A stretch of DNA of 64,000 nucleotides from Rhizobiales bacterium CCH10-E5 (GTDB lineage Bacteria; Pseudomonadota; Alphaproteobacteria; Rhizobiales; Beijerinckiaceae): positions 58,707 to 122,706 of the forward strand of contig LSIG01000212.1 in assembly GCA_001556125.1 (NCBI GenBank), given 5' to 3'. This document shows, one piece after another, positions 1 to 64,000 of the stretch. The notes beneath the pieces are model-generated. The model made no database searches. It worked only from the letters and a program-made list of their open reading frames with translations, and had not been told where the DNA came from. Position 1 is the stretch's first letter. Each line of letters starts with the position of its first letter. The translations under genes were made by a program, and so were the position numbers.

Positions 1-14
1 CAGGCCGGCCGACC

Positions 15-746
15 TTGGTGGATGCGGACGATGCGGCCCCCGCGCGGCGCAATCGCGTCAACCTGTTCGAGCTGGCCTACCAGCGCCTCGAGGAGATGCT
101 GGTGCGTTGCGAACTGGCGCCCGGCGGCTTCCTCGCGATGCAGGATCTGCAGGACATGACCGGATTCGGTCGCACGCCCGTCCACCACGCCGTCAACCGT
201 CTCGCCGCCGATACGCTCATCATCGTGCGCCCGCGCCACGGTTTGCAGATCGCGCCGATCGATCTCGCCCGCGAGCGGGTGCTGCTGCATCTGCGGCGCG
301 ACATCGAGCGCTTCGTAATCCGCCTCGCCGCCGAGCGGGCGGGCCCATCCCATCGCAACCAATTGCTGCACATGGAGCGGCTGCTGCGCGAGAAGCGCGA
401 CGGGCTGACACTGGCCGAGTTCAACGGGCTGGACCGCCGCATCGACCAGATGGTGCTGGCGGCGGCGGGCGAACCCTTCCTCGAACACACGCTGCGACCG
501 CTGCACACGCTCTTCCGGCGGATCGGATTCCTCTACCACACCCACATCGCCGAACAGCCGGGGCTCGCCGGCACGATCGACCATCATCTCGCCGTGCTGA
601 ATGCGATCGCGACCCGCCATGTCGAGCGGGCCGTCGCAGCCTCCGACGCCCTCATCGCCTTCGTCGAGACCATGTTCGACGAGATGGAAACACGGCTCGA
701 TCCGTCGTTGCTCGATTGCAGCGTCGAACCTCTTTTTAGCCCTTGA
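15..746 (+). CDS. GntR family transcriptional regulator, FCD domain
   Basis: Predicted DNA-binding repressor or activator of a catabolic operon. Residues about 18-82 form a winged helix-turn-helix (FGRTPVHHAVNRL recognition region). Residues about 95-225 form the helical FCD effector domain. Family FCD domains bind a metal with one Asp and three His; here the first His of the usual D-x3-H helix appears as Asp (LDRRIDQM), so metal binding may be altered. The readable start is a TTG at position 15; the window edge is so close that a start upstream cannot be excluded. It precedes a 2-hydroxyacid dehydrogenase and an amino acid ABC importer on the same strand, which it probably controls. The effector is unknown. 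Confidence 0.85.
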   Translation: MVDADDAAPARRNRVNLFELAYQRLEEMLVRCELAPGGFLAMQDLQDMTGFGRTPVHHAVNRLAADTLIIVRPRHGLQIAPIDLARERVLLHLRRDIERFVIRLAAERAGPSHRNQLLHMERLLREKRDGLTLAEFNGLDRRIDQMVLAAAGEPFLEHTLRPLHTLFRRIGFLYHTHIAEQPGLAGTIDHHLAVLNAIATRHVERAVAASDALIAFVETMFDEMETRLDPSLLDCSVEPLFSP

Positions 747-779
747 AGCAGCCTCACGCCTCGAACGGACCAGCCGACC

Positions 780-1760
780 ATGCGCATCATCTTCCACGGC
801 GAGAACGCCGCTTCCTTCAGCCAGGGCTTTGACGAACTTGTCGGCCCCGAGGCCGAAATCCGCATCCTGCCGGACGCCCTGGAAGCCGCAGCGGACCACG
901 AAGCCTATGCCGCGGCCGAGGCGATCATCGGGGTCAAGTTCGATGCCGGCCTGCCGATGCCGCGTGACCTGCGCCTTTTCCACGTGCCCGGCGCCGGCTA
1001 CGACGCGGTCGATCTGGCACGGTTGCCGCCACAGACGAGCGTCTGCAACTGCTTCGGCCATGAGCAGGCGATCTCGGAATATGTGATGAGCGCGCTGCTG
1101 TCCCGCGCCATCCCGCTCGCCGATGCCGACGCCCGGCTGCGCCGCGGCGACTGGGCCTATTGGGCCGGCTCGCCCGAGCGCGTCCATGGCGAGATCGCGG
1201 GGCAAACCATCGGGCTGCTCGGCTTCGGCCATATCGGCAAGGCCATCGCGAGGCGCGCCAAAGCCTTCGAGATGACCGTCCATGTCGCCAACCGCAGCCC
1301 GGTCGCGACCTCGGATCTCGTCGACCGTGCCTTCTGCCTCGACGAGTTGGAGGCCTTCTGCGGCTCGGTCGATGCGCTCGTCGTTTCCGTGCCGCTGACG
1401 GCCGATACCACCGGCCTCGTCGGCAGGGCCGAGCTGGCGGCGATGCGGCCCGGCGCGGTGATCCTGAATGTCGGCCGCGGCGCCACCATCGACGAAACGG
1501 CGCTGTTCGAGGCCTTGCGCGACCGCCGCATCGGCGGCGCGATCATTGACACATGGTATCGCTACCCAAATGCGGGGGAGCCTAATATTTTGCCATCCCG
1601 ACTGCCTTTCCATGAGCTTTCAAACGTTTTAATGACACCGCACATGTCGGGCTGGACCAGCGGCACCATCCGCCGCCGCCAGCAGGTCATGGCGGACAAC
1701 ATCAGGCGGTGCTTCTCCGGTACCGCTCTCGTCAACGTCGTGCGAGAAGGACGGCCCTGA
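780..1760 (+). CDS. D-isomer specific 2-hydroxyacid dehydrogenase
   Basis: NAD(P)-dependent oxidoreductase, 326 aa, expected to interconvert a 2-hydroxyacid and a 2-oxoacid in the cytoplasm. The Rossmann nucleotide-binding loop GFGHIG lies near residue 150. The catalytic Arg is in NVGRGATID and the catalytic His in MTPHMSG. The stretch before the His (IIDTWYRYPNAGEPN) departs from the common DVF-x2-EP pattern, so the substrate is probably not one of the textbook ones. The gene lies 33 bp after the GntR regulator and 79 bp before a binding protein gene, which suggests that it processes the solute imported by the following transporter. Confidence 0.85.
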   Translation: MRIIFHGENAASFSQGFDELVGPEAEIRILPDALEAAADHEAYAAAEAIIGVKFDAGLPMPRDLRLFHVPGAGYDAVDLARLPPQTSVCNCFGHEQAISEYVMSALLSRAIPLADADARLRRGDWAYWAGSPERVHGEIAGQTIGLLGFGHIGKAIARRAKAFEMTVHVANRSPVATSDLVDRAFCLDELEAFCGSVDALVVSVPLTADTTGLVGRAELAAMRPGAVILNVGRGATIDETALFEALRDRRIGGAIIDTWYRYPNAGEPNILPSRLPFHELSNVLMTPHMSGWTSGTIRRRQQVMADNIRRCFSGTALVNVVREGRP

Positions 1761-1839
1761 GTCCCGATCGCCAGCAAACCGGCCATTCGAAGCCGGGGCA
1801 CAAACACTTGCTCCCACGCCAAACCGAGGAAACGGCACC

Positions 1840-2643
1840 ATGAACCTGATGAAGCATCTCAAGATCGCCGGCACGCTGCTCGCGCTCGGCGCCGGCCTGC
1901 TCGCCGCCGGACAGGCCTCGGCGCAGACGCTGGCCGACATCACCAAGCGCGGCAAGGTGCGCATCGGCGTGCTGATCGGCGCCCCGCCCTATGGCTCCGT
2001 CGACTCGACCGGCAACGCGATCGGCTACGACGCCGACGTCGCTGCCCTCGTGGCGAAGTATCTCGGCCTGCCGATGGAGGTGGTTCAGCTCACCCCGCCG
2101 TCGCGCATCCCGGCGCTCGAGGCGAACAAGGTCGACTTCCTGGTCGCCACCCTCGCCCCGACCCCGGAGCGCGCCAAGGCGGTGATGTTCACCATCCCCT
2201 ACAGCGCCTTCCAGATGGGCATCTACGCCAAGAAGGGCACGCCCATCAAAACCTGGGCGGACCTGAAGGGCCGCAAGGTCGGCGTCAACCGCGGCTCCAG
2301 CGTCGAGCGCGAATTCGTCAACCGTGAGAAGGAGCTGAACCTTACCATCCTGCGCTTCGAGGACGATTCGACCACGATGCAGGCGCTGTTCTCCGGTCAG
2401 GTCGACGCCATCGCCGGCCCCGACGCCCAGGCTAACGCCGCCATCAAGGCACGCGGCGAGACCGAGACGGAGGTGAAGTTCTTCTTCGGCATGCAGCCGA
2501 ACTCGATGACCGTCCGCAAGGACGCCTACGAGCTGAAGCAGTGGCTCAACAACGTGATCTACTACATCAAGCAGAATGGCGAGCTGAACGCGATCTCCGA
2601 GAAGTGGGTCGGCGGTCCGCTGCCGACGCTGCCCACCTTCTGA
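1840..2643 (+). CDS. ABC transporter substrate-binding protein, polar amino acid family 3
   Basis: Periplasmic solute-binding protein of 267 aa. The N-terminus has a classical signal peptide (hydrophobic stretch at residues about 9-28, cleavage after GQASAQ). The mature part begins TLADITKRGKVRIGV, typical of the family that binds amino acids and related compounds. It is the first gene of a complete SBP-permease-permease-ATPase set. A 12-bp stem-loop with a T-run directly follows it, so the binding protein is probably made in excess over the membrane components. The ligand cannot be read from sequence; the neighbouring 2-hydroxyacid dehydrogenase hints at an amino or hydroxy acid. Confidence 0.9.
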   Translation: MNLMKHLKIAGTLLALGAGLLAAGQASAQTLADITKRGKVRIGVLIGAPPYGSVDSTGNAIGYDADVAALVAKYLGLPMEVVQLTPPSRIPALEANKVDFLVATLAPTPERAKAVMFTIPYSAFQMGIYAKKGTPIKTWADLKGRKVGVNRGSSVEREFVNREKELNLTILRFEDDSTTMQALFSGQVDAIAGPDAQANAAIKARGETETEVKFFFGMQPNSMTVRKDAYELKQWLNNVIYYIKQNGELNAISEKWVGGPLPTLPTF

Positions 2644-2654
2644 TCCCTGCACCG

Positions 2655-2686
2655 GGCCGGCGCGGATCCGTCCGCGCCGGCCTTTT
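2655..2686 (+). terminator. Intrinsic terminator/attenuator after the binding protein gene
   Basis: A perfect 12-bp stem (2655-2666 with 2671-2682) closes a TCCG tetraloop and is followed by TTTT. It lies between the binding protein gene and its permease genes, the usual place for partial termination that lowers permease expression. Confidence 0.85.
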
Positions 2687-2761
2687 CATGACCCGCGTCG
2701 AGCGCCCAACGGCGGTGCTCCTCGCACCCGGCGCAGCCCCTGAGCGGGGGAGGAGACCTCC

Positions 2762-3451
2762 TTGCAGTTCGACCCTGTCCTTGCCGAATCCGACCTGATC
2801 ATCAGCGGAATCGTGCTGACGCTCTGGCTCTCGGCCGCTGCGATCCTGCTCGGCTGCACGCTCGCCGTCCTGCTGGTGGCGCTGCGAACGCTGGCGGGCC
2901 GCTGGGCCGGCATCGTCGTCGACGCCTATGTCGAGCTGATGCGCAACACGCCCTTCCTGATCCAGCTCTTCATGATCTTCTTCGGCCTGCCCCTGCTCGG
3001 CATCCGCATGTCCGGCGTCGAGGCGGCCCTGCTGACGATGACGCTCAATCTCGGTGCCTATTCGACCGAAATCATCCGGGCGGGCATCGATTCCATTCAC
3101 AAGTCCCAGCTCGAGGCCGGGCTCTCGCTGGCGCTCTCGCGCCGCCAGGTCTTCCAGTACGTCATGCTGCAGCCGGCCTTCGCGCGGGTCTGGCCGGCGC
3201 TGTCGAGCCAGTTCGTGCTGATGATGCTGGCCTCCAGCATCTGCTCCTTCATCTCGGTGCAGGAGCTCTCGGGCGCCGCGGCGCTCGTCGAGCAGCGCAC
3301 CTTCCGCTCATTCGAGACCTACATCATCGTCACCGGCGTCTATCTGGTGATGGCGCTGTCGCTGAAGGTGTTCCTGCTCTGGCTGGGCCGCCGGCTGTTC
3401 CCGCAGGTCTCGGGCCTCGCCCGGCTCGATGCCAAGGCGGAGGCGGCCTGA
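2762..3451 (+). CDS. Amino acid ABC transporter permease (HisM/GlnP family)
   Basis: Integral membrane permease, 229 aa, with a hydrophobic segment at residues about 15-40 and several further membrane segments. The family signature ELMRNTPFLIQ (residues about 58-68) and the EAA-like cytoplasmic loop (EAGLSLALSRRQVF) are visible. The start is TTG at 2762, supported by a strong GGAGGAG ribosome binding site eight bases upstream; no better ATG is available. Its last base is shared with the first base of the next permease gene (position 3451), so the two are translationally coupled and probably form a heterodimer. Confidence 0.88.
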   Translation: MQFDPVLAESDLIISGIVLTLWLSAAAILLGCTLAVLLVALRTLAGRWAGIVVDAYVELMRNTPFLIQLFMIFFGLPLLGIRMSGVEAALLTMTLNLGAYSTEIIRAGIDSIHKSQLEAGLSLALSRRQVFQYVMLQPAFARVWPALSSQFVLMMLASSICSFISVQELSGAAALVEQRTFRSFETYIIVTGVYLVMALSLKVFLLWLGRRLFPQVSGLARLDAKAEAA

Positions 3452-4104
3452 TGCAGACCTTCGGTTGGCCAGAGGCCCTCTTCATCTTCCGGGCGGCGGG
3501 CTGGACCCTGCTTCTCACCGTGATCGCCTTCGCCATCGGCGGCGTCATGGGCGGCGCGCTGGCGATCATGCGCCTGTCGCGGATCGCGCCGATCCGCCAT
3601 TTCGCCTCCATCTACATCCTGGTGATCCAGTCCATCCCCGTGCTCATGGTGCTGTTCATGAGCTATTACGGGCTCTCGATCATCGGTATCGAGCTGCCGC
3701 CCTTCTTCGCGGCCTCGGCTTCGCTCGCCGTCTATGTCTCGGCCTATCTCGCCGAGATCTGGCGCGGCTCGATCCAATCCGTGCCGTTCCAGCAATGGGA
3801 GGCCTCGGCCTCGCTCGCCCATTCGCCGGCGCAGACCTATCGCTATGTCATCCTGCCCCAGGCGGTGCGCATCTCGCTGCCGCCGACGGTCGGGTTCCTC
3901 GTTCAATTGGTCAAGAACACCTCGATCGTCTCGGTCGTCGGCTTCGTCGAGCTCTCCCGCGCGGGGCAGCTCGTCAACAATGCGACCTTCCAGGCCTTCC
4001 AGGTCTTCTCGCTGGTGGCGGTGATCTATTTCGCGATCTGTTTCCCGCTGTCCCGGCTCAGCCGCCATCTCGAAAAGGTGATGAATGCCAGCCGTTCTCA
4101 TTGA
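3451..4104 (+). CDS. Amino acid ABC transporter permease (HisQ/GlnP family)
   Basis: Second inner-membrane permease of the importer, 217 aa. It has a hydrophobic helix at residues about 10-35, the LVIQSIPVLMVLF segment, the LAEIWRGSIQSVP motif and an EAA loop near EASASLAHSPAQTYR. It overlaps the preceding permease stop by one base and the following ATPase gene by 20 bases. The two permeases together form the transmembrane channel. Confidence 0.88.
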   Translation: MQTFGWPEALFIFRAAGWTLLLTVIAFAIGGVMGGALAIMRLSRIAPIRHFASIYILVIQSIPVLMVLFMSYYGLSIIGIELPPFFAASASLAVYVSAYLAEIWRGSIQSVPFQQWEASASLAHSPAQTYRYVILPQAVRISLPPTVGFLVQLVKNTSIVSVVGFVELSRAGQLVNNATFQAFQVFSLVAVIYFAICFPLSRLSRHLEKVMNASRSH

Positions 4105-4816
4105 CGACGTCCACAAGCGCTTCGGCGACCTCGAGGTCCTGAAGGGCGTCTCTCTCAACGTCGAGAGCGGCCAGGTCGTCGCGCTCATCGGCCGCTCGGG
4201 CTCGGGCAAGAGCACGCTGCTGCGCTGCATCAACGGTCTCGAGGCGATCAATTCCGGTCGCATCGAGGTCGCCGGCCATGTCGTCGACCAGGACCCGAAG
4301 AAGCTGCGCGAGCTGCGCAAGGACGTCGGCATCGTCTTCCAGAGCTACAACCTCTTCCCGCATCTGACGGTCGGGCAGAACATCATGCTCTCGCCGCGCA
4401 TCACCCAGAATGTGCCGCAGGACAAGGCGGCCGAACGCGCCCGCGAGGTGCTGGCCCAGGTCGGTCTCTCCGAGAAGTTCGACAGCTATCCGGACAATCT
4501 GTCCGGTGGTCAGCAGCAGCGCGTCGCCATCGCCCGCTCGCTGGCGATGCGCCCCAAGGTCATGCTGTTCGACGAGGTGACCTCGGCGCTCGACCCCGAG
4601 CTGACCGGCGAGGTGCTGCTCGTGATGGAGAAGCTGGCGAAGGACGGCATGACCATGCTGCTCGTCACCCATGAGATGAACTTCGCCCGCACCGTCGCGA
4701 GCACGACGGTGTTCATGCATCAGGGCAAGATCTGGGAGAGCGGCCCCTCGCAGGAGCTCTTCGGCAACCCGCAGACGCCGGAACTGCGCAACTTCGTCAC
4801 CGCCGGCACGAAGTGA
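4085..4816 (+). CDS. Amino acid ABC transporter ATP-binding protein (GlnQ/HisP family)
   Basis: Cytoplasmic ATPase of the importer, 243 aa. Walker A is GRSGSGKST (residues about 34-42), the signature is LSGGQQQR, Walker B is VMLFDEVTSALD and the switch His is in LVTHEM. Length and sequence match the polar amino acid subfamily. It is the last gene of the plus-strand operon and starts inside the end of the upstream permease gene. Confidence 0.92.
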   Translation: MPAVLIDDVHKRFGDLEVLKGVSLNVESGQVVALIGRSGSGKSTLLRCINGLEAINSGRIEVAGHVVDQDPKKLRELRKDVGIVFQSYNLFPHLTVGQNIMLSPRITQNVPQDKAAERAREVLAQVGLSEKFDSYPDNLSGGQQQRVAIARSLAMRPKVMLFDEVTSALDPELTGEVLLVMEKLAKDGMTMLLVTHEMNFARTVASTTVFMHQGKIWESGPSQELFGNPQTPELRNFVTAGTK

Positions 4817-4821
4817 GGTAT

Positions 4822-4847
4822 GCCGGCGTTCCCCGCGGAGCGCCGGC
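4822..4847. terminator. Candidate bidirectional terminator hairpin
   Basis: A 7-bp inverted repeat, GCCGGCG (4822-4828) and CGCCGGC (4841-4847), sits in the 42-bp gap between two convergent genes. It has no clear T-run, so support is modest. Confidence 0.35.
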
Positions 4848-4858
4848 CGTTAGGCCGC

Positions 4859-5821
4859 TCAGGCCGCCAGCGGCAGGGCGCCCTCCCGAGCGATGCCCGC
4901 CAGTCGCAGCGCCGCGCCGATCCGCGCGATCTCGGCCTCCGGCAGCTTCATCAGCGGCGGCCGCACCACCGCTTTGTCGAGCCGCCCGAGGAGCACCAGC
5001 GCCTCCTTCATGCGGTTGTGCATGTCGAGGAAGGGCGGGGCATAGAAGGCCTGCGACAGCGGCACGATGCGATCATTGACCGCCTGAGCCGCCGTCAGAT
5101 CACCCGCCTGGACCGCCCGCCACAGCGCCACCTGCAGATCGGCGATGACGCTGCCCGAGCCCGAGAGCAGCCCGTTGCAGCCGAGCGTCAGCGAGGCCAT
5201 CAGCCAGGAGGAATGGGTGGTGAGCACATTCACCGGGCGCGGCAGGGCCTGGAAGGTCCGGATGTGCTTCTCGTGCAGCATCGGATCGTTGGACCAGTCC
5301 TTGATCGCCGCGATCGTCGGCACCGCCTCGAACAGGGCGAGAAGCGTCTCGAACGGATAGCCGAGCCCGCTGCCCATCGGATAATGGAAGGCGATGATGG
5401 GCAGATCCGTGGCGTCGGCGATCCGCCGGTAATGCGCGATCGCCATCTCCGGCCGCAACTGCCCGCCCATCGCCATGCTGTTGGGCGGAAAGACCAGCAG
5501 GGCCGAGGCGCCCTCGCGCGCCGCCATCGCCGCCAGCCGGGCCGCCTCGATCGAGCCATCGGCATAGATGCCGTTGATCAGCGGCACCCGGTCGCCGACC
5601 TCGGCCAGCGAGGCCGCCAGGATCTGCTGCTGTTCGTCGAAGGAGCAGGCATGCACCTCGGAGGCATGGCCGTTCACGGTGACCGCGCTGACCCCGTCGA
5701 CCAGCGCGCAATCGCGCAGATGGCGGCGCGTCTGGCGCTCGTCGATGCTCATGTCGTCATGGAGTGCGAGCAGCGTCGCCGGGATCACGCCGGCAGGCCG
5801 GAAGTCCTTGAAGCGAGGCAT
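4859..5821 (-). CDS. DapA-family (dihydrodipicolinate synthase/N-acetylneuraminate lyase) aldolase
   Basis: Class I aldolase/lyase of 320 aa, TIM-barrel family. Members form a Schiff base with a lysine and cleave or condense pyruvate-containing sugar acids and related compounds. Visible elements are the family opening GVIPATLLALHDD, the GIYADGS and FPPNSM loops, the YHYP-like motif FHYPMGSGLGY (Tyr) and AAIKDWS, whose Lys (IKD) is the likely Schiff base residue. The start at 5821 (MPRFKDF) is chosen because the upstream extension of the frame reads against the adjacent SDR gene. It is the last gene of the TRAP/SDR operon, 23 bp after the upstream SDR. The true substrate is unknown. Confidence 0.87.
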   Translation of the reverse strand: MPRFKDFRPAGVIPATLLALHDDMSIDERQTRRHLRDCALVDGVSAVTVNGHASEVHACSFDEQQQILAASLAEVGDRVPLINGIYADGSIEAARLAAMAAREGASALLVFPPNSMAMGGQLRPEMAIAHYRRIADATDLPIIAFHYPMGSGLGYPFETLLALFEAVPTIAAIKDWSNDPMLHEKHIRTFQALPRPVNVLTTHSSWLMASLTLGCNGLLSGSGSVIADLQVALWRAVQAGDLTAAQAVNDRIVPLSQAFYAPPFLDMHNRMKEALVLLGRLDKAVVRPPLMKLPEAEIARIGAALRLAGIAREGALPLAA

Positions 5822-5844
5822 GGTCGTCTCCTGTTGTCGGCGCA

Positions 5845-6615
5845 TCAGTCGTTCCAGATGCCGCCCGTGACGCTGATCGTTTCGCCGGTGATGTAGTCTG
5901 CCTCGTCTGAGGCGAGGAACGCCACCGTCTTGGCGATGTCGGCCGGCAGACCGGCGCGGCGCAGCGGGATCGTCTTGGCGCGGTCCTTCGCGGTCGGCAG
6001 CCCTTCGGCCGCGCGCTGGATCTCGGATTCGTCGCGCATCTTGGTCTCGACGATGAGCCCCGGCGCGACCGCGTTCACCCGGATGCCGAACTCGCCGATC
6101 TCGAGCGCCAGCGACTGCGTCAGCGACACCACCGCGAATTTCGAGGCGCAATAGGCGCCATAGGCCGCCACGCCAGACTTCCCCATCCAGGAGGCGATGT
6201 TGACGATCGTCCCGCGGCGGCGCTCGACCATGCCGGGCGCGATCTGCCGCGTGACATGGAACAGCCCGTCGACATTGATGCCGAAGGTCGCCTTCCACTC
6301 CGCCTCGCTGGTCTCCAGAAGCTTGCCGACCTTGCAGATGCCGGCATTGTTGACGAGGATGTCGATCGGGCCCAGCGCCTCCTTCAGCGCCCCGATGCCG
6401 GCCGCGACCTCCTCGCGCGACGAAACGTCCCCCGCCGCGACCACGACACGGCCGCCCTTGGCGGAAAGCGCATCGGCAGTCGCTTGGGCCGCCGCGCGGT
6501 CGAGGTCGAAGATCCCGACCTCGCAGCCCTCCGCTACGAGTCGCGCCGCGATCGCCCGTCCGATGCCGTGCGCTCCTCCGGTGACGATCGCCTTGCGGCC
6601 GTTCAATCCATACAT
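5845..6615 (-). CDS. SDR family NAD(P)-dependent oxidoreductase
   Basis: Classical short-chain dehydrogenase/reductase, 256 aa. The cofactor loop is TGGAHGIG (residues about 12-19), the NNAG motif is present, the catalytic Ser lies in NIASWMG and the Tyr-Lys pair in YGAYCASK. The C-terminus TGETISVTGGIWND is typical. It is one of two adjacent SDR genes, 21 bp apart, in the minus-strand catabolic operon. It probably oxidises or reduces a hydroxyl group on the compound imported by the TRAP system. Confidence 0.88.
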   Translation of the reverse strand: MYGLNGRKAIVTGGAHGIGRAIAARLVAEGCEVGIFDLDRAAAQATADALSAKGGRVVVAAGDVSSREEVAAGIGALKEALGPIDILVNNAGICKVGKLLETSEAEWKATFGINVDGLFHVTRQIAPGMVERRRGTIVNIASWMGKSGVAAYGAYCASKFAVVSLTQSLALEIGEFGIRVNAVAPGLIVETKMRDESEIQRAAEGLPTAKDRAKTIPLRRAGLPADIAKTVAFLASDEADYITGETISVTGGIWND

Positions 6616-6636
6616 CTGTCAGTCCTGTGCCTTGGA

Positions 6637-7422
6637 TCAGCGTTCGATCTTGGGTTTGCGGTCGCCGCGGGCGGTCCAGCCGCCATCGACGACCATGACG
6701 GTGCCGGTGCAGAACGAGGCGTCGTCGCTGGCGAGCCAGAGCATCGCCTGCGCGATCTCGACCGGCTGGCCGAGCCGCTCCATCGCCTGGCGCTCCTCGA
6801 GGCCCCGGCGCAGTTCCGCGCCGTCCGGCCCGCTCAGAATGCGGGTGAAATAGGGCGACTCGATCGTGCCCGGCGCCACCGCATTGATGCGGATCTTCTG
6901 GTCGACATGGTCCACCGCCATGGCCCGCGTCAGCGCCGCCACAGCCCCCTTCGAGGCGACATAGGCGGCGCGGTCATGGATGCCGACATTCGCCACCGCC
7001 GAAGCCGTGTTGACGATCGCGCCGCCGCCCTGCCGCGCCATCACGGGGATCGCATGCTTGCAGCCGAGGAAGACGCCGTTGACGTTGACCGCCATCAGCG
7101 CGTTCCAGTCGGCCTCCGCCGTCGTGACCACGGTCCCAGCGATGCCGTAGCCCGCATTGTTGACGAGGATGTCGAGCCGGCCGTGATCGGCGACCGCTTT
7201 CGCGATCATCCCCGCGACCTCGGAATCCCGGCTGACATCGACCTGATGCGCCGAAGCCCGGCCGCCCTGCCCCGCAATCTCGGAGGCGACGCGCTGAGCG
7301 GCCGCGGCATCGCGATCTGCGACGATGACGGTCGCCCCCTCGCGAGCGAAGAGGACACCGGCTGCATGGCCGATGCCGGAGCCGCCGCCGGTGATGATCG
7401 CGATCTTGCCTGCAAGTCTCAT
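6637..7422 (-). CDS. SDR family oxidoreductase
   Basis: Second classical SDR of the operon, 261 aa. It has TGGGSGIG near residue 12, NNAG, catalytic Ser in NTASAVANV and the YVASK active-site Tyr/Lys. Asp in VIVADRD after the second strand suggests NAD rather than NADP. Its sequence is clearly different from the neighbouring SDR, so the two probably act at separate steps rather than being a recent duplicate. Confidence 0.88.
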   Translation of the reverse strand: MRLAGKIAIITGGGSGIGHAAGVLFAREGATVIVADRDAAAAQRVASEIAGQGGRASAHQVDVSRDSEVAGMIAKAVADHGRLDILVNNAGYGIAGTVVTTAEADWNALMAVNVNGVFLGCKHAIPVMARQGGGAIVNTASAVANVGIHDRAAYVASKGAVAALTRAMAVDHVDQKIRINAVAPGTIESPYFTRILSGPDGAELRRGLEERQAMERLGQPVEIAQAMLWLASDDASFCTGTVMVVDGGWTARGDRKPKIER

Positions 7423-7471
7423 GGCCTTGGCCTCCCTTCGAGGACCCCGCGACGATCCCGGCGCTCCGCGC

Positions 7472-8278
7472 TCACATCATCACCACGGGAGAAAAATGCT
7501 GATCGACCGCCGCCAGAAGGGCCTGCGCGACGATCCAGGACGATTTCGGGTTGGTCGGCGAGGGCTGGTTGGCAATCTCGAGCGACATCGTCCCGAACTC
7601 GCTGCTCGCCCTGACGACATGCGTGTTCCCGCTCGCAGCGGGATCGCAGACGACATCGACGCCCGTCGCCTCGAAGCCGGGCCCCGCCAGGGCGAGCGCC
7701 GCCGCGACGTTGAGGTTCTGCGGATAGCGCGCCGCCGCCTCGCGCGCCGTGCCCGAGAACAAGGTCACCGGCGCGGCGAGCGCAGCCGGATCATGGCCGA
7801 GGGCGCGCAACTCGGCAGCCCAGGCCGCGGGCGGCTTGCGCGATTCATAGCGCAGCTCGAGCTGCTTGGCGTGACGCACGGCCCTGACATAGTCGAGCCC
7901 GCCGAGTGCGCCGGAGGCGAGGAGGAGCCGCCCGCCGCCGCGGCGCGCCGCCGCGGCGAGATCGGCGTAGAGGGCGTCATCATGCAGCGCGCCGATCGAC
8001 GAGATCAGCACGGGCAGCCCAAGCGCCAGGCAGGCCGGCACGCTCTCGCGCACCGCCCCATGACCCGCCGCCTCGATGATGAGATCCGGCGCGAAAGCCG
8101 CGACCGCGTCGGAGCCGTCCAGGATGGGCATGTCCTTCGGCACGCGACCGGCCGAAGACGAACCCGGCCGCAGCAGCACGGCCAGCGCATAGCCGGGCTC
8201 ACGCGCCACCCTCAGCGCCTCGGCAATATCGCCGGCAATGGCGCCATAGCCGATGAGGACGACCCGGCGCGCGCTCAT
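7472..8278 (-). CDS. Aspartate dehydrogenase-like oxidoreductase (NadX family)
   Basis: NAD(P)-dependent dehydrogenase of 268 aa. The N-terminal Rossmann motif is GYGAIAGD. The C-terminal domain carries RYPQNLNVAAALALAG and SGNTHVV, signatures of L-aspartate dehydrogenase, including the proposed active-site His in NTH. The family converts L-aspartate to iminoaspartate/oxaloacetate; here there is no nadA or nadC nearby, so a catabolic role on an amino-dicarboxylate is more likely than NAD synthesis. The start at 8278 overlaps the upstream hydrolase stop in an ATGA, favouring it over an in-frame ATG at 8296. Confidence 0.82.
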   Translation of the reverse strand: MSARRVVLIGYGAIAGDIAEALRVAREPGYALAVLLRPGSSSAGRVPKDMPILDGSDAVAAFAPDLIIEAAGHGAVRESVPACLALGLPVLISSIGALHDDALYADLAAAARRGGGRLLLASGALGGLDYVRAVRHAKQLELRYESRKPPAAWAAELRALGHDPAALAAPVTLFSGTAREAAARYPQNLNVAAALALAGPGFEATGVDVVCDPAASGNTHVVRASSEFGTMSLEIANQPSPTNPKSSWIVAQALLAAVDQHFSPVVMM

Positions 8279-9102
8279 GCCAGTTCGCCGATCCATTCGA
8301 CGACCTTGGCCGTGAAGGCGTCGGGCCGCGAGACGGGGAAGAAATGCCCGCCCGAGTCGAGCAGGATCGAGCGCCCGCCCGGCAGCGCTGCCGCGAGTTC
8401 CTCCTGCAGGAAGGAGGGTACGATCATGTCGTCGCGCGCACCCAGAACCAGCGTCGGCATCGGCAGGGCGGCGATGTCGGCCGAGCCGTCGAAGGAGAGC
8501 AGCGCATCGATGCGTTCGCGCACGACCTGCCGGGCTTCCGGCGTGACGGGCGCGGCCGCGATGGCGGCCTCGTAGACGCCCCAGTTCGCCTCCAGCCAGG
8601 CCGGCGGATAGGAGATCAGGACGGCGGTTGCGGCATAGGCCTGCGGATTCTCGGCGAGAATGGCCCGCCGCGCCCCGAACAGCGCGCCCATATAGTGGCT
8701 CGGCTTCAGCCAGGTGGCGCTGAGGATCAACCCGTCGAGCCGCTCCGGCGCGATCCGCCCGAGCGCCTGGCCAATACAGCCGCCGGTGGAATGGCCGAGC
8801 AGCACGGCCCGTTCGACGCCCGCCGCGTCGAGCACGCTCAGGCAGTCGCGCGCGAGCTGATCGATCGTGCAGGGCGCATCGCCGCGCGTGCTCGCGCCGA
8901 TGCCGCGCTGATCGAACCGGATCACCCGGAAGGAGCGCGCGAGCGTCGCCGTAGTGCCTTTCCAGAACCCTGCCGTGCCACCGAGCCCGCTGACCAGCAG
9001 CAGCGCCGGTCCCGCCCCCTCCACGAACGCCTGCAGCACGGCGCCATCCAGCGTCGTGACGGTGAAGGCGCCGGACGCGCCGGTCGGAGACGCCGCGCTC
9101 AT
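8275..9102 (-). CDS. Alpha/beta hydrolase (RutD / 3-oxoadipate enol-lactonase-like)
   Basis: Cytoplasmic alpha/beta-fold hydrolase of 275 aa. The oxyanion region SGLGGTAGFW, the strand RFDQRGIGAS, the nucleophile elbow GHSTGG (Ser), the acid Asp in GARDDMIVP and the His in GGHFFP are all present. The start at 9102 (MSAASPTG) overlaps the upstream NIPSNAP stop in an ATGA, so a longer frame reaching 9252 is rejected. Relatives hydrolyse lactones, aminoacrylate or esters; in this operon it probably opens a lactone or ester intermediate. Confidence 0.85.
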   Translation of the reverse strand: MSAASPTGASGAFTVTTLDGAVLQAFVEGAGPALLLVSGLGGTAGFWKGTTATLARSFRVIRFDQRGIGASTRGDAPCTIDQLARDCLSVLDAAGVERAVLLGHSTGGCIGQALGRIAPERLDGLILSATWLKPSHYMGALFGARRAILAENPQAYAATAVLISYPPAWLEANWGVYEAAIAAAPVTPEARQVVRERIDALLSFDGSADIAALPMPTLVLGARDDMIVPSFLQEELAAALPGGRSILLDSGGHFFPVSRPDAFTAKVVEWIGELA

Positions 9103-9413
9103 TGCAACGGCGAATAGGCGACGGGCGTCAGAATGCGCGAGTTCTGGATGTCGATCAGCCCGTCGACGCGCTTGAGATAGTCCTGCCAGCGCGGGTCGGC
9201 CAGCATCGTCTTGCGCTTGGCGGCGCGCTCGTCGAGGCTGTTGTAGCTCCACAGCGCGACGACATGGTTGAGCTCGCCGATCTCCGTGGTGAAATAGGCG
9301 ATGAAGGTGCCCAGATGCTCCTTCTGCAGCGGCAGCCCGTACTCGCCATAGAGCTTCACGAACTCGGCCAGCTTGCCGGCCTTGATCCGATAGTCGCGCT
9401 CTTCATAGATCAT
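9099..9413 (-). CDS. NIPSNAP family protein
   Basis: Small protein of 104 aa made of a single NIPSNAP-type dimeric alpha-beta barrel domain. It starts MIYEERDYRIKAGK and contains the typical LNHVVALWSYNSLDERAAKR segment. The function of bacterial members is poorly known; they recur in catabolic operons next to transporters and dehydrogenases. Here it lies 54 bp downstream of the TRAP large permease gene and is coupled by an ATGA overlap to the hydrolase gene. Confidence 0.85.
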   Translation of the reverse strand: MIYEERDYRIKAGKLAEFVKLYGEYGLPLQKEHLGTFIAYFTTEIGELNHVVALWSYNSLDERAAKRKTMLADPRWQDYLKRVDGLIDIQNSRILTPVAYSPLQ

Positions 9414-9467
9414 CGTCTGTCTCGCTCTCGCTTCGCCGCCGTCACCAGCGGAGTGGTCCCACGGCCA

Positions 9468-10781
9468 TCAGCCATACATGACCTTGGGCAGCCACGTAGC
9501 CAGCGCCGGGAAGAACAGCAGCAGGCCGAGCACCACGAGCTGACACAGGATGAAGGGTATCACGCCCCAATACATGTCCTGCAGCCGGATGCTCGGCGGC
9601 GCGATCGCCCGCAAATAGAAGATCGACGGCGACATCGGCGGCGTCAGATAGCTCGTCTGCAGCATCACCAGCAGCACGACCGCGAACCAGAGCGGGTCGA
9701 TGCCGAAGCCCTTCACCAGCGGGATCGCGATCGGCACGATGATCAGGATGATCGAGATCGAATCCACCAGGAAGCCGAGGATGAAGGCGACGAAGAGGAT
9801 GACCGCGATCACGGACCAGGGCGACAATCCGAAGGCGTCGAGGATGCCTTTGGTGGCGGCCATCCCGCCAGAGGCGAAGAAGACACCGGAGAACATCCCG
9901 CCCGCGAGCACGATCGCGAGGATCATCGCGGTCAGCGAGACCGTCTGCTTGCAGGCCTGGAACAGCAGGGACCATGTCAGGCGCCGATAGAGGATGGCGA
10001 GCAGAATGACGCCGAAGGAACCGCAGGCGGCCGCTTCCGTCGGTGTCGCCAGCCCCATGAACAGCGTGCCGAGCACGGTGAAGATCAGGAAGGCGGGCGG
10101 CACGAGCGCGCTCAGCGTGAAGCGGATCTTCTCGGCCAGGCCGCGCGGATCGGGTTCGGGATCCGGAGGGGCGAGATGCGGCCTCGCCGCGCAGGCGATG
10201 AGGATGTAGGCGATGAACAGGCCCGACATGAGCAGGCCCGGGAACAGGATTCCAGCCAGAAGATCGCCGATCGGCAGCGTCGCGATCGGCGCCAGCACGA
10301 CCACGGGAACCGAGGGCGGGATGATCGTGCCCAGCGACCCGCCGGCGCAGATCGTGCCCGAAATCAGCTTGTTGTCGTAATGGCGCTTCATCATCGCCGG
10401 AATGGCGAGCATGCCGACCAGCGTCTCGGTCGCGCCGACGACGCCGCTGGCCGCCGCGAAGATGGTGCACATCAGCAGCGCCGCGATCGCCAGCCCGCCC
10501 GGCAGCCGCCGCGTCCACATGTAGAGCGCGTCGAACAGGCGCTCGGCGATGCCGGCCCGCTCGAGGATCGAGCCCATGAAGATGAAGAGCGGGATCGCGC
10601 CGAGAACGTAATTGGTCGCGATGTCGTCGATCCGCTGCGCGAACTGGTGCACCAGCGTGCCGCCGAAACGCATCAGGCCGAAGCCGAGCGCCGCGATCAT
10701 CATCGAGAAGGCGACGGGGAAGCCAAGGAAGATCAGCCCCAGCAGGGCCGGGAACATCCACAGGACGGTCTGGGAGGTCAT
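9468..10781 (-). CDS. dctM: TRAP transporter large permease (DctM)
   Basis: Large membrane subunit of a tripartite ATP-independent periplasmic transporter, 437 aa, about twelve hydrophobic segments. Family features include GFPVAFSMM near the N-terminus, the GATETLVGMLAIPAMM and GGSLGTIIPPSVP motifs and the C-terminal YLTPPMSPSIFYLR. Start 10781 (MTSQTVLW) overlaps the stop of the small permease gene in an ATGA. It carries the ion-coupled translocation of an organic acid delivered by DctP. Confidence 0.92.
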   Translation of the reverse strand: MTSQTVLWMFPALLGLIFLGFPVAFSMMIAALGFGLMRFGGTLVHQFAQRIDDIATNYVLGAIPLFIFMGSILERAGIAERLFDALYMWTRRLPGGLAIAALLMCTIFAAASGVVGATETLVGMLAIPAMMKRHYDNKLISGTICAGGSLGTIIPPSVPVVVLAPIATLPIGDLLAGILFPGLLMSGLFIAYILIACAARPHLAPPDPEPDPRGLAEKIRFTLSALVPPAFLIFTVLGTLFMGLATPTEAAACGSFGVILLAILYRRLTWSLLFQACKQTVSLTAMILAIVLAGGMFSGVFFASGGMAATKGILDAFGLSPWSVIAVILFVAFILGFLVDSISIILIIVPIAIPLVKGFGIDPLWFAVVLLVMLQTSYLTPPMSPSIFYLRAIAPPSIRLQDMYWGVIPFILCQLVVLGLLLFFPALATWLPKVMYG

Positions 10782-11290
10782 CGGGCCGGGCTTTCCGTCG
10801 TGCGGCCGAAGACGACCAGCAGATTTTCGATCGCCTTCGCGAAGCATTGCAGGGCGAACAGCGCAAATCCGATCACGTAGATCACGCGATAGGGCCAGAT
10901 CGGCGGGTTCCAGGCCGAAAGCCCCGTGCCCTCACCCGTCCGGTAGACGCTCGCCACATTGCCGACCAATGCGTTGGTCAGCCAGGCCAGCATCCCCGCC
11001 ATGATGAGGTAGCCGACCGCGTCGATGCCGGCGACGGCCCGGCGCGGCAGCACCTGATGAATGAAATCGACGTTCACGTGCTGGTCCATCAGCACGGCAT
11101 AGGACAGGCCGAGCAGGAAGATGGTGCCCATCATCATGTAGCTGAGCTCGAAGGCCCATTGCGTCGGCGCGGCGAAGGCGTAGCGGCTGACGACCTCGAA
11201 CACCATGGCCAGCACCAGCGGGACGACGACGAGCGCCCCCAAGCGCCCCGACCAGAGCGACAGCGCATTGATGAAACGGACGACGGGCAT
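10778..11290 (-). CDS. dctQ: TRAP transporter small permease (DctQ)
   Basis: Small membrane subunit of the TRAP transporter, 170 aa with four hydrophobic segments. The family pattern SRYAFAAPTQWAFELSYMMM (residues about 35-54) and DQHVNVDFIHQVLP are clear. It lies between the binding protein gene and the large permease gene, and its stop overlaps the start of the latter. Confidence 0.9.
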   Translation of the reverse strand: MPVVRFINALSLWSGRLGALVVVPLVLAMVFEVVSRYAFAAPTQWAFELSYMMMGTIFLLGLSYAVLMDQHVNVDFIHQVLPRRAVAGIDAVGYLIMAGMLAWLTNALVGNVASVYRTGEGTGLSAWNPPIWPYRVIYVIGFALFALQCFAKAIENLLVVFGRTTESPAR

Positions 11291-11309
11291 GGCAACCTCG
11301 CGCAGGAAG

Positions 11310-11346
11310 GCCCGTGGAGGCGACCGCGAGGGCCGACGCCACGGGC
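11310..11346 (-). terminator. Stem-loop between dctP and dctQM
   Basis: An 8-bp inverted repeat, GCCCGTGG (11310-11317) and CCACGGGC (11339-11346), fills the 62-bp gap after the binding protein gene. It may attenuate transcription or stabilise the upstream mRNA; there is no long T-run. Confidence 0.45.
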
Positions 11347-11352
11347 GGGAGG

Positions 11353-12411
11353 TCAGCGCGAGCCGACGGCGAAGCGGAATTCGCTCAGCGGCTTGACGCT
11401 CGCCATGAAGGCCTTCTGGCTTTCATAGGCCTTCTTGAACCAGGCATTCGACGCCGCCTGCTTCTCGGCCCACTCGCCGGACGCCTTGACCACGGCCGCG
11501 GTCAGGCTCGGCTCGACCTGGATCACCTCGATATTGCTCGCCTTGATCTGCTTGTAGGCGTCGAGATCGCTCTTGGCGTAGCCGAGATAGGTGTCGAGCA
11601 CCGTCAGGCGGCCGGCCAGTTCGAGCAGCTGCTTGTCCTTGTCGCCGATCTTGGCCCAGGTCGCGTTGTTGAAGATGCAGTCATGCGCACCCGACGGCGC
11701 ATGCAGGCCCGGCATGATGATGTATTTGGCGACCTTGTGGAAACCTTCCGACAGGTTGCTGCCCGGCCCGCCCCACTCGATCGCGTCGACGACCTTGCGC
11801 TCGAGCGCGCTGAACACTTCCGAACCCGGCAGGACGACCGTCGAGGCGCCGAGCATCGGCGCGATCTCGGCCCAGGAGGAGGAGGTGCGCAGCTTGAGGC
11901 CCTTCATGTCCTCCACGGTGCGGATCGGCTTGTGGGAATGCATGAAGAACTCGGTCTCCAGCACGCCGCAGGGGAAGGCGACGACGTCGAACTTCTCCTT
12001 GCGCCACTGCTTCCAGAGGTCGGCCCCGCCGCCATTGTAGAGCCACATCATCATCTCTTCCGGGTTCGGCCCCGCCGACCAGCCGGAGAAGATGGCGCCC
12101 GTGCGGTCGACCGCCCAGTCATAGCCCGGCCAGGCATGGCCCATATCGGCGACGCCCTTCTGCACGGTCTCGGTAACCTTCAGCGCCGGGCCGAGCGCAC
12201 CGGCCGGGAAGACGTTGATCTTGATCCGCCCCTCGGTCATGCGCTCCACATTCTCGGCATACTTCTTGGCGCCGATGTCGAGCCAGTGCCCGCCCGCCCA
12301 GGGCGTCGCCATGTTGAGTTCCATCTTGTTCTGCGCCAGCGCGCCCTGCGAACCCAGCACGAGGCTGGCGGCGGTGGCGATCATGGCGGCGATGGTCTTG
12401 AATCCGGTCAT
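11353..12411 (-). CDS. dctP: TRAP transporter substrate-binding protein (DctP)
   Basis: Periplasmic binding protein of 352 aa. The signal peptide covers residues 1-26 (cleavage after SQGALA). The mature protein has the DctP-fold segments MATPWAGGHW, the conserved Arg region GLKLRTSSSWAE used to clamp a carboxylate, and IEWGGPGSN, close to the monocarboxylate/2-oxoacid-binding subgroup. It is the first gene of the nine-gene minus-strand operon, preceded by a long regulatory region. The ligand is probably an organic acid that the downstream enzymes degrade. Confidence 0.9.
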   Translation of the reverse strand: MTGFKTIAAMIATAASLVLGSQGALAQNKMELNMATPWAGGHWLDIGAKKYAENVERMTEGRIKINVFPAGALGPALKVTETVQKGVADMGHAWPGYDWAVDRTGAIFSGWSAGPNPEEMMMWLYNGGGADLWKQWRKEKFDVVAFPCGVLETEFFMHSHKPIRTVEDMKGLKLRTSSSWAEIAPMLGASTVVLPGSEVFSALERKVVDAIEWGGPGSNLSEGFHKVAKYIIMPGLHAPSGAHDCIFNNATWAKIGDKDKQLLELAGRLTVLDTYLGYAKSDLDAYKQIKASNIEVIQVEPSLTAAVVKASGEWAEKQAASNAWFKKAYESQKAFMASVKPLSEFRFAVGSR

Positions 12412-12805
12412 GGTGTGGCCTTTCCCTCTGTTGTGATGTTGGTCGTTTCACAGGCAACCGAGGCCTGCCGCACCGACCGGCCTTGATGGCCCGTACCGGC
12501 ACGAGAACGCTGTCTTCGTCACAGGCAGGCGCTCTCCGGCGCTCCGCCTCTCGTTCGGCCGCCTCCTCAGCCGGCCTGACGTCCTGCCCCGGCCGAACAG
12601 GCCAGAGGGCGAAGCAACTCATATATTGCCGGGCACCAACAGGCTCCGGCTGTGGGACTGGCAGACGCAAGGATTACGCCAACCACCCTGCGAGACCCCC
12701 TCCAGAAAGGGATCATCGCCAGCTTCATCGAAATGACCGTTGGCCGCCAGCCGCCGGTCACGCCGATGCGTCATATATCAACACGCAGCCCAACCCGCCG
12801 CAAGA

Positions 12806-12819
12806 TTGATCCAGATCAA
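12806..12819. promoter_or_regulatory. FNR/FixK/Anr-type binding site
   Basis: TTGATCCAGATCAA fits the consensus TTGAT-N4-ATCAA at every fixed position. Such sites bind CRP/FNR regulators that respond to low oxygen (FNR, FixK, Anr). It lies 213 bp upstream of the cfa start codon and 394 bp from dctP, so cfa is the closer target. A chance match cannot be excluded. Confidence 0.7.
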
Positions 12820-12839
12820 AGTCGGGAATGGTCTTGTTG

Positions 12840-13008
12840 TGCGCCGCGAGACGAGAGGTGAGATCGCACCGGCTCTGCGTCTGGGCGGGTTGCCAAGCCG
12901 ACAGGGCGTCGGCAGACAGGACGCTGCGCCGCGAGACGAGAGGTGAGATCGCACCGGCTCTGCGTCTGGGCGGGTTGCCAAGCCGACAGGGCGTCGGCAG
13001 ACAGGACG
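12840..13008 (+). repeat. Two direct copies of an 84-bp sequence
   Basis: Positions 12840-12923 and 12925-13008 are identical over 84 bases, a tandem duplication with an 85-bp period. Each copy carries a hairpin with arms GCCGAC and GTCGGC. The second copy ends 24 bp before the cfa start codon, so the duplication lengthens the cfa leader. Confidence 0.95.
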
Positions 13009-13032
13009 AAGGCATCGGTGCGGTGGGGCAGC

Positions 13033-14334
13033 ATGGATACCGGGCAGAAGCGTCTTGCAGCCTTGCGGCATCTCCTGGCGCAGGCGCATGAGAAACTGGG
13101 GCTGAAGCTCGGCTTCCGGCTCTGGGATGGCAGCGTCGTCCCGGCGACATGGCCACGAGACGGGCTCGCCATCGCGATCCGCGACCCCGGCGCCGTTGCG
13201 GCCCTGATCCGCAAGCCGAAGCTCGACACGCTGCTGAACCTGCACGTGACCGACCGCATCGCGCTGGAAAACGGCTCGGTCTTCGATCTCGCCGCCGCAC
13301 GCCCCGAAGGCAAGATCGGCCGGCTGGCGCGCACCATCCCGAAGAGCGCCGTTTTCGACGTCCTGCGCCGCTTCCTCTTCGCGCCGGGCGCGGCCCCGGA
13401 CGCGGTCGACCACAAGCGCGGCGACGAGATCGCCCGCGACGGCGCGCCGGCGACCAACAAGGCCAACATCGCCTATCATTACGACGTCTCGAACGCCTTC
13501 TACCGGCTCTTTCTCGACGCCGAGATGGTCTACACCTGCGCCTACTTCACCGAGGACCATGGCGATCTCGACCGCGCCCAGCGCGACAAGCTCGACATGA
13601 TCTGTCGCAAACTTCGCCTGAAGCCCGGCGACCGCCTGCTCGACATCGGCTGCGGCTGGGGCGCGCTGGTCTGCCATGCCGCGCAGCATTACGGCGTCGA
13701 GGCCCATGGCGTGACGCTCGCCGAGGAGCAGCTGGCTCTGGCCCGCGAGAAGGTCGAGCGACTCGGCCTGCAGGGGCGCGTGACGCTACACCTCAAGGAC
13801 TTTACCCAGATGGAGGGCGAGTTCGACAAGATCTCGTCGATCGGCATGTTCGAGCATGTCGGCATCCGCAACCACCCCACTTACTTCAAGGCGGTGAACC
13901 GGCTGCTGAAGCCGCGCGGGCTCTATCTGCATCACAGCATTTCACGCCGCGCCAAGAAGACCGACAAGGCTTTCAACAAGATGCCGGCCGAGTACCGCGC
14001 GCTGGTGCGCTACATCTTCCCCGGCGGGGAACTCGACCATCTCGGCATGTCGATCGCCAATCTCGAGCGCCATGGCTTCGAGATCCACGACGTCGAAGGC
14101 TGGCGCGAGCACTACCAGCGCACGACACGGCTCTGGTGGGAGCGGCTGCAGGCCAACCGCGCTGAGGCCGAGGCGGAGATCGGGCCGGAGCGCACGAGGA
14201 TGTGGCTGCTCTACCTTGCGGGCTGCTCGCTCGCCTTCGAGCGCGGTGGCGCTCTCGTCAACCAGACGCTGGCCTCGAAGCGCCGCAAGGGCGCCTCGGG
14301 CCTGCCGCTGACGCGGACGGATCTGTATCGCTAG
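13033..14334 (+). CDS. cfa: Cyclopropane-fatty-acyl-phospholipid synthase
   Basis: SAM-dependent enzyme of 433 aa that adds a methylene group across double bonds of membrane phospholipid acyl chains. The N-terminal lipid-binding region covers residues about 1-140. The catalytic domain shows YHYDVSNAFYRLFLD, YTCAYF, the SAM loop LLDIGCGWGALV and SSIGMFEHVG, with HHSISR further on. The start at 13033 (MDTGQKRL) lies just beyond the direct repeats; the frame is open to 12943 but that extension is made of repeat sequence. An FNR/FixK-type box upstream suggests control by oxygen or stationary-phase conditions. Confidence 0.93.
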   Translation: MDTGQKRLAALRHLLAQAHEKLGLKLGFRLWDGSVVPATWPRDGLAIAIRDPGAVAALIRKPKLDTLLNLHVTDRIALENGSVFDLAAARPEGKIGRLARTIPKSAVFDVLRRFLFAPGAAPDAVDHKRGDEIARDGAPATNKANIAYHYDVSNAFYRLFLDAEMVYTCAYFTEDHGDLDRAQRDKLDMICRKLRLKPGDRLLDIGCGWGALVCHAAQHYGVEAHGVTLAEEQLALAREKVERLGLQGRVTLHLKDFTQMEGEFDKISSIGMFEHVGIRNHPTYFKAVNRLLKPRGLYLHHSISRRAKKTDKAFNKMPAEYRALVRYIFPGGELDHLGMSIANLERHGFEIHDVEGWREHYQRTTRLWWERLQANRAEAEAEIGPERTRMWLLYLAGCSLAFERGGALVNQTLASKRRKGASGLPLTRTDLYR

Positions 14335-14393
14335 AGGCGCCCCCGGACGTTGCTCGGGCTCGACCCGGGCTTCGCCCGAAAACGGCGCCCGGC

Positions 14394-14711
14394 CTACTTC
14401 TTTACGAACAGGTCGAGCTTCCCGTAATGCTCGGCGAGAAGGTAGTAGAAGGTCAGGCGCGACTTGGTCTTGTCGGCCTTCATGTGCTCGCAGATCGCCT
14501 TCAGCGAGGCGTCGAGATCCGCGGATTTGAGGCCCAGTTTCTTCTTCAGGAAGTTCTCGCGGACGCGCTCCAGCTCGGCGGCGTCGGAACAGGCGACGTA
14601 GCGGGTGTCGGGCTTGCTCATCACCAGTGCGTAGGACTTCGCCATGCCGGCGAAGGCCGCCTCATTGAGCGGCTTCTTGGCGAATTTCTTGACGTCGGCC
14701 AGATGGTCCAT
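14394..14711 (-). CDS. DUF2853 family protein
   Basis: Small acidic/basic helical protein of 105 aa with no signal peptide. The order of conserved segments (DVKKFAKK, VACSDAAELERVRENFLKKKLGL and the C-terminal YYLLAEHYGKLDLF) matches what I know as DUF2853, whose function is not established. The start at 14711 has an AGGGG ribosome binding site; an open extension reaches 14822. It is convergent with cfa, from which it is separated by 59 bp containing a GC-rich hairpin. Confidence 0.75.
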   Translation of the reverse strand: MDHLADVKKFAKKPLNEAAFAGMAKSYALVMSKPDTRYVACSDAAELERVRENFLKKKLGLKSADLDASLKAICEHMKADKTKSRLTFYYLLAEHYGKLDLFVKK

Positions 14712-14943
14712 CGTGAGCCCCTCTTGCTCCGAGCGGCGCCGCGCCCGGTTGTTGCTGTAGCGCGACCAAACGTTAACGCGGATTAACGCGCTGTCGATAG
14801 GCACAGGCCCGCACGGGCGCATTTTTGACCCAGCGCAACATTCGGCCGGGATGCATCAGAAGGATGGCACCTGCGCGCCGCTGGCGCTTGAGGCAGGACC
14901 TCCGGAATGCTGCGATGCAACATCGACCGGAGACGAGATCACG

Positions 14944-15891
14944 ATGAAGCCCACCCTCCTCATGGCCCCGAAGATGCCGGCCGCGCTGGTGGCGCGGCTG
15001 CAGCAGGACTACACCGTGCTGGGTCCGATGGAGCGGCCCGTTCCCGAGGCCCTGCCGCCGGGCGCGCAGGCCGCACGCGTGCTTCTGACCGTCGGTGGCT
15101 GGCGCACGGACGCGGCCCTGATCGACGCCCTGCCGCAACTGGGGCTGATCGCCTGCTACGGCACGGGCATTGAAGGCGTCGATCAGGCACATGCCAAGTC
15201 CCGCGGCATCCTCCTCAGCAACGCGGCCGACGCCAATGCCGACGCGGTGGCGGAATTCGCCATTGGCCTGATGCTCGCCAGCGTCCGCCAGATCGGCAAG
15301 GGTGACCGCTTCATTCGCGCCGGGCGCTGGCAGGGCAACGCCATCGAGCGCATGCCGATCGTGCCCGGGCTCCGCAGACGTCGGCTCGGCATCTATGGGC
15401 TGGGTGCCATCGGTGGCCGCATCGCGACGATCGCCGCGGCACTGGGCATGGAGATCGCCTATCACAACCGCTCGCGGCGCCCCGACCTGCCCTATCGCTA
15501 TGAGGACAGCCTCGTCGGGCTCGCGGAATGGTCTGATGTGCTGATGGTCGCGGTGCGCGCCAGCGCCGAGAACCGCCATGCCGTGAATGCGGAGGTCCTG
15601 AAGGCGCTCGGGCCGCAGGGCCATCTGATCAACATCTCGCGGGGCATCGCCGTGGACGAGGAGGCACTCTGCGGCACGCTGGAACAGGGCATCATCGCAG
15701 GCGCCGGACTCGACGTCTTCGAGGCGGAGCCGCATGTGCCGGACCGTCTCAAGGCCCTCGACGACGCCGTGCTGACGCCGCACATCGCCGCCATGGCCGA
15801 CAGCGCCCAGGCGGCCCAGCAGGCGCTCCTACTGCGCAATCTCGAGGCCTTCTTCTCGGGGCAGCCATTGCCCTCGGGCGTGCCGCTCTAG
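14944..15891 (+). CDS. 2-hydroxyacid dehydrogenase (glyoxylate/hydroxypyruvate reductase-like)
   Basis: NAD(P)-dependent D-2-hydroxyacid dehydrogenase, 315 aa. The nucleotide loop is YGLGAIGGR near residue 150, with basic residues after the second strand (HNRSRR) that favour NADPH. Catalytic residues are Arg in NISRGIAVDE, Glu in DVFEAEPHVP and His in LTPHIAA. The start at 14944 has GGAGA nine bases upstream. The gene stands alone between divergent DUF2853 and convergent L,D-transpeptidase genes. Likely role: reduction of glyoxylate or hydroxypyruvate; not provable from sequence. Confidence 0.87.
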   Translation: MKPTLLMAPKMPAALVARLQQDYTVLGPMERPVPEALPPGAQAARVLLTVGGWRTDAALIDALPQLGLIACYGTGIEGVDQAHAKSRGILLSNAADANADAVAEFAIGLMLASVRQIGKGDRFIRAGRWQGNAIERMPIVPGLRRRRLGIYGLGAIGGRIATIAAALGMEIAYHNRSRRPDLPYRYEDSLVGLAEWSDVLMVAVRASAENRHAVNAEVLKALGPQGHLINISRGIAVDEEALCGTLEQGIIAGAGLDVFEAEPHVPDRLKALDDAVLTPHIAAMADSAQAAQQALLLRNLEAFFSGQPLPSGVPL

Positions 15892-15894
15892 CAG

Positions 15895-16425
15895 CTAGGG
15901 CAGCACGACGACCGGCGTCCCCATGCGGACGCGCTCGTACAGATCGGCGACATCGTGGTTGTGCATGCGGAAGCAGCCATAGGAGGCAGCCGTGCCGATC
16001 GTGCCCGGCATATTCGTGCCGTGGATCGCGTATTCGCCGCCCGGCCCGAGCCCGATCACACGCGCCCCCATCGGGTTGCGCGGCGAGCCGCCGGGAATGA
16101 CGTCCGGCAGGCGCGGATTGTCGCGCCTCACCGAGGCCGGCGGCGACCAGGCCGGATCGACCTGCATCTCCTCGACGTATTTGACGCCCTGCCACTGCTT
16201 GCCGGCCTTGCCGACGGCGATGGTGTAGCGGATCGCCTCGCCCGGCGCGGTCACCAGATAGAGCCTTCGCTCGCCGGTGCGGATCACGATCGTGCCGGGG
16301 CGATAGCGCGGGTCGGGCGCCTGCACGACCTCGCGGGCCTCGCCGGCGCCGGCCGATGCCGCCCAGACCGGCAGGGCGACCACCGCAGCCAGAACCGTCT
16401 CCATCGCGGCGCGCCTCGACATCAT
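15895..16425 (-). CDS. L,D-transpeptidase (YkuD domain)
   Basis: Exported enzyme of 176 aa that forms 3-3 peptidoglycan cross-links or anchors proteins to peptidoglycan. The N-terminus MMSRRAAMETVLAAVVALP has a twin-arginine-like signal, with cleavage near ASAGAGEA. The YkuD catalytic site is intact: HGTN, then SYGCFRM with the nucleophile Cys near residue 154, and the substrate loop GSPRNPMG before it. There is no separate peptidoglycan-binding domain. Its stop is 3 bp from that of the convergent dehydrogenase. Confidence 0.92.
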   Translation of the reverse strand: MMSRRAAMETVLAAVVALPVWAASAGAGEAREVVQAPDPRYRPGTIVIRTGERRLYLVTAPGEAIRYTIAVGKAGKQWQGVKYVEEMQVDPAWSPPASVRRDNPRLPDVIPGGSPRNPMGARVIGLGPGGEYAIHGTNMPGTIGTAASYGCFRMHNHDVADLYERVRMGTPVVVLP

Positions 16426-16541
16426 TGTTCGCTCCCTCCCGAAAATCCGGGTGGAAGGCTGCGACCGCAGGGCTGAATCGGCGGTTGAACGATATGGTGA
16501 AGGCTGGATTCAGGATGAATCGTCGCTAAACCGCGGCAGCT

Positions 16542-17375
16542 TCAGGCAGCGGGACTGACGCGATGCTGCTGCGGCAGCAGAAAGGGCAGCCCCGGCACGG
16601 GCGCCCGGCTCAGCGAGAGATCGACCTTGAACACCTGCCGCAGCAGCGCGTCGTCCAGCGTCTTCGCGGGGACGCCCTGCGTAATGATCCGTCCCTGGTC
16701 CATCACCACCAGATGGTCGGCGTAGGTCACGGCGAGGTTGAGATCGTGCAGCACGATCAGCACCGCGACGCCGCGTGATGCGACGGCCCGCGCCATGTCG
16801 AGCAAGGCGAGCTGGTGGCAGAGGTCGAGACTGGCGATCGGCTCGTCGAGGAACAGCGCCTGCCGGCTCGCGACGCTGCGCCCTGCCTCGATCTGGCAGA
16901 GCACGCGGGCGAACTGCACGCGCTGCTGCTCGCCGCCGGAGAGGGTCTGATAGGCCCGCCCCGCCAGATCCAGCACGCCTGCGGCCGCGAGGCTCTCGCC
17001 GACCAGCGCGTCGCGCCGCTGTCGCGTCATCGCCCGGCCGATGCCGTCGACCCCGAGGCTCGCGACCTCGTAGACGCTGAATGGGAAGACGAGCCGCGCA
17101 TGCTGGGCCATGACTGCCCGCTGGCAGGCCAGCCGCCAGGCGGGGATGGCGGCCAGCGCCTGCCCTTCGATGCGGACCTCGCCGCCGGAGGGCTTGGCTT
17201 CCCCCGTGATCAGCTTGAGCAGGGTCGACTTTCCAGCGCCGTTGGGCCCGATCAGGATCGTCGTCGTCCCGGGCGCCAGCTCCAGCGAGGCCTCGCGCAC
17301 AAGGTCGCGCCCGCCGGCCCGGAAGCTCACGCTGCGGGCCTCGATAAAGCTCTCTTTGGCAGCGGTCTCAGCCAT
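16542..17375 (-). CDS. hmuV: Heme ABC transporter ATP-binding protein
   Basis: ATPase of the heme importer, 277 aa. Walker A is GPNGAGKST, the signature LSGGEQQR and Walker B ALFLDEPIASLD; LHDLNLA contains the switch His. The start at 17375 (MAETAAKES) overlaps the permease gene by 8 bp; a longer in-frame extension runs against that gene and is rejected. It is the last gene of the hmuTUV operon. Confidence 0.92.
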   Translation of the reverse strand: MAETAAKESFIEARSVSFRAGGRDLVREASLELAPGTTTILIGPNGAGKSTLLKLITGEAKPSGGEVRIEGQALAAIPAWRLACQRAVMAQHARLVFPFSVYEVASLGVDGIGRAMTRQRRDALVGESLAAAGVLDLAGRAYQTLSGGEQQRVQFARVLCQIEAGRSVASRQALFLDEPIASLDLCHQLALLDMARAVASRGVAVLIVLHDLNLAVTYADHLVVMDQGRIITQGVPAKTLDDALLRQVFKVDLSLSRAPVPGLPFLLPQQHRVSPAA

Positions 17376-18474
17376 CGAGCGACCCCGAGCGGCGCAGGAG
17401 CAGCCACAGGAAGAATGGCGCGCCGATCGCCGCCGTGACGATGCCGATCGGCAATTCGGCCGGGGCGACCACGAGCCGGGCGACGATGTCGGCGCCAACC
17501 AGCAGGATCGCCCCGCCCAGCGCCGACAGCGGCAACAGTAGACGATGATCCGGCCCCACGGCGAGGCGCACCAGATGCGGCACGACGATCCCTACGAAGC
17601 CGATCAGCCCCGCCGCCGCCACGCTCGCGCCGACGGCGAGCGCCACCAGCAGGATGGCCATCGCCTTGATGCGCTGGACCGGGATACCGAGATGATAGGC
17701 TTCCGCCTCGCCCAACATCAGACCGTTCAGCCCGCGCGCCAGCAGCGGCATGGCGAGCAGCAGCGGAATGATGATTGGGGCGATGGCCGAGAGCTTGGTC
17801 CAGCTCGCCCCGCCGAGGCTGCCCATCGACCAGAAGGTCAGGTCGCGCAGCTGGCGGTCGTCCGAGATGAAGGCGAGGAGGCCCGTCAGCGACCCGGCCA
17901 GGGCGCCGAGCGCAACGCCGGCGAGCAGCATCGTCGCCACCGAGGTGCGTCCCTCGCGCGTGGCGATCAGATAGAGCGCGAGCGTCGACAGAAGCCCGCC
18001 GCAGAAGGCGCCGAAGGGCAGCACTGCGAAGGGCAGCTTCATCAGCGTCCCGGTGAGGAAACGGTCTCCCAGCACGATCGTCGCCGCCGCCGCCAGCCCC
18101 GCGCCCGCCGAGACGCCGACGAGGCCTGGGTCGGCCAGCGGATTGCGGAACAGCCCCTGCATCAGCGCGCCGGAGACCGCGAGTCCCGCGCCGACCAGCA
18201 GGCCGAGCAGCACACGCGGCAGCCGAATGTTCATCACCACCAGAACATCGCGCCCCTCAAGCAGCGCGGCGTCTCCCGTCAGCCGCGCCCACAGGATCTC
18301 GGCCACACGCCCTGACGGAATCGCAATCGCCCCCTGCCCGATCGCCAGCAGCGTCAGGCCGAGACAGCCGAAGCCGAGCCCCAGGGCGGCGATCACCGCC
18401 AGGCGCCGCCGCCCCGCGATGAGGCTCGCCAGCCCGGCCGGCAGGCTCGGAAGAGAGGGCGAGGCCAGCGTCAC
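17368..18474 (-). CDS. hmuU: Heme ABC transporter permease (FecCD family)
   Basis: Inner-membrane permease of 368 aa with about ten hydrophobic segments. Family motifs include RLPRVLLGLLVGAGLAVSGA, MQGLFRNPLADPGLVGVSAGAG and GFVGIVVPHLVR. The start is GTG at 18474, in a GTGA overlap with the hmuT stop. With HmuT and HmuV it moves heme from periplasm to cytoplasm. Confidence 0.92.
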   Translation of the reverse strand: MTLASPSLPSLPAGLASLIAGRRRLAVIAALGLGFGCLGLTLLAIGQGAIAIPSGRVAEILWARLTGDAALLEGRDVLVVMNIRLPRVLLGLLVGAGLAVSGALMQGLFRNPLADPGLVGVSAGAGLAAAATIVLGDRFLTGTLMKLPFAVLPFGAFCGGLLSTLALYLIATREGRTSVATMLLAGVALGALAGSLTGLLAFISDDRQLRDLTFWSMGSLGGASWTKLSAIAPIIIPLLLAMPLLARGLNGLMLGEAEAYHLGIPVQRIKAMAILLVALAVGASVAAAGLIGFVGIVVPHLVRLAVGPDHRLLLPLSALGGAILLVGADIVARLVVAPAELPIGIVTAAIGAPFFLWLLLRRSGSLDG

Positions 18475-19427
18475 TGCGCCTGCGCCGTCTTAAGCGGCGG
18501 GATCGACGCCTCCGGATAGATCGCCGCCATCAGGTCACGTGCCGCAGCCGGCGTACGCGGACCGAAACCAAGCAGATAGAGCCCGTCCATCGCGATCAGA
18601 CGCTTCTGGCGCGCGGCCGGTGTCTCCGCGAAAGCGGGCATGGCGAAGAGCGCGTCCGGCGAGGTGGCGTGGTTGACGTTGTGGCTCATCATCAGCACGA
18701 CGTCGGGCGCGCCGGCCATGATCGCCTCGTCGGTCATCGTCTTGTAGCCCTCGATGCCGTCCGCGACGTTGACCGCACCGGCATGGCGGATGATCGCGTC
18801 GGCCGAGCTGTTGCGGCCACCGACCATCACCCGGCCGTTCTGGACCGAGAGCACGAACAACACGCGGCGCGGCTTGGCGATACCGCTGCGCAGGGTCGCC
18901 AGCTCGGCGAAGCCGGCCCGCGTCTGCGCCGCCAGGCGCGCGGCCGGCGCGGCCGCCCCCACCGCGGCGCCGATCGCCTCGATCTTTGCAGCGACGCCCT
19001 CCGGGCTGGTCTCGTCGGGGATGCGCGCGATGGTGACGCCGGTCTCGGCCAGAAGCGACACCGCGCCGGGAGGGCCGGCGCCGTCGATCAGCATCACCAG
19101 CGACGGCTTGAGCGACAGCACGCCCTCCGCGGACAGCGCCCGGACATAGCCGACATTGGCCTTGTCGCGTAGGGCGTCCGCCGGGAACTGGCTAGTGGAA
19201 TCGACCCCGACGAGACGGTCCTGCAGGCCGAGCGCATACATCACCTCGGTGACAACGCCGCCCACGGCCACGATCCGCTGCGGCGCCTGGCCGAAGGCGG
19301 TGCCCGGCAGGCCGAACGCGCCCAACAGGCTCGCAGCGGCCAGAAGGCTCAGCCCGATCGCCGCGGACAGCTCCCGGCCCGCAGGCCGGCGGCCCGGTCG
19401 ATCCGAAAGCAGGGTGCGGAAGCGCAT
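18471..19427 (-). CDS. hmuT: Heme ABC transporter substrate-binding protein
   Basis: Periplasmic heme-binding protein of 318 aa from the start at 19427, which has GGGAG seven bases upstream; an in-frame ATG at 19442 is an alternative. A hydrophobic signal segment lies at residues about 25-45 and cleavage is expected near GTAFGQ. The mature protein starts RIVAVGGVVTEVMYALG, and has the conserved GYVRALSAEGVLSLKPSL and the Tyr-containing GIEGYKTMT. It is first in hmuTUV and divergent from the heme monooxygenase gene, with a palindromic operator between them. Confidence 0.9.
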   Translation of the reverse strand: MRFRTLLSDRPGRRPAGRELSAAIGLSLLAAASLLGAFGLPGTAFGQAPQRIVAVGGVVTEVMYALGLQDRLVGVDSTSQFPADALRDKANVGYVRALSAEGVLSLKPSLVMLIDGAGPPGAVSLLAETGVTIARIPDETSPEGVAAKIEAIGAAVGAAAPAARLAAQTRAGFAELATLRSGIAKPRRVLFVLSVQNGRVMVGGRNSSADAIIRHAGAVNVADGIEGYKTMTDEAIMAGAPDVVLMMSHNVNHATSPDALFAMPAFAETPAARQKRLIAMDGLYLLGFGPRTPAAARDLMAAIYPEASIPPLKTAQAQ

Positions 19428-19510
19428 CACTCGATCTCCCATCGCAGGCAGCGCCGACCGGATGACCGGGACGCGACCGTCGTCATGACTGAACGAAGCC
19501 AAGTAACCTG

Positions 19511-19535
19511 TCAGTTTTTAATTATTCAAAACTGA
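19511..19535. promoter_or_regulatory. Palindromic operator in the divergent heme promoter region
   Basis: An AT-rich perfect inverted repeat with 8-bp arms, TCAGTTTT (19511-19518) and AAAACTGA (19528-19535), encloses 9 bases. It lies between hmuT and the heme monooxygenase gene. Iron regulators of this order (Irr, RirA, Fur) act at such AT-rich sites; which one binds is inference. Confidence 0.65.
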
Positions 19536-19694
19536 TTTTAGTCTCGGCGTTGTTGACGTTGATATTCAGCTTTACTAGAAGCGGTCAAGAGCGGGCGACG
19601 GGCACCGATCCGGCAGGATGTTGCGGTGCCATTGGCCCGCTCGCGGCATTCTCACCGCCGGACCCGCGGGCCGGCTCAGCACAGGACAGTCCCG

Positions 19695-20042
19695 ATGTTC
19701 ATCGCGATGAATCGCTTCAAGGTCGTCAAGGGCCAGGAATCGGCGTTCGAGACCGTGTGGGCGACGCGCAAGACCCGGCTCGACGAGATGCAGGGCTTCG
19801 TGGCCTTCCATCTGCTGAAGGGGCCGGAGCGGGACGACCATACGCTCTACTCCTCCCACACCACCTGGGCGACGAAGGCGGACTTCACCGCCTGGACCAA
19901 GTCGGAGCAGTTCAGGGATTCCCACCGCAACGCCGGCGAGAAGCGGGAGCAGCCGCTCTTTCTCGGCCATCCGGAGTTCGAGGGTTTCGAGACGGTGCTG
20001 AGCGAGACCAATCCGCATCGCCCCCTCCAGGCGGCCGAGTGA
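19695..20042 (+). CDS. Heme-degrading monooxygenase (IsdG/HmuD-HmuQ type, ABM domain)
   Basis: Small dimeric alpha-beta barrel protein of 115 aa, predicted to open heme and release iron in the cytoplasm. The opening MFIAMNRFKVVKGQE and the YSSHTTWATKADFTAWTKSE segment match rhizobial HmuD/HmuQ heme oxygenases. A His in the HRNAGEKRE helix is a candidate heme ligand. The start at 19695 is chosen because the upstream extension is not conserved-looking. It is divergent from hmuTUV and 10 bp upstream of hutX, so import, carriage and degradation are encoded together. Confidence 0.85.
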   Translation: MFIAMNRFKVVKGQESAFETVWATRKTRLDEMQGFVAFHLLKGPERDDHTLYSSHTTWATKADFTAWTKSEQFRDSHRNAGEKREQPLFLGHPEFEGFETVLSETNPHRPLQAAE

Positions 20043-20052
20043 GGAGGCCTGC

Positions 20053-20598
20053 ATGTCCGACGGGCTCACCATCGAGACCGCGGCGCCGGCGGAAGAGGCC
20101 CTTGACCGGGCCCGGCGCATGCTGGCCGAGAAGCCGGACGCCATGGTCGAGTCGGTGGCGAAGGAAACCGGCTTGCCGACCCGGGCCGTGCTCGAGCTGA
20201 CGCCGCCCGAGGGCCGGACGCTGATCGCGCCCGAGCGCTTCGAGGCTCTCTGGCAGGAGCTCGCGACCTGGGGGACCGTGATGTTCCTCGTCCACACGCC
20301 CGACATCGTGCTGGAATGCGAGGGCGCGCTGCCGGTCGGCGCCTTCGGCCATGGCTATTACAACATCCATGGCGACAGTCCGATCGGCGGCCACATCAAG
20401 GCGTCCAACTGCGCCGCGATCTACGTCGTCGATCGCCAGCTCACCAGCCGTCGGGTCTGCTCCGTCCAGTTCTTCAACGGCGCAGGCGAGGTCATGTTCA
20501 AGGTGTTCGTTCGTCGCGATGCGCAGCGCGCCTTGCTGCCGGACCAGCTCGCCCGCTTCGAGGCGCTAAAAACAAAATTCAACGAAGCCGCCATCTGA
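20053..20598 (+). CDS. hutX: Heme utilization cytosolic carrier protein HutX
   Basis: Cytoplasmic heme-trafficking protein of 181 aa. It carries HutX/HugX family segments: GTVMFLVHTPDIVLECEG, GHGYYNIHGDSPIGGHIK and FFNGAGEVMFKVFVRRD. The family passes heme to degradation enzymes or stores it. An AGGAGG site precedes the ATG by seven bases. The extra 30 N-terminal residues form an acidic helix. It follows the heme monooxygenase gene closely and probably shares its iron-responsive promoter. Confidence 0.9.
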   Translation: MSDGLTIETAAPAEEALDRARRMLAEKPDAMVESVAKETGLPTRAVLELTPPEGRTLIAPERFEALWQELATWGTVMFLVHTPDIVLECEGALPVGAFGHGYYNIHGDSPIGGHIKASNCAAIYVVDRQLTSRRVCSVQFFNGAGEVMFKVFVRRDAQRALLPDQLARFEALKTKFNEAAI

Positions 20599-20617
20599 CG
20601 GCCCGATTTCTGCGGTC

Positions 20618-20638
20618 TGTGCCCCCTCCCGGGGCACA
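20618..20638 (+). terminator. Stem-loop after hutX
   Basis: Arms TGTGCCCC (20618-20625) and GGGGCACA (20631-20638) enclose a 5-base loop, 20 bp after the hutX stop. No T-run follows, so it may only protect the mRNA end. Confidence 0.4.
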
Positions 20639-20724
20639 GCCCCGCCCAGGCCCGTGATGTCCGCTCTTTACCCGCCATTAACCCTGTTGGCGCAGCCTCG
20701 TTTGCCTGAGGCCGTCTCATCGTG

Positions 20725-22182
20725 ATGCCCAGCCCCGACGCGTCCTCGTCGGCCGGCGAGGGTGACTTGCGCGACGATGGCCTCCCCGATGGTCCAGCCG
20801 TGGGGATGGACATGGTTGCGCATGTCGCTCTCGAACGGGCGAGCTTTCCGCCTCGCCGTCCGACACTGTCCCTGGCACAGGGGCGGCGTTTCGTCGCGCG
20901 ACGGGTCCCGGTTCTGCGCCAGTCGATCGCGAGCGCGTTGCTGCTCGGCCTGCGCTTCGTGCAGGCGCGGCTGATCTCGGTCTGGGGCCTGCTGGTCGCT
21001 GCCTATTTCTGCCCGCCCCATGTCTTCGCCGCCTTCGCGGTCTTTTCTGCCGCCGCGACCTTTGTCTCTCTGCCCGCTCTGCTGCGCCTCGAGGCAGTGT
21101 TCTTCCGCAGCGGCAACCGCCGCGAACTAGCACTGGCGTTCCGCCTCGCCCTGACGAGCGGTGTCGCCTTCCTCGCGCTCGCCGGCCTCGCCCTGATCGT
21201 CATTGTCCAACTGGGCTGGCTGCCGCCGCTCATCGGAATGGTGTTCTTCCTGTCGCTGTCGGCCCGCACGGCGCTACGCCTGCTCTGGAGCGAAGCGACG
21301 GCGGAGGGCGATTTCCGCGCCATCGGCAACAGCAACCTGGTCCAGGCCTTCGTGCAGCCCGCCGCCATGCTGCTGCTGATAGGTGTTTTCGGGCCCAAGG
21401 CGCTCGCTCTCTTCGCCGCCGATGCGGTCGGGCATTGGGTCGCGACGCTGTATCTCCTCATTCGCCGCCGCGCGAACCTGCGCGATCTGGTCCATCCCCG
21501 CCTGTGGTCGATACGCGGCCTCAGCTGGGGCCTGCAGCACTGGCACGACGCGCCGCGCATCCTCCTGCCCGCGGCAATGCTCTCTTTCGGTTTTACCGCC
21601 GCCCCCCTGCTGGCCCTGCCCTACGCCGACAATTCCTTGCTCGCGGCCCAGGTTGCGCTGGCCATGCGCCTGCTCGACATGCCGACACAGATGTTCGGCA
21701 CGGTCACCGGCCCGCTGGTCATGAGAACCCTGCGCAGTGGCGACCGGCGGCGGCGGCGCTTCTGGATGCGCGGCGCGACCCTGGCCCTCGCCGCAGCGGC
21801 GATCGGTCTGTTCCTGGCCATTGCCTTCGGTGCGCTGACCTTCGGTTCCGTCTTCGACGGCAGCAAATGGGACGGCATCGGCGAGGTGGTCGCGGTCATG
21901 TCGCTGTTCTATGCCGGTATCGCGCTCTTCAACCCGGTGCACGACATCACGACGCTGGCCCGGAACACCGCCTGGCAGCTCGCTTCGCATGGGATCGCCC
22001 TGATCGCGATCATCGCCGCGATCCTGTGGTTCGGCGCCCTTTCGCACGAATTGCTCTATGCCCTCGGCGCCATTTCGGTCGCCCGCGCGGTCACCCATGT
22101 CCTCTTCGTCTGGATCGCGCGGGACGACCCGCAGGACAGCGCGGCCGGCGGTTTCTCCGGCATGCGGGCCGCGGCGCCCTGA
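20725..22182 (+). CDS. Polysaccharide flippase-like membrane protein
   Basis: Integral membrane protein of 485 aa with about twelve to fourteen hydrophobic segments spread from residue 70 to the C-terminus. The order of helices, the basic inner loop [16 protein letters not shown] and the segment [15 protein letters not shown] resemble Wzx/MATE-like polysaccharide biosynthesis proteins that move lipid-linked glycans across the inner membrane. The first 65 residues are a hydrophilic cytoplasmic tail. A GTG at 20722 directly before the ATG is an equal start choice. No glycosyltransferases flank it, so its glycan is unknown. Confidence 0.65.
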
Positions 22183-22186
22183 GCCG

Positions 22187-22921
22187 CTACTCCCGGCGGA
22201 TCAGCCGGTCCGCCAGCAGCGACGACAGGAAACCGGGGCGGAAGCTTCGCTCGAGCCGCTCGGGATCGTAGATGTCCCGGGCCCAGTCGAGGAAGGCGAT
22301 GCCCTTCGCCTCGCCCTCGACGCGGTAGGCGTCGAAGAAGGCGTCGAGAATGCCGGTCTTGGCGAAACGGAAATGGCCGTAGCGCAGCGACAATTGCCGT
22401 GTCGCCTCCGCCAGCGGGCGCCGCTCATGGATCAGCAGATAGAGCGCCGAGAAGAACCCGGCCCGGTCCGCGCCCGACTTGCAATGCACCAGCGCCGGCT
22501 CCGTCAGCGAGGCGAAGAACTCGCCCGCGCCGAGGATCGTCTCGCGGTCGGGCGCCCCGCGCGAACGCAGCACGAAATCGACCAATGCGATGCCGTGGCG
22601 CTCGCAGGCCTCGCGCTGCAGCGGCCAGGAGCCGTGCTCGCGCCCGCCGCGCAGATTGACGATGGTCTTCACGCCCTGACGCGCGAACCAGGCGATCTGT
22701 CCCGGCGCCGGCTGCGCCGCACGCCACAGACGCGGCGTGACGCGATGCGCGTTGAGATAGGCCAGCCGGAAGATACCGTGATCGACCAGCAGCATGTTGG
22801 CCCAGGCCTGGAAGCGCTGGCCACGGCTCTCGATCGGGCGATCCCAGCGGGCGATCCGCGCCATGCGCCGCGCATAGCGCTCCTCGTCGGGGCGCAGGCG
22901 GCTCAGCATGGAAGCAGCCAA
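22187..22921 (-). CDS. Tyrosine/dual-specificity phosphatase family protein
   Basis: Cytoplasmic protein of 244 aa. The Cys-x5-Arg phosphatase site is intact in [11 protein letters not shown] (residues about 146-156), and an upstream NLRG segment ([11 protein letters not shown]) is typical of DSP/PTP proteins related to Siw14 and YbjN-neighbour phosphatases. The general acid Asp cannot be fixed by eye. It converges on the flippase gene with a 4-bp gap and is divergent from ppa. A role in controlling polysaccharide export is possible but rests only on proximity. Confidence 0.8.
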
Positions 22922-23086
22922 TGCGACGGGCGACGGCTCGAAGGGCGTGTCATGCAGCGCCCGATAGCAGCGGCAGGCCCCTCAGGCAAATGGACGCTGT
23001 GTCCGCTTGGGCCAAGGTCGGACTTGGCGTTTGCCGCGCGAACCCTCATAAGGCACGCGTTTCCCATCCTGACAGGTCTCCACTCC

Positions 23087-23632
23087 ATGCGCCTCGACGC
23101 CATCTCCATCGGCAAGAACCCTCCCGACGAAGTCAATGTGGTCATCGAGGTGGCCATCGGCGGCGAGCCGATCAAGTACGAGATGGACAAGGAGGCCGGC
23201 ACGCTCTTCGTCGACCGCTTCCTCTACACGCCGATGCGCTATCCGGGGAATTACGGTTTCATCCCGCACACGCTCTCGGAGGATGGCGACCCCTGCGACG
23301 TGCTCGTCGCCAACACCCGCCCGCTGATTCCGGGCTCCTACATTGCGGTGCGCCCGATCGGCGTAATGATGATGGAGGACGAAGGCGGCGGCGACGAGAA
23401 GATCATCGCCGTGCCGGTCCCGAAGCTGACCAAGCGCTACGAGAACGTCCACAACTACACCGATCTGCCGAAGATCACGCTCGACCAGATCCAGCACTTC
23501 TTCGAGCACTACAAGGATCTCGAGCCCGGCAAATGGGTCAAGCTGACCGGCTGGGGCGATGCCGCCAGGGCCAAGCAGCTCATCGTCGAGGCGATGGAGC
23601 GCGCCAAGGCTGCCAAGGCCGGGAAGGCGTAG
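23087..23632 (+). CDS. ppa: Inorganic pyrophosphatase
   Basis: Soluble family I pyrophosphatase of 181 aa that hydrolyses PPi from biosynthetic reactions. Signatures are [27 protein letters not shown], the metal-binding DGDPCDVLV and [20 protein letters not shown]. The start at 23087 (MRLDAISIG) matches the usual N-terminus; the frame remains open far upstream but those residues run against the phosphatase gene. It is monocistronic, with an intrinsic terminator behind it. Confidence 0.96.
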
Positions 23633-23680
23633 GGCCTCTTCCGCGCGCGGACCTCCGCTGCGGCTCGGCAAGGATCAGGG

Positions 23681-23702
23681 AAGGGCCGCATGCGCGGCCC
23701 TT
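23681..23702 (+). terminator. Intrinsic terminator of ppa
   Basis: A 9-bp stem AAGGGCCGC (23681-23689) and GCGGCCCTT (23694-23702) with loop ATGC ends in TTTC. It lies 48 bp after the ppa stop and could also stop the convergent lyase transcript. Confidence 0.75.
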
Positions 23703-23749
23703 TCGCATGTCCGCCGGAATCCTCTCGACGAACGAGGACGGACGCAGCC

Positions 23750-24625
23750 TCAACCAGCGATCGCCTCGCTGAGTGCGACGACACGCTTGGCCATCTCGGC
23801 ATGCAGCAGCTCGACCATGCGCCCGCCGAGCTGGATTGCGCCCCTGCCCTGATTTTCAGGCTGCGCGAAGGCCGCGATGATCGCCTGCGCCTGGGCGAGT
23901 TCGGCTTCATCGGGCGCGAAGACGGCATTGGCGGTCGCGACCTGCGCCGGGTGGATCAGCGTCTTGCCGTCGAACCCGAGATCGCGTCCCTGCTCGCATT
24001 CGGCCAGAAAACCCTCCTCGTTCTTGAGGTCGTTGTAGACCCCGTCGAGGATGTCGAGCCCATGCGCGCGCGCCGCCAGGATCGCGCTGGTCAGCCAGGG
24101 CAGCATCGGCGCCCGGCCGGGCACGAAGCGGGCGCGGGTTTCCTTGGCGAGGTCGTTCGTCCCCATCACGAAACAGCTCAGGCGGCTGTGCGGATTGCGT
24201 GCGGCCCGCGCGATCGCCTCGGCCTGAAGAATGGCGAGCGGCGTCTCGATCATCGCCCAGACCCGCAGCGTCGGCTGTGCCTTCAGGCTGTCGAGCTGCG
24301 CGCCGATCTGGTCGAGCGTCTCCGGGGCCGACACCTTGGGGATCAGGATCGCATCCGGCTTCGCTTCGACCGCAGCGCCGAGATCGTCCCCGAACCACGC
24401 CGTATCGACGCCATTGGTCCGGATCACGAGCTCGCGCCGGCCATAGCCTCCGGCTTTGACGGCAGCGCAGACCTGTTCGCGGGCGGCTGCCTTGGCCTCG
24501 GGCGCGACCGCGTCCTCCAGGTCCAGGATCAGGACATCGGCGGCGATCTCGCGGGCCTTTTCCAGCGCACGGGCGTTCGAACCCGGCATGTAGAGCACGC
24601 TGCGGCGGGGGCGGATGGTCGTCAT
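23750..24625 (-). CDS. HpcH/HpaI aldolase/citrate lyase family protein (CitE-like)
   Basis: TIM-barrel lyase of 291 aa. The family start RRSVLYMPGSNARALEKA binds CoA or phosphate groups; LDLEDAV and MIETPLAI provide the metal-binding Glu and Asp residues; TLIHPAQV is near the C-terminus. Relatives split malyl-CoA, methylmalyl-CoA or citryl-CoA. The start at 24625 (MTTIRPRR) is chosen over an upstream extension that overlaps the divergent DUF429 gene. It stands alone; the substrate cannot be assigned. Confidence 0.85.
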   Translation of the reverse strand: MTTIRPRRSVLYMPGSNARALEKAREIAADVLILDLEDAVAPEAKAAAREQVCAAVKAGGYGRRELVIRTNGVDTAWFGDDLGAAVEAKPDAILIPKVSAPETLDQIGAQLDSLKAQPTLRVWAMIETPLAILQAEAIARAARNPHSRLSCFVMGTNDLAKETRARFVPGRAPMLPWLTSAILAARAHGLDILDGVYNDLKNEEGFLAECEQGRDLGFDGKTLIHPAQVATANAVFAPDEAELAQAQAIIAAFAQPENQGRGAIQLGGRMVELLHAEMAKRVVALSEAIAG

Positions 24626-24740
24626 GGCTGTCTCCCGGCTCCGGAGGTCCTGCCTCCGGCCAATCGTCGCTGCACCGCACACTAGACGCGAAGCGCCGGC
24701 AAGGTCAGTTCTGCGAAGGTCGCATGAGGAAGGCGGGACG

Positions 24741-26447
24741 ATGGGCTGGATCGCGGGCGTCGACGGGTGCAAGGGCGGCTGGATCGCGGCCTGCCTCGAC
24801 ACGGCGAAAGGCGGCCCACCCCTGCTGCGCGTCGAGCCGGACTTCCGCACCCTGCTGGCACTTGATCCCGCACTGATCGCGGTCGATATGCCGATCGGCC
24901 TGCCCGACCGGATCGAGGGGTCGGGTCGCGGCCCCGAACAGCTGGTGCGGCCCTGGCTCGGCCAGCGCCAGTCCTCCGTCTTCTCGATCCCGTCGCGGGC
25001 GGCCGTGGAAGCCGCCGACTACGGCGAGGCCTGCCGGCAGGCGCTGGCCACCTCGCAGCCGCCCCGCAAGGTGTCGAAGCAGGGCTTCCACCTCTTCCCG
25101 CGCATCCGCGAGATCGACACCCTTTTGCGGGCCGAGACGGGCCTGCGCGAGCACATCCGCGAGGTCCACCCCGAGCTCGCCTTCGCCACTATGCGCGGCG
25201 GCCCCCTCGCACACCCCAAGAAGATCAAGGGTCGCATCAACGAGGCCGGCATGGCCGAGCGGCGCGCCCTTCTTGTGGCGGAAGGCATCCCGCCCGAAAC
25301 CGTCCATGCCCGCCCGCCGAGAGGCGCCGGCGCCGACGACATGCTCGACGCGCTCGCCGCCCTGGTCGTCGCCCGGCACATCGCAGCCGGGCGCGGACGG
25401 CCCTTCCCCGACCCGCCGGGACGCGATAGCCACGGCATACCCGTCGCGATCTGGAGCTACCGGCCCGATCGCTCGCCGCCACAGGACACCGCCATGACCG
25501 AGAACCCCGTCCCGCGCCCGATGATCGAGGCGGCCGCGCAGCGCATCGCCGGCCACGCCCGCGTCACCCCCGTGATGCGGCTGGGCACAGGTGCTTTCGG
25601 CTCTGAAGCCGACATCTCGCTGAAGCTCGAATGCTTGCAGCATGCCGGCTCCTTCAAGACGCGCGGCGCCTTCAACAACCTGCTCTCGCTGGACGTGCCG
25701 GTCGCCGGCGTCGCTGCGGCTTCCGGCGGCAATCATGGCGCGGCAGTCGCCTATGCGGCCCGCGCCCGTGGTGTGAAGGCGACGATCTTCGTCCCCGAGA
25801 TCTCGCCGCCGCCGAAGATCGAGGCGATCCGCCGCTTCGGCGCCGAGGTCGTGATCGGTGGCGCGCAATATGACGACGCACAGGCCGCCTGCGACCGCTT
25901 CGTCGCCGAGAGCGGCGCCCTCAAGATCCACCCCTTCGCGGCGAAGGAGACCATCGCCGGCCAGGGCACGCTCGGCCGCGAATGGCAGGGACAAGAGCCG
26001 GACCTCGACACCGTCCTCGTCGCGGTCGGCGGTGGTGGCCTGATCTCCGGCATCGCTGCCTGGTTCGCAGGCTCGAAGGTCAAGGTCGTCGGCGTCGAGC
26101 CGGCGGGCTCGCGCGCGCTCCAGGCCGCGCTCGAAGCCGGCGGGCCGGTGCAGGTCGAGGTCGCCTCGGTCGCCGCCGACTCGCTCGGCGCCCGCAATGT
26201 CGGCCCGCTCGTCCACGCCGTCTGCAAGGATGCGGTGGATCATGTCGTGCTGGTCCCCGACGAGGCCATCACCGGTGCGCAGGTGACCCTGTGGCGCGAT
26301 TTCCGGCTGGCGGTCGAGCCCGGCGGCGCCGCGGCGCTCGGCGCCCTGCTCTGCGGAGCCTACCGGCCCAAGCCGGGCGAGCGGCTCGGCGTCTTGGTCT
26401 GCGGCGCGAATGTCGATCTCGGCAAGCTCGCCGCGCTGGCGGGCTGA
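24741..26447 (+). CDS. DUF429 domain fused in frame to a serine/threonine dehydratase
   Basis: One uninterrupted frame of 568 codons with two unrelated halves. Residues 1-about 238 match DUF429 (opening GWIAGVDGCKGGWIAA, VDMPIGLPD, GAGADDMLDALAALV), a predicted RNase H-like fold of unknown role. Residues about 252-568, starting MTENPVPRP at 25494, form a PLP enzyme of the threonine/serine dehydratase family: PLP Lys in HAGSFKTRGAFN, SGGNHG phosphate site and VGGGGLISG glycine loop. The upstream start has a strong AGGAAGG site; an AGGA also precedes the internal ATG, so the dehydratase may additionally be made alone (317 aa). The joining segment is about 13 residues with no stop codon. Confidence 0.82.
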   Translation: MGWIAGVDGCKGGWIAACLDTAKGGPPLLRVEPDFRTLLALDPALIAVDMPIGLPDRIEGSGRGPEQLVRPWLGQRQSSVFSIPSRAAVEAADYGEACRQALATSQPPRKVSKQGFHLFPRIREIDTLLRAETGLREHIREVHPELAFATMRGGPLAHPKKIKGRINEAGMAERRALLVAEGIPPETVHARPPRGAGADDMLDALAALVVARHIAAGRGRPFPDPPGRDSHGIPVAIWSYRPDRSPPQDTAMTENPVPRPMIEAAAQRIAGHARVTPVMRLGTGAFGSEADISLKLECLQHAGSFKTRGAFNNLLSLDVPVAGVAAASGGNHGAAVAYAARARGVKATIFVPEISPPPKIEAIRRFGAEVVIGGAQYDDAQAACDRFVAESGALKIHPFAAKETIAGQGTLGREWQGQEPDLDTVLVAVGGGGLISGIAAWFAGSKVKVVGVEPAGSRALQAALEAGGPVQVEVASVAADSLGARNVGPLVHAVCKDAVDHVVLVPDEAITGAQVTLWRDFRLAVEPGGAAALGALLCGAYRPKPGERLGVLVCGANVDLGKLAALAG

Positions 26448-26469
26448 TCCGCCGCCTCCGCGCTCTCAG

Positions 26470-26500
26470 CCGCAGCGCTGCATTTTTTGCAGCGCTGCGG
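26470..26500. promoter_or_regulatory. Twin GCAGCGCTGC palindromes forming a 13-bp hairpin
   Basis: The 10-bp palindrome GCAGCGCTGC occurs at 26472-26481 and 26489-26498, separated by a T-rich centre. Together they make a perfect 13-bp inverted repeat with a T5 loop. The element lies 23 bp after the dehydratase stop and 165 bp before the next gene. It may be a terminator or a tandem operator. Confidence 0.6.
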
Positions 26501-26664
26501 CAAGAACTCAGCACAAGACGTCACCGCTGCGCCCGGCCTAGCGTGATCCCCTGAACGGACAGCTCCTGTTCCACCGAAGATGCGGCTGCGGAGACGCCGC
26601 CGCCCGCTTCGCAAACAGAGCCCCCGCACGCGATCGATCCGCCCCCTCTCGCGAAGGAGCCGCC

Positions 26665-27708
26665 ATGCGCCGCCAGTTCCTGAAGACCGCTTTCGCCGCC
26701 GCCCTCGGCGCCTCGCTCGGCTTCGCCTCGCCCGTTTTCGCGCAGGCCCCCACCAAGATCCGCTTCACGCTCGACTGGAAGTACCAGGGCGTCCATTCCT
26801 GGTACTTCTACGCCAAGGAGAAGGGCTATTTCGCCGCCGAAGGGCTCGACGTCACGATTGACCAGGGCGACGGCTCGGCCGCGACCGTGACCCGCATCAT
26901 GGGCGGCGCCTATGACGCCGGCTTCGGCGACATGAACGCGATCATCCAGCAGGCCGTGAACAAGCCGGGCGAGCAGCCGGTGATGGTCTACATGATCTAC
27001 AACAAGGCGCCCTTCGCGATCATCCACAAGGCGGATGGGCCGATCAAGACGCTGAAGGACCTCGAAGGCCGCAAGCTGACTTCGCCCGCTGGCTCGGCGA
27101 CACACCGGCTGTTCCCGATCTTCGCCAAGCTCAACGGCATCGACGCCAGCAAGGTCGAGGTCGTCAACATCACCCCCTCCGTCCAGGAGATGATGATGGT
27201 CCAGGGCCAGGTCGACGGCGGCTTCGTCTTCACCGTGACCTCCTACATGAACCTGATCGGGATGAAGCTGAATCCCGACAAGGACTACAAGTTCATCATG
27301 TATTCCGATCACGGCATCGCCTCCTATTCGAACGGCGTGATGGTTTCGCAGAAGCTGATCAAGGAGAACCCCAAGGCCGTCGCGGGGCTGGTCCGGGCGA
27401 TCAACAAGGCAATGCTCGAACTCGCCGCCAACCCGGCCGAGGGCGGCAAGGTGATGAACCGCGTCGAACCCACGGTGAATGCCGAGATCGAGGCCAAGCG
27501 CATCGAGTTCACCTACAAGGCCCATATGCTGACCCCCGAGACCGAGAAGCTCGGCGCCGGCGATGTCTCGGACGAGCGCATGACCAAGGCGATCGCCCAG
27601 ATCGGCGAGGCCTTCGATCTGAAGAGCACGCCGAAGGTCGAGGAGGTCTTCAACCGCTCCTTCCTGCCGCCCCTGGCCGAGCGCAAAATGCCGGCGCCTA
27701 AGAGCTGA
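26665..27708 (+). CDS. ABC transporter substrate-binding protein (NMT1/THI5, NitT/TauT-like)
   Basis: Periplasmic binding protein of 347 aa. The N-terminus [20 protein letters not shown] carries a twin-arginine motif (RRQFLK) and a cleavage site after PVFAQA. The mature part [20 protein letters not shown] is typical of the family that binds pyrimidine precursors, taurine/sulfonates or nitrate; [22 protein letters not shown] follows. No permease or ATPase gene is adjacent, so the partner components are encoded elsewhere or this is an orphan binding protein. It heads a cluster of cyclic-amide type enzymes. Confidence 0.87.
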
Positions 27709-27784
27709 GCGACGGCCGATGCCGGGCGCCGAGCGCGCCCGGCTTGTCACGCACCCCGCTAGCCAGCGAACCGGCGAGCCCGAC

Positions 27785-28777
27785 ATGATCGTGCTGAGCG
27801 AGGCCGATATCCGCGCCCTCGTCGACCCTGCGGAAGCGGTCGTGCTGGCGGCCGAAGCCTTCCGGATCACGGCGGCGGGCCATGGCGAAGCGCTGCGTGG
27901 CGACCTGAGGGCGGACGATCCCCGGCGCGGCTGCCTGCTGCTCACCGGCAGCGCCGGGCCGGCAACGCTGACGATCAAGAGCAATGTCCACGCCTATCCC
28001 GACGGGCCCGACGCTCCCCGCCGCTGGACGAGCCTGCTCACGCTGTGGGACTGGAGCCGGGCAGAGCCGCGGGCGCTGATCTCCGCCGGCCTGTTCAACG
28101 ACCATCGCACCGCGGCGGGTTTTGCCGCCGGCCTCGACCGGCTCGCCGCTCCCGATGCCGGCACAGCGACCCTCTTCGGCGCGGGGCGCAGCGCCCCGCT
28201 CACGGCGCTCTATCTCACAATCGCGCGGCCCTCGCTGACTCGTCTCTATCTGGTCGGCCGTTCGCCAGAGCGGGTTCGTGACTTGGCCGCCGCGCTGGCG
28301 CGAGAGCCCGCATTGGCCGGGATCAAACTGGTGACGACGGCCACACCGGCCGAAGCCGTCGCCGGAAGCGAGATCGTCGTCACCGTCACGACCTCGGAGG
28401 AGCCCGTCTTCCCCGGCAAGGCCGCCCGCCCCGGCGCCTGCATCGTGCTCGGCGGCGCCAACCGCCCGGGCGCCCGCGAGGCTGACGACGACCTGATCCG
28501 CCGGGCCGACATCTATCTCGACGCTCGCAAGGACGCCTTCGCCAAGGCGGGCGATCTCGTCCGGGCGCAGACCTCGGGCGCGCTCGACCCCGCCCGCATC
28601 CGCGGCGAGGTCGGCGCGCTGCCGGGGCGCGCGCTGCCGTTCAGCCCCGGCGCCGACGTCACTGTGTTCAAGTCGATGGGCCTGCCGCTGCAGGACGTGC
28701 TGCTGGCGGACGCCCTGGTGACGAAGGCGCTGGCCCGCGGCCTGGGCACGCCGGTCGATTTGCAGGGGGCGCCATGA
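27785..28777 (+). CDS. Ornithine cyclodeaminase/mu-crystallin family protein
   Basis: NAD(P)-binding protein of 330 aa. The start MIVLSEADIRALVD and the lysine-bearing LTIKSNVHAYPDG are typical of the family. The nucleotide loop reads FGAGRSAPL instead of the common GTGVQA. Members reduce imines or deaminate and cyclise amino acids. The start at 27785 is preferred; the frame is open to 27719. Its stop overlaps the next gene's start in an ATGA, coupling it to the amidohydrolase. Confidence 0.83.
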   Translation: MIVLSEADIRALVDPAEAVVLAAEAFRITAAGHGEALRGDLRADDPRRGCLLLTGSAGPATLTIKSNVHAYPDGPDAPRRWTSLLTLWDWSRAEPRALISAGLFNDHRTAAGFAAGLDRLAAPDAGTATLFGAGRSAPLTALYLTIARPSLTRLYLVGRSPERVRDLAAALAREPALAGIKLVTTATPAEAVAGSEIVVTVTTSEEPVFPGKAARPGACIVLGGANRPGAREADDDLIRRADIYLDARKDAFAKAGDLVRAQTSGALDPARIRGEVGALPGRALPFSPGADVTVFKSMGLPLQDVLLADALVTKALARGLGTPVDLQGAP

Positions 28778-30222
28778 CCGATGCGACGCTCCTGATCCGC
28801 GGCGCGCGCATCCTGGCCGGCGCTGCCGCGCAGGACACGCCCTCGGGCGACATCCTGATCCGCGGCAACACCATCGTCGCCGTCGGCGAGGTGTCGCCGC
28901 AGCCGCCTGGCAGCGTCACGCGCGAGATCGACGGTCGCGGCCTGCTCGCGGCGCCAGGCCTGATCAACGCCCACATGCATTCGCAGTCGGGCACCATGTC
29001 GGGCTTCGCCGACGGGCTCAGCCACCCCGCCTTCATGTGGCTGACGCAGGCCCATACCTCTCGCCGTACCCCCGACGAGATCCGCCTCGCGGTGCTGCTC
29101 TGCGCCGCCCAGATGCTGACGACCGGCACGACCGCGCTGATCGACCATTTCCCCGGACAGCGCTTCAGCACGGCGGACATGGACGCCGTGCTCGCAGCCT
29201 GGGAGGAGACCGGCCTGCGCACGACACTGGCCATGCGCTTCTTCGACGGGGTCTTCTCCGACATCATCCCCGCCGGCATCGAGGTGCCGGCCTCGGTCGC
29301 AGCGCTGGTCAGCGGCTCCGGGCTGCTGGCGCCGCATCCGCTCGCCGAGCTGCGCGAGCAGATGCCCGATATCATCTCCCGCTGGCACGGCCGTTCGGGG
29401 CGCATCGGGCTCTGCCCGGCCCCCTCCAATCCGGACCGCTGCAGCGACGAGGCGCTGCTCTTCTGCGCCGAGCTGGCGCAGCGCCACGACCTTCCCATCC
29501 ACACCCATCTGCTGGAGACGAAGGCGCAGGCGCGGATCGCGCGCGAACGCTATGGCGAGAGCACGCTCACCCATCTCGAACGCCTCGGCATCCTCTGCGA
29601 CCGCTGGTCCTGCGCCCATGCGATCTGGCTCGACGAGGCCGACATCGCCCTGATGGCGCAGCGCCAGGCCATCGCCGTGCACAATCCCGAAAGCAATGCC
29701 CGCATCGGCACGGGGCGGATGCGGACGCCGGAAATGCTGGCGGCGGGCGTGCCCATCGCGCTCGGCACCGACGGCTCGGGCGCCAACGACAACCTCGTCA
29801 TGCAGGAGGCGATGCGCGCCGCCGCGCTGCTGCACCGCTCCGACCTGCCCGACCGCCGCCAATGGGTCACCTCCCGCGACGCCCTGCGCATGGCGACGGT
29901 GGAAGGAGCCCGCGCGCTGCGCCTATCTGGCCGGCTCGGCGAGATCGCGCCCGGGCAACTCGCCGACATCGTGCTCTACCGGCTCGACGCGCCCTGGTGG
30001 CGCCCGCTCAACGACGCCGCCTCGCAGCTCGTCTTCGCCGAAACCGGGGCGGCGGCGACGACGGCGATCGTCGATGGGCGCATCGTCCTCGACCAGGGCC
30101 GGATCACGACCTTCGACGCTCCGGCCGTCCTCGGCGAGATCGAGGCGATGGAGGCGAGCCTGCGGGCCCGCAACGCCGATCTCTTCGCGGCGGCCGACGC
30201 GATCGCCAGAGCCGTCCCATGA
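28774..30222 (+). CDS. Amidohydrolase family protein (TRZ/ATZ or cytosine deaminase-like)
   Basis: Metal-dependent hydrolase/deaminase of 482 aa. Zinc ligands are the HxH pair in NAHMHSQSG (residues about 67-75), a His with Glu in HTHLLETKAQ, a later His and the Asp of GTDGSGANDN. The C-terminal segment rejoins the small beta domain (GQLADIVLYRLD). Members remove amino or chloro groups from heterocyclic rings such as guanine, cytosine or triazines. It sits between an ornithine cyclodeaminase homologue and a dihydroorotase-type enzyme, supporting a role in degrading a nitrogen heterocycle. Confidence 0.87.
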   Translation: MTDATLLIRGARILAGAAAQDTPSGDILIRGNTIVAVGEVSPQPPGSVTREIDGRGLLAAPGLINAHMHSQSGTMSGFADGLSHPAFMWLTQAHTSRRTPDEIRLAVLLCAAQMLTTGTTALIDHFPGQRFSTADMDAVLAAWEETGLRTTLAMRFFDGVFSDIIPAGIEVPASVAALVSGSGLLAPHPLAELREQMPDIISRWHGRSGRIGLCPAPSNPDRCSDEALLFCAELAQRHDLPIHTHLLETKAQARIARERYGESTLTHLERLGILCDRWSCAHAIWLDEADIALMAQRQAIAVHNPESNARIGTGRMRTPEMLAAGVPIALGTDGSGANDNLVMQEAMRAAALLHRSDLPDRRQWVTSRDALRMATVEGARALRLSGRLGEIAPGQLADIVLYRLDAPWWRPLNDAASQLVFAETGAAATTAIVDGRIVLDQGRITTFDAPAVLGEIEAMEASLRARNADLFAAADAIARAVP

Positions 30223-30235
30223 GCAAGGCCGACCC

Positions 30236-31591
30236 ATGAGCGCGACCGCCGATCTCGTCATCCGCGATGCGCTGCTCGTCACCCCCGAGGCCAGCCGCCA
30301 TGGCGCCGTCGCGGTGGACGATGGCCGGATCGTCGCGATCGGCCGCAGCGACGCAATGCCGCCCGCGCGTCGCACGATCGAGGCCGGCGGGCGCCCGCTC
30401 ATCCCCGGCGCGCTCGACGTCCACACCCATGTCCGCGAGCCCGGCTTCTCGCATAAGGAGACCTGGGCGACGGCCACTGCGGCCGCCGCCGTCGGCGGCG
30501 TCACCACGATCTTCGACATGCCCAACACAAACCCGCCGACGGCCAATGCCGCCGCGGTGCGCGAGAAGATCGCCATCGCCGCCCGCCAAGCCCATGTCGA
30601 TTTCGGCGTCTATGGCTATGTCGGCGAAGCCAATCTCGCCGATCTGCAGCCGATGGCGGAGGCCGGCGCCAGCGCCTTCAAGCTCTTCCTCGGCAGCGAC
30701 AACCCGCTCGTCCCCTGCCCCAATGATGGCGCCGTGCTCGATGCGCTGGCCCTGATCCGCCAGACCGGCCTGCGCTGCACCGTCCATGCCGAGAACACGC
30801 CGATCCTGAACTGGCGCGGCGCGCAGATAAAGGCCGCCGGTCGCGACGACCTCGCCGCCCATCTCGCCCAGCATGCCGACATCGCCACCGTCGAGGCCGT
30901 GCAGCGCATCGCCCTGTTTGCGGAATGGACGGGCTGCAAGGTCCATATCGCCCACGAGAACTGCCGCCACGCCTTGCCGGTGATCGCCGCGGCCAAGCGG
31001 CGTGGCGTCGCCATCACCGCCGAGACCTGCCCGCATTACCTGCTGCTGAGCATGGACGACGCCGAGCAGGCCGGCGGCAATGCGCTCCGCGTCAAGCCGC
31101 CCGTGCGCGAGGCCGGCCATGCCGAGGCACTCTGGGCCGCCCTGCTCGACGGCACGATCGACATGATTTCGACCGACCATGCCCCGCATCCTTCCGAAGA
31201 AAAGCACCGCGCCTCGATCTGGGAGACCTCACCGGGCTTCCCCGGCGTCGAGACCTCAATGCGCCTGATGCTGACGGAGGTCGCGGCCGGCCGGCTGACG
31301 CTGCAGCATTATGTCCGCCTCGCCTGCGAGGCCCCGGCGCGCGCTTTCAGGCTCTGGCCCCGCAAGGGCGCGCTGCTGGTGGGCGCCGATGCCGATCTCG
31401 TCCTGCTCGATCTCGACCATCGCGCGCCGGTCCGCGGCGCCACATTCCAGTCGATGGGCAAGGTCACGCCCTTCGAGGGCCGCGAAACCCAAGGCCGCGC
31501 CGCGATGACCTTCCTGCGCGGGACCTGCGTGGCGCAGGACGGGGAGGTCATCGCCCTGCCCGGCACGGGACGCTGCCTCCAGGCGCCCTGA
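30236..31591 (+). CDS. Dihydroorotase/allantoinase-type amidohydrolase
   Basis: Cyclic amidohydrolase of 451 aa. The binuclear metal site is complete: DVHTHVREPGFSHKE, the carboxylated Lys in AFKLFLGS, His in HAENTP and HIAHEN, and Asp in STDHAPHPSEEKH. MPNTNPPT is the usual substrate loop. Length and the HPSEEK motif fit the type I dihydroorotase/allantoinase group, distinct from PyrC of the short type. The start at 30236 is 13 bp after the preceding stop. In this catabolic setting allantoinase or a hydantoinase-like role is more likely than pyrimidine synthesis. Confidence 0.85.
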   Translation: MSATADLVIRDALLVTPEASRHGAVAVDDGRIVAIGRSDAMPPARRTIEAGGRPLIPGALDVHTHVREPGFSHKETWATATAAAAVGGVTTIFDMPNTNPPTANAAAVREKIAIAARQAHVDFGVYGYVGEANLADLQPMAEAGASAFKLFLGSDNPLVPCPNDGAVLDALALIRQTGLRCTVHAENTPILNWRGAQIKAAGRDDLAAHLAQHADIATVEAVQRIALFAEWTGCKVHIAHENCRHALPVIAAAKRRGVAITAETCPHYLLLSMDDAEQAGGNALRVKPPVREAGHAEALWAALLDGTIDMISTDHAPHPSEEKHRASIWETSPGFPGVETSMRLMLTEVAAGRLTLQHYVRLACEAPARAFRLWPRKGALLVGADADLVLLDLDHRAPVRGATFQSMGKVTPFEGRETQGRAAMTFLRGTCVAQDGEVIALPGTGRCLQAP

Positions 31592-31872
31592 ATCGGGCCC
31601 GCCTTTGGAATGCGGTGAACCGATGCGCCAGCAGACCAAAAGTGATCGAAGACAGCGTCTCGCCGGCAGCTTCTGCGGCCGAGTTGACCTTGACTCAAGA
31701 CAGTAAACCCACAGGCGAAGATTGCCCTTGCCCTGAACTTCCTCTCGGTTAGATGATGCGAGCCCAAGCTTTTGCCGTTCTCGGGCCTCGGATGGGCTGC
31801 TGCATTGCGTAAACGATCGGGTTGCGGCGCATCCTGCTTTGGCAGGCCCTGGGCGCGAGGCTGCGAGCCTCG

Positions 31873-33594
31873 ATGAAGCCCGATGTCCTGACGACCGCTC
31901 TGGCCGAGTGCCGCCGCGCCTTCTGGTCCGTAGCGCTGGTGAGCTGCGCGACAAACCTGCTGATGTTCGCCGGCCCGATCTACATGCTGCAGGTCTATGA
32001 CCGCGTGATCCCGGGACGCAGCGTGCCGACGCTGGTCGGGCTGACGCTGATGCTGCTCGCCGCCTTCGCCTTCCAGGGTTTCCTCGATGCGGTCCGCAAC
32101 CGGATCGTGATCCGCATCGGGCGGCTGCTGGACGAGCGGCTGGCCGGCCCCATCCATAGCGCCGTCGTCCTGCTGGCACGGCAGAACCGGCCGCCCGGCG
32201 AGAGCGGGCAGCCCCTGCGCGATCTCGACATGATCAGGGCCTTCCTCTCAGGTCCCGGCCCCGCCGCGATCTTCGACATGCCCTGGATCCTCGTCTTCGT
32301 CGGCGTTTGTTTCCTGATCCATCCCTGGATCGGAGCGGCGGCGATCCTGAGCGCCCTACTGCTGATCGGCCTGACGGTGCTGACGGAACTCAGCGGACGT
32401 GACGGCCAGCGTGAGACGTTGCGCGAGACCGCGCTGCGCCACTCGCTGATCGAGGCGGCCCGCGCCAACGCGGCGACGATCAAGGCGCTCGGCATGACGA
32501 CGGCGCTGCGCGAGCGCTGGCTGCGGGTCAACCGGCGTTACCTCGACGCCATGCAGCGCACCAGCGACGTGATCGGCGGCTTCGCCAGCGCCTCGCGGAC
32601 GCTGCGCATGTTGATCCAGTCGCTGGTATTGGGTCTCGGCGCCTATCTCGTCGTCATCGGCGATATGACGGCCGGAGCGGTGATCGCCTGCTCGATCATG
32701 ATCGGCCGCGCGCTCGCGCCGGTCGAAGCCGCGATCGGCAGCTGGAACGGCTTCACCAATGCGCGCCAGGCCGTCGGACGCTTGAAGCGCCTCTTCGGCG
32801 CCACGCAGGTACCGGGCGAAACGACGGAGCTCCCCGCGCCCACGCGCTCGCTCACCGTCGAAAACCTGGTCGTGGCGGCTCCCGGCGCCATGGGCGCGCT
32901 GCTGCAGCAGGTCGCCTTCGGGCTGAAGGCCGGCGACGCACTCGGGATCATCGGCCCCAGCGCGGCGGGCAAGAGTTCTCTCGCCCGGGTGCTCGTCGGC
33001 GCCTGGCCGGCGGCGCGCGGCGCGGTCCGGCTCGACGGCGCGCTGATCGACCACTGGGACCCTGTCGCGCTCGCCCGCCATATTGGGTATCTGCCGCAGG
33101 AGGTCAGCCTGTTCGACGGCACGGTCGCCGAAAACATCGCACGCATGGCGGTCGAGCCCGATGCCGCCGCCGTCGTCGCTGCGGCAAAGGCGGCCGGCGC
33201 GCATGACATGGTCCTGCGCCTGCCCGGCGGCTACGACACGGTGATCGGCGAGGGCGGCGTCGCCCTGTCGGGCGGACAGCGGCAGCGCATCGCCCTCGCA
33301 AGGGCGCTCTACGGCGATCCCTTCTTCGTCGTGCTGGATGAGCCCAACGCCAATCTCGACCGGGAAGGCGAGGCCGCGCTCACTGAAGCCATTCGCGGCG
33401 TCAAGGCGCGCGGCGGGATCGTGGTGGCGATCGCGCATCGGCCCGCCGCCGTGGCCGTTTGCGACCATGTGCTTTATCTCGGCCAAGGCACGCAGCTTGC
33501 CTTCGGCCCCCGCGACGAGGTCCTGCGGAAGATCCTGGCGCCCGCCGCCGCGGGCGAGGCGCGCGGTGTCGAACGGCGCAGCGAGGTCGCCTGA
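31873..33594 (+). CDS. Type I secretion system permease/ATPase (PrtD-like)
   Basis: Inner-membrane ABC exporter of 573 aa. Residues about 1-320 hold the membrane domain (FAGPIYMLQVYDRVIPGRSVPT is characteristic of the PrtD group). The ATPase domain has Walker A GPSAAGKSS, signature LSGGQRQR and Walker B VLDEPNANLD. There is no C39 peptidase domain, as expected for RTX exporters of this class. The start at 31873 (MKPDVLTT) is preferred to a TTG at 31822. Next to it lie the membrane fusion protein gene and the giant RTX gene, its predicted cargo. Confidence 0.9.
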   Translation: MKPDVLTTALAECRRAFWSVALVSCATNLLMFAGPIYMLQVYDRVIPGRSVPTLVGLTLMLLAAFAFQGFLDAVRNRIVIRIGRLLDERLAGPIHSAVVLLARQNRPPGESGQPLRDLDMIRAFLSGPGPAAIFDMPWILVFVGVCFLIHPWIGAAAILSALLLIGLTVLTELSGRDGQRETLRETALRHSLIEAARANAATIKALGMTTALRERWLRVNRRYLDAMQRTSDVIGGFASASRTLRMLIQSLVLGLGAYLVVIGDMTAGAVIACSIMIGRALAPVEAAIGSWNGFTNARQAVGRLKRLFGATQVPGETTELPAPTRSLTVENLVVAAPGAMGALLQQVAFGLKAGDALGIIGPSAAGKSSLARVLVGAWPAARGAVRLDGALIDHWDPVALARHIGYLPQEVSLFDGTVAENIARMAVEPDAAAVVAAAKAAGAHDMVLRLPGGYDTVIGEGGVALSGGQRQRIALARALYGDPFFVVLDEPNANLDREGEAALTEAIRGVKARGGIVVAIAHRPAAVAVCDHVLYLGQGTQLAFGPRDEVLRKILAPAAAGEARGVERRSEVA

Positions 33595-33595
33595 C

Positions 33596-34912
33596 ATGAG
33601 CCTCCCCGCCCCGAAGCTTGCCGAGGTCCAGGGCAGCCTCGCACGCCTCAACCGCGTAGCAGTCGTCAGCGTCGCCCTCTTCGTCTTCGGCATCGGCGGC
33701 TGGGCCTGGGCGGTCAACCTCTCCGGCGCCGTCCTCGCAGCGGGCCAGGTGGTCGTCGAGGGCAATCTGCGGCGGGTGCAGCATCCCAGCGGCGGCGTCG
33801 TCGGCCAGATCCATGTCTCCGAGGGCCAGGCCGTCGCGGCGGGAGACGTGCTGCTGCGCCTCGACGACACGCTGACCCGGGCCAATCTCGGCATCGTCCG
33901 CTCCCAGATCGACGAATTGGCCGCCCGCGAGGCGCGGCTTCTGGCCGAGCGCGATGGCCAGACCGCCATCGCCTTCCCGGGCGACCTCCTGGCGCGGCAG
34001 GCCGATCCGGCTGTCGAGCGGGCGATGGCCGGCGAGGCCAGGCTGATCGAGGCCCGCACCCGCTCCCGCGAGGGACAGAAAGCCCAGCTGCGCGAGCGCG
34101 CGGCCCAGTTCGCGGAGGAATCCCAGGGTCTTTCGGTCCAGATCGCCACAAAGGAAAAGGAAGAGCAGCTGATCGCGGAGGAATTGCGCGGCGTTGCGCA
34201 GCTCTTCCGACAGAACCTCACTTCGATGCAGCGCTACACCGCGTTGCAGCGCGATCAGACCCGCGTCTCCGGCGAACGCGGCCAGCTCGTGGCCGAACGC
34301 GCGCGCGTCCGCGGCAAGGTCGCCGAGGTCGAGCTGCAGATCCTCCAGCTGGACCAGGACATGCGGACGCAGGTTCTGGGCGATCTGCGCGAGACCCAGG
34401 GCAAGCTTGCAGAATTGCGCGAGCGGCGCGTCGCAGCCGAAGACCAGCTCGCGCGCGTCGAGATCCGCGCGCCGATCGCAGGCCTCGTCCATCAGCTCAC
34501 CGTCTTCACCGTCGGCGGTGTCGTCGCCGCCGGCGAGACGCTGATGTCGATCGTCCCGCATGACGAAGCGCTCGTCGCGGACGTCCGTGTCTTGCCGACC
34601 GATATCGACCAGCTCGTTCCCGGGCAGGAGGCAGTGGTGCGTGTTCTCGCCGGCAACCAGCGCACGACACCGGATCTGCGCGGTCGCCTGACGCGCATCG
34701 GCGCCGACCTCACCCGCGAGCCTCAGACCGGGCTGAGCTATTTCACCGCCCGCATTGCCCTGCCCGAGAGCGAGATCCGGCAATTGCGCGATTTCAAGCT
34801 TGTTCCCGGCATGCCGATCCAGGCGTTCCTGCGCACCCAGGACCGTTCGGCGCTGGACTATCTCCTGCGCCCGCTGCTCGAACAGGCCGGCCGCGCCTTC
34901 CGCGAGCGCTGA
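33596..34912 (+). CDS. Type I secretion periplasmic adaptor (HlyD/PrtE family)
   Basis: Membrane fusion protein of 438 aa linking the ABC exporter to an outer-membrane TolC-like channel. A single hydrophobic anchor lies at residues about 22-42. Two biotinyl/lipoyl-like halves (VEGNLRRVQHPSGGVVGQI and IRAPIAGLVHQLTVFTVGG) flank a long coiled coil at residues about 95-280. It starts 1 bp after the exporter stop. No outer-membrane factor gene is in the window, so TolC must come from elsewhere. Confidence 0.9.
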   Translation: MSLPAPKLAEVQGSLARLNRVAVVSVALFVFGIGGWAWAVNLSGAVLAAGQVVVEGNLRRVQHPSGGVVGQIHVSEGQAVAAGDVLLRLDDTLTRANLGIVRSQIDELAAREARLLAERDGQTAIAFPGDLLARQADPAVERAMAGEARLIEARTRSREGQKAQLRERAAQFAEESQGLSVQIATKEKEEQLIAEELRGVAQLFRQNLTSMQRYTALQRDQTRVSGERGQLVAERARVRGKVAEVELQILQLDQDMRTQVLGDLRETQGKLAELRERRVAAEDQLARVEIRAPIAGLVHQLTVFTVGGVVAAGETLMSIVPHDEALVADVRVLPTDIDQLVPGQEAVVRVLAGNQRTTPDLRGRLTRIGADLTREPQTGLSYFTARIALPESEIRQLRDFKLVPGMPIQAFLRTQDRSALDYLLRPLLEQAGRAFRER

Positions 34913-35268
34913 TGCCGCCGCGCAGTCGCGAAGGGCTCATTCGGCTGGACCGGAGCAAGTAACTCCAGGTTGCAGGCTTCATCCCACCGCCCGGCGGCGA
35001 TCCGATACAGGTCGATCCTGCGCGGGCCGCAGAAACATGGCGAAAAAGAGGCGCAACTCAACAATCCCGCACCATGCGGAATCAATTCAAAACGAAGCAA
35101 GTTTTTGATCGAAGACGGTAGCAGCTTATGCTGATCTGGAAAATATTATGATGTATTGACCGGCGCTGTTGGCGCTTATTTTTTTGCAGTGCAGCTTTAC
35201 GGCAGCAACAACTCTGCGTAATGATCGCCGATGCGGTAACGATTTTTTAAGCTATTTTCGGAGCTGCC
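34913..35268 (+). other. Intergenic leader of the giant RTX gene
   Basis: This 356-bp gap contains no supported gene. Its second half is markedly AT-rich compared with the surroundings. A possible sigma70-like pair is TTGATC (35105-35110) and TATGCT (35127-35132) with 16-bp spacing, only a weak match. GGAG at 35260-35263 is the ribosome binding site of the giant gene. Confidence 0.5.
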
Positions 35269-38200
35269 ATGCCCGCGCCGACCAGCCTTGCGCTCTCCAA
35301 TCTCGCCGTTACCGAAAACAGCCCCTTCAGCAGCCTTGTCGGTATCCTTTCCGCGACGGACACCGATCCCGGCGACGGCATCGCCCGCTACGAACTGACC
35401 AGCGCGGGCACGCCCTTCACCATCGTGGGCAATGAATTGCGCGTCGCCGGCCCGATCGATTTCGAGGCGCAGCCGAGTTGGACGCTGACAATCCGGGCTT
35501 ATGACTTCTCCGGCGCTTTCGTCAGCGCCGACTTTACGGTCATCGTCCGCGACGCGATCGAGGGCACGGGGAATGCCGATACCCTGACCGGAACCGCCGG
35601 AGCCGAGATCATCCAGGGGCTCGCCGGCAACGACACGCTGATCGGCCAGGCGGGCGCCGACATCCTCGACGGCGGCCTCGGCCGCGATCGGGCCAATTAC
35701 GGCAACGAGACGGGAACCGGCCCGGCCGTCGTCAATCTCTCGAACGCCGCGATCCAGTACGACGCCGATGGTGCCGGGCCCGGCGCGCCGGTGACTGTGG
35801 CGGCCGGGACGGCCATCGACACCTTCGGCACGATCGATACGCTGATCGGGATCGAGGACATCCGCGGCACCACGCGGGCGGACTACCTCGTCGGCAATGA
35901 CGAGGCGAACCTGCTGCACGGTCGCGCCGGCGACGACTATCTGCGCGGCAACGGCAATTTCGACGATTTCATCGGCGGCGCCGGCACCGACATCCTCGAT
36001 GGAACAGATGTGGTCGACGATGCCGACCCAACCGATACGGTCTTAGCGCAGTTTTCGAGCGACGATCCCTTGGCGAGCGGCGTCATCGTCAACTTCGGCG
36101 ATGCAGCAGTGACCGTAGGAGCGGAAACCGTCGCCGGTCATCGCACCCGCGACGCCTACGGGTCGACCGATACGCTGATCGACATCGAGATCGCCCGCGG
36201 CACCTACAATGCCGACCATCTCTATGGCGGCGACACCGGCAACGACGACTATGAGGGCTTCGAAGGCCTCGCCGGCAACGACGTCATCGACGGCGGCAGT
36301 GGCTTCGACGAAGTCCGCTACACCAATGACGCCGGCTATCAGAACGCCGCCGGCCAGCTCGGAACGCAGGGTGTCGTCGTCAACCTCTCGACCACCGCCA
36401 GGACTGTCGATCTCGACGGCACAGGCCCAGGCGCTCCGATCGTCGTGGCCGCCGGCACGGCCCGTGACGGCTATGGCGATACGGACACGCTGACCTCGAT
36501 CGAGGGCGTCCGGGCGACCAATGCCAATGACTGGATCTTCGGCGGCGCGGGTGACGAACGCTTCCGCCTCTTCGCCGGCGCCGATGTCGTCGACGGCGGC
36601 GGCGGCACCGACCAGGTCGATTACCGGCGCGAATGGACCGGGGGCAACGGCGTCACCGTCGTGCTCGGCGGCACCGTCGCGGTGAACGGCGTCACGGCGG
36701 GCACGGCGCGCGACGTCTCAGGCGCGATCGACACCCTGATCTCGATCGAAGACATCCGCGGCACGGACGGCTCCGACGCCATCATCGGCGACAACGCCGC
36801 CAATCTTCTGCGCGGCGAAGGCGGCGGCGACAATCTCACCGGCAATGGCGGCAACGACACGCTGCATGGCGGCGCCGGGTTCGACCGCGCCAATTACGGC
36901 AACGAGTCCGGCGGCATCCCTGGTCGCGGCGTCATCGTCAATCTTTCGGCCAGCGCGATCACGGCCGATATCGGTGCCGGCTCCACCGTGGTCGCCGCCG
37001 CCTCCGCCATCGATACCTATGGCGCCACGGACACGTTGATCTCGATCGAGAATGTCCGCGGCACGAGCAACGCGGACCATATCGTCGGTGACGGCCAGTC
37101 GAACACGATCTTCTCCCGCGGCGGAGCCGACATCGTCATCGGCGGCGCGGGCAGCGACTTCCTTCATGGCGGCGGAGGCGCGGATACGCTCGACGGTTCG
37201 GTCCCCGGCGGCGACGGCTTCGATGTCGACACGGCCTTTTACCAGTCGGATCTGACCGACACGCTGACGACCGGCATCCACGTCAACCTGTCCGGCGTCG
37301 CGGTGACGCTGACGGACCCGGTCCCCGGCACCGGCACCATCACCATCGCGGCCCATTCGGCGAAGGATCCGCTTTACACGGGCGCGGCGAGCGAGGCCGT
37401 CGACACTCTGATCGACATCGAGGCCGTACGCGGAACCATGCTGTCCGATGTGCTGATCGGCGGCGACAGCCAGAACGACGCCTACGAGGGCTTTGAGGGC
37501 CTCGGCGGTGACGACTACATCGACGGCGGCTCCGGCTTCGACGAGGTCGGATATGCCAACGGGTCTTCGGTCGGCGGCACGCAGGGCGCGACCGTCAATC
37601 TGAGCGCGACAGACCGCGTGGTGAACGGGATCACCGTCGCCGCGCAAACCGCGCAGGACGGCTTCGGGGGTATCGATCGGCTCGTCTCGATCGAGGCAGC
37701 GCGTGGCTCTTCCTTCGCCGACACGCTGATTGGCGGTGACGGTGCAGAGCGCTTCTCCGGTCTCGCCGGAGCCGATGTCATCGACGGCGGCGGCGGCATC
37801 GACACGGTCAGCTGTCTCTTCGATACCAACTTCGGAGGCCAGCAGGGCGTCCAGGTCAACCTGAGCGCGGTCGCCGTCGGCACTATCGCAGCCGGAACGG
37901 CGCGCGACGGCTTCGGAACCATCGACACGCTGGTCTCGATCGAGAACGTTCAGGGCACGTTCTTCGCCGACAGCCTGATCGGCTCGTCCGAGGCCAACGC
38001 CTTCACCGGCTTCGGCGGCAACGACTTCATCTCGGGCGGCGATTTCGCTTCACCGAGCAATCCCGGCGGCGACGTCAACGACCGGGTCTTCTACAGCGGC
38101 GCGCGAAGCGACTACAGCATCGCCCGCTCCGGCAATGGCCCCTCCTATACCGTCACCGATCTGCGCGCCGGCTCTCCCGACGGTTCCGATTTCGTGGTCA

Positions 38201-41200
38201 ACGTCGAATACCTTCACTTCACCGATCAGACGCTTGATCTCCGGCAGGCCTTCAACCGCGCCCCGACGGACATCACCCTGTTCGGCTCGCAGGTGCAGGA
38301 GAACATGCCGGGCTTCGCCGTCGGCGGGCTGAATGTCAGCGACCCGGATTTCGAGACCGTCTTCACCTTGACCGTCTCCGATGCCCGTTTCGAAATCGCC
38401 AACCCCGGCTTCTACCAGCTCAAGCTGAAGGCCGGTGTCACCCTCGACCACGAGACCGAGCCGACCGTCACATTCGACGTGACGGCAACGGACCTCTGGG
38501 GCAGCAGCTTCACCAAATCGGTGACGCTCGACGTCCAGAACATGAACGATGCGCCGATCGTCGCGAGCCCGATCCCGGATCAGGTCGCCACGGTCGGCCA
38601 GCCCTTCAGCTACGTCATCCCCGCCGGCACGTTCTCGGACCAGGACGGAAACACGCTCGCCCTGTTCGTGCAGAATATGCCCGGCTGGATGAGCTATGAT
38701 CCGGTCACGCGGACCTTGAGCGGCACGCCGACGCCAGGCGCCCCGAGCACGACACTGACGGTTCTGGCCAATGACGGAGCCGGCGGCCAGGCTTCGGACA
38801 GCTTCCAGCTGACGGTCAGCGGTCCGGCAATCAACCAGATGCCGGTGATCGTGACCCCGATTCCCGACCAGGTGGCGCGGATCGGGCAGGCCTTCAGCTA
38901 CACCATCCCGGCCGGAGCCTATGTCGACCCCGAGGGCCAGCAGCTGACCGTCACCGTCATGGCGCCAGCCGCACCCTGGCTCACTTACGATCCGACGACG
39001 CGGACGATCTCGGGCACGCCGCCGGTCGGTTCATCGACCGTGACCGTCAACGTGATGATCTCGGACGGTTCGGGGGGCTTCGCATCGGACAGGTTCAATC
39101 TGTCCGTCGGAAGTCCCGGCCAAGATCTGCCGCCGACGCTCCAGTCGGAGGTGCTGAACCAGTTCGTCACGGTCGGCCAGCCCTTCAGCTACACGATCCC
39201 GGCGAATGCCTATTTCGATCCAGAAGGCCAGCCGCTGACGCTGACCCTCGTCGGTCAGCCGGCCTGGCTCAGCTTCGATCCCGTCACGCGCACGATGTCG
39301 GGCACGCCACCGGCCGATTTTCTGCAGGCCTCGCTGGCGGTGTCTGTGTCGGACGGCGTCAATCCGCCGGTCACCGATGGGTTCACGGTGACGCGTGCCG
39401 GCTATCTCAACCAGATGCCGGCCATTGTGACGCCGATCCCGGACCAGGTGGCGCGGATCGGCGAGCCCTTCAGCTACACGATTCCGGCCGGGGCGTATGT
39501 CGATCCCGAGGGGCAGCCGCTCGCCATCAGCGTGATCGCACCAGCTCCGTGGCTCAGTTACGATCCGGCGACGCGGACGATCTCCGGTACGCCGCCCGCC
39601 GGTACCATGACGTTCTCGGTCAGCGTGAACGTTAGCGACGGCTTCGGCGGCATCGCTCTCGACAGCTTCAACCTGTCCGTCGGCAGCGTCGGCCAGGACC
39701 TGCCGCCGACGTTCCAGTCGGAGATGCTGAACCAGTTTGTCACGGTCGGCCAGCCCTTCAGCTATACGATCCCGGCCAATGCCTATTTCGATCCCGAGGG
39801 CCAGCCGCTGACGCTCACCCTCGCCGGTCAGCCGGCCTGGCTCAGCTTCGACCCCGTCACGCGCACGATGTCAGGGACGCCTCCAGCGGATTTTCTGCAA
39901 GCCTCGCTGGCGGTCTTGGTATCGGATGGCGTCAATCCGCTGGTCGTCGATGGGTTCACGCTGCAGCGGGCGGGATACTTCAATCAGTCTCCCATGATCG
40001 CGGCACCGATCCCGGATCAGGTCGCTACGATCGGCCAGCCCTTCAGCTATACGATCCCTGCCGGGGCCTATGTCGATCCTGAGGGTCAGCCGCTGACCAT
40101 CAATGTGATGGCCCCGACCGCTGGCTGGCTCAGCTACGATCCGGCCACACGCACGATCTCGGGCACGCCGCCCGCTGGTTCGTCCACAGTTTCGCTGCAT
40201 GTGTCGGTCTCGGACGGCTTTGGCGGCATCGCCTCTGACTTCTTCAACCTGTCCGTCGGCAGTGCGCCGACCAACCAGGCCCCCACCGCGATCGCGTTGT
40301 CGGGCACCGATCTGCCGGAGAATGTCAGCTTTGCCCAAATCGGCACGGTGGTCGTCACCGATGCGGATTCGACGAGCTTCACCTTCCAGCTGTCCGATCC
40401 TCGGGTCGAGATCATCGGCGGCCCGGGAAATTACGTGCTGCGCGTCAAGGAAGAGACGGTTTTCATCGCCGAGGACACGCCGACGTTTCCGCTGACGATC
40501 ACCGCCACCGACGCCCAGGGCGGTTCATTCAGCCAGACTTTCGTGATCACCGTGAACAACATCGTCGTCGCGGGCACCAACGACAACGACAACATCGTCG
40601 GCGATGACAGCAGCCAGACCATCAACGGCCTCGATGGCAACGACTACATCTTCGGACGCGGCGGCGACGATACGCTCTACGGCGACGCCGGCGACGACAT
40701 CCTGATCGGCGAAGCCGGCAATGACAGCCTGTTCGGCGGCACGGGTTTCGATCATGCCAACATTCACGTCCCTTTCGGCACGCAACCGCTGAGCTATAGC
40801 GTCTCCGGCGCGATCGCCACCGTCACAGGCAGCAGCGGGCCGCTCTTTGCAATCGAGCGGCTGGCTGGCGGCACCTATGAGGTCCGCGATCTCCGTCCCG
40901 GCGCGCCCGCGGGCGTCGACACCTTGGCGGCCGATATCGAGGCGTTCACGGTGGTCATCGACCCGGAGACCCCGGGTCCCTTCCCGTTCGATGCACTGAC
41001 ATTGCGGCTCCAGCCCTCCGCCCAGCCGGGCTACATTGCCGGGAGCGTCTTCGGTGAAACCCTCGACGTCATGGCGCTGATGCCGACGGTCGATGCCGAC
41101 ACGCCGGTCTCCGTCGATGCTGGCGACGGCGACGATGCGATCACCGGCCATGCCGGCTCCAACTTTATCACTGGCGGCGCCGGCGACGACGAGATCTCCG

Positions 41201-44200
41201 GGGGCGGCGGCTTCGACACGGCGAGTTATGCGCTGTCCGCCGGGACGGCAGGGACCTTGTCCTCCGTCACCACCGGCAACGTTACCCTCGTGCGCCTGAC
41301 CGACGGCGCGACCGTGACCAATGTGTTCCGCGTCACGGCCTCCGGTGCCTCGGTCACCGTCGAGGATCTGAGGCCAGGGTCGCCTCTGGGCACCGACATC
41401 GTCCATGTCGGCTCCGGCCCGTCCTTCGAGACCGAGTTGCTCGCCTTCGCGATCAGCGGCGTCGGCAATGCGCCCCCTGTCCAGACCCTCTATCTCAATA
41501 TTGCGCCGCAGGCCTTCAGCAATGCCGGCGGCGGCTTCATCCAGGGAGGCATCGGCGCCGATACGATCTCCGCCACTGTCTTCTTCGCCAGTGCCGGCGC
41601 TGCCGATGCCATCGGCATCAACGGCGGCTCCGGCGATGACGTCATCACCGGCCATGCGGGCTCGAACTTCATCACCGGGGGAGCAGGGGACGATGTCATC
41701 AGCGGCGGCGGCGGCATCGATTCCGCCGCCTTCATGTTGCCGTTGGGCACACCCGGCACGCTGAGTTCCGTCACGGCGGGAGCGGTCACGCTGGTGAAGC
41801 TGACCGAAGGCGCCGCCACGACGGACGTCTTCCGGATCACGCAGACCGCCAGCGGCTGGACAGTCGAGGACCTGCGCCCCGGCTCCCCGCTCGGCACCGA
41901 CACGCTCGACCAGACCGTCGAGAACCTGTCCATCGGGATCGAGGGCAGCCCGGGTCAGCCCCCCGTGCACTCGCTGTTCCTGAACCTTACGCCGCAATTC
42001 TTTCCGAACGGCAATGGCGGCCTCGTGCAGGGCGGTATCGGCAGCGACGTCGTCTCGGTCGCGACGCTGGCTCCGGCTGCGGGCGCGACCGACGTCGTGG
42101 GCGTCAATGGCGGCTCCGGCGACGACATCATCACCGGCCATGGCGGCGCGAATTTCATCGAGGGCGGCGCCGGCAACGATGCGATCGCCGGCGGCGGCGG
42201 CCGCGATGTGGCGCAATACATCCTGCCGTCGGGCACGGCGGGCTTCATCGGCGCCGTTCGCGACGATGACGACGTCGTCCGCCTGACCTTGAACGACAAT
42301 GGCAGCGTCAGCGACCTGTTCTCCATCGTTCGCAATGGCAATGGCACCTGGACAGTCACGGATCTGCGTCCCGGCGCACCGTTGGGCACCGATACGCTCG
42401 CGGCCGATGTCGAGCAGATCTCGGTCTTCGTGCCGTCGTCGCCGGCGGCGATCGTCGTCAACCTCGTGCCGCTGACGGAGATCGCCAACGGCGTCACTTC
42501 GGTCTTCGGTTCGATCGAGCCCGACGTCCTCACCGCGAGCGGCCCGTCCAACAGCCAGATCAACCTCTTCGGCAATCTCGGCAACGACACTCTGACCGGC
42601 CATGGCGGCACGAACTATCTCAATGGCGGGCCGGGTCGTGACGTGCTCGACGGCGCCGGCGGCAACGACACGCTGGTGGGCGGCGGTGGCGCGGACCAGA
42701 TCAATGGCGGAGCCGGATCCGATCTCGTCAACTATGGCGACGAGACCGGCGTCACCGGCGTCGTCGTCAACCTGTCGGGCGCGGCCGTCACGGTCGATGG
42801 CACGGTCTTCGCGGCGCGCACCGCCCGCGACAGCTACGGCCAGACCGACACGCTCTCCGGCATAGAGAACATTCGCGGCACGACCTTCGCCGACACGCTG
42901 ATCGGCGACAATCTCGAGAACGATCTCCAGGGCGGCTCCGGCAACGACACGCTGATCGGCAACGGCGCTTCGGACGGCTTCAATGGCGGCGCTGGAGACG
43001 ACCTCATTGACGGCACGGCCGTGCCCGGCGACAGCGACGATACCGACCAGGTCTACTACCAGTTCACCAACGAGACCGTCGCCACGGGCGTCCGCGTCAA
43101 CCTTTCGGGGAACGCGGTCACCCATCTCGATGGCGGCGTCATCGCGGCCCGCTCCGGCCAGGACAGCTATGGCGGCGTCGATACGCTGATCGACATCGAG
43201 GTCGTCCGCGGCACCAACCTCGCCGACGTGCTCTATGGCGGCGACAACGGCAATGCCGATTTCGAGGGCTTCCGCGGCCTCGGCGGAGCCGACTACATCG
43301 ATGGCGGCGCCGGCTTCGACGAGGCGCGCTACGACCGCGACGCCCAGTTCGGCGGCACCGCCGGCGTGGTGGTCAACCTCAGCGGCTCGAGCCGCACGGT
43401 TGATCGCGACGGAGCCGGCCCTCAGGCGCCGGTCACCATCGCGGCCGGTTCGGCGATCGACGGCTTCGGCACAATCGATACGCTCGTCGGCATCGAGGCG
43501 GCGCGCGGCACCGTCCAGGCCGACGTCTTCATCGGCGGCGGCGAGGACAATGCCTTCATGGGCCTCGCAGGCGCCGACAGCTTCGATGGCGGCGGCGGCA
43601 CCGACACGGTGCGCTACGATCAGGAGTTCAACAATGGCGGCGCGCCCGTGGGCGTGCGGGTCAATCTGAGCGGCACCGTCCAGACGCTGGGCGGGACGGT
43701 CGTCGCGGCGGGAACGGCTATTGACAGCTTTGGCGCCGTCGACAGCCTGACCAGCATCGAGACGATCCGCGGCACGCGCTTCGACGATATCGTCCATGGC
43801 GGCAATGCCGGAGAGACGCTGCGCGGCGAGGGCGGCAACGACGTCTTCTACGGCAATGGCGGGATCGACACGCTCAGGCTGAACGGCAACCGCGTCGATT
43901 ACAGCGTCACTGCGATCGCGCCCGGCCGCTTCGAGGTCGTCGATCTGCGCGCCGGCTCGCCTGACGGCACCGACACGATCTACGATGTCGAGCGCATCCG
44001 CTTCCTCGACGGCACGGTCGATATCTCCGTGCCCGAGGCGGCGCCGACCGACATCACCGTCACGGGCCCGCTCTCCGTGCAGGACACCAGCGGGGCCGGC
44101 ACCACGGTCGCGACCTTCGGCGTCGTCGATGCGGGCGATCTCGGCCCGCACATCTACACCCATGTGGGCGGCGCGACCGACCGTTTCGCGATCGCCGGCG

Positions 44201-46272
44201 ACCGGCTCGTCGTCGCCGCTGGCGCGAGCTTCGACGCCGAGAATGAACCGGTGATCTCGGTGACCGTGCGCGTGACCGATCCCGGCGGGCTCAGCTATGA
44301 CGAGACCTTCACCGTCACCGTCGGCAGCCGCAGCCTCGGCGGGTCCGGAAACGACACGCTGACCGGCACCGGCGGCGCGGACCGGCTGTTCGGCCAGGGC
44401 GGCAACGACATCCTGATCGGACTCGACGGCGACGACGCGCTCAACGGCGGCACGGGTGCCGACGAGATGCAGGGCGGTGCGGGCAACGATTCCTACACCG
44501 TCGACGATGCCGGCGATCAGGCGATCGAGACCGTCGGTGGCGTCGATGCGGGCGGGCTCGATCGGGTCACGGCCTCGGTCAGCTTCACCCTCGGAGACTT
44601 TGTCGAGAACCTGACCCTGACCGGCACCGCCGACATCGATGGCACCGGCAACGGGCTGGACAACCGCCTGCTCGGCAATGCCGGCGCCAACGTCCTCGAC
44701 GGACTGGACGGCGAAGACACGCTGTACGGCTATGGCGGCTCCGATACGCTGCGCGGCGGCGCCGGTAACGACCGGCTCGACGGCGGCACGGGTGCCGATC
44801 TCATGGCCGGCGGTGCCGGCGACGACACCTATTATGTCGACGATGCGCTCGACCTTGTCAGCGAGGATGACGGGCAGGGCGGCGATGCCGGCGGCCTCGA
44901 TCTCGTGATGGCGACCACCAGCACGGTGCTCGCAGTGCATGTCGAAGATCTGCGACTCCTCGGCAGCGAGGCCATCGACGGCACCGGCAATGACGACGCC
45001 AACACGCTTCTGGGCAACAATGCCGCCAACCGTCTGGTCGGCCTCGGCGGTGCCGACACGCTGAACGGCTATGGCGGCAACGACATCCTCGAAGGTGGCG
45101 AGGGCGAGGACATCCTCACCGGCGGCGATGGTGACGACACCCTGCACGGCGGCGCCGATGCCGACGTGCTGAGGGGCGGAACCGGCTTCGACGCCATGTT
45201 CGGCGGCGCCGGGGACGATGTGTACTATGTCGATGATCTCGGCGACACCGTCAGCGAGGATGACGGCAGCGGCGGCGATGCCGGCGGCTTCGACACCGTC
45301 TACACCACCGTCGATCTCACGGCGGCAGCAGGGATCGAGATCATCCGAGCGAGCGGCGGGGCGGCGCTCTCGCTGACCGGCAACGACGGCGCCAACACCC
45401 TTCTCGGCAACGCGGCCGCCAACATCCTCGACGGAGCGGGTGGCGACGACACGCTCAACGGCGGCGCCGGCAGCGACACGCTGCGCGGCGGCGACGACGA
45501 CGACCGTCTGCTCGGCGGTGACGATGCCGACCAGCTCTTCGGCGGTGCGGGCGACGACCGCCTCGATGGTGGCGCAGGCGCGGATTGGATGAATGGCGGG
45601 TCCGGCAACGACACCTATTACGTCAATGACCTGGGCGACGTTGTCAGCGAGGATGACGGCAGCGGTGGGGATGCGGGCGGGTTCGACGTCGTCTTCAGCA
45701 GCGTCGACATGACGCTTTCCGCAGGGATCGAGAACCTGTCTCTCACCGGCGCCGCGGCCATCAACGGCACCGGCAACGGCCTCGACAACCGCCTCCTGGG
45801 CAACAACGCGGCCAATCTCCTCATCGGAGCGGATGGCGCCGACCAGCTTGTCGGCAATGGCGGCAACGACACGCTGATCGGCGGCGGCGGCAGCGACAAC
45901 CTCAATGGCGGGGCAGGCATGGACCGCCTCATCGGCGGGCTGGCGCGCGACATCCTCACGGGTGGGGCGGATGCCGACACTTTCGTCTTCGAGGCACTGC
46001 CCGACACGCGCGACACCATCACCGATTTCCAGTCGGGCCTCGACAAGATCGAGATCGCGAGCGCGGCCTTCGGGGGTGGGCTGGTTGCGGGAGGCTCGGT
46101 CAACCTCGCCGTCAACGGGCCGCTCGCGGCCGGCGTCGCCGGTTTCACCTACAGCACGACCAGCGGCGCCCTCGCCTGGGATGCCGATGGGCAGGGCGGC
46201 GCCGCCGCAGTGGCCGTGGCCGTCCTCACGACCAAGCCCCTGCTGACGGCGAGCGACTTCCAGCTCGTCTGA
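35269..46272 (+). CDS. Giant RTX/cadherin-like repeat protein, type I secretion substrate
   Basis: Predicted secreted, calcium-binding surface protein of 3667 aa, probably an adhesin or biofilm matrix protein. It has no signal peptide. Order: cadherin-like domain (1-95); RTX nonapeptide blocks mixed with a repeated VNLS...DTL..IE..RGT module (about 97-980); cadherin-like (about 995-1092); six putative Ig/cadherin-like domains with IPDQV, FSYTIPA and SGTPP motifs (about 1094-1670); cadherin-like (about 1667-1768); mixed RTX (1768-2920); cadherin-like (about 2926-3020); classical RTX modules with DDTYYVDD (3020-3560); C-terminal secretion region ending LTASDFQLV. No enzymatic domain is visible. 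The upstream exporter genes support type I secretion. Confidence 0.9.
38832..40284 (+). repeat. Tandem two-domain repeat within the giant RTX gene
   Basis: Unit 1 (38832-39407, 576 bp) and unit 2 (39408-39980, 573 bp) each encode an A-type domain (IPDQVARIG) followed by a B-type domain (LNQFVTVGQ). A third A-type domain follows (39981-40284). Long stretches are nearly identical at the DNA level, for example from 39166 and from 39739, which points to recent duplication of the pair. Confidence 0.85.
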
Positions 46273-46282
46273 GGTGGCCTGA

Positions 46283-46309
46283 CCGGCGCACCCTGCGCGG
46301 GCGCGCCGG
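46283..46309. terminator. Candidate hairpin between convergent genes
   Basis: CCGGCGC (46283-46289) and GCGCCGG (46303-46309) form a 7-bp stem in the 39-bp gap between the giant gene and the LysR gene. No T-run is present. Confidence 0.35.
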
Positions 46310-46311
46310 CC

Positions 46312-47271
46312 TCAGGGCCTGCGGGCCGATGCCACCTGCTTCAGGGCGAGCGCCGGAAAGAGTGTGTCGATCGCCTCGATCTCGGCCCAGAGTTCGGCGG
46401 TGATCCAGGCCCGGATGTCCCGGATGATCGGGCGCGCCGGCCGGTTGCGCGGCGTCAGCAGAACGCAGAGCCTCTCGCCCACGGTCAGCCGCTCGGCCGC
46501 GGGCACCAGGGCGCCCGATCGCAACGCATGGGCGACGACCGTAATCCAGCCGAAGGCAATGCCCTGCCCGAGCATGGCAGCCTGCACCACCACCGCATAA
46601 TCGGAGAAGGTCAGCGTCTTGGCCGGCCCCGACCGCCCGGTCCGGAAGGTGCCGTGGCGGTCCGGCCAGTCCGAGGGGGAATCGGTCAGCTGGATGAGCG
46701 TGTTCCCGCCAACCATCTCATCCCCGCCAGCCGGGTAGCAATAGCCGGGGCTGCAGACCGGCAGCATGACCTCGCGGGCCACGAGCGCCTCCGATGGCAC
46801 GGGTTCGTCCTCCGCCACGAAGCGCATGCCGAGATCGACATTCTCGACCGGGCCACGCAGCGAGCCGGCGATCATCTGGAAGCGCAGATCGACCTGCGGG
46901 AATCGGGCCTGGAAGCGGTCCATCCGCGGCATCAGCCAATGGGTCGTGAAGGCGGAGGAGACGGAGATCGTCACCGTCTCCTTGCCGCCGCGCAGACGCT
47001 CCACGTCGCGAAGGCCCGCCTCGATGCTACGGAAGCCCTCCGCGACGCGGCGGTAGAGGATCTCGCCCTCGGGCGTCAGCACCGCGCCCTTGCCGCCACG
47101 CTCGAACAGCCGCAGGCCGAGATGGCTTTCGAAGCGGGACAGCATCCGACTCACCGCCGGCTGCGTCACGTTCAGTTCCTCGGCCGCGCGCGTAAAGCTG
47201 CCGCTGCGCGCCGCCGCCTCGAAAACGAAGAGCGCATTGCTGGAAGACACCATGCGGCGCAGCTCGGACAT
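46312..47271 (-). CDS. LysR family transcriptional regulator (GcvA-like)
   Basis: DNA-binding regulator of 319 aa. The N-terminal helix-turn-helix is SFTRAAEELNVTQPAVSRML (residues about 21-40). The effector domain covers about 95-300, with the GcvA-group features GRLFE-like LRLFERGG and a switch from repression to activation on co-inducer binding expected from the family. It is divergent from the polyamine-type transporter operon, 260 bp away, with a LysR-box-like palindrome between them, and probably controls that operon. Confidence 0.9.
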   Translation of the reverse strand: MSELRRMVSSSNALFVFEAAARSGSFTRAAEELNVTQPAVSRMLSRFESHLGLRLFERGGKGAVLTPEGEILYRRVAEGFRSIEAGLRDVERLRGGKETVTISVSSAFTTHWLMPRMDRFQARFPQVDLRFQMIAGSLRGPVENVDLGMRFVAEDEPVPSEALVAREVMLPVCSPGYCYPAGGDEMVGGNTLIQLTDSPSDWPDRHGTFRTGRSGPAKTLTFSDYAVVVQAAMLGQGIAFGWITVVAHALRSGALVPAAERLTVGERLCVLLTPRNRPARPIIRDIRAWITAELWAEIEAIDTLFPALALKQVASARRP

Positions 47272-47420
47272 GACTTCAGGTTATGCAGTTCCTGATTATT
47301 CGGCAATTGCCGTCCTGGCCTCTGATGCCCTTTCATGACGTGGTCGATTGCAGCTTGCGGCGACGGGCCCGTCAGAGGCCTGCGCCGCCGGGCGAACCGA
47401 TCGGACCCGTGCCGGCGCTA

Positions 47421-47437
47421 CATAAGATCGTCTTATG
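47421..47437. promoter_or_regulatory. LysR-box-like palindrome
   Basis: CATAAGATCGTCTTATG is a perfect inverted repeat with 7-bp arms and a TCG centre, and contains the T-N11-A core typical of LysR sites. It lies 150 bp from the LysR start and 94 bp upstream of the first operon gene. The assignment to the adjacent regulator is inference. Confidence 0.7.
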
Positions 47438-47531
47438 GCCCGACGGGATTTCGGTCTTTGCCTCCGCAGCCGGAGCCCGCTCCCATCGGACCGGGCTCGT
47501 GCGCGGTGGCGCTGGATCGCAACGGGAGCGG

Positions 47532-48620
47532 ATGATGGCGAAGAGTGGCGGCGAGCGCGTCGAGATCCGGTCGGCCAGCAAGATCTACGGATCGGTGCGG
47601 GCGCTGGACGACGTCTCGCTCGACATCGCCGCGCAGGAGTTCGTCTCCCTCCTCGGCCCGTCCGGCTCCGGCAAGACGACGCTGCTCGGCATTCTCGGCG
47701 GCTTCGTCCAGCCCTCGGCTGGCACCATCCTGTTCGGTGGCCGCGACGTCACCTTCACCCCGCCGCACAAGCGCGACATCGGCATCGTCTTCCAGAACTA
47801 CGCGCTGTTCCCGCATATGAGCGTCGGCGAGAACGTCGCCTTTCCGCTCAGGGCGCGGCGCCTGCCGAAATCGACCTATGCCGAGCGTGTCCGCGCGGCG
47901 CTCGCGATGGTCGACCTTGCCGGCTATGAGGAGCGCGGCATCGGCCAGCTCTCCGGCGGCCAGCGCCAGCGCGTCGCGCTCGCCCGCGCCATGATTTTCG
48001 AGCCGCGGCTGATCCTGATGGACGAGCCCCTCTCGGCGCTCGACAAGCAGCTGCGCGAGACCATGCAGATCGAGCTGCGCCAGCTCCACAAACGGCTGGG
48101 CGCGACGATCATCTACGTCACCCACGACCAGCGCGAGGCGCTGACGATGAGCGACCGCGTCGCCATCTTGAAGGACGGCAAGCTCGTCCAGATCGACAAG
48201 CCCTCCCGGCTTCACGACCACCCGGCGGACGCATTCGTGGCGAGCTTCATTGGCGAGGCGACGCTGCTGCCGGTCGAGCGGGCGGGCGGCGACACCGTCT
48301 CACTCGCCGGAACGCCGATCCGCACGGCACGCCCCCTGCCCCCCTCCGGCGACCTCGTCCTCGCGATCCAGACCGAGAAGCTCCTGATCGAGGACGGCGC
48401 CGGAGCGCCAGAGCGCAACCGCTTCTCGGCCCGCGTCACCGACATCGTCTTCCAGGGCGAGAGCCTGCGGGTCTTCCTCGCGCTCGACGACGGCACCCCG
48501 CTCAGCCTGCGCCAGCCCAGCCATTTCGAGGCGACGAGCCGCATTCCGCCCGTCGGCGAGCGCGTCGCGATCAGCCTTCACCCGCAGGACACCATCATCG
48601 TGCCGAAGGCAGCCCGCTGA
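47532..48620 (+). CDS. Polyamine-type ABC transporter ATP-binding protein (PotA-like)
   Basis: ATPase of 362 aa with a C-terminal TOBE regulatory domain (residues about 280-360). Walker A is GPSGSGKTT, signature LSGGQRQR, Walker B LILMDEPLSALD, switch His in VTHDQ. Two adjacent ATGs (47532, 47535) follow a GGGAGCG site; the longer frame to 47283 is rejected. It is the first gene of a six-gene plus-strand operon whose binding protein and permease genes come last. Confidence 0.9.
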   Translation: MMAKSGGERVEIRSASKIYGSVRALDDVSLDIAAQEFVSLLGPSGSGKTTLLGILGGFVQPSAGTILFGGRDVTFTPPHKRDIGIVFQNYALFPHMSVGENVAFPLRARRLPKSTYAERVRAALAMVDLAGYEERGIGQLSGGQRQRVALARAMIFEPRLILMDEPLSALDKQLRETMQIELRQLHKRLGATIIYVTHDQREALTMSDRVAILKDGKLVQIDKPSRLHDHPADAFVASFIGEATLLPVERAGGDTVSLAGTPIRTARPLPPSGDLVLAIQTEKLLIEDGAGAPERNRFSARVTDIVFQGESLRVFLALDDGTPLSLRQPSHFEATSRIPPVGERVAISLHPQDTIIVPKAAR

Positions 48621-48669
48621 CGGTCCGCACGCCATCCGATCCGCCAGACCACCAGAGAAGTCGACAGCC

Positions 48670-49371
48670 ATGGCCCTCAGAGATTTTAAGGTTCTCACAT
48701 TCGACGTCGTCGGCACGCTGATCGACTTCGAAACCGGCGTCCTCAACGCGGTGCGCCGCATCGGCGGGCCGGCGGCTGCGAAGCTCAGCGACGACGACAT
48801 CTTCGGGCCCTATCTGAAGGGCCGCGAATTGAACTACGACCGCTCCAGCGAAGCGATGAAGCGCGTGTATATTCACCTCGCCCAGGAGCTTGGCCTGCCC
48901 GCCGACGAAGGCTCGGCGGATTCCTTCCAATACGCCATTCTGCAGCATCCGGCCTTTCCGGACTCCGTCGAGGCGCTGGCGCGGCTGCGCAAGCATTTCC
49001 GGCTGGTCGCGATGACCAATGCCGACCGCTCCACCTTCGCCTTCTACTCCCACACGCTCGGCAACCCCTTCCATGACAGCGTCACCGCCGACGAGGCGAT
49101 TGCCCCCAAGCCCGATCCGCTGTTCTTCGCCTTCAACCGCGGCCGGCAATCGGCTCATGGCTTCAAGCAGGAGGAAATCCTGCACGTCGCCCAGAGCCAG
49201 TATCACGACATCGGCGTCGCCAAATCGCTCGGCTACGCCACCTGCTGGATCGAGCGAAGGCAGGGACAGGCCGGCTTCGGCGGCACGCCGGCCGTGCCGG
49301 AGCTGACCAAGCCGGATTATCACTTCCCGACGCTGGCGGCGCTCGCCGACGCGGTCGAGGCCGGGGCCTGA
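48670..49371 (+). CDS. HAD superfamily hydrolase (haloacid dehalogenase type II-like)
   Basis: Cytoplasmic HAD hydrolase of 233 aa. Motif I is TFDVVGTLID (nucleophile Asp), motif II Thr/Asn in VAMTNADR and motif III Lys in APKPDPLFF. The second acidic residue expected in phosphatases (DxDGT) is Val here; L-2-haloacid dehalogenases have Tyr at that place (DxYGT), so catalysis may follow the dehalogenase-type or another non-phosphatase route. It lies inside a polyamine-like uptake operon, 49 bp after the ATPase gene; its substrate is unknown. Confidence 0.82.
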   Translation: MALRDFKVLTFDVVGTLIDFETGVLNAVRRIGGPAAAKLSDDDIFGPYLKGRELNYDRSSEAMKRVYIHLAQELGLPADEGSADSFQYAILQHPAFPDSVEALARLRKHFRLVAMTNADRSTFAFYSHTLGNPFHDSVTADEAIAPKPDPLFFAFNRGRQSAHGFKQEEILHVAQSQYHDIGVAKSLGYATCWIERRQGQAGFGGTPAVPELTKPDYHFPTLAALADAVEAGA

Positions 49372-49375
49372 CGCC

Positions 49376-50689
49376 TTGAACGCCAGCCCGGCCTGGTCGT
49401 CGCTGGAAGCCGCGCCTTCGCTCTGGGGCGCGACGGCGACGCCCCTGCGTGCCTTTCCGGCGCTGGCGGGGGACGCGCAGACCGATGTCGTCATCATCGG
49501 CGCCGGCTACACCGGCTTGTCGGCAGCGCATCACCTGGCGGAGAGCGGCCTGTCCTCGATCGTGCTCGAGGCCAACCGCCCGGGCTGGGGCGCCAGCGGC
49601 CGCAATGGCGGCGTCATCACCGCCAAGTTCCGCCTCTCCTTCCCCGCCATCGCGAGCGCCCATGGCAAGCCCATGGCGAAGCGCATGTACGAGATCGCGC
49701 TGGAGGCGACCGATATCGTCACCGAGTTGGTCGAGGCCTACGGCATCGAGAGCGCCGCGCTGACCCGTTCCGGCCAGGTCAAGGCTGCCCACAACCACGA
49801 GACGCTGGCCTATGCGGTGAAGGAGGCCGACTGGCTACGCGCCGAGCTCGGCGACACCACCATGTCGGTGCTCGATGCCGGGCGGGTGCGCGAGGAGACC
49901 GGATCCGACGGCTTTGTCGGCGGGGTCCTCAATGCCGGCTCGGGCGGCATCCATCCGCTCAACTATCTGCACGGCCTCGCCGAGGGCGTCGCGGCGCAGG
50001 GCATTGCGATCCATGCCGAAACGCCCGCCTTGCGCCTGCGCCGCGAGGGCGACGGCGTGCTCGTCGAGACGCCGGGCGGCATCGTGCGGGCCAAGCAGGC
50101 GATCATCGCCACCAACAGCTATTCGGACCTAACCCCGGCGACGCAGGCCTATCAGCGCACGTTGATCCCCTTCCGCAGCGCCATCATCGCGACCGAGAGG
50201 CTCTCGCCCAACCTCGCCGCCACGGTGATGCCGACGCGCCGGACCTATACCGAGACCAAGCGGATGATGCGCTGGTTCCGCATGGTCGACGACCGCATCG
50301 TCTTCGGCGGCCGCGGCGCTTTCGGCAAGACGGATTCGCCCGCCGCCTTCCGCGCGCTGCACAAGGCGATGATCGGGATCTTCCCGCAGGTTGCCGACGT
50401 GCCGCTGGCCTATCGCTGGTCGGGCCTCGTCGCGATGACGCTTGATTCCGTGCCCCATGTCGGGCGCGTCGACGACCGCGTCATGCTCGCCATGGGTTAC
50501 AACGGCGCCGGCGTCGCCATGTCGAGCCTGATGGGCCGCCATCTCGCAGCCTTCGCCCGCGGCGAGCGGCCCGATGTCGGCCTGCTCGATGCCGGCCGCA
50601 TGCGCCGCGTTCCGTTTTACCCGCTTCGAGAGCCGGCCGTCCGCATGGTCGCCGGCTGGTACCAGCTTCTAGACGCGATCGGACGGTAG
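49376..50689 (+). CDS. FAD-dependent amine/amino acid oxidoreductase (PuuB/DadA-like)
   Basis: Flavoprotein of 437 aa. The FAD-binding dinucleotide fold is VVIIGAGYTGLSAAHHLAE (residues about 38-56), with the flavin loop GWGASGRNGGVIT and the C-terminal GYNGAGVAMSS. This architecture matches gamma-glutamylputrescine oxidoreductase and related DAO-family enzymes. The start is a TTG at 49376, four bases after the HAD stop; no ATG occurs before the FAD motif. Together with the polyamine-type importer it suggests uptake and oxidation of a polyamine or modified amino compound. Confidence 0.87.
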   Translation: MNASPAWSSLEAAPSLWGATATPLRAFPALAGDAQTDVVIIGAGYTGLSAAHHLAESGLSSIVLEANRPGWGASGRNGGVITAKFRLSFPAIASAHGKPMAKRMYEIALEATDIVTELVEAYGIESAALTRSGQVKAAHNHETLAYAVKEADWLRAELGDTTMSVLDAGRVREETGSDGFVGGVLNAGSGGIHPLNYLHGLAEGVAAQGIAIHAETPALRLRREGDGVLVETPGGIVRAKQAIIATNSYSDLTPATQAYQRTLIPFRSAIIATERLSPNLAATVMPTRRTYTETKRMMRWFRMVDDRIVFGGRGAFGKTDSPAAFRALHKAMIGIFPQVADVPLAYRWSGLVAMTLDSVPHVGRVDDRVMLAMGYNGAGVAMSSLMGRHLAAFARGERPDVGLLDAGRMRRVPFYPLREPAVRMVAGWYQLLDAIGR

Positions 50690-50726
50690 CCCTCGAAGAT
50701 CCGATCCAACAACAGGGGATAAGCAC

Positions 50727-51794
50727 ATGACGAAACGAAGCCTGACCTTCGCGACCGCCTGCGCCGCCGCGGGCCTGTCCCTGGCTCTGACGAGTCCGCT
50801 CCCTGCCCAGGCGGCCGAACAGATCATGTTCGTCTCGCAGGGCGGCGCCTATCAGAAGGCGCAGACCATCGCGATCCTCGATCCCGCTGCCAAGAAGCTC
50901 GGCATCACCATCAACCAGGACAGCGTGCCCGACGCCTGGCCGATCATGCGCTCGCAGGTCGCCTCGGGGAAGCCGACCTGGGACGTCGTCGACGTCGCCA
51001 CCAATTTCTGCCTGCGCGGCGGCGAGCAGGGCATCGTCGAGAAGCTCGACTTCAGCAAGATCCCCAATGCGGCGGCGATGCCGGCGGAGTACCGCAGCGA
51101 CTGGTCGGTCGCCTATGAGTTCTATTCGAGCGTGCTCGGCTACAGCCTGAAGAAGTTCCCGGACGCCGCGACCGCTCCCAAGACCTGGGCCGATTTCTGG
51201 GACGTGAAGAAGTTCCCGGGCCGGCGCGCGCTGCGCAACCACCCGCTCGCCACGCTCGAGGCTGCGCTGATGGCCGACGGCGTGCCGGCCGACAAACTCT
51301 ATCCGCTCGACGTCGACCGCGCCTTCAAGAAGCTGGAAGAGATCAAGCCGCACATCACCGTCTGGTGGACGTCGGGCGCGCAATCGGCCCAGCTCCTCAA
51401 CGACGGCGAGGTCGACATGGTGATGGCCTGGAACGGCCGCATTTCGGCGCTCGCGAAGGAAGGCGCCAAGGTCACCTACACCTACAACCAGGGCATCCTG
51501 CAGAGCACCTCGCTCTGTGTGCTCAAGGGCGCGCCGAATCTCCCCACCGCGATCAAGTTCCTCAACGAGGCGGTCGATCCGGTGCATCAGGCCAACCTCC
51601 CGCTGCATATCGATTACGGCCCGGCCAACCCCAAGGCCTATGACACCGGTGTCATCCCGGCCGCCCGCGTCGGCGAGCTGCCGAGCGCGCCCGCCAATGC
51701 CAAGGTCCAGGCGCTGATGTCCTATGCTTGGTGGACCTCCGCAGCCGGCGAGGAGGCCGAGAAGCGCTGGCTCTCCTTCGCGCAGAAGAAGTGA
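50727..51794 (+). CDS. ABC transporter substrate-binding protein (PotD/polyamine-like)
   Basis: Periplasmic binding protein of 355 aa. The signal peptide covers residues 1-29 (SPLPAQAA). The mature start EQIMFVSQGGAYQKAQT, the SQVASGKPTWDVVDV segment and the conserved WWTSGAQSAQLLNDGEVDM place it in the spermidine/putrescine and related extracellular binding protein family. AGGGGA lies eight bases before the ATG. It is followed by a palindromic intergenic repeat and two permease genes. Confidence 0.88.
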   Translation: MTKRSLTFATACAAAGLSLALTSPLPAQAAEQIMFVSQGGAYQKAQTIAILDPAAKKLGITINQDSVPDAWPIMRSQVASGKPTWDVVDVATNFCLRGGEQGIVEKLDFSKIPNAAAMPAEYRSDWSVAYEFYSSVLGYSLKKFPDAATAPKTWADFWDVKKFPGRRALRNHPLATLEAALMADGVPADKLYPLDVDRAFKKLEEIKPHITVWWTSGAQSAQLLNDGEVDMVMAWNGRISALAKEGAKVTYTYNQGILQSTSLCVLKGAPNLPTAIKFLNEAVDPVHQANLPLHIDYGPANPKAYDTGVIPAARVGELPSAPANAKVQALMSYAWWTSAAGEEAEKRWLSFAQKK

Positions 51795-51813
51795 GCCCCA
51801 TCGTGTGACGTCA

Positions 51814-51879
51814 TTCTCGGGCCGCGCCTAGCGCGGACCCGAGAACCTCTTGCAGGAGATGCCCGGGTCAAGCCCGGGC
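51814..51879. repeat. Palindromic intergenic repeat (REP-like)
   Basis: Two hairpins occupy the 102-bp gap between the binding protein and permease genes. The first has arms TTCTCGGG (51814-51821) and CCCGAGAA (51838-51845) with an inner CCGCGC/GCGCGG stem. The second is GCCCGGG (51861-51867) and CCCGGGC (51873-51879). The layout resembles dispersed intergenic palindromes of Hyphomicrobiales genomes. Confidence 0.7.
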
Positions 51880-51896
51880 ATGACGAGGATGCTCTC

Positions 51897-52760
51897 ATGA
51901 CCGCCATCGACCCATCCGCCCGCTACCGGCGCCGCGAGCAGGGGCTCATGCTCCTGCTCGCCTCGCCGGCCGTGCTCGTCATCCTCGCACTGGTGGTCAT
52001 CCCGGTCGGCTGGCTGATGATCCAGTCCTTCTATGACGGCGGTTTCACCCTGGCTCACTACCGCCGCATCTTCAGTGAGGACATTTACTGGCGCAGCTTC
52101 GGGCTGACCTTCCGCATCGCGCTGATCGTCACCGTGATGACGCTGATCCTGGGCTACCCGGTCGCCTATGCCGCCGCCCATGTCGGGCGCCCCTGGGACG
52201 TGCTGATCCTCGCCTTCGTCATCCTGCCCTTCTGGACCAGCGTGCTGGTGCGCGCCTATGCCTGGCTTGTCCTGCTCCAGCGCACCGGCGTCACCAACCA
52301 GATGCTCGAGGGGCTGGGCCTGATCTCCGAGCCGCTGGCACTCGTCCACAACGAGCTCGGCACGATCATCGCGACCGTCCACATCCTTTTGCCCTTCATG
52401 GTGCTGCCGCTCTATTCGACCATGCAGAAAATCCCGCGCGAACTGATGCTGGCCGGCGCCAGCCTCGGCGGCGGGCCGCTGCACAGTTTTCTGCGGATTT
52501 TCCTGCCCTTGTCGCTGCCGGGCGTCGTCGCCGGCCTGACGCTGGTCTTCGTGCTGACGCTGGGCTTCTACATCACGCCCGAGCTGCTCGGCGGCGGCCG
52601 CACCATCATGATCTCGATGGTCGTGAGCCGGAACGTCGAGCTCTACAATGAGTGGGGCGCGGCCAGCGCGGTCGGGGTGGTGCTGCTGCTCTGCGTGCTG
52701 GCTATCTTCATGGCGGTGGGCCGCATCATCCCGCTCGACAAGATGCTGGGGCAGAAGTGA
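51897..52760 (+). CDS. Polyamine-type ABC transporter permease (PotB-like)
   Basis: Inner-membrane permease of 287 aa with six hydrophobic segments. The N-terminal helix follows a short basic tail (RYRRREQGL). The EAA loop is LMLAGASLGGGPLHSFLRIFLP (residues near 183-204). It pairs with the next permease, whose ATG overlaps this gene's stop (ATGA-type overlap at 52758-52762). Confidence 0.9.
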   Translation: MTAIDPSARYRRREQGLMLLLASPAVLVILALVVIPVGWLMIQSFYDGGFTLAHYRRIFSEDIYWRSFGLTFRIALIVTVMTLILGYPVAYAAAHVGRPWDVLILAFVILPFWTSVLVRAYAWLVLLQRTGVTNQMLEGLGLISEPLALVHNELGTIIATVHILLPFMVLPLYSTMQKIPRELMLAGASLGGGPLHSFLRIFLPLSLPGVVAGLTLVFVLTLGFYITPELLGGGRTIMISMVVSRNVELYNEWGAASAVGVVLLLCVLAIFMAVGRIIPLDKMLGQK

Positions 52761-53545
52761 TGAGACAGCCGCTGCTGCCCCGCCTCGTCTTCGGTGCCTT
52801 CGTCGGCCTCGTGCTAATCTATTTGATCCTGCCGCTGCTGATCATCGTGCCGATGTCCTTTTCATCGACGCGCTTCCTGACCTTCCCGCCGCCGGCGCTA
52901 TCGCTGCGCTGGTATGCCGAGTATTTCGGCAGTGCCAACTGGATGCAGGCGACGCGGATGAGCCTGCTGATCGGCATCCTGACGGTCATCGTCGCGACGC
53001 CTCTCGGCACCGCCGCCGCCTATGCCATCAGCCACTCGCAGACCAGGCTCATGCGCTCCCTGCACATGATGCTGATGCTGCCGCTGATCGTGCCGATCAT
53101 CATCGTCGCGATCGGCATCTTCTTCGTCTATGCCAAGGTCGGGCTGATCCAGACGCTGACGGGGCTCGTGCTCGCCAATGTCATGCTGGGCCTGCCCTAT
53201 GTCATCACCTCGGTCGTCGCCGGGCTGCAGAGCTTCGACAAGACGCAGGAGATGGTCGCCCGCAGCCTCGGCATGAACCGCTTCCGCGCCTTCCTCACCG
53301 TGACGCTGCCGCAGATCAAGGGCAGCGTCTTCGCGGGTGGCATCTTCGCCTTCATCTCGGCGATCGACGAGACGATCATCGCCCTCTTCGTCTCGGGCGG
53401 TCAGTACCAGACCCTGACCAAGCGCATGTTCACGGCGCTACGCGACGAGATCGACCCGACCATCGCCTCGATCTCGACGCTGCTGACCGCCGCGTCCTTC
53501 ATCCTCGTCCTGCTTGCGACGACGGGCCAGAAAAAGGCGTCTTGA
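52760..53545 (+). CDS. Polyamine-type ABC transporter permease (PotC-like)
   Basis: Second permease of the importer, 261 aa, six hydrophobic segments. PMSFSSTRFLTFPP near residue 32 is a family hallmark, and the EAA loop reads EMVARSLGMNRFRAFLTVTLP. The start at 52760 (MRQPLLPRL) shares bases with the previous stop; the frame open to 52652 is rejected. It ends the operon and the core-like part of the window. Confidence 0.9.
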   Translation: MRQPLLPRLVFGAFVGLVLIYLILPLLIIVPMSFSSTRFLTFPPPALSLRWYAEYFGSANWMQATRMSLLIGILTVIVATPLGTAAAYAISHSQTRLMRSLHMMLMLPLIVPIIIVAIGIFFVYAKVGLIQTLTGLVLANVMLGLPYVITSVVAGLQSFDKTQEMVARSLGMNRFRAFLTVTLPQIKGSVFAGGIFAFISAIDETIIALFVSGGQYQTLTKRMFTALRDEIDPTIASISTLLTAASFILVLLATTGQKKAS

Positions 53546-53570
53546 GCCGCGCTGCGCTCAGTCAGGAGAC

Positions 53571-53595
53571 AAAAAAGCCGCCCTGCAAGGGCGGC
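53571..53595 (-). terminator. Minus-strand intrinsic terminator
   Basis: Read on the minus strand, an 8-bp stem (GCCGCCCT with AGGGCGGC, 53577-53595) is followed by six T residues (53576-53571). It would stop transcripts leaving the defence island leftwards. The nearest minus-strand gene ends about 650 bp away. Confidence 0.7.
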
Positions 53596-53923
53596 TCGAA
53601 GCGACCTGGGACTGAAGGCCTGGACACTCAGCTCTGCAGCGCGATGGCGCGCCAGTCAGAATAAAAACACGAACACGTTTGTCATTGAAGTGGCTCGATA
53701 ATCGGCGACCCTATGCGGCCCCAACATTGCCATCTCTGCTTAACGCGTTGCTCCGCTGAGTGTTGATCGGCGAAGGACGCCGATCAACATGGAGCCAACA
53801 CCGTCAACAGGTTACCGCGCCGATCGGCGCCGAAGATGCGCGCCGATTCACTAGAGCCCGGTCCGGCGCACGCCGGATGCGCGAAAACGCTGGATCACCT
53901 TGACTTTTCGGCTGCTTCCGCGT
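53596..53923. other. Hairpin-rich junction before the defence island
   Basis: No gene is supported here. The stretch contains a perfect 12-bp inverted repeat (53761-53772 with 53778-53789, loop AAGGA) and a second palindrome TCCGGCG-CA-CGCCGGA (53862-53877). I saw no tRNA and no clear attachment site. Confidence 0.55.
53761..53789. repeat. Perfect 12-bp inverted repeat with 5-base loop
   Basis: TGTTGATCGGCG (53761-53772) and CGCCGATCAACA (53778-53789) enclose AAGGA. The absence of a T-run on either side argues against a simple intrinsic terminator; an operator, a stable RNA hairpin or a recombination-related site remain possible. Confidence 0.7.
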
Positions 53924-54199
53924 ATGATGATGATGTTCTTCGGAGCTGTTGCGGGTGCAACTCCCGTCGCCGTCGTCCTGACCGTCGCCATCCTGCTCTT
54001 GGCGCTCATCGAATTGGTGGGCAGAATGGTAAAAGGTGACGATATGGCAGCGAAGACAACTGAGGCTTCTTCGGAAGTGACGACTACGACCGCAACTAAG
54101 CGTGTGAGCTTCTTCCGCAAACTGACAGGGCAAGCCCTGATTACGACAGCGGCGATCGGCTCAGGCATGACGGCAGGCGTTGCCGGGCTTCAGCTATGA
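53924..54199 (+). CDS. Small hypothetical membrane protein
   Basis: Not recognised. From the ATG at 53924 it has 91 aa: a hydrophobic N-terminal helix (residues about 1-34, MMMMFFGAVAGATPVAVV onwards), a polar Thr-rich middle (residues about 41-60) and a second hydrophobic C-terminal segment. An internal ATG at 54044 has a good AAAGGTGA site and would give 51 aa; a TTG at 53900 would give 99 aa. A strong terminator directly follows its stop, which favours a real transcript. It converges on ietS at the island edge. Confidence 0.45.
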   Translation: MMMMFFGAVAGATPVAVVLTVAILLLALIELVGRMVKGDDMAAKTTEASSEVTTTTATKRVSFFRKLTGQALITTAAIGSGMTAGVAGLQL

Positions 54200-54203
54200 G
54201 AAA

Positions 54204-54234
54204 GGCCGCGCTCCACAGCGCGGCCTTTTGCTTT
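54204..54234 (+). terminator. Intrinsic terminator after the small membrane protein gene
   Basis: A perfect 9-bp stem GGCCGCGCT (54204-54212) and AGCGCGGCC (54217-54225) with loop CCAC is followed by TTTTGCTTTT. AAA on the other flank lets it also serve the convergent ietS transcript. Confidence 0.85.
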
Positions 54235-54250
54235 TGCGCCTGCTATCGCC

Positions 54251-56800
54251 TCATTCGCCAGTGTCGATATCAACCTCAACTCCGACCGCGTTCATGATTT
54301 CGGCATGGAGATTGACATCCACTTCCGCGCGAAGCGTCACGATCAGCGCGTAGCGAACGCGGCGGTTTGCCCGCTCAAGCTTCGGCTTCTCCCGCCACCA
54401 TCCGCCCACCGGATAGATCCCGATACCGTGGCGGTTCGCAAGGTCGGCCGCCGTTCCCCGCCAGACATCCGCGTGCAGTGAGCCGCGGTCCCGAAGCCGC
54501 GGTCCAAGTACCCAGCCGTCGTCGTTGCCGCCGCCGGCCACCTGCTCGTCTTCTTCACGCGCGGCTGCATTCACGCGACGACGGAAGCGATCGAAGCTCT
54601 CTTCCGCCCGTTTGACGGCAAAACGCAGACCGTGTCCCGCGTAGCGGTGACGCCTCGTCCAGCCACGCTCGCCCGGATTGGGCTCAATGAAGTAGCTGAG
54701 CGTTACGCGCATCTCGACCATCGTTTCGCCAACGGCGTTGAGCGCATCAGCCGGCCACGGCAGATCATGAAGGATCATGTCCCGGCTCTTTACGGAGGAG
54801 CCTTCGGCCTCATAGGGCTGCAGCTCTGACTCGATCACGAGCGTGACGTCATTGCTCAGACTCCGCAGCGCCCTTCCGAGATCGGGCTGGCCGTACCCGT
54901 AGCGGCGTAGCAGGAGACGCTGGTTTGACTGGTTGGGATTGGCCGGCAGCCGGGCAAGCATAGCCGGCGTCCAGCGGGCTGAGTGAACGATGAGCCCGCG
55001 CACAGTCTCGGGCCACAGGTCCGGTTGATCTGCGAAAATCATCGCAGCAACACGGGAGACGGCAGCTGTAGCAGCGCTCGTATCGCCCGTTACGGTGAAG
55101 GCCCGCTCCTCCGGCCGGTTGAACGTTGTCAGCAATGCAAGATCATCAAGATGATCAACGCTGCCGGTAGCTGGATCGATGCCGTGATTGCCTCCCTCGA
55201 ACACGACGTCCGGTTTGATTGGCCATTCCTGGTGCCATGGGAGGGAAGTGCGGCTGCACGGAGCAAGATCGCCGGCGGGTGCCATCACCTGCCACCCCGC
55301 GAAGGTCACATCTGTGATGGTGCATTTCTCGGTCATCGCGCCGACAGTTATCGCGTTCCACGCCTGCGCCGGGCTTTCGATGCCCGACACATCATTCTGG
55401 TCGAGATATTCAGTGGCAGGATAATAGGAGCCAATGTTCCCGGCGGAGATCACGATGAGGCGCTGATCGGTTCCCTCGCCATAGGCGAGATCATCGATCT
55501 TCGCAGACCATGATGACGGGCGGCCACGCCAGTAGTCTCCATCGCTGGTTACGGCAAGGCAGAAGGCACGCCGCCTGTCAGGCGCCTGGACCTCGGCCCG
55601 CGCCATGGCCGCCGCGGTGATATGTCCGTAAAGATCAGGATCGTTCGCCCCGTGGTCCGGTAATATCTTCACCGACTCGAGGCGATGAAAGAGCTCGAGC
55701 GGCCCATTGCCGACGATCGCGTCTGTGAGATCACCGTATAGCGCGATGCCGCTCATTTGCGTGCCGTGACCGCGCCACTGCGCGCCAACATCCTCGGCGT
55801 TCCAGTCCGCACGCCAGGCCTGATGGTCCTCCGGGTCAAGCGCCTGCGTGATCAGCGGATGCCGGATCGTGCTGCCGCTATCCAGAATACAGACGGCGGG
55901 CGCATTGCCGTCCGGTAAGACGAGGCGATCGGATAGCTCGTCTGACCATTCTGTCTGCTCCGCCCCGTCCATCTCCATGAACAGGGCCGGCGTATCGCGG
56001 GCAAGGCGGAGCTCTGCTATGGCGTCGGTATTTGCGACAATGCGGCCGAGCGCCTCCGGCGTCGCACGCGCCAGCAGGACCTCCCGTTCTGCGAATGTTA
56101 CCGTGTGCTCCTTGACGGGGATATTAAGCGCACCGGCTGCGTGCATGAAAGTGGCGCGCGCCCCGGTCCGCAGCCAGACTTCAAACCAGGTTTCCTGCCC
56201 CACTTGAGGAAACAGGCGCTGGTCGTCGGTGTACAGCGAAGCCGCCTGCGCGAGCCGCGCTGCCTCGATGGAGGCTACCAGAGCCTCGTTCTTCGGGCGG
56301 CGCGATTTCTCAATCGGGTTCCCGTTCTCATCGAGGCGGTTATTGCCGTTCTCGTCCTTCTCGTAGCGGACATTGTCCTCTTCGGCATAAGTCCGCACCT
56401 TGCCGAGATAATACTCGCGCTTTGATTCCGGGACGAACACGGTTGCCTGAATGATGTCCGGGTTCTCTCGCGAGGGCTTGGCCGCAACGAGTTCGATGCG
56501 GTCCTCGCCGCGCCGGTACTCGAGATTGTCGAGTACGGCCTGCTGGCTGCGCGGAACCTCAATCTCGAGATAGAAACCCGGCTTGCCTGCCGCGACCGCC
56601 GGATCGCGGGCTGCGATCTGCTCTTCGGCCGCAGCGACAGCCGTCGTGAGCATATCCTCGAGATGCTTTGCATGTTCGGCGCGATCGCGCGGCGGTGCAC
56701 CGCCGCCACCTCCGCCACTGCGAGGCGAGGTAAAGTCCTCCCTGTCTCCATGTCCCGGAAGATAGACGTGCGGAAGCTGGCGCTGTTCATCATCGACCAT
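54251..56800 (-). CDS. ietS: S8 (subtilisin-like) serine protease, IetS-type
   Basis: Large cytoplasmic subtilase of 849 aa without signal peptide. The catalytic triad is complete: Asp307 in AVCILDSGS, His345 in WRGHGTQMSG and Ser575 in VTGDTSAATAAV (GDTSA in place of the usual GTSMA). Residues 1-50 include a glycine-rich run after TSPRS; the C-terminal 200 residues are a beta-rich domain. The gene follows ietA by 12 bp. The pairing of an AAA+ ATPase with a large subtilase matches IetAS, first described as a toxin-antitoxin-like plasmid stability pair on Ti plasmids and later as an antiphage system. Confidence 0.88.
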   Translation of the reverse strand: MVDDEQRQLPHVYLPGHGDREDFTSPRSGGGGGGAPPRDRAEHAKHLEDMLTTAVAAAEEQIAARDPAVAAGKPGFYLEIEVPRSQQAVLDNLEYRRGEDRIELVAAKPSRENPDIIQATVFVPESKREYYLGKVRTYAEEDNVRYEKDENGNNRLDENGNPIEKSRRPKNEALVASIEAARLAQAASLYTDDQRLFPQVGQETWFEVWLRTGARATFMHAAGALNIPVKEHTVTFAEREVLLARATPEALGRIVANTDAIAELRLARDTPALFMEMDGAEQTEWSDELSDRLVLPDGNAPAVCILDSGSTIRHPLITQALDPEDHQAWRADWNAEDVGAQWRGHGTQMSGIALYGDLTDAIVGNGPLELFHRLESVKILPDHGANDPDLYGHITAAAMARAEVQAPDRRRAFCLAVTSDGDYWRGRPSSWSAKIDDLAYGEGTDQRLIVISAGNIGSYYPATEYLDQNDVSGIESPAQAWNAITVGAMTEKCTITDVTFAGWQVMAPAGDLAPCSRTSLPWHQEWPIKPDVVFEGGNHGIDPATGSVDHLDDLALLTTFNRPEERAFTVTGDTSAATAAVSRVAAMIFADQPDLWPETVRGLIVHSARWTPAMLARLPANPNQSNQRLLLRRYGYGQPDLGRALRSLSNDVTLVIESELQPYEAEGSSVKSRDMILHDLPWPADALNAVGETMVEMRVTLSYFIEPNPGERGWTRRHRYAGHGLRFAVKRAEESFDRFRRRVNAAAREEDEQVAGGGNDDGWVLGPRLRDRGSLHADVWRGTAADLANRHGIGIYPVGGWWREKPKLERANRRVRYALIVTLRAEVDVNLHAEIMNAVGVEVDIDTGE

Positions 56801-56812
56801 AGTCAGCGCCCT

Positions 56813-57790
56813 TTAGTGCGAGGTTGATGTTTTTCGTTCGCTGATCGCTGCCAGAAGGTCCTGCCGCGTCACTGTTGTGCGATCGTCAAGAATGGCGCCC
56901 TTGGCAGCCTCCTCTGCGGCCCGCGCAATTTCCGCCTGGCTGAGCCCTGCGCTTGCTTCAATGATTTCCTTCCAGCGCATGCCTTTGGTGTCAAAGCCTG
57001 AGAGCCGCGCTTTCAGAATACCGCCCGAAATATCGGGGGCCGGCAGATCATAATGAATGATGTCATCGAACCGGCGGAAAAGCGCCGGATCGAGCAGCTC
57101 CGGGTGATTGGTCGCTGCGATGATTAGGCTGTCTGTGTCATCCTTTTCCAGGAACTGGAGAAACGAATTCAGCACGCGCCGTATTTCACCAACATCGTTC
57201 CGCTCGGCCCTTCGGGCACCGATTGCATCGAATTCGTCGAAGAAGTAGACGCCGCGCGTCTCGGCCATAGCGTCGAACACCTGGCGCAGCTTCGAGGCCG
57301 TCTCGCCCATAAAGCGCGTGATCAGCGACTCAAATACCACCGTGAAGAGCGGCAGCGTCAGTTCGCCCGCTAGCGCTGCCGCGGTCATCGTTTTCCCAGA
57401 ACCGGGCGGTCCAACGAGCAGAATCTTACGCCGTGGCCGTAGCCCGTGCTCCAGCAGACGGTGATGCTGACGCTGCTCGGTGATGATCCGCTTCAGACGC
57501 TGCGACAGCGCCTCCGGCAACACCATGCTCGAAAGCCGCGTGTCCGAGTAGCTGGCGGAAATCAGTGCCGCGAGATCGCCTTTCGGCTGGGCAAGCGGAA
57601 CGGGCCGGTTACTCCTTGTAGCCTTGCGCGTGCGCGCCTCGTCGACAACGTCGCGCAGCTGCTGCGCAAGCGTGCCATGGCCAAGCCGCGCCTCATGCGC
57701 AGCGACCTGCATCGCCACGGACAGAAACTGCTCGTTGTCGCCATCGATATGGCTGCGCAGTAAGGCTATGAGGTGCTTCGCCGCGGTCAT
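56813..57790 (-). CDS. ietA: AAA+ ATPase, IetA-type
   Basis: AAA+ ATPase of 325 aa. Residues about 1-60 form the helical N-terminal domain seen in IetA-like proteins (LIALLRSHIDGDNEQFLSVA). Walker A is GPPGSGKT (about 125-132), Walker B YFFDEFDAIG, sensor 1 in IIAATNHPE and the arginine finger region in ALFRRFDD. The start at 57790 (MTAAKHL) fits the domain; a GTG at 57814 is the alternative. In pTi IetAS the ATPase is thought to restrain or direct the protease. It has its own AT-rich promoter region. Confidence 0.87.
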   Translation of the reverse strand: MTAAKHLIALLRSHIDGDNEQFLSVAMQVAAHEARLGHGTLAQQLRDVVDEARTRKATRSNRPVPLAQPKGDLAALISASYSDTRLSSMVLPEALSQRLKRIITEQRQHHRLLEHGLRPRRKILLVGPPGSGKTMTAAALAGELTLPLFTVVFESLITRFMGETASKLRQVFDAMAETRGVYFFDEFDAIGARRAERNDVGEIRRVLNSFLQFLEKDDTDSLIIAATNHPELLDPALFRRFDDIIHYDLPAPDISGGILKARLSGFDTKGMRWKEIIEASAGLSQAEIARAAEEAAKGAILDDRTTVTRQDLLAAISERKTSTSH

Positions 57791-57918
57791 CTTCCCTACT
57801 CTGGCCGGCTCCACTGGTTCGCGCGCCTGCCCAGGCTTCTCTTACACCGACTCGCAAGGGGCGTGCACCCGTTTCAGGATAACATCTACAACAAGCAAGA
57901 GCAATCATTCTGGCAATT

Positions 57919-57946
57919 ATGATAGATAACTCCAGATTAATATCAA
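57919..57946 (-). promoter_or_regulatory. Predicted sigma70-type promoter of ietAS
   Basis: On the minus strand, TTGATA (57946-57941) and TATCAT (57924-57919) are spaced by 16 bp, each one base from consensus. The pair lies just after the stop of the upstream gene in an AT-rich 169-bp gap and about 130 bp upstream of the ietA start. Confidence 0.6.
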
Positions 57947-57959
57947 GCATTTCTGGCGC

Positions 57960-60236
57960 TTACAAACCCCCTCCAGCAGAACTGCGACCCAGAGATATAA
58001 TACCATTCAGCTCTTCATCGGGCGCAATGAACTCCTGCTCTCGTGCTTCCTGATAGGAAATCCATCGGAATCCACCATTTTCAACGCGATTGAAGACGTA
58101 AATACTTGTCTCCTGCGGCTGTTGAGGTGGTCCAAGGCGGAAGAATGGAAGCGCCCGGCACATCGTGCGGGAATCGACCCCCCAAAAGGCCAGTGCGCCA
58201 GTCTTCACTTGCCTGTCGAGTTCCACCTGCCTCGCTCCGAACGTTGGGTCGCTGCCGGAGAGCAGGTCCACCTTGAATCTCAGCCCGGTGTCTGTCACCT
58301 CGGCCATGCCCGGCCGGACCAGCTGGACACTGCGCAGCAACGAGGACGTCGCCTCGTAAAGATCACGCACCTGCTGCTGCAGTTCGCGCTCAAGGCGCTC
58401 GGCATCGCTCGTTTTCAAATGCCCCCCGTGGCCCTTCCAGCTGTTGCGAAAGCGCCGTGCTACATCCAGCGGTTCGGTCGCTTTGCCAAGGCCGGCAAGC
58501 GTGCTTGCAATCTGCACCAGCTCAGGACCGCCGGTCTCGATCGCGGCCGTCCTCAGCTCCTTGTCGCTCGTAATGCGCGCCGTATCCTTCAGACTCGCCC
58601 CTGCAAGGCCGATCCAGAACCCGAAATCCGCGCGCTCGATGCCCGCGCTCCCGGCAGGATGAAGCCACTTGGCGAGTACCTCCGGCCAGTCCTGCCGCAA
58701 CGCTTTGACATGGCTGGCGCCGACCGCAGCGAGGTAGACGGCGAACATCTCGAAGAAATGCAGCAGCGTTTCGAGCCGCTCCTTCGGCTCGGTCGAGACC
58801 TGGTAACGCCGATAGATCGTGGCCAGCGGGTAAGGCAGCTCGCGCCACCAGTCGGCAATCCGCCGTTCGATATCGAGCACCGCCTTGAGAGCATCGACCC
58901 GCTCGGCTGTCTCGGAAACTGCGGTCCAATCCTGCTCGAGCGTAGCCTGCATGTCGCGAAACGCGGCCTGCAGAAGGCCGATGTCGCTGTCGACCCGGGC
59001 GATCCGCTCCTGTGTCGGGAGATTGGGAATGGGAAGCTCTAATGAAAGCAGCGCGTCGACGCCTATACGCTGGATAGTTGCTCCGCTCGCAATCCCGCTC
59101 CGCAGCTGCTGGCCGTATGGGCCGTTCAGCAGCTGCGCGAGAAAACGGGGGTTTGCCTGCTTCCCGTCAATGATGAGGCGATAGACCGAACGCGGCTTGA
59201 CCGTCTGTTCTTCGAGATCGGCCGTGACGCGGCTGCCGGCATATTCAGGCACAAAAAGCAGCGCCGTTCCCTTGAAGTCATCCGGCAGCGGACGGTCGGC
59301 GCGTTCCACCCGCTCATCGGCAAGCAGGGAGCGGACCGTCTTCAGCTCGTGCCGTCCCCGCGGTGTCAATCTACGGATCAGACGCTCATGCTCGAGATCC
59401 ATGAAGCTGCGCTGATCGTCTACGGCGAGCCACGCCCAGACAGCGCCAGGCTTTTTGACCGGCCCTGTCTTTAGAGCCGAGACGATAGAAGCTACGTCTT
59501 CCTGTGCGCGAAGGCCGCCGACGAATTTTTGTTTCTGCTTTTGCCGGCGGAATACGATCAGCGTGCCTTCGATATTGGTGCCCGCCAGCGCGCCTGGGGC
59601 CAAGTCGATCACGGCGGCAACATGGAGTCCTTTCTCCGCCAGCGCCGGAAAGGTGCCTCGCGCCGCGCGGCTGAACAGGACGCCGCGCGGCGTGACCCAG
59701 CAAAGGACGCCGTCATCGGCAAGTGCTGGCGCAAGGCCGGAGACAACCTCGCTGCCGAACCCGTCACCGCCATTGGTTCGCATTCCGAACGGCGGCGCAC
59801 AGATGATCGCGCCGAACCGATCATCGGCAGGCATGACAGGCATGCCGGCAGAGACGGTAGCCGGCGTACCCGCCAGGAGGATGTTCAGCGCCTCCGCGAA
59901 CTGGGCGTCCCGCGCGAACACAGAAAGCTGAGCACGGCCTGTCGCCGCAAGCTCTGTGGTCAACAACCTGTTATCGGCCGTGAACTCCAGCACACGAGAT
60001 GGCTTCTGACCGGCTGCCAGTGAGCAAACGAGAGAGGCCAGCGTTCCCTCGAGTGGCCCATCTGCGCCGCTGTAATAGTGGCGCGCGTGCTTACGTACGG
60101 CAGCGAGTGCCTCAGTGAGACCTAGTCCCGCCTCGCGAGCATGACGTGCGACCTCGACGGCGTTCAAAAGGCGGCCGGAAGTGCGCGCAGAATCAAGCGC
60201 GGCAAAGAGCTTCTTTTGAGCGGCCTCGCCGTTCAT
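57960..60236 (-). CDS. Degenerate N6-methyltransferase-like/HsdS-like protein with HEPN-type motif
   Basis: Protein of 758 aa in an operon with hsdR. Residues about 1-235 resemble a type I N6-adenine methyltransferase, but motif I is VLEFTADNRLL without the glycine loop and motif IV is APPF (147-150) instead of NPPF/NPPY, so methylation activity is doubtful. Residues about 345-430 resemble an HsdS target-recognition segment (LELPIPNLPTQERIARVD). Residues about 460-640 are helical and contain RNSWKGH (Arg597 to His603), fitting the HEPN ribonuclease motif RN-x4-H. The last 110 residues are unassigned. A strong GAGGA site precedes the ATG, 12 bp after the hsdR stop. The HEPN call is inference. 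Confidence 0.7.
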   Translation of the reverse strand: MNGEAAQKKLFAALDSARTSGRLLNAVEVARHAREAGLGLTEALAAVRKHARHYYSGADGPLEGTLASLVCSLAAGQKPSRVLEFTADNRLLTTELAATGRAQLSVFARDAQFAEALNILLAGTPATVSAGMPVMPADDRFGAIICAPPFGMRTNGGDGFGSEVVSGLAPALADDGVLCWVTPRGVLFSRAARGTFPALAEKGLHVAAVIDLAPGALAGTNIEGTLIVFRRQKQKQKFVGGLRAQEDVASIVSALKTGPVKKPGAVWAWLAVDDQRSFMDLEHERLIRRLTPRGRHELKTVRSLLADERVERADRPLPDDFKGTALLFVPEYAGSRVTADLEEQTVKPRSVYRLIIDGKQANPRFLAQLLNGPYGQQLRSGIASGATIQRIGVDALLSLELPIPNLPTQERIARVDSDIGLLQAAFRDMQATLEQDWTAVSETAERVDALKAVLDIERRIADWWRELPYPLATIYRRYQVSTEPKERLETLLHFFEMFAVYLAAVGASHVKALRQDWPEVLAKWLHPAGSAGIERADFGFWIGLAGASLKDTARITSDKELRTAAIETGGPELVQIASTLAGLGKATEPLDVARRFRNSWKGHGGHLKTSDAERLERELQQQVRDLYEATSSLLRSVQLVRPGMAEVTDTGLRFKVDLLSGSDPTFGARQVELDRQVKTGALAFWGVDSRTMCRALPFFRLGPPQQPQETSIYVFNRVENGGFRWISYQEAREQEFIAPDEELNGIISLGRSSAGGGL

Positions 60237-60248
60237 CCGGTTTCCTCG

Positions 60249-63248
60249 CTACGTTCTGGTCTCGCGCGTCTCGCGTAACGCGCGGTTGAAGAAGTGCCGT
60301 GTCGCCTGCTCTCTCGCCTGCGCATCCGTCAGCACGATGTTCCGCATCTCGTTGTCACGCTGGAACATCCGGATCGCGCCCTGGAAGAAGGCATTCCGGA
60401 AGGCGGCATAGACGACATCAGGGGGATTGTTGCGGAGCATCTCGGTCATGTCCTCGGTGAGGACCTCGTGGGTGACCTGCTCGAAGCGGATCATGTCTGC
60501 TTCGGTGAACTCGGTGCCGTGCCGGTCATTGAAGGCCTTCACGATCTCGGAAAGCTCGCGCCTCTCGTCTTCGGTGTAGGGATTGGCGCCAAAGCCGCTG
60601 ATCGCCTGCAGCGGATCGCTCTCGCCCGGAGACAGGGCGGCGCTGCCCTCTTCCTTCTGCACGACCTTGAAGGCCTGAAGGCGGAGCATCTCGTCCGTGA
60701 TCTCTATCTCGGGCGGCAGCTGCCGGTTCGGAAGCAGGCGCGAAAGCCACGACGCATAGGAATAGAGTTTTTCCAGCCAGGTATCCTCGAGCCGGATGAC
60801 CTGCGCGACGAAGCTGTAGAAGCGCATATAGCTCCGAAGCAGTTGCCGGAACTCCTCCTGCTGGCCGTCGTCATCCTCCGCCTCGAACCGCGCCACCGCG
60901 TGACGGACAAGCCCTTCAAGCCTTGCGCGGTCGCTGCTATCGAGCGGGCCTTTGTAGAAGGTTTCGGCGAACCGCTCGATCTCGGCCCTATCGAGATAGC
61001 CGAACTGCAGCAGGCGCCCTTCGAGCTCATAAACCTGATTAGGGTCTGACAATGCCTCGAGACTCGTCGCCTCAAAGTACGGCCGGAACGCCGCCTGAAT
61101 GTCCTCCATGGTGTTCTGAAAATCGAGGATGTAGGTCCGCTCCTTCCCGGCCTTCGTCCGGTTCAGGCGGGAGAGCGTCTGCACGGCCTGCAGCCCGGCA
61201 AGCTTGCGGTCGATATACATCGCGCAGAGCTTCGGCTGGTCGAAGCCGGTCTGGTACTTCTCCGCGACGATCAGGATCTGGTAGGTGTCGGGATAAGGCG
61301 TGCCGTCGGGCTTGAACCCGTCAAGGCGCCCCGGCAGCTCGGTGTCGGCGAAGCCGTTCACCTCAGCTTCGGTGTAGGTCTCCCCGTCCACCTTCAGGTC
61401 GCCAGAGAACGCGACAAGCGCCTTCAGGTCGGCGTAGCCCCTCGATTTGATGTAATCCCGCACGCCGAAGAAATAGCGCAGCGCATGCTCGCGGCTCTGC
61501 GTCACGATCATCGCCTTCGCCTGCCCTCCGAGCTCGCCGATGACATGGCGCCGGAAGTGCTCGACGATCACCTCGACCTTCTGCCCTATGGCCGTGGGAT
61601 GCAAGGAGGCGAACCGGGCAACGCTACGCTGGCCGCGCCGACCGCTCAGTTCCGGGTCGTCCTCGATCGCTTTCTCGAGCTGGTAATAGGCCTTGTAGGT
61701 CATGTAGTTCTGGAGCACGTCCAGAATGAAGCCTTCCTCGATCGCCTGCCGCATCGAGTAGAGATGGAACGGGTGCGGCAGGCCATCCGGCCCTTTCACG
61801 CCAAACCGCTCCAGCGTCACGTTCCGCGGCGTCGCGGTGAATGCAAAAAAGCTGATATTTGCCTGCGGTCCGCGCTGCTTCTGATACTCGGCGATGATGT
61901 CCTCGATGTCATCGCTCGAGGTCGCCTCGCGGGTCAGCGCTTCCGTCATCGCCTGAGCGGACTTGCCGGACTGGCTGCCATGCGCCTCGTCGACAATGAC
62001 GGCAAACCGCCGTTTCCCCTGCCCGGAAATCTCTTTCAGGTGCTCTGTCGAAAATTTCTGAATCGTCGTGACGATGATGCGGGCACCCTTGGCGATCGCG
62101 TCTTTTAGCTGGCGCGATGTGCCATCGATCTTCTTAACCACGCCCTGCGTCTGCTCGAACTGCGCAACTGTGTTCTGGAGCTGCCGGTCGAGCACAATCC
62201 GGTCCGTTACGATGATCGCGGTGTTGAATACCTGCTGGTCATTCTCATCGTGCAGGTTGATGGCGTGGTGTGCCGCCCAGCCAATTGTGTTCGATTTGCC
62301 GGACCCGGCGGAGTGCTGGATCAGGTAATTGTGCCCCGGCCCGAATGTCCGCGCATGGGCCATGATCCGGCGCACGGCGTCGAGCTGCTGGAACCGCGGG
62401 AAGATCATCGTCTCTTCCCGCTCGTTGCTCTCAAGATGCATGAAGCGCCCGATGACATCGAGCAGCACTTCCCGCGAGAAGATGGCCTTGCCCCATTCGC
62501 CATCGCGGTACAGGTAGGCGACCCGGAACTCGTCCTCGATCTCCTCGTTGCCGGCGCCACCGCTCCGGCCGCGGTTGAACGGCAGAAAGCGCGTCTTGCC
62601 GTTGGCAAGGCGGGTCGTCATGGAGACGTTGTCTTCATCGAGCGCAAAGTGAACGAGCGCGCCGCGCTTGAAGGTCAGCAGCGGCTCTCCCGCAGGCGAG
62701 CGGTCCGACCGGTACTGCCGCTCGGCATGCCTGAAGGTCGAGCCGGTCAGGAGGTTCTTGATCTCGAGCGTAGCGACGGGGATGCCGTTCACGAACAGCA
62801 CCACATCGATCGCGTTCTCTGATTTGAGGCTGTAGCGCACCTGCCGCATGACGGACAGGATATTCGCCTCGTATTCCTGAACACGCTTCGGCTCCAGCGC
62901 GCTCGCCGGCCGAAAGTAACACGGCGAGAACTTGATGCCGGGAATCATTTTGATGCCCGCTCGCAGCACGTCAAGCGTCGAACGAGTCTTCAGCGCCTTC
63001 TCGAGATTCTTGAACAGCTCGGCCTCTGCCGAACCCGAGTAATGCGCCTCGAGCTTCGCCCATTCATCGGGCTGCGTTTCCCGGAGGAATCGCACCACAA
63101 GCTCGCGGTCGAGGGCGGATGCCCGATCAAGGCTTTCCGGCGCGCGCAGCACATATCCCTGGCCCGCGATCAGCTGGCTGACCAGGTGATCTTCAAGCAC
63201 GATCTCCTTGTGAATGGATGCGCCGCTGCGCGTGCTCTGGTCGTTCAT
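60249..63248 (-). CDS. hsdR: Type I restriction endonuclease subunit R
   Basis: Large motor/nuclease subunit of 999 aa. The N-terminal PD-(D/E)xK nuclease is intact: Asp148 in AIDVV and Glu162-x-Lys164 in LEIKN. The helicase/translocase domains show Walker A SAGSGKS (313-319), DEAH (420-423), FTATP and the motif VI region QTLSRLNRT. The start at 63248 (MNDQST) overlaps the upstream gene's stop in an ATGA. Such subunits normally need HsdM and HsdS to bind and modify DNA; the only partner visible is the degenerate protein downstream. Confidence 0.92.
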   Translation of the reverse strand: MNDQSTRSGASIHKEIVLEDHLVSQLIAGQGYVLRAPESLDRASALDRELVVRFLRETQPDEWAKLEAHYSGSAEAELFKNLEKALKTRSTLDVLRAGIKMIPGIKFSPCYFRPASALEPKRVQEYEANILSVMRQVRYSLKSENAIDVVLFVNGIPVATLEIKNLLTGSTFRHAERQYRSDRSPAGEPLLTFKRGALVHFALDEDNVSMTTRLANGKTRFLPFNRGRSGGAGNEEIEDEFRVAYLYRDGEWGKAIFSREVLLDVIGRFMHLESNEREETMIFPRFQQLDAVRRIMAHARTFGPGHNYLIQHSAGSGKSNTIGWAAHHAINLHDENDQQVFNTAIIVTDRIVLDRQLQNTVAQFEQTQGVVKKIDGTSRQLKDAIAKGARIIVTTIQKFSTEHLKEISGQGKRRFAVIVDEAHGSQSGKSAQAMTEALTREATSSDDIEDIIAEYQKQRGPQANISFFAFTATPRNVTLERFGVKGPDGLPHPFHLYSMRQAIEEGFILDVLQNYMTYKAYYQLEKAIEDDPELSGRRGQRSVARFASLHPTAIGQKVEVIVEHFRRHVIGELGGQAKAMIVTQSREHALRYFFGVRDYIKSRGYADLKALVAFSGDLKVDGETYTEAEVNGFADTELPGRLDGFKPDGTPYPDTYQILIVAEKYQTGFDQPKLCAMYIDRKLAGLQAVQTLSRLNRTKAGKERTYILDFQNTMEDIQAAFRPYFEATSLEALSDPNQVYELEGRLLQFGYLDRAEIERFAETFYKGPLDSSDRARLEGLVRHAVARFEAEDDDGQQEEFRQLLRSYMRFYSFVAQVIRLEDTWLEKLYSYASWLSRLLPNRQLPPEIEITDEMLRLQAFKVVQKEEGSAALSPGESDPLQAISGFGANPYTEDERRELSEIVKAFNDRHGTEFTEADMIRFEQVTHEVLTEDMTEMLRNNPPDVVYAAFRNAFFQGAIRMFQRDNEMRNIVLTDAQAREQATRHFFNRALRETRETRT

Positions 63249-63952
63249 TTCGGGACCTCGCTCAGCAGTGCCGCCGGGTCCCACACACGTTCGGCCAGCA
63301 TCCGGTAAAGCTGCCCGCGCTCCTCGATGTCCGCCTTCTTGAACTCCGGATGCGCCCGGAACGGCAGCTTGCCTTCGTTCACCAATCGCAGGAAACCGGG
63401 GTTGTGGGTGTAACAGTCCGGGTGGAGCGAATGCGCGAGCAGGTTCTGTGACCGGTAGTGCTTCAGCTTCTCCTGATACGGCAGGTCGCCGTAGCTGGCA
63501 TTGAAGGACTTCGGCAGCAGCAGCAGCCCGCCGATCCGGTTGCGGTGTTCCGCGAAGTCGGATGGATGCGAGAACTCGTCCGTGTGCCGCTCGGGATGGT
63601 CGGCCCAGATATGCTCGACCTCGTAGCGGCCCGGCCCGTCGGCAATGTACTCCTGATAGCGGGAGCTCTGCCCCGACTGGGTTTCGACGTAGTCGGTCAG
63701 GCGCGCCAGTAGCCGGTGGATCGCATAGCGGTTCTGCTGGTGGACGCGCAGCCGCTCATTGCTGGCGAACTTTTCCGTCTCATCCTGCAGCTGTTTGACC
63801 AGACGCACAGCGAGCGGTCCCGCCGCGAGCCCGCGGATGTCCCGCATGATCAGGAACATCGCGTACTGCATGGTCGAGTAGGCGATGCTGCGGAAATTCC
63901 AAAGGCGCCAGGCGAGCAGCACATCCACGAAGCGCGCGACGATCCGGGACTG
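63245..63952 (-). pseudogene. 5'-truncated DUF262/DUF1524 (GmrSD-like) nuclease gene
   Basis: C-terminal part of a DUF262/DUF1524 protein. The DUF1524 HNH-type site is present: VEHIWADHPERH, then NRIGGLLLLPKSFN. The first readable residues (RIVARFVDVLLAWRLWNFRS) look like the middle of the family's domain, not an N-terminus, and an in-frame TGA lies at 63953-63955. A GTG at 63928 could still give 227 aa. The break coincides with a sequence resembling an IS terminus, so the gene is probably cut. Its stop overlaps the hsdR start, and it would have been the first or an early gene of that operon. Confidence 0.6.
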
Positions 63953-64000
63953 TCAGGATTTCCGTGTGCGGGCGGCGGGTTGAACATCAGGCCGCCATGG
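63946..64000 (-). mobile_element. Possible end of an IS256-type insertion sequence (partial)
   Basis: The sequence GGGACTGTCAGGATTTCCG starting at about 63946 resembles terminal inverted repeats of IS256-family elements as I know them. It begins exactly where the DUF262 reading frame breaks. Only about 55 bp are in the window and no transposase is visible, so this is a tentative call. Confidence 0.4.

Follow-up and report, generated by a model that had tools for sequence, protein, structure and literature searches.

A 758-residue protein encoded directly behind hsdR in the window (the whole stretch of 64,000 nucleotides that was analysed) combines a methyltransferase-like front, bereft of its methylation motifs, with one half of an HsdS subunit, an all-helical HEPN-like segment and a C-terminal beta domain. 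We put the chances at about even that this is a two-part immune protein, in which a non-methylating methylase/half-HsdS module reads DNA and an RNase-type module serves as the effector. A sensor-effector that acts by RNA cleavage is favoured because the facts fit a non-methylating DNA reader with an exchangeable effector. It is possible, at somewhat short of even chances, that such proteins form a previously undescribed group of immune receptors, whose non-methylating methylase/half-HsdS readers carry interchangeable HEPN-like or AlbA_2 effectors and which, through DNA recognition of the restriction type, bring about RNA cleavage and abortive infection without DNA cutting.

Organization of the locus and of the 758-residue protein

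Read on the minus strand from the right edge of the window, the gene order is the C-terminal part of a GmrSD-like gene, hsdR, the 758-aa gene, an IetA-type ATPase gene and an IetS-type peptidase gene. The genes and the parts of the 758-aa protein are the following.

63245..63928, minus strand: C-terminal part of a GmrSD protein (DUF1524 HNH; PF07510, E 2.1e-9), frame closed just upstream
60249..63248, minus strand: HsdR, 999 aa, nuclease and motor motifs intact (open frame, motifs, sequence match)
57960..60236, minus strand: 758-aa dead-methylase/half-HsdS/HEPN-like/beta-domain fusion protein (open frame, conservation, predicted model)
59457..60236, minus strand: HsdM-fold methyltransferase part, residues 1-260
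59949..59996, minus strand: degenerate motif I site (SAM-binding glycines), residues 81-96 (motif count)
59787..59798, minus strand: APPF where the catalytic motif IV NPP[YFW] would stand, residues 147-150 (motif count)
58854..59438, minus strand: one HsdS half (target recognition domain and helices), residues 267-461 (profile matches; limits from the predicted model)
58329..58850, minus strand: all-helical HEPN-like segment, residues 463-636 (helical in both predicted models; conservation)
58428..58448, minus strand: RNSWKGH, a HEPN-type Rx5H motif, residues 597-603, at the end of helix 571-602 (sequence, predicted model)
57972..58328, minus strand: C-terminal beta domain accompanying the HEPN-like segment, residues 637-755 (predicted model, effector profile)
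56813..57814, minus strand: IetA-type AAA ATPase, neighbour (PADLOC IetA, E 2.3e-73)
54251..56800, minus strand: IetS-type S8 peptidase, neighbour (PADLOC IetS, E 4.3e-35)

The start of hsdR overlaps the stop of the preceding GmrSD-like gene, and the 758-aa gene starts 12 bases past the hsdR stop, with a GAGGAAA stretch ahead of it. The IetA/IetS-type pair (54251-57814), a known anti-phage defence system, begins 145 bases beyond the 758-aa gene and is apparently a separate unit. HsdR does carry intact motifs of the nuclease and motor originally ascribed to it. The nuclease residues D148/E162/K164 (DVVLFVNGIPVATLEIK) are present, as are the Walker A motif GSGKS at 315, DEAH at 420 and TATP at 471, and the sequence matches EcoR124I HsdR with an E-value of 1.3e-8; the TIGR00348 model gives 196.2 bits, under its cutoff of 284.55. 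By motifs and sequence similarity, this is the hsdR of a type I restriction-modification (R-M) system. When the 533 stop-to-stop frames of the window, each of at least 60 codons, were searched, HsdR references found this hsdR only, and five HsdM and six HsdS references found no match at E<=1e-3.

The GmrSD-like part shares 60% identity with a DUF262 protein of R. rhodochrous, over residues 386-613 of the latter. For this gene (63928-64000, minus strand), the match to relatives begins only at residue 386 of a 619-aa protein, and an in-frame TGA stands directly before the matched part. None of the frames of the last 50 bases at the window edge matched a DUF262 protein. Possible readings are a truncated gene, a disturbed frame or faulty sequence at the edge.

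The original prediction described the 758-aa protein as lacking the glycine loop of motif I, as having APPF for NPPF and as containing an HsdS-like segment and RNSWKGH at residues 597-603, and all of these were seen. Residues 81-96 (RVLEFTADNRLLTTEL) hold no glycine loop. At this site, [DEP]xxGxG occurs in none of 120 rows, some of which are fragments with gaps, and the first residue of motif IV is N in 0 of 106 lettered rows. Across three sets of relatives, [NDS]PP[YFW] is kept in 1/106, 0/114 and 0/116 lettered rows (1/336 in total); a methylase/HsdS-like fusion devoid of methylase motifs is thus a conserved feature of the family. An active N6-adenine methylase would have both motif I and NPP[YFW] at motif IV, and the 758-aa protein has neither. 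Residues 1-290 nevertheless adopt an HsdM fold in the predicted model. Up to E 1, Pfam gives matches only to N6_Mtase (E 0.005) and to Methylase_S (E 0.019), neither of which reaches its cutoff, and none to an ABC NTPase. PADLOC HsdS models match with E-values down to 1.5e-7, and a profile search matched S subunits at profile positions 342-450. Where HsdS has two target recognition domains and two conserved helices, only one half is seen here, at residues about 267-461.

Relatives at E<=0.001 number 131 proteins, 120 of them among the matches listed, and 18 columns are invariant over 96 sequences of the family. That number of relatives, together with the conservation, rules out a sequencing or decay artefact.

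The HEPN-like segment and the exchange of effector modules

The R and H of RNSWKGH are almost or wholly unchanged wherever the family was aligned: R597 is found in 118/119 and H603 in 117/118 lettered rows of a 120-row set, and in a wider set, reaching down to 18% identity to the 758-aa protein, R597, N598, H603 and E496 are each present in 96/96. Also unchanged in all 96 are W463, L467, P468, P470, F495, W541 and G605. In a second HEPN-type set, the R, N, W, K and H of the motif are found in 120/120 rows. Lack of conservation of R597 and H603 had been named beforehand as an observation that would tell against the prediction, and it did not appear. The 758-aa gene is not a decayed one, since R597, N598, H603 and E496 have stayed unchanged over the 96 aligned sequences. 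The motif counts solely through this invariance, because R-x4-6-H is expected by chance (a mean of 2.9 per shuffled protein, as against 5 seen) and R[NDH]x3-5H is uncommon (186 of 1000 shuffles contain one or more, as against 1 seen).

HEPN domains are characterized, in the part of the survey that describes them (PMC3710099), by Rx4-6H with a polar residue, mostly N, D or H, after the R, by placement of this motif at a helix end and by an acidic residue in helix 2. The first of these features is present in the 758-aa family in conserved form. In the predicted model, R597 belongs to the end of helix 571-602, the next helix spans residues 609-636 and H603 falls in the loop between them; if these two helices are taken, as we assume, to be helices 3 and 4 of a HEPN bundle, the motif sits at the end of helix 3 and the start of the loop to helix 4. 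The acidic residue of helix 2 would be the invariant E496, in predicted helix 484-513; the frequent Ex3[KR] form is absent around it.

With the helical segment as query, Foldseek found nothing significant in the PDB (best E 0.58) or among viral models (best E 0.74, with a HEPN-labelled protein at rank 14, E 1.8), and in VIA the top entries were de novo bundles, with one HEPN toxin further down, at rank 35. The sequence profile of the segment retrieved no HEPN chain from the PDB (best E 0.055, a prefoldin), and Pfam gave no usable family for 25 members. When the profile was compared with that of 11 Abi_C proteins, the top local alignment brought the two RN/RT motifs together, with a score near that of two reversed and five column-shuffled controls. 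The case for HEPN membership comes from the motif, its helix placement and its invariance. We call the segment HEPN-like because the structure and profile searches neither confirmed nor excluded HEPN.

Further evidence on the function of this region came from sampled genomes. A family-profile search yielded three proteins whose match ends at profile position 453-455 and which carry a Schlafen AlbA_2-type C-terminus instead; the one tested in Pfam matched PF04326 with an E-value of 6.9e-19, and PF04326 is also the precomputed domain of the listed relatives of the three. A scaffold profile built from HEPN-type rows alone matched 20/20 sampled Schlafen-type proteins with 107-202 bits, over about 310-360 positions in all cases bar one truncated protein (107 bits). 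The same profile reported four of seven HsdM proteins offered, at 29 bits or less, and three of four HsdS proteins, at 25 bits or less; the methylase parts of a Streptomyces and a Gordonia protein reached only 47 and 36 bits. An effector profile, made from residues 455-758, matched 10/10 HEPN-type rows and no Schlafen-type row. It also found the HEPN-like and beta module fused behind a Ser/Thr protein kinase (L026:8357-11008, 211 bits), in the Streptomyces protein, which has a well-scoring N6_Mtase (L002, 174 bits), and in the second protein of the two-gene Gordonia version (186 bits). Two E residues separated by four positions, and a D further on, are conserved among the Schlafen rows (120, 120 and 119 of 120, respectively). 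This is the order of the SLFN13 residues E205, E210 and D248 (in the passages of PMC5862951 that name them), to which they may correspond one by one.

A tree of 58 scaffold segments places the close HEPN (18), second HEPN (15) and Schlafen (18) clades each on one side of a well-supported branch; seven other HEPN rows fall in two places, and that of L011, on a long branch, stands beside the Schlafen clade. Since the tree is unrooted, it gives no direction for the exchange of modules. Taken together, the comparisons suggest a scaffold, putatively DNA-reading, with exchangeable RNase-type effectors. The RNA-cutting role proposed at the outset is made more likely by this exchange with AlbA_2 and by the invariant HEPN-type motif.

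Gene neighbourhoods of the relatives

Twenty-eight loci (L001-L028) were read; a member is present in 27, and 19 of these 27 have at least 8 kb on both sides. An hsdM with NPP[YFW], an hsdS and an hsdR lie within 10 kb in 7 of the 19 (L001, L003, L006, L014, L015, L016 and L020), and L011 has hsdM, hsdS and an EcoEI-type R nearby, so that a type I set accompanies the member in 8/19, a count which defence islands alone would raise. No type I set was detected near the other 11 by the reference set used, L005 among them retaining a 144-aa hsdR piece. The link with HsdR is weaker than had been supposed. Members without hsd genes adjoin Gabija-type genes (L018), HamA/HamB (L007), HEC-05 (L009) and others. 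The loci are partly dependent: the L014 and L015 proteins are 99.6% identical, those of L005 and L006 93%, and L022-L025 share neighbours. Reference proteins found no hsd gene at the three Schlafen-type loci, of which 7, 13 and 20 kb were read.

The closest relative with context, 52-53% identical to the 758-aa protein, is that of L003, where the order is hsdM, hsdS, the 758-aa homologue, hsdR, GajA and GajB. Its HsdR is 80% identical to that of the window, and the homologue's frame overlaps the hsdR frame by four bases. The member of Rufibacter (L020) follows hsdR, as does the two-gene split version of Gordonia (L001). A Salipiger plasmid has, behind an hsdR of the same type, an Abi_C abortive infection gene in this position (L029:11085-11978). 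In L004, the member follows a homologue of a Salipiger Mrr-type nuclease gene, and no hsdR lies within the flank read. Nine relatives of the window HsdR, 45-80% identical to it, were read with large flanks (8 of 22 places plus the Salipiger plasmid; L003, L029 and L056-L062). In 8/8 readable loci, an HsdM with DPACGTG and NPP[YF] and an HsdS are nearby; the ninth starts at a contig end. To judge from these relatives, the window gene most probably belongs, as an accessory gene, to a type I R-M operon, and the hsdM and hsdS of that operon would lie beyond base 64000.

Some genes next to the members deserve mention in their own right. At L022, L023, L024 and L025 (methanogen), a conserved gene starts within 2-5 bases of the end of the member, and its copies share 75-79% identity with the one at L023; the L023 copy, the one tested, matches OGG_N/HhH-GPD DNA glycosylases, and this gene is a possible partner. 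At two Bacillaceae-type loci (L005:11970-13346 and L006:12003-13379), a 458-aa protein comes after the member; the copies are 95% identical, and the L006 copy has no Pfam match.

Proposed mechanism, alternative explanations and known systems

We propose that the front of the protein, the type I/IIG-like methylase and half-HsdS with the methylation motifs lost, would read DNA, while the back, the HEPN-like segment with its beta domain, would be an RNase-type effector. The helices of the half-HsdS may pair two copies into a dimer that reads a bipartite site, and this pairing could also bring two HEPN-like segments together, which is proposed because HEPN RNases are typically dimeric. The trigger might be phage DNA with sites lacking host methylation, or a disturbance of the neighbouring type I complex; the RNA cutting set off in this way would stop the infected cell. 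If true, this would mean that restriction-modification has lent its DNA-reading half to a sensor that sets off RNA cleavage, and that self/non-self DNA marks are linked to abortive infection in one protein.

Operon placement favours a guard, and the loci that lack hsd genes favour an independent sensor. As a guard, the protein would resemble PrrC in EcoprrI: it would dock in silent form on the type I complex by means of its HsdM/HsdS-like part, and a phage that disables the complex would release the RNase. The L003 gene lies between hsdS and hsdR, inside a complete type I operon as a PrrC-like guard should; the window gene and the Rufibacter and Gordonia versions follow hsdR, the Abi_C gene occupies the same slot, and EcoprrI itself is a precedent in the passages of PMC3874165 concerned. 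We nonetheless think a guard rather unlikely, given the 11 of 19 well-flanked loci with no type I set near, the hsd-free Schlafen-type loci and the absence of a PrrC-like ABC NTPase match. The original prediction had the protein stand in for HsdM and HsdS, binding DNA and bringing in HsdR for its cleavage, and cutting RNA in addition. Its resemblance to HsdM and HsdS, its place beside an HsdR with intact motifs and the lack of hsdM or hsdS matches in the window agree with such a replacement, which becomes very improbable when it is considered that the HsdR relatives have their own hsdM and hsdS in 8/8 readable loci, that L003 has all four genes and that many members have no hsdR.

Two further alternatives concern the nature of the protein itself. 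The helical segment could be a protein- or nucleotide-binding module without RNase activity, in a regulator or adaptor of R-M; the lack of a significant HEPN fold or profile match would agree with this, whereas the R-N-x4-H and E invariant in 96/96 rows and the exchange with a nuclease-type domain fit catalysis better, and we consider a binding module unlikely. A decaying, functionless remnant of a fused M-S restriction gene would explain the lost methylase motifs and is scarcely credible in the face of 18 invariant columns over 96 sequences and of the same loss in three groups, each of which a supported branch separates from the rest.

The sensor-effector that we favour resembles several known systems in part. 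PrrC of EcoprrI, a HEPN anticodon nuclease whose gene lies within a type IC operon (parts of PMC3710099 and PMC3874165), likewise places a HEPN-type RNase gene in or beside a type I R-M operon; it differs in having an N-terminal ABC NTPase where the 758-aa protein has a dead HsdM and half an HsdS. The fold and the order of methylase and target recognition domain are those of type I HsdM/HsdS, BpuSI, MmeI, CamA and M.BseCI, from which the 758-aa protein departs by the loss of catalytic and SAM motifs, by its single HsdS half and by a C-terminal RNase-type module. The R-M-linked HEPN proteins of Anantharaman et al. (2013; PMC3710099, in part) share the Rx4-6H motif and the R-M neighbourhood. Section 10 of that survey has R-M-linked HEPN domains fused to endonucleases, helicases and ATPases and not to methylases, a gap that the 758-aa fusion would fill if the proposal is true; according to a table of the survey, HEPN-M family domains are occasionally fused to nucleic acid methylase domains. 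The Schlafen AlbA_2 proteins with a methylase-like front have the same scaffold, homologous over about 310-360 positions, and differ in that AlbA_2 replaces the HEPN-like and beta domains; one such jgi entry is named schlafen family protein/N-6 DNA methylase. TgvAB and RloF, which are DUF262/DUF1524 genes situated inside type I operons (passages of PMC11411939), are a precedent for a GmrSD-like gene directly before hsdR and are unrelated to the 758-aa protein. PADLOC and NCBIfam give weak matches of MADS (MAD2/MAD5) to the methylase and S parts; MADS models were the best match of none of five genes scanned with PADLOC, and identity with MAD2 or MAD5 is ruled out on scores (NF047740, 13 bits against a cutoff of 400).

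HEPN and Schlafen RNases are also named as backup effectors of BREX in a 2026 survey (PMC12839542), though not on the present scaffold in the passages concerned. DefensePredictor reports validated systems with HEPN domains, which its article calls typically dimeric ribonucleases (PMC13092281); the 758-aa fusion may overlap with these systems. In the literature searched, a scope that leaves bioRxiv and most subscription papers outside, no title or abstract contained a methylase/half-HsdS/HEPN-like fusion, and titles and abstracts gave nothing on inactive methyltransferases in type I systems or on M-S/Schlafen fusions.

The HEPN-type members are rare in the genomes sampled. With a single-protein query, one was found in 385 genomes of the class of L003; the class of L004 gave 1/369, the family of L003 1/275, the class of L020 1/295 and the class of L005 1/259, the sole member coming each time from the genome at the centre of the search. 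The L004-class and L020-class samples also gave the three Schlafen-type members. Six other matches in the L020-class sample are short and partial; at the locus of one of these (L068), an ordinary HsdM with NPPF occupies the longest frame. Neither of two scans of viral contigs found a family member, and phage records gave two weak matches to the methylase part, at residues 141-247. Elsewhere in the window (35269-46272, plus strand), a 3667-aa frame carries RTX calcium-binding repeats and Ig/cadherin-like domains.
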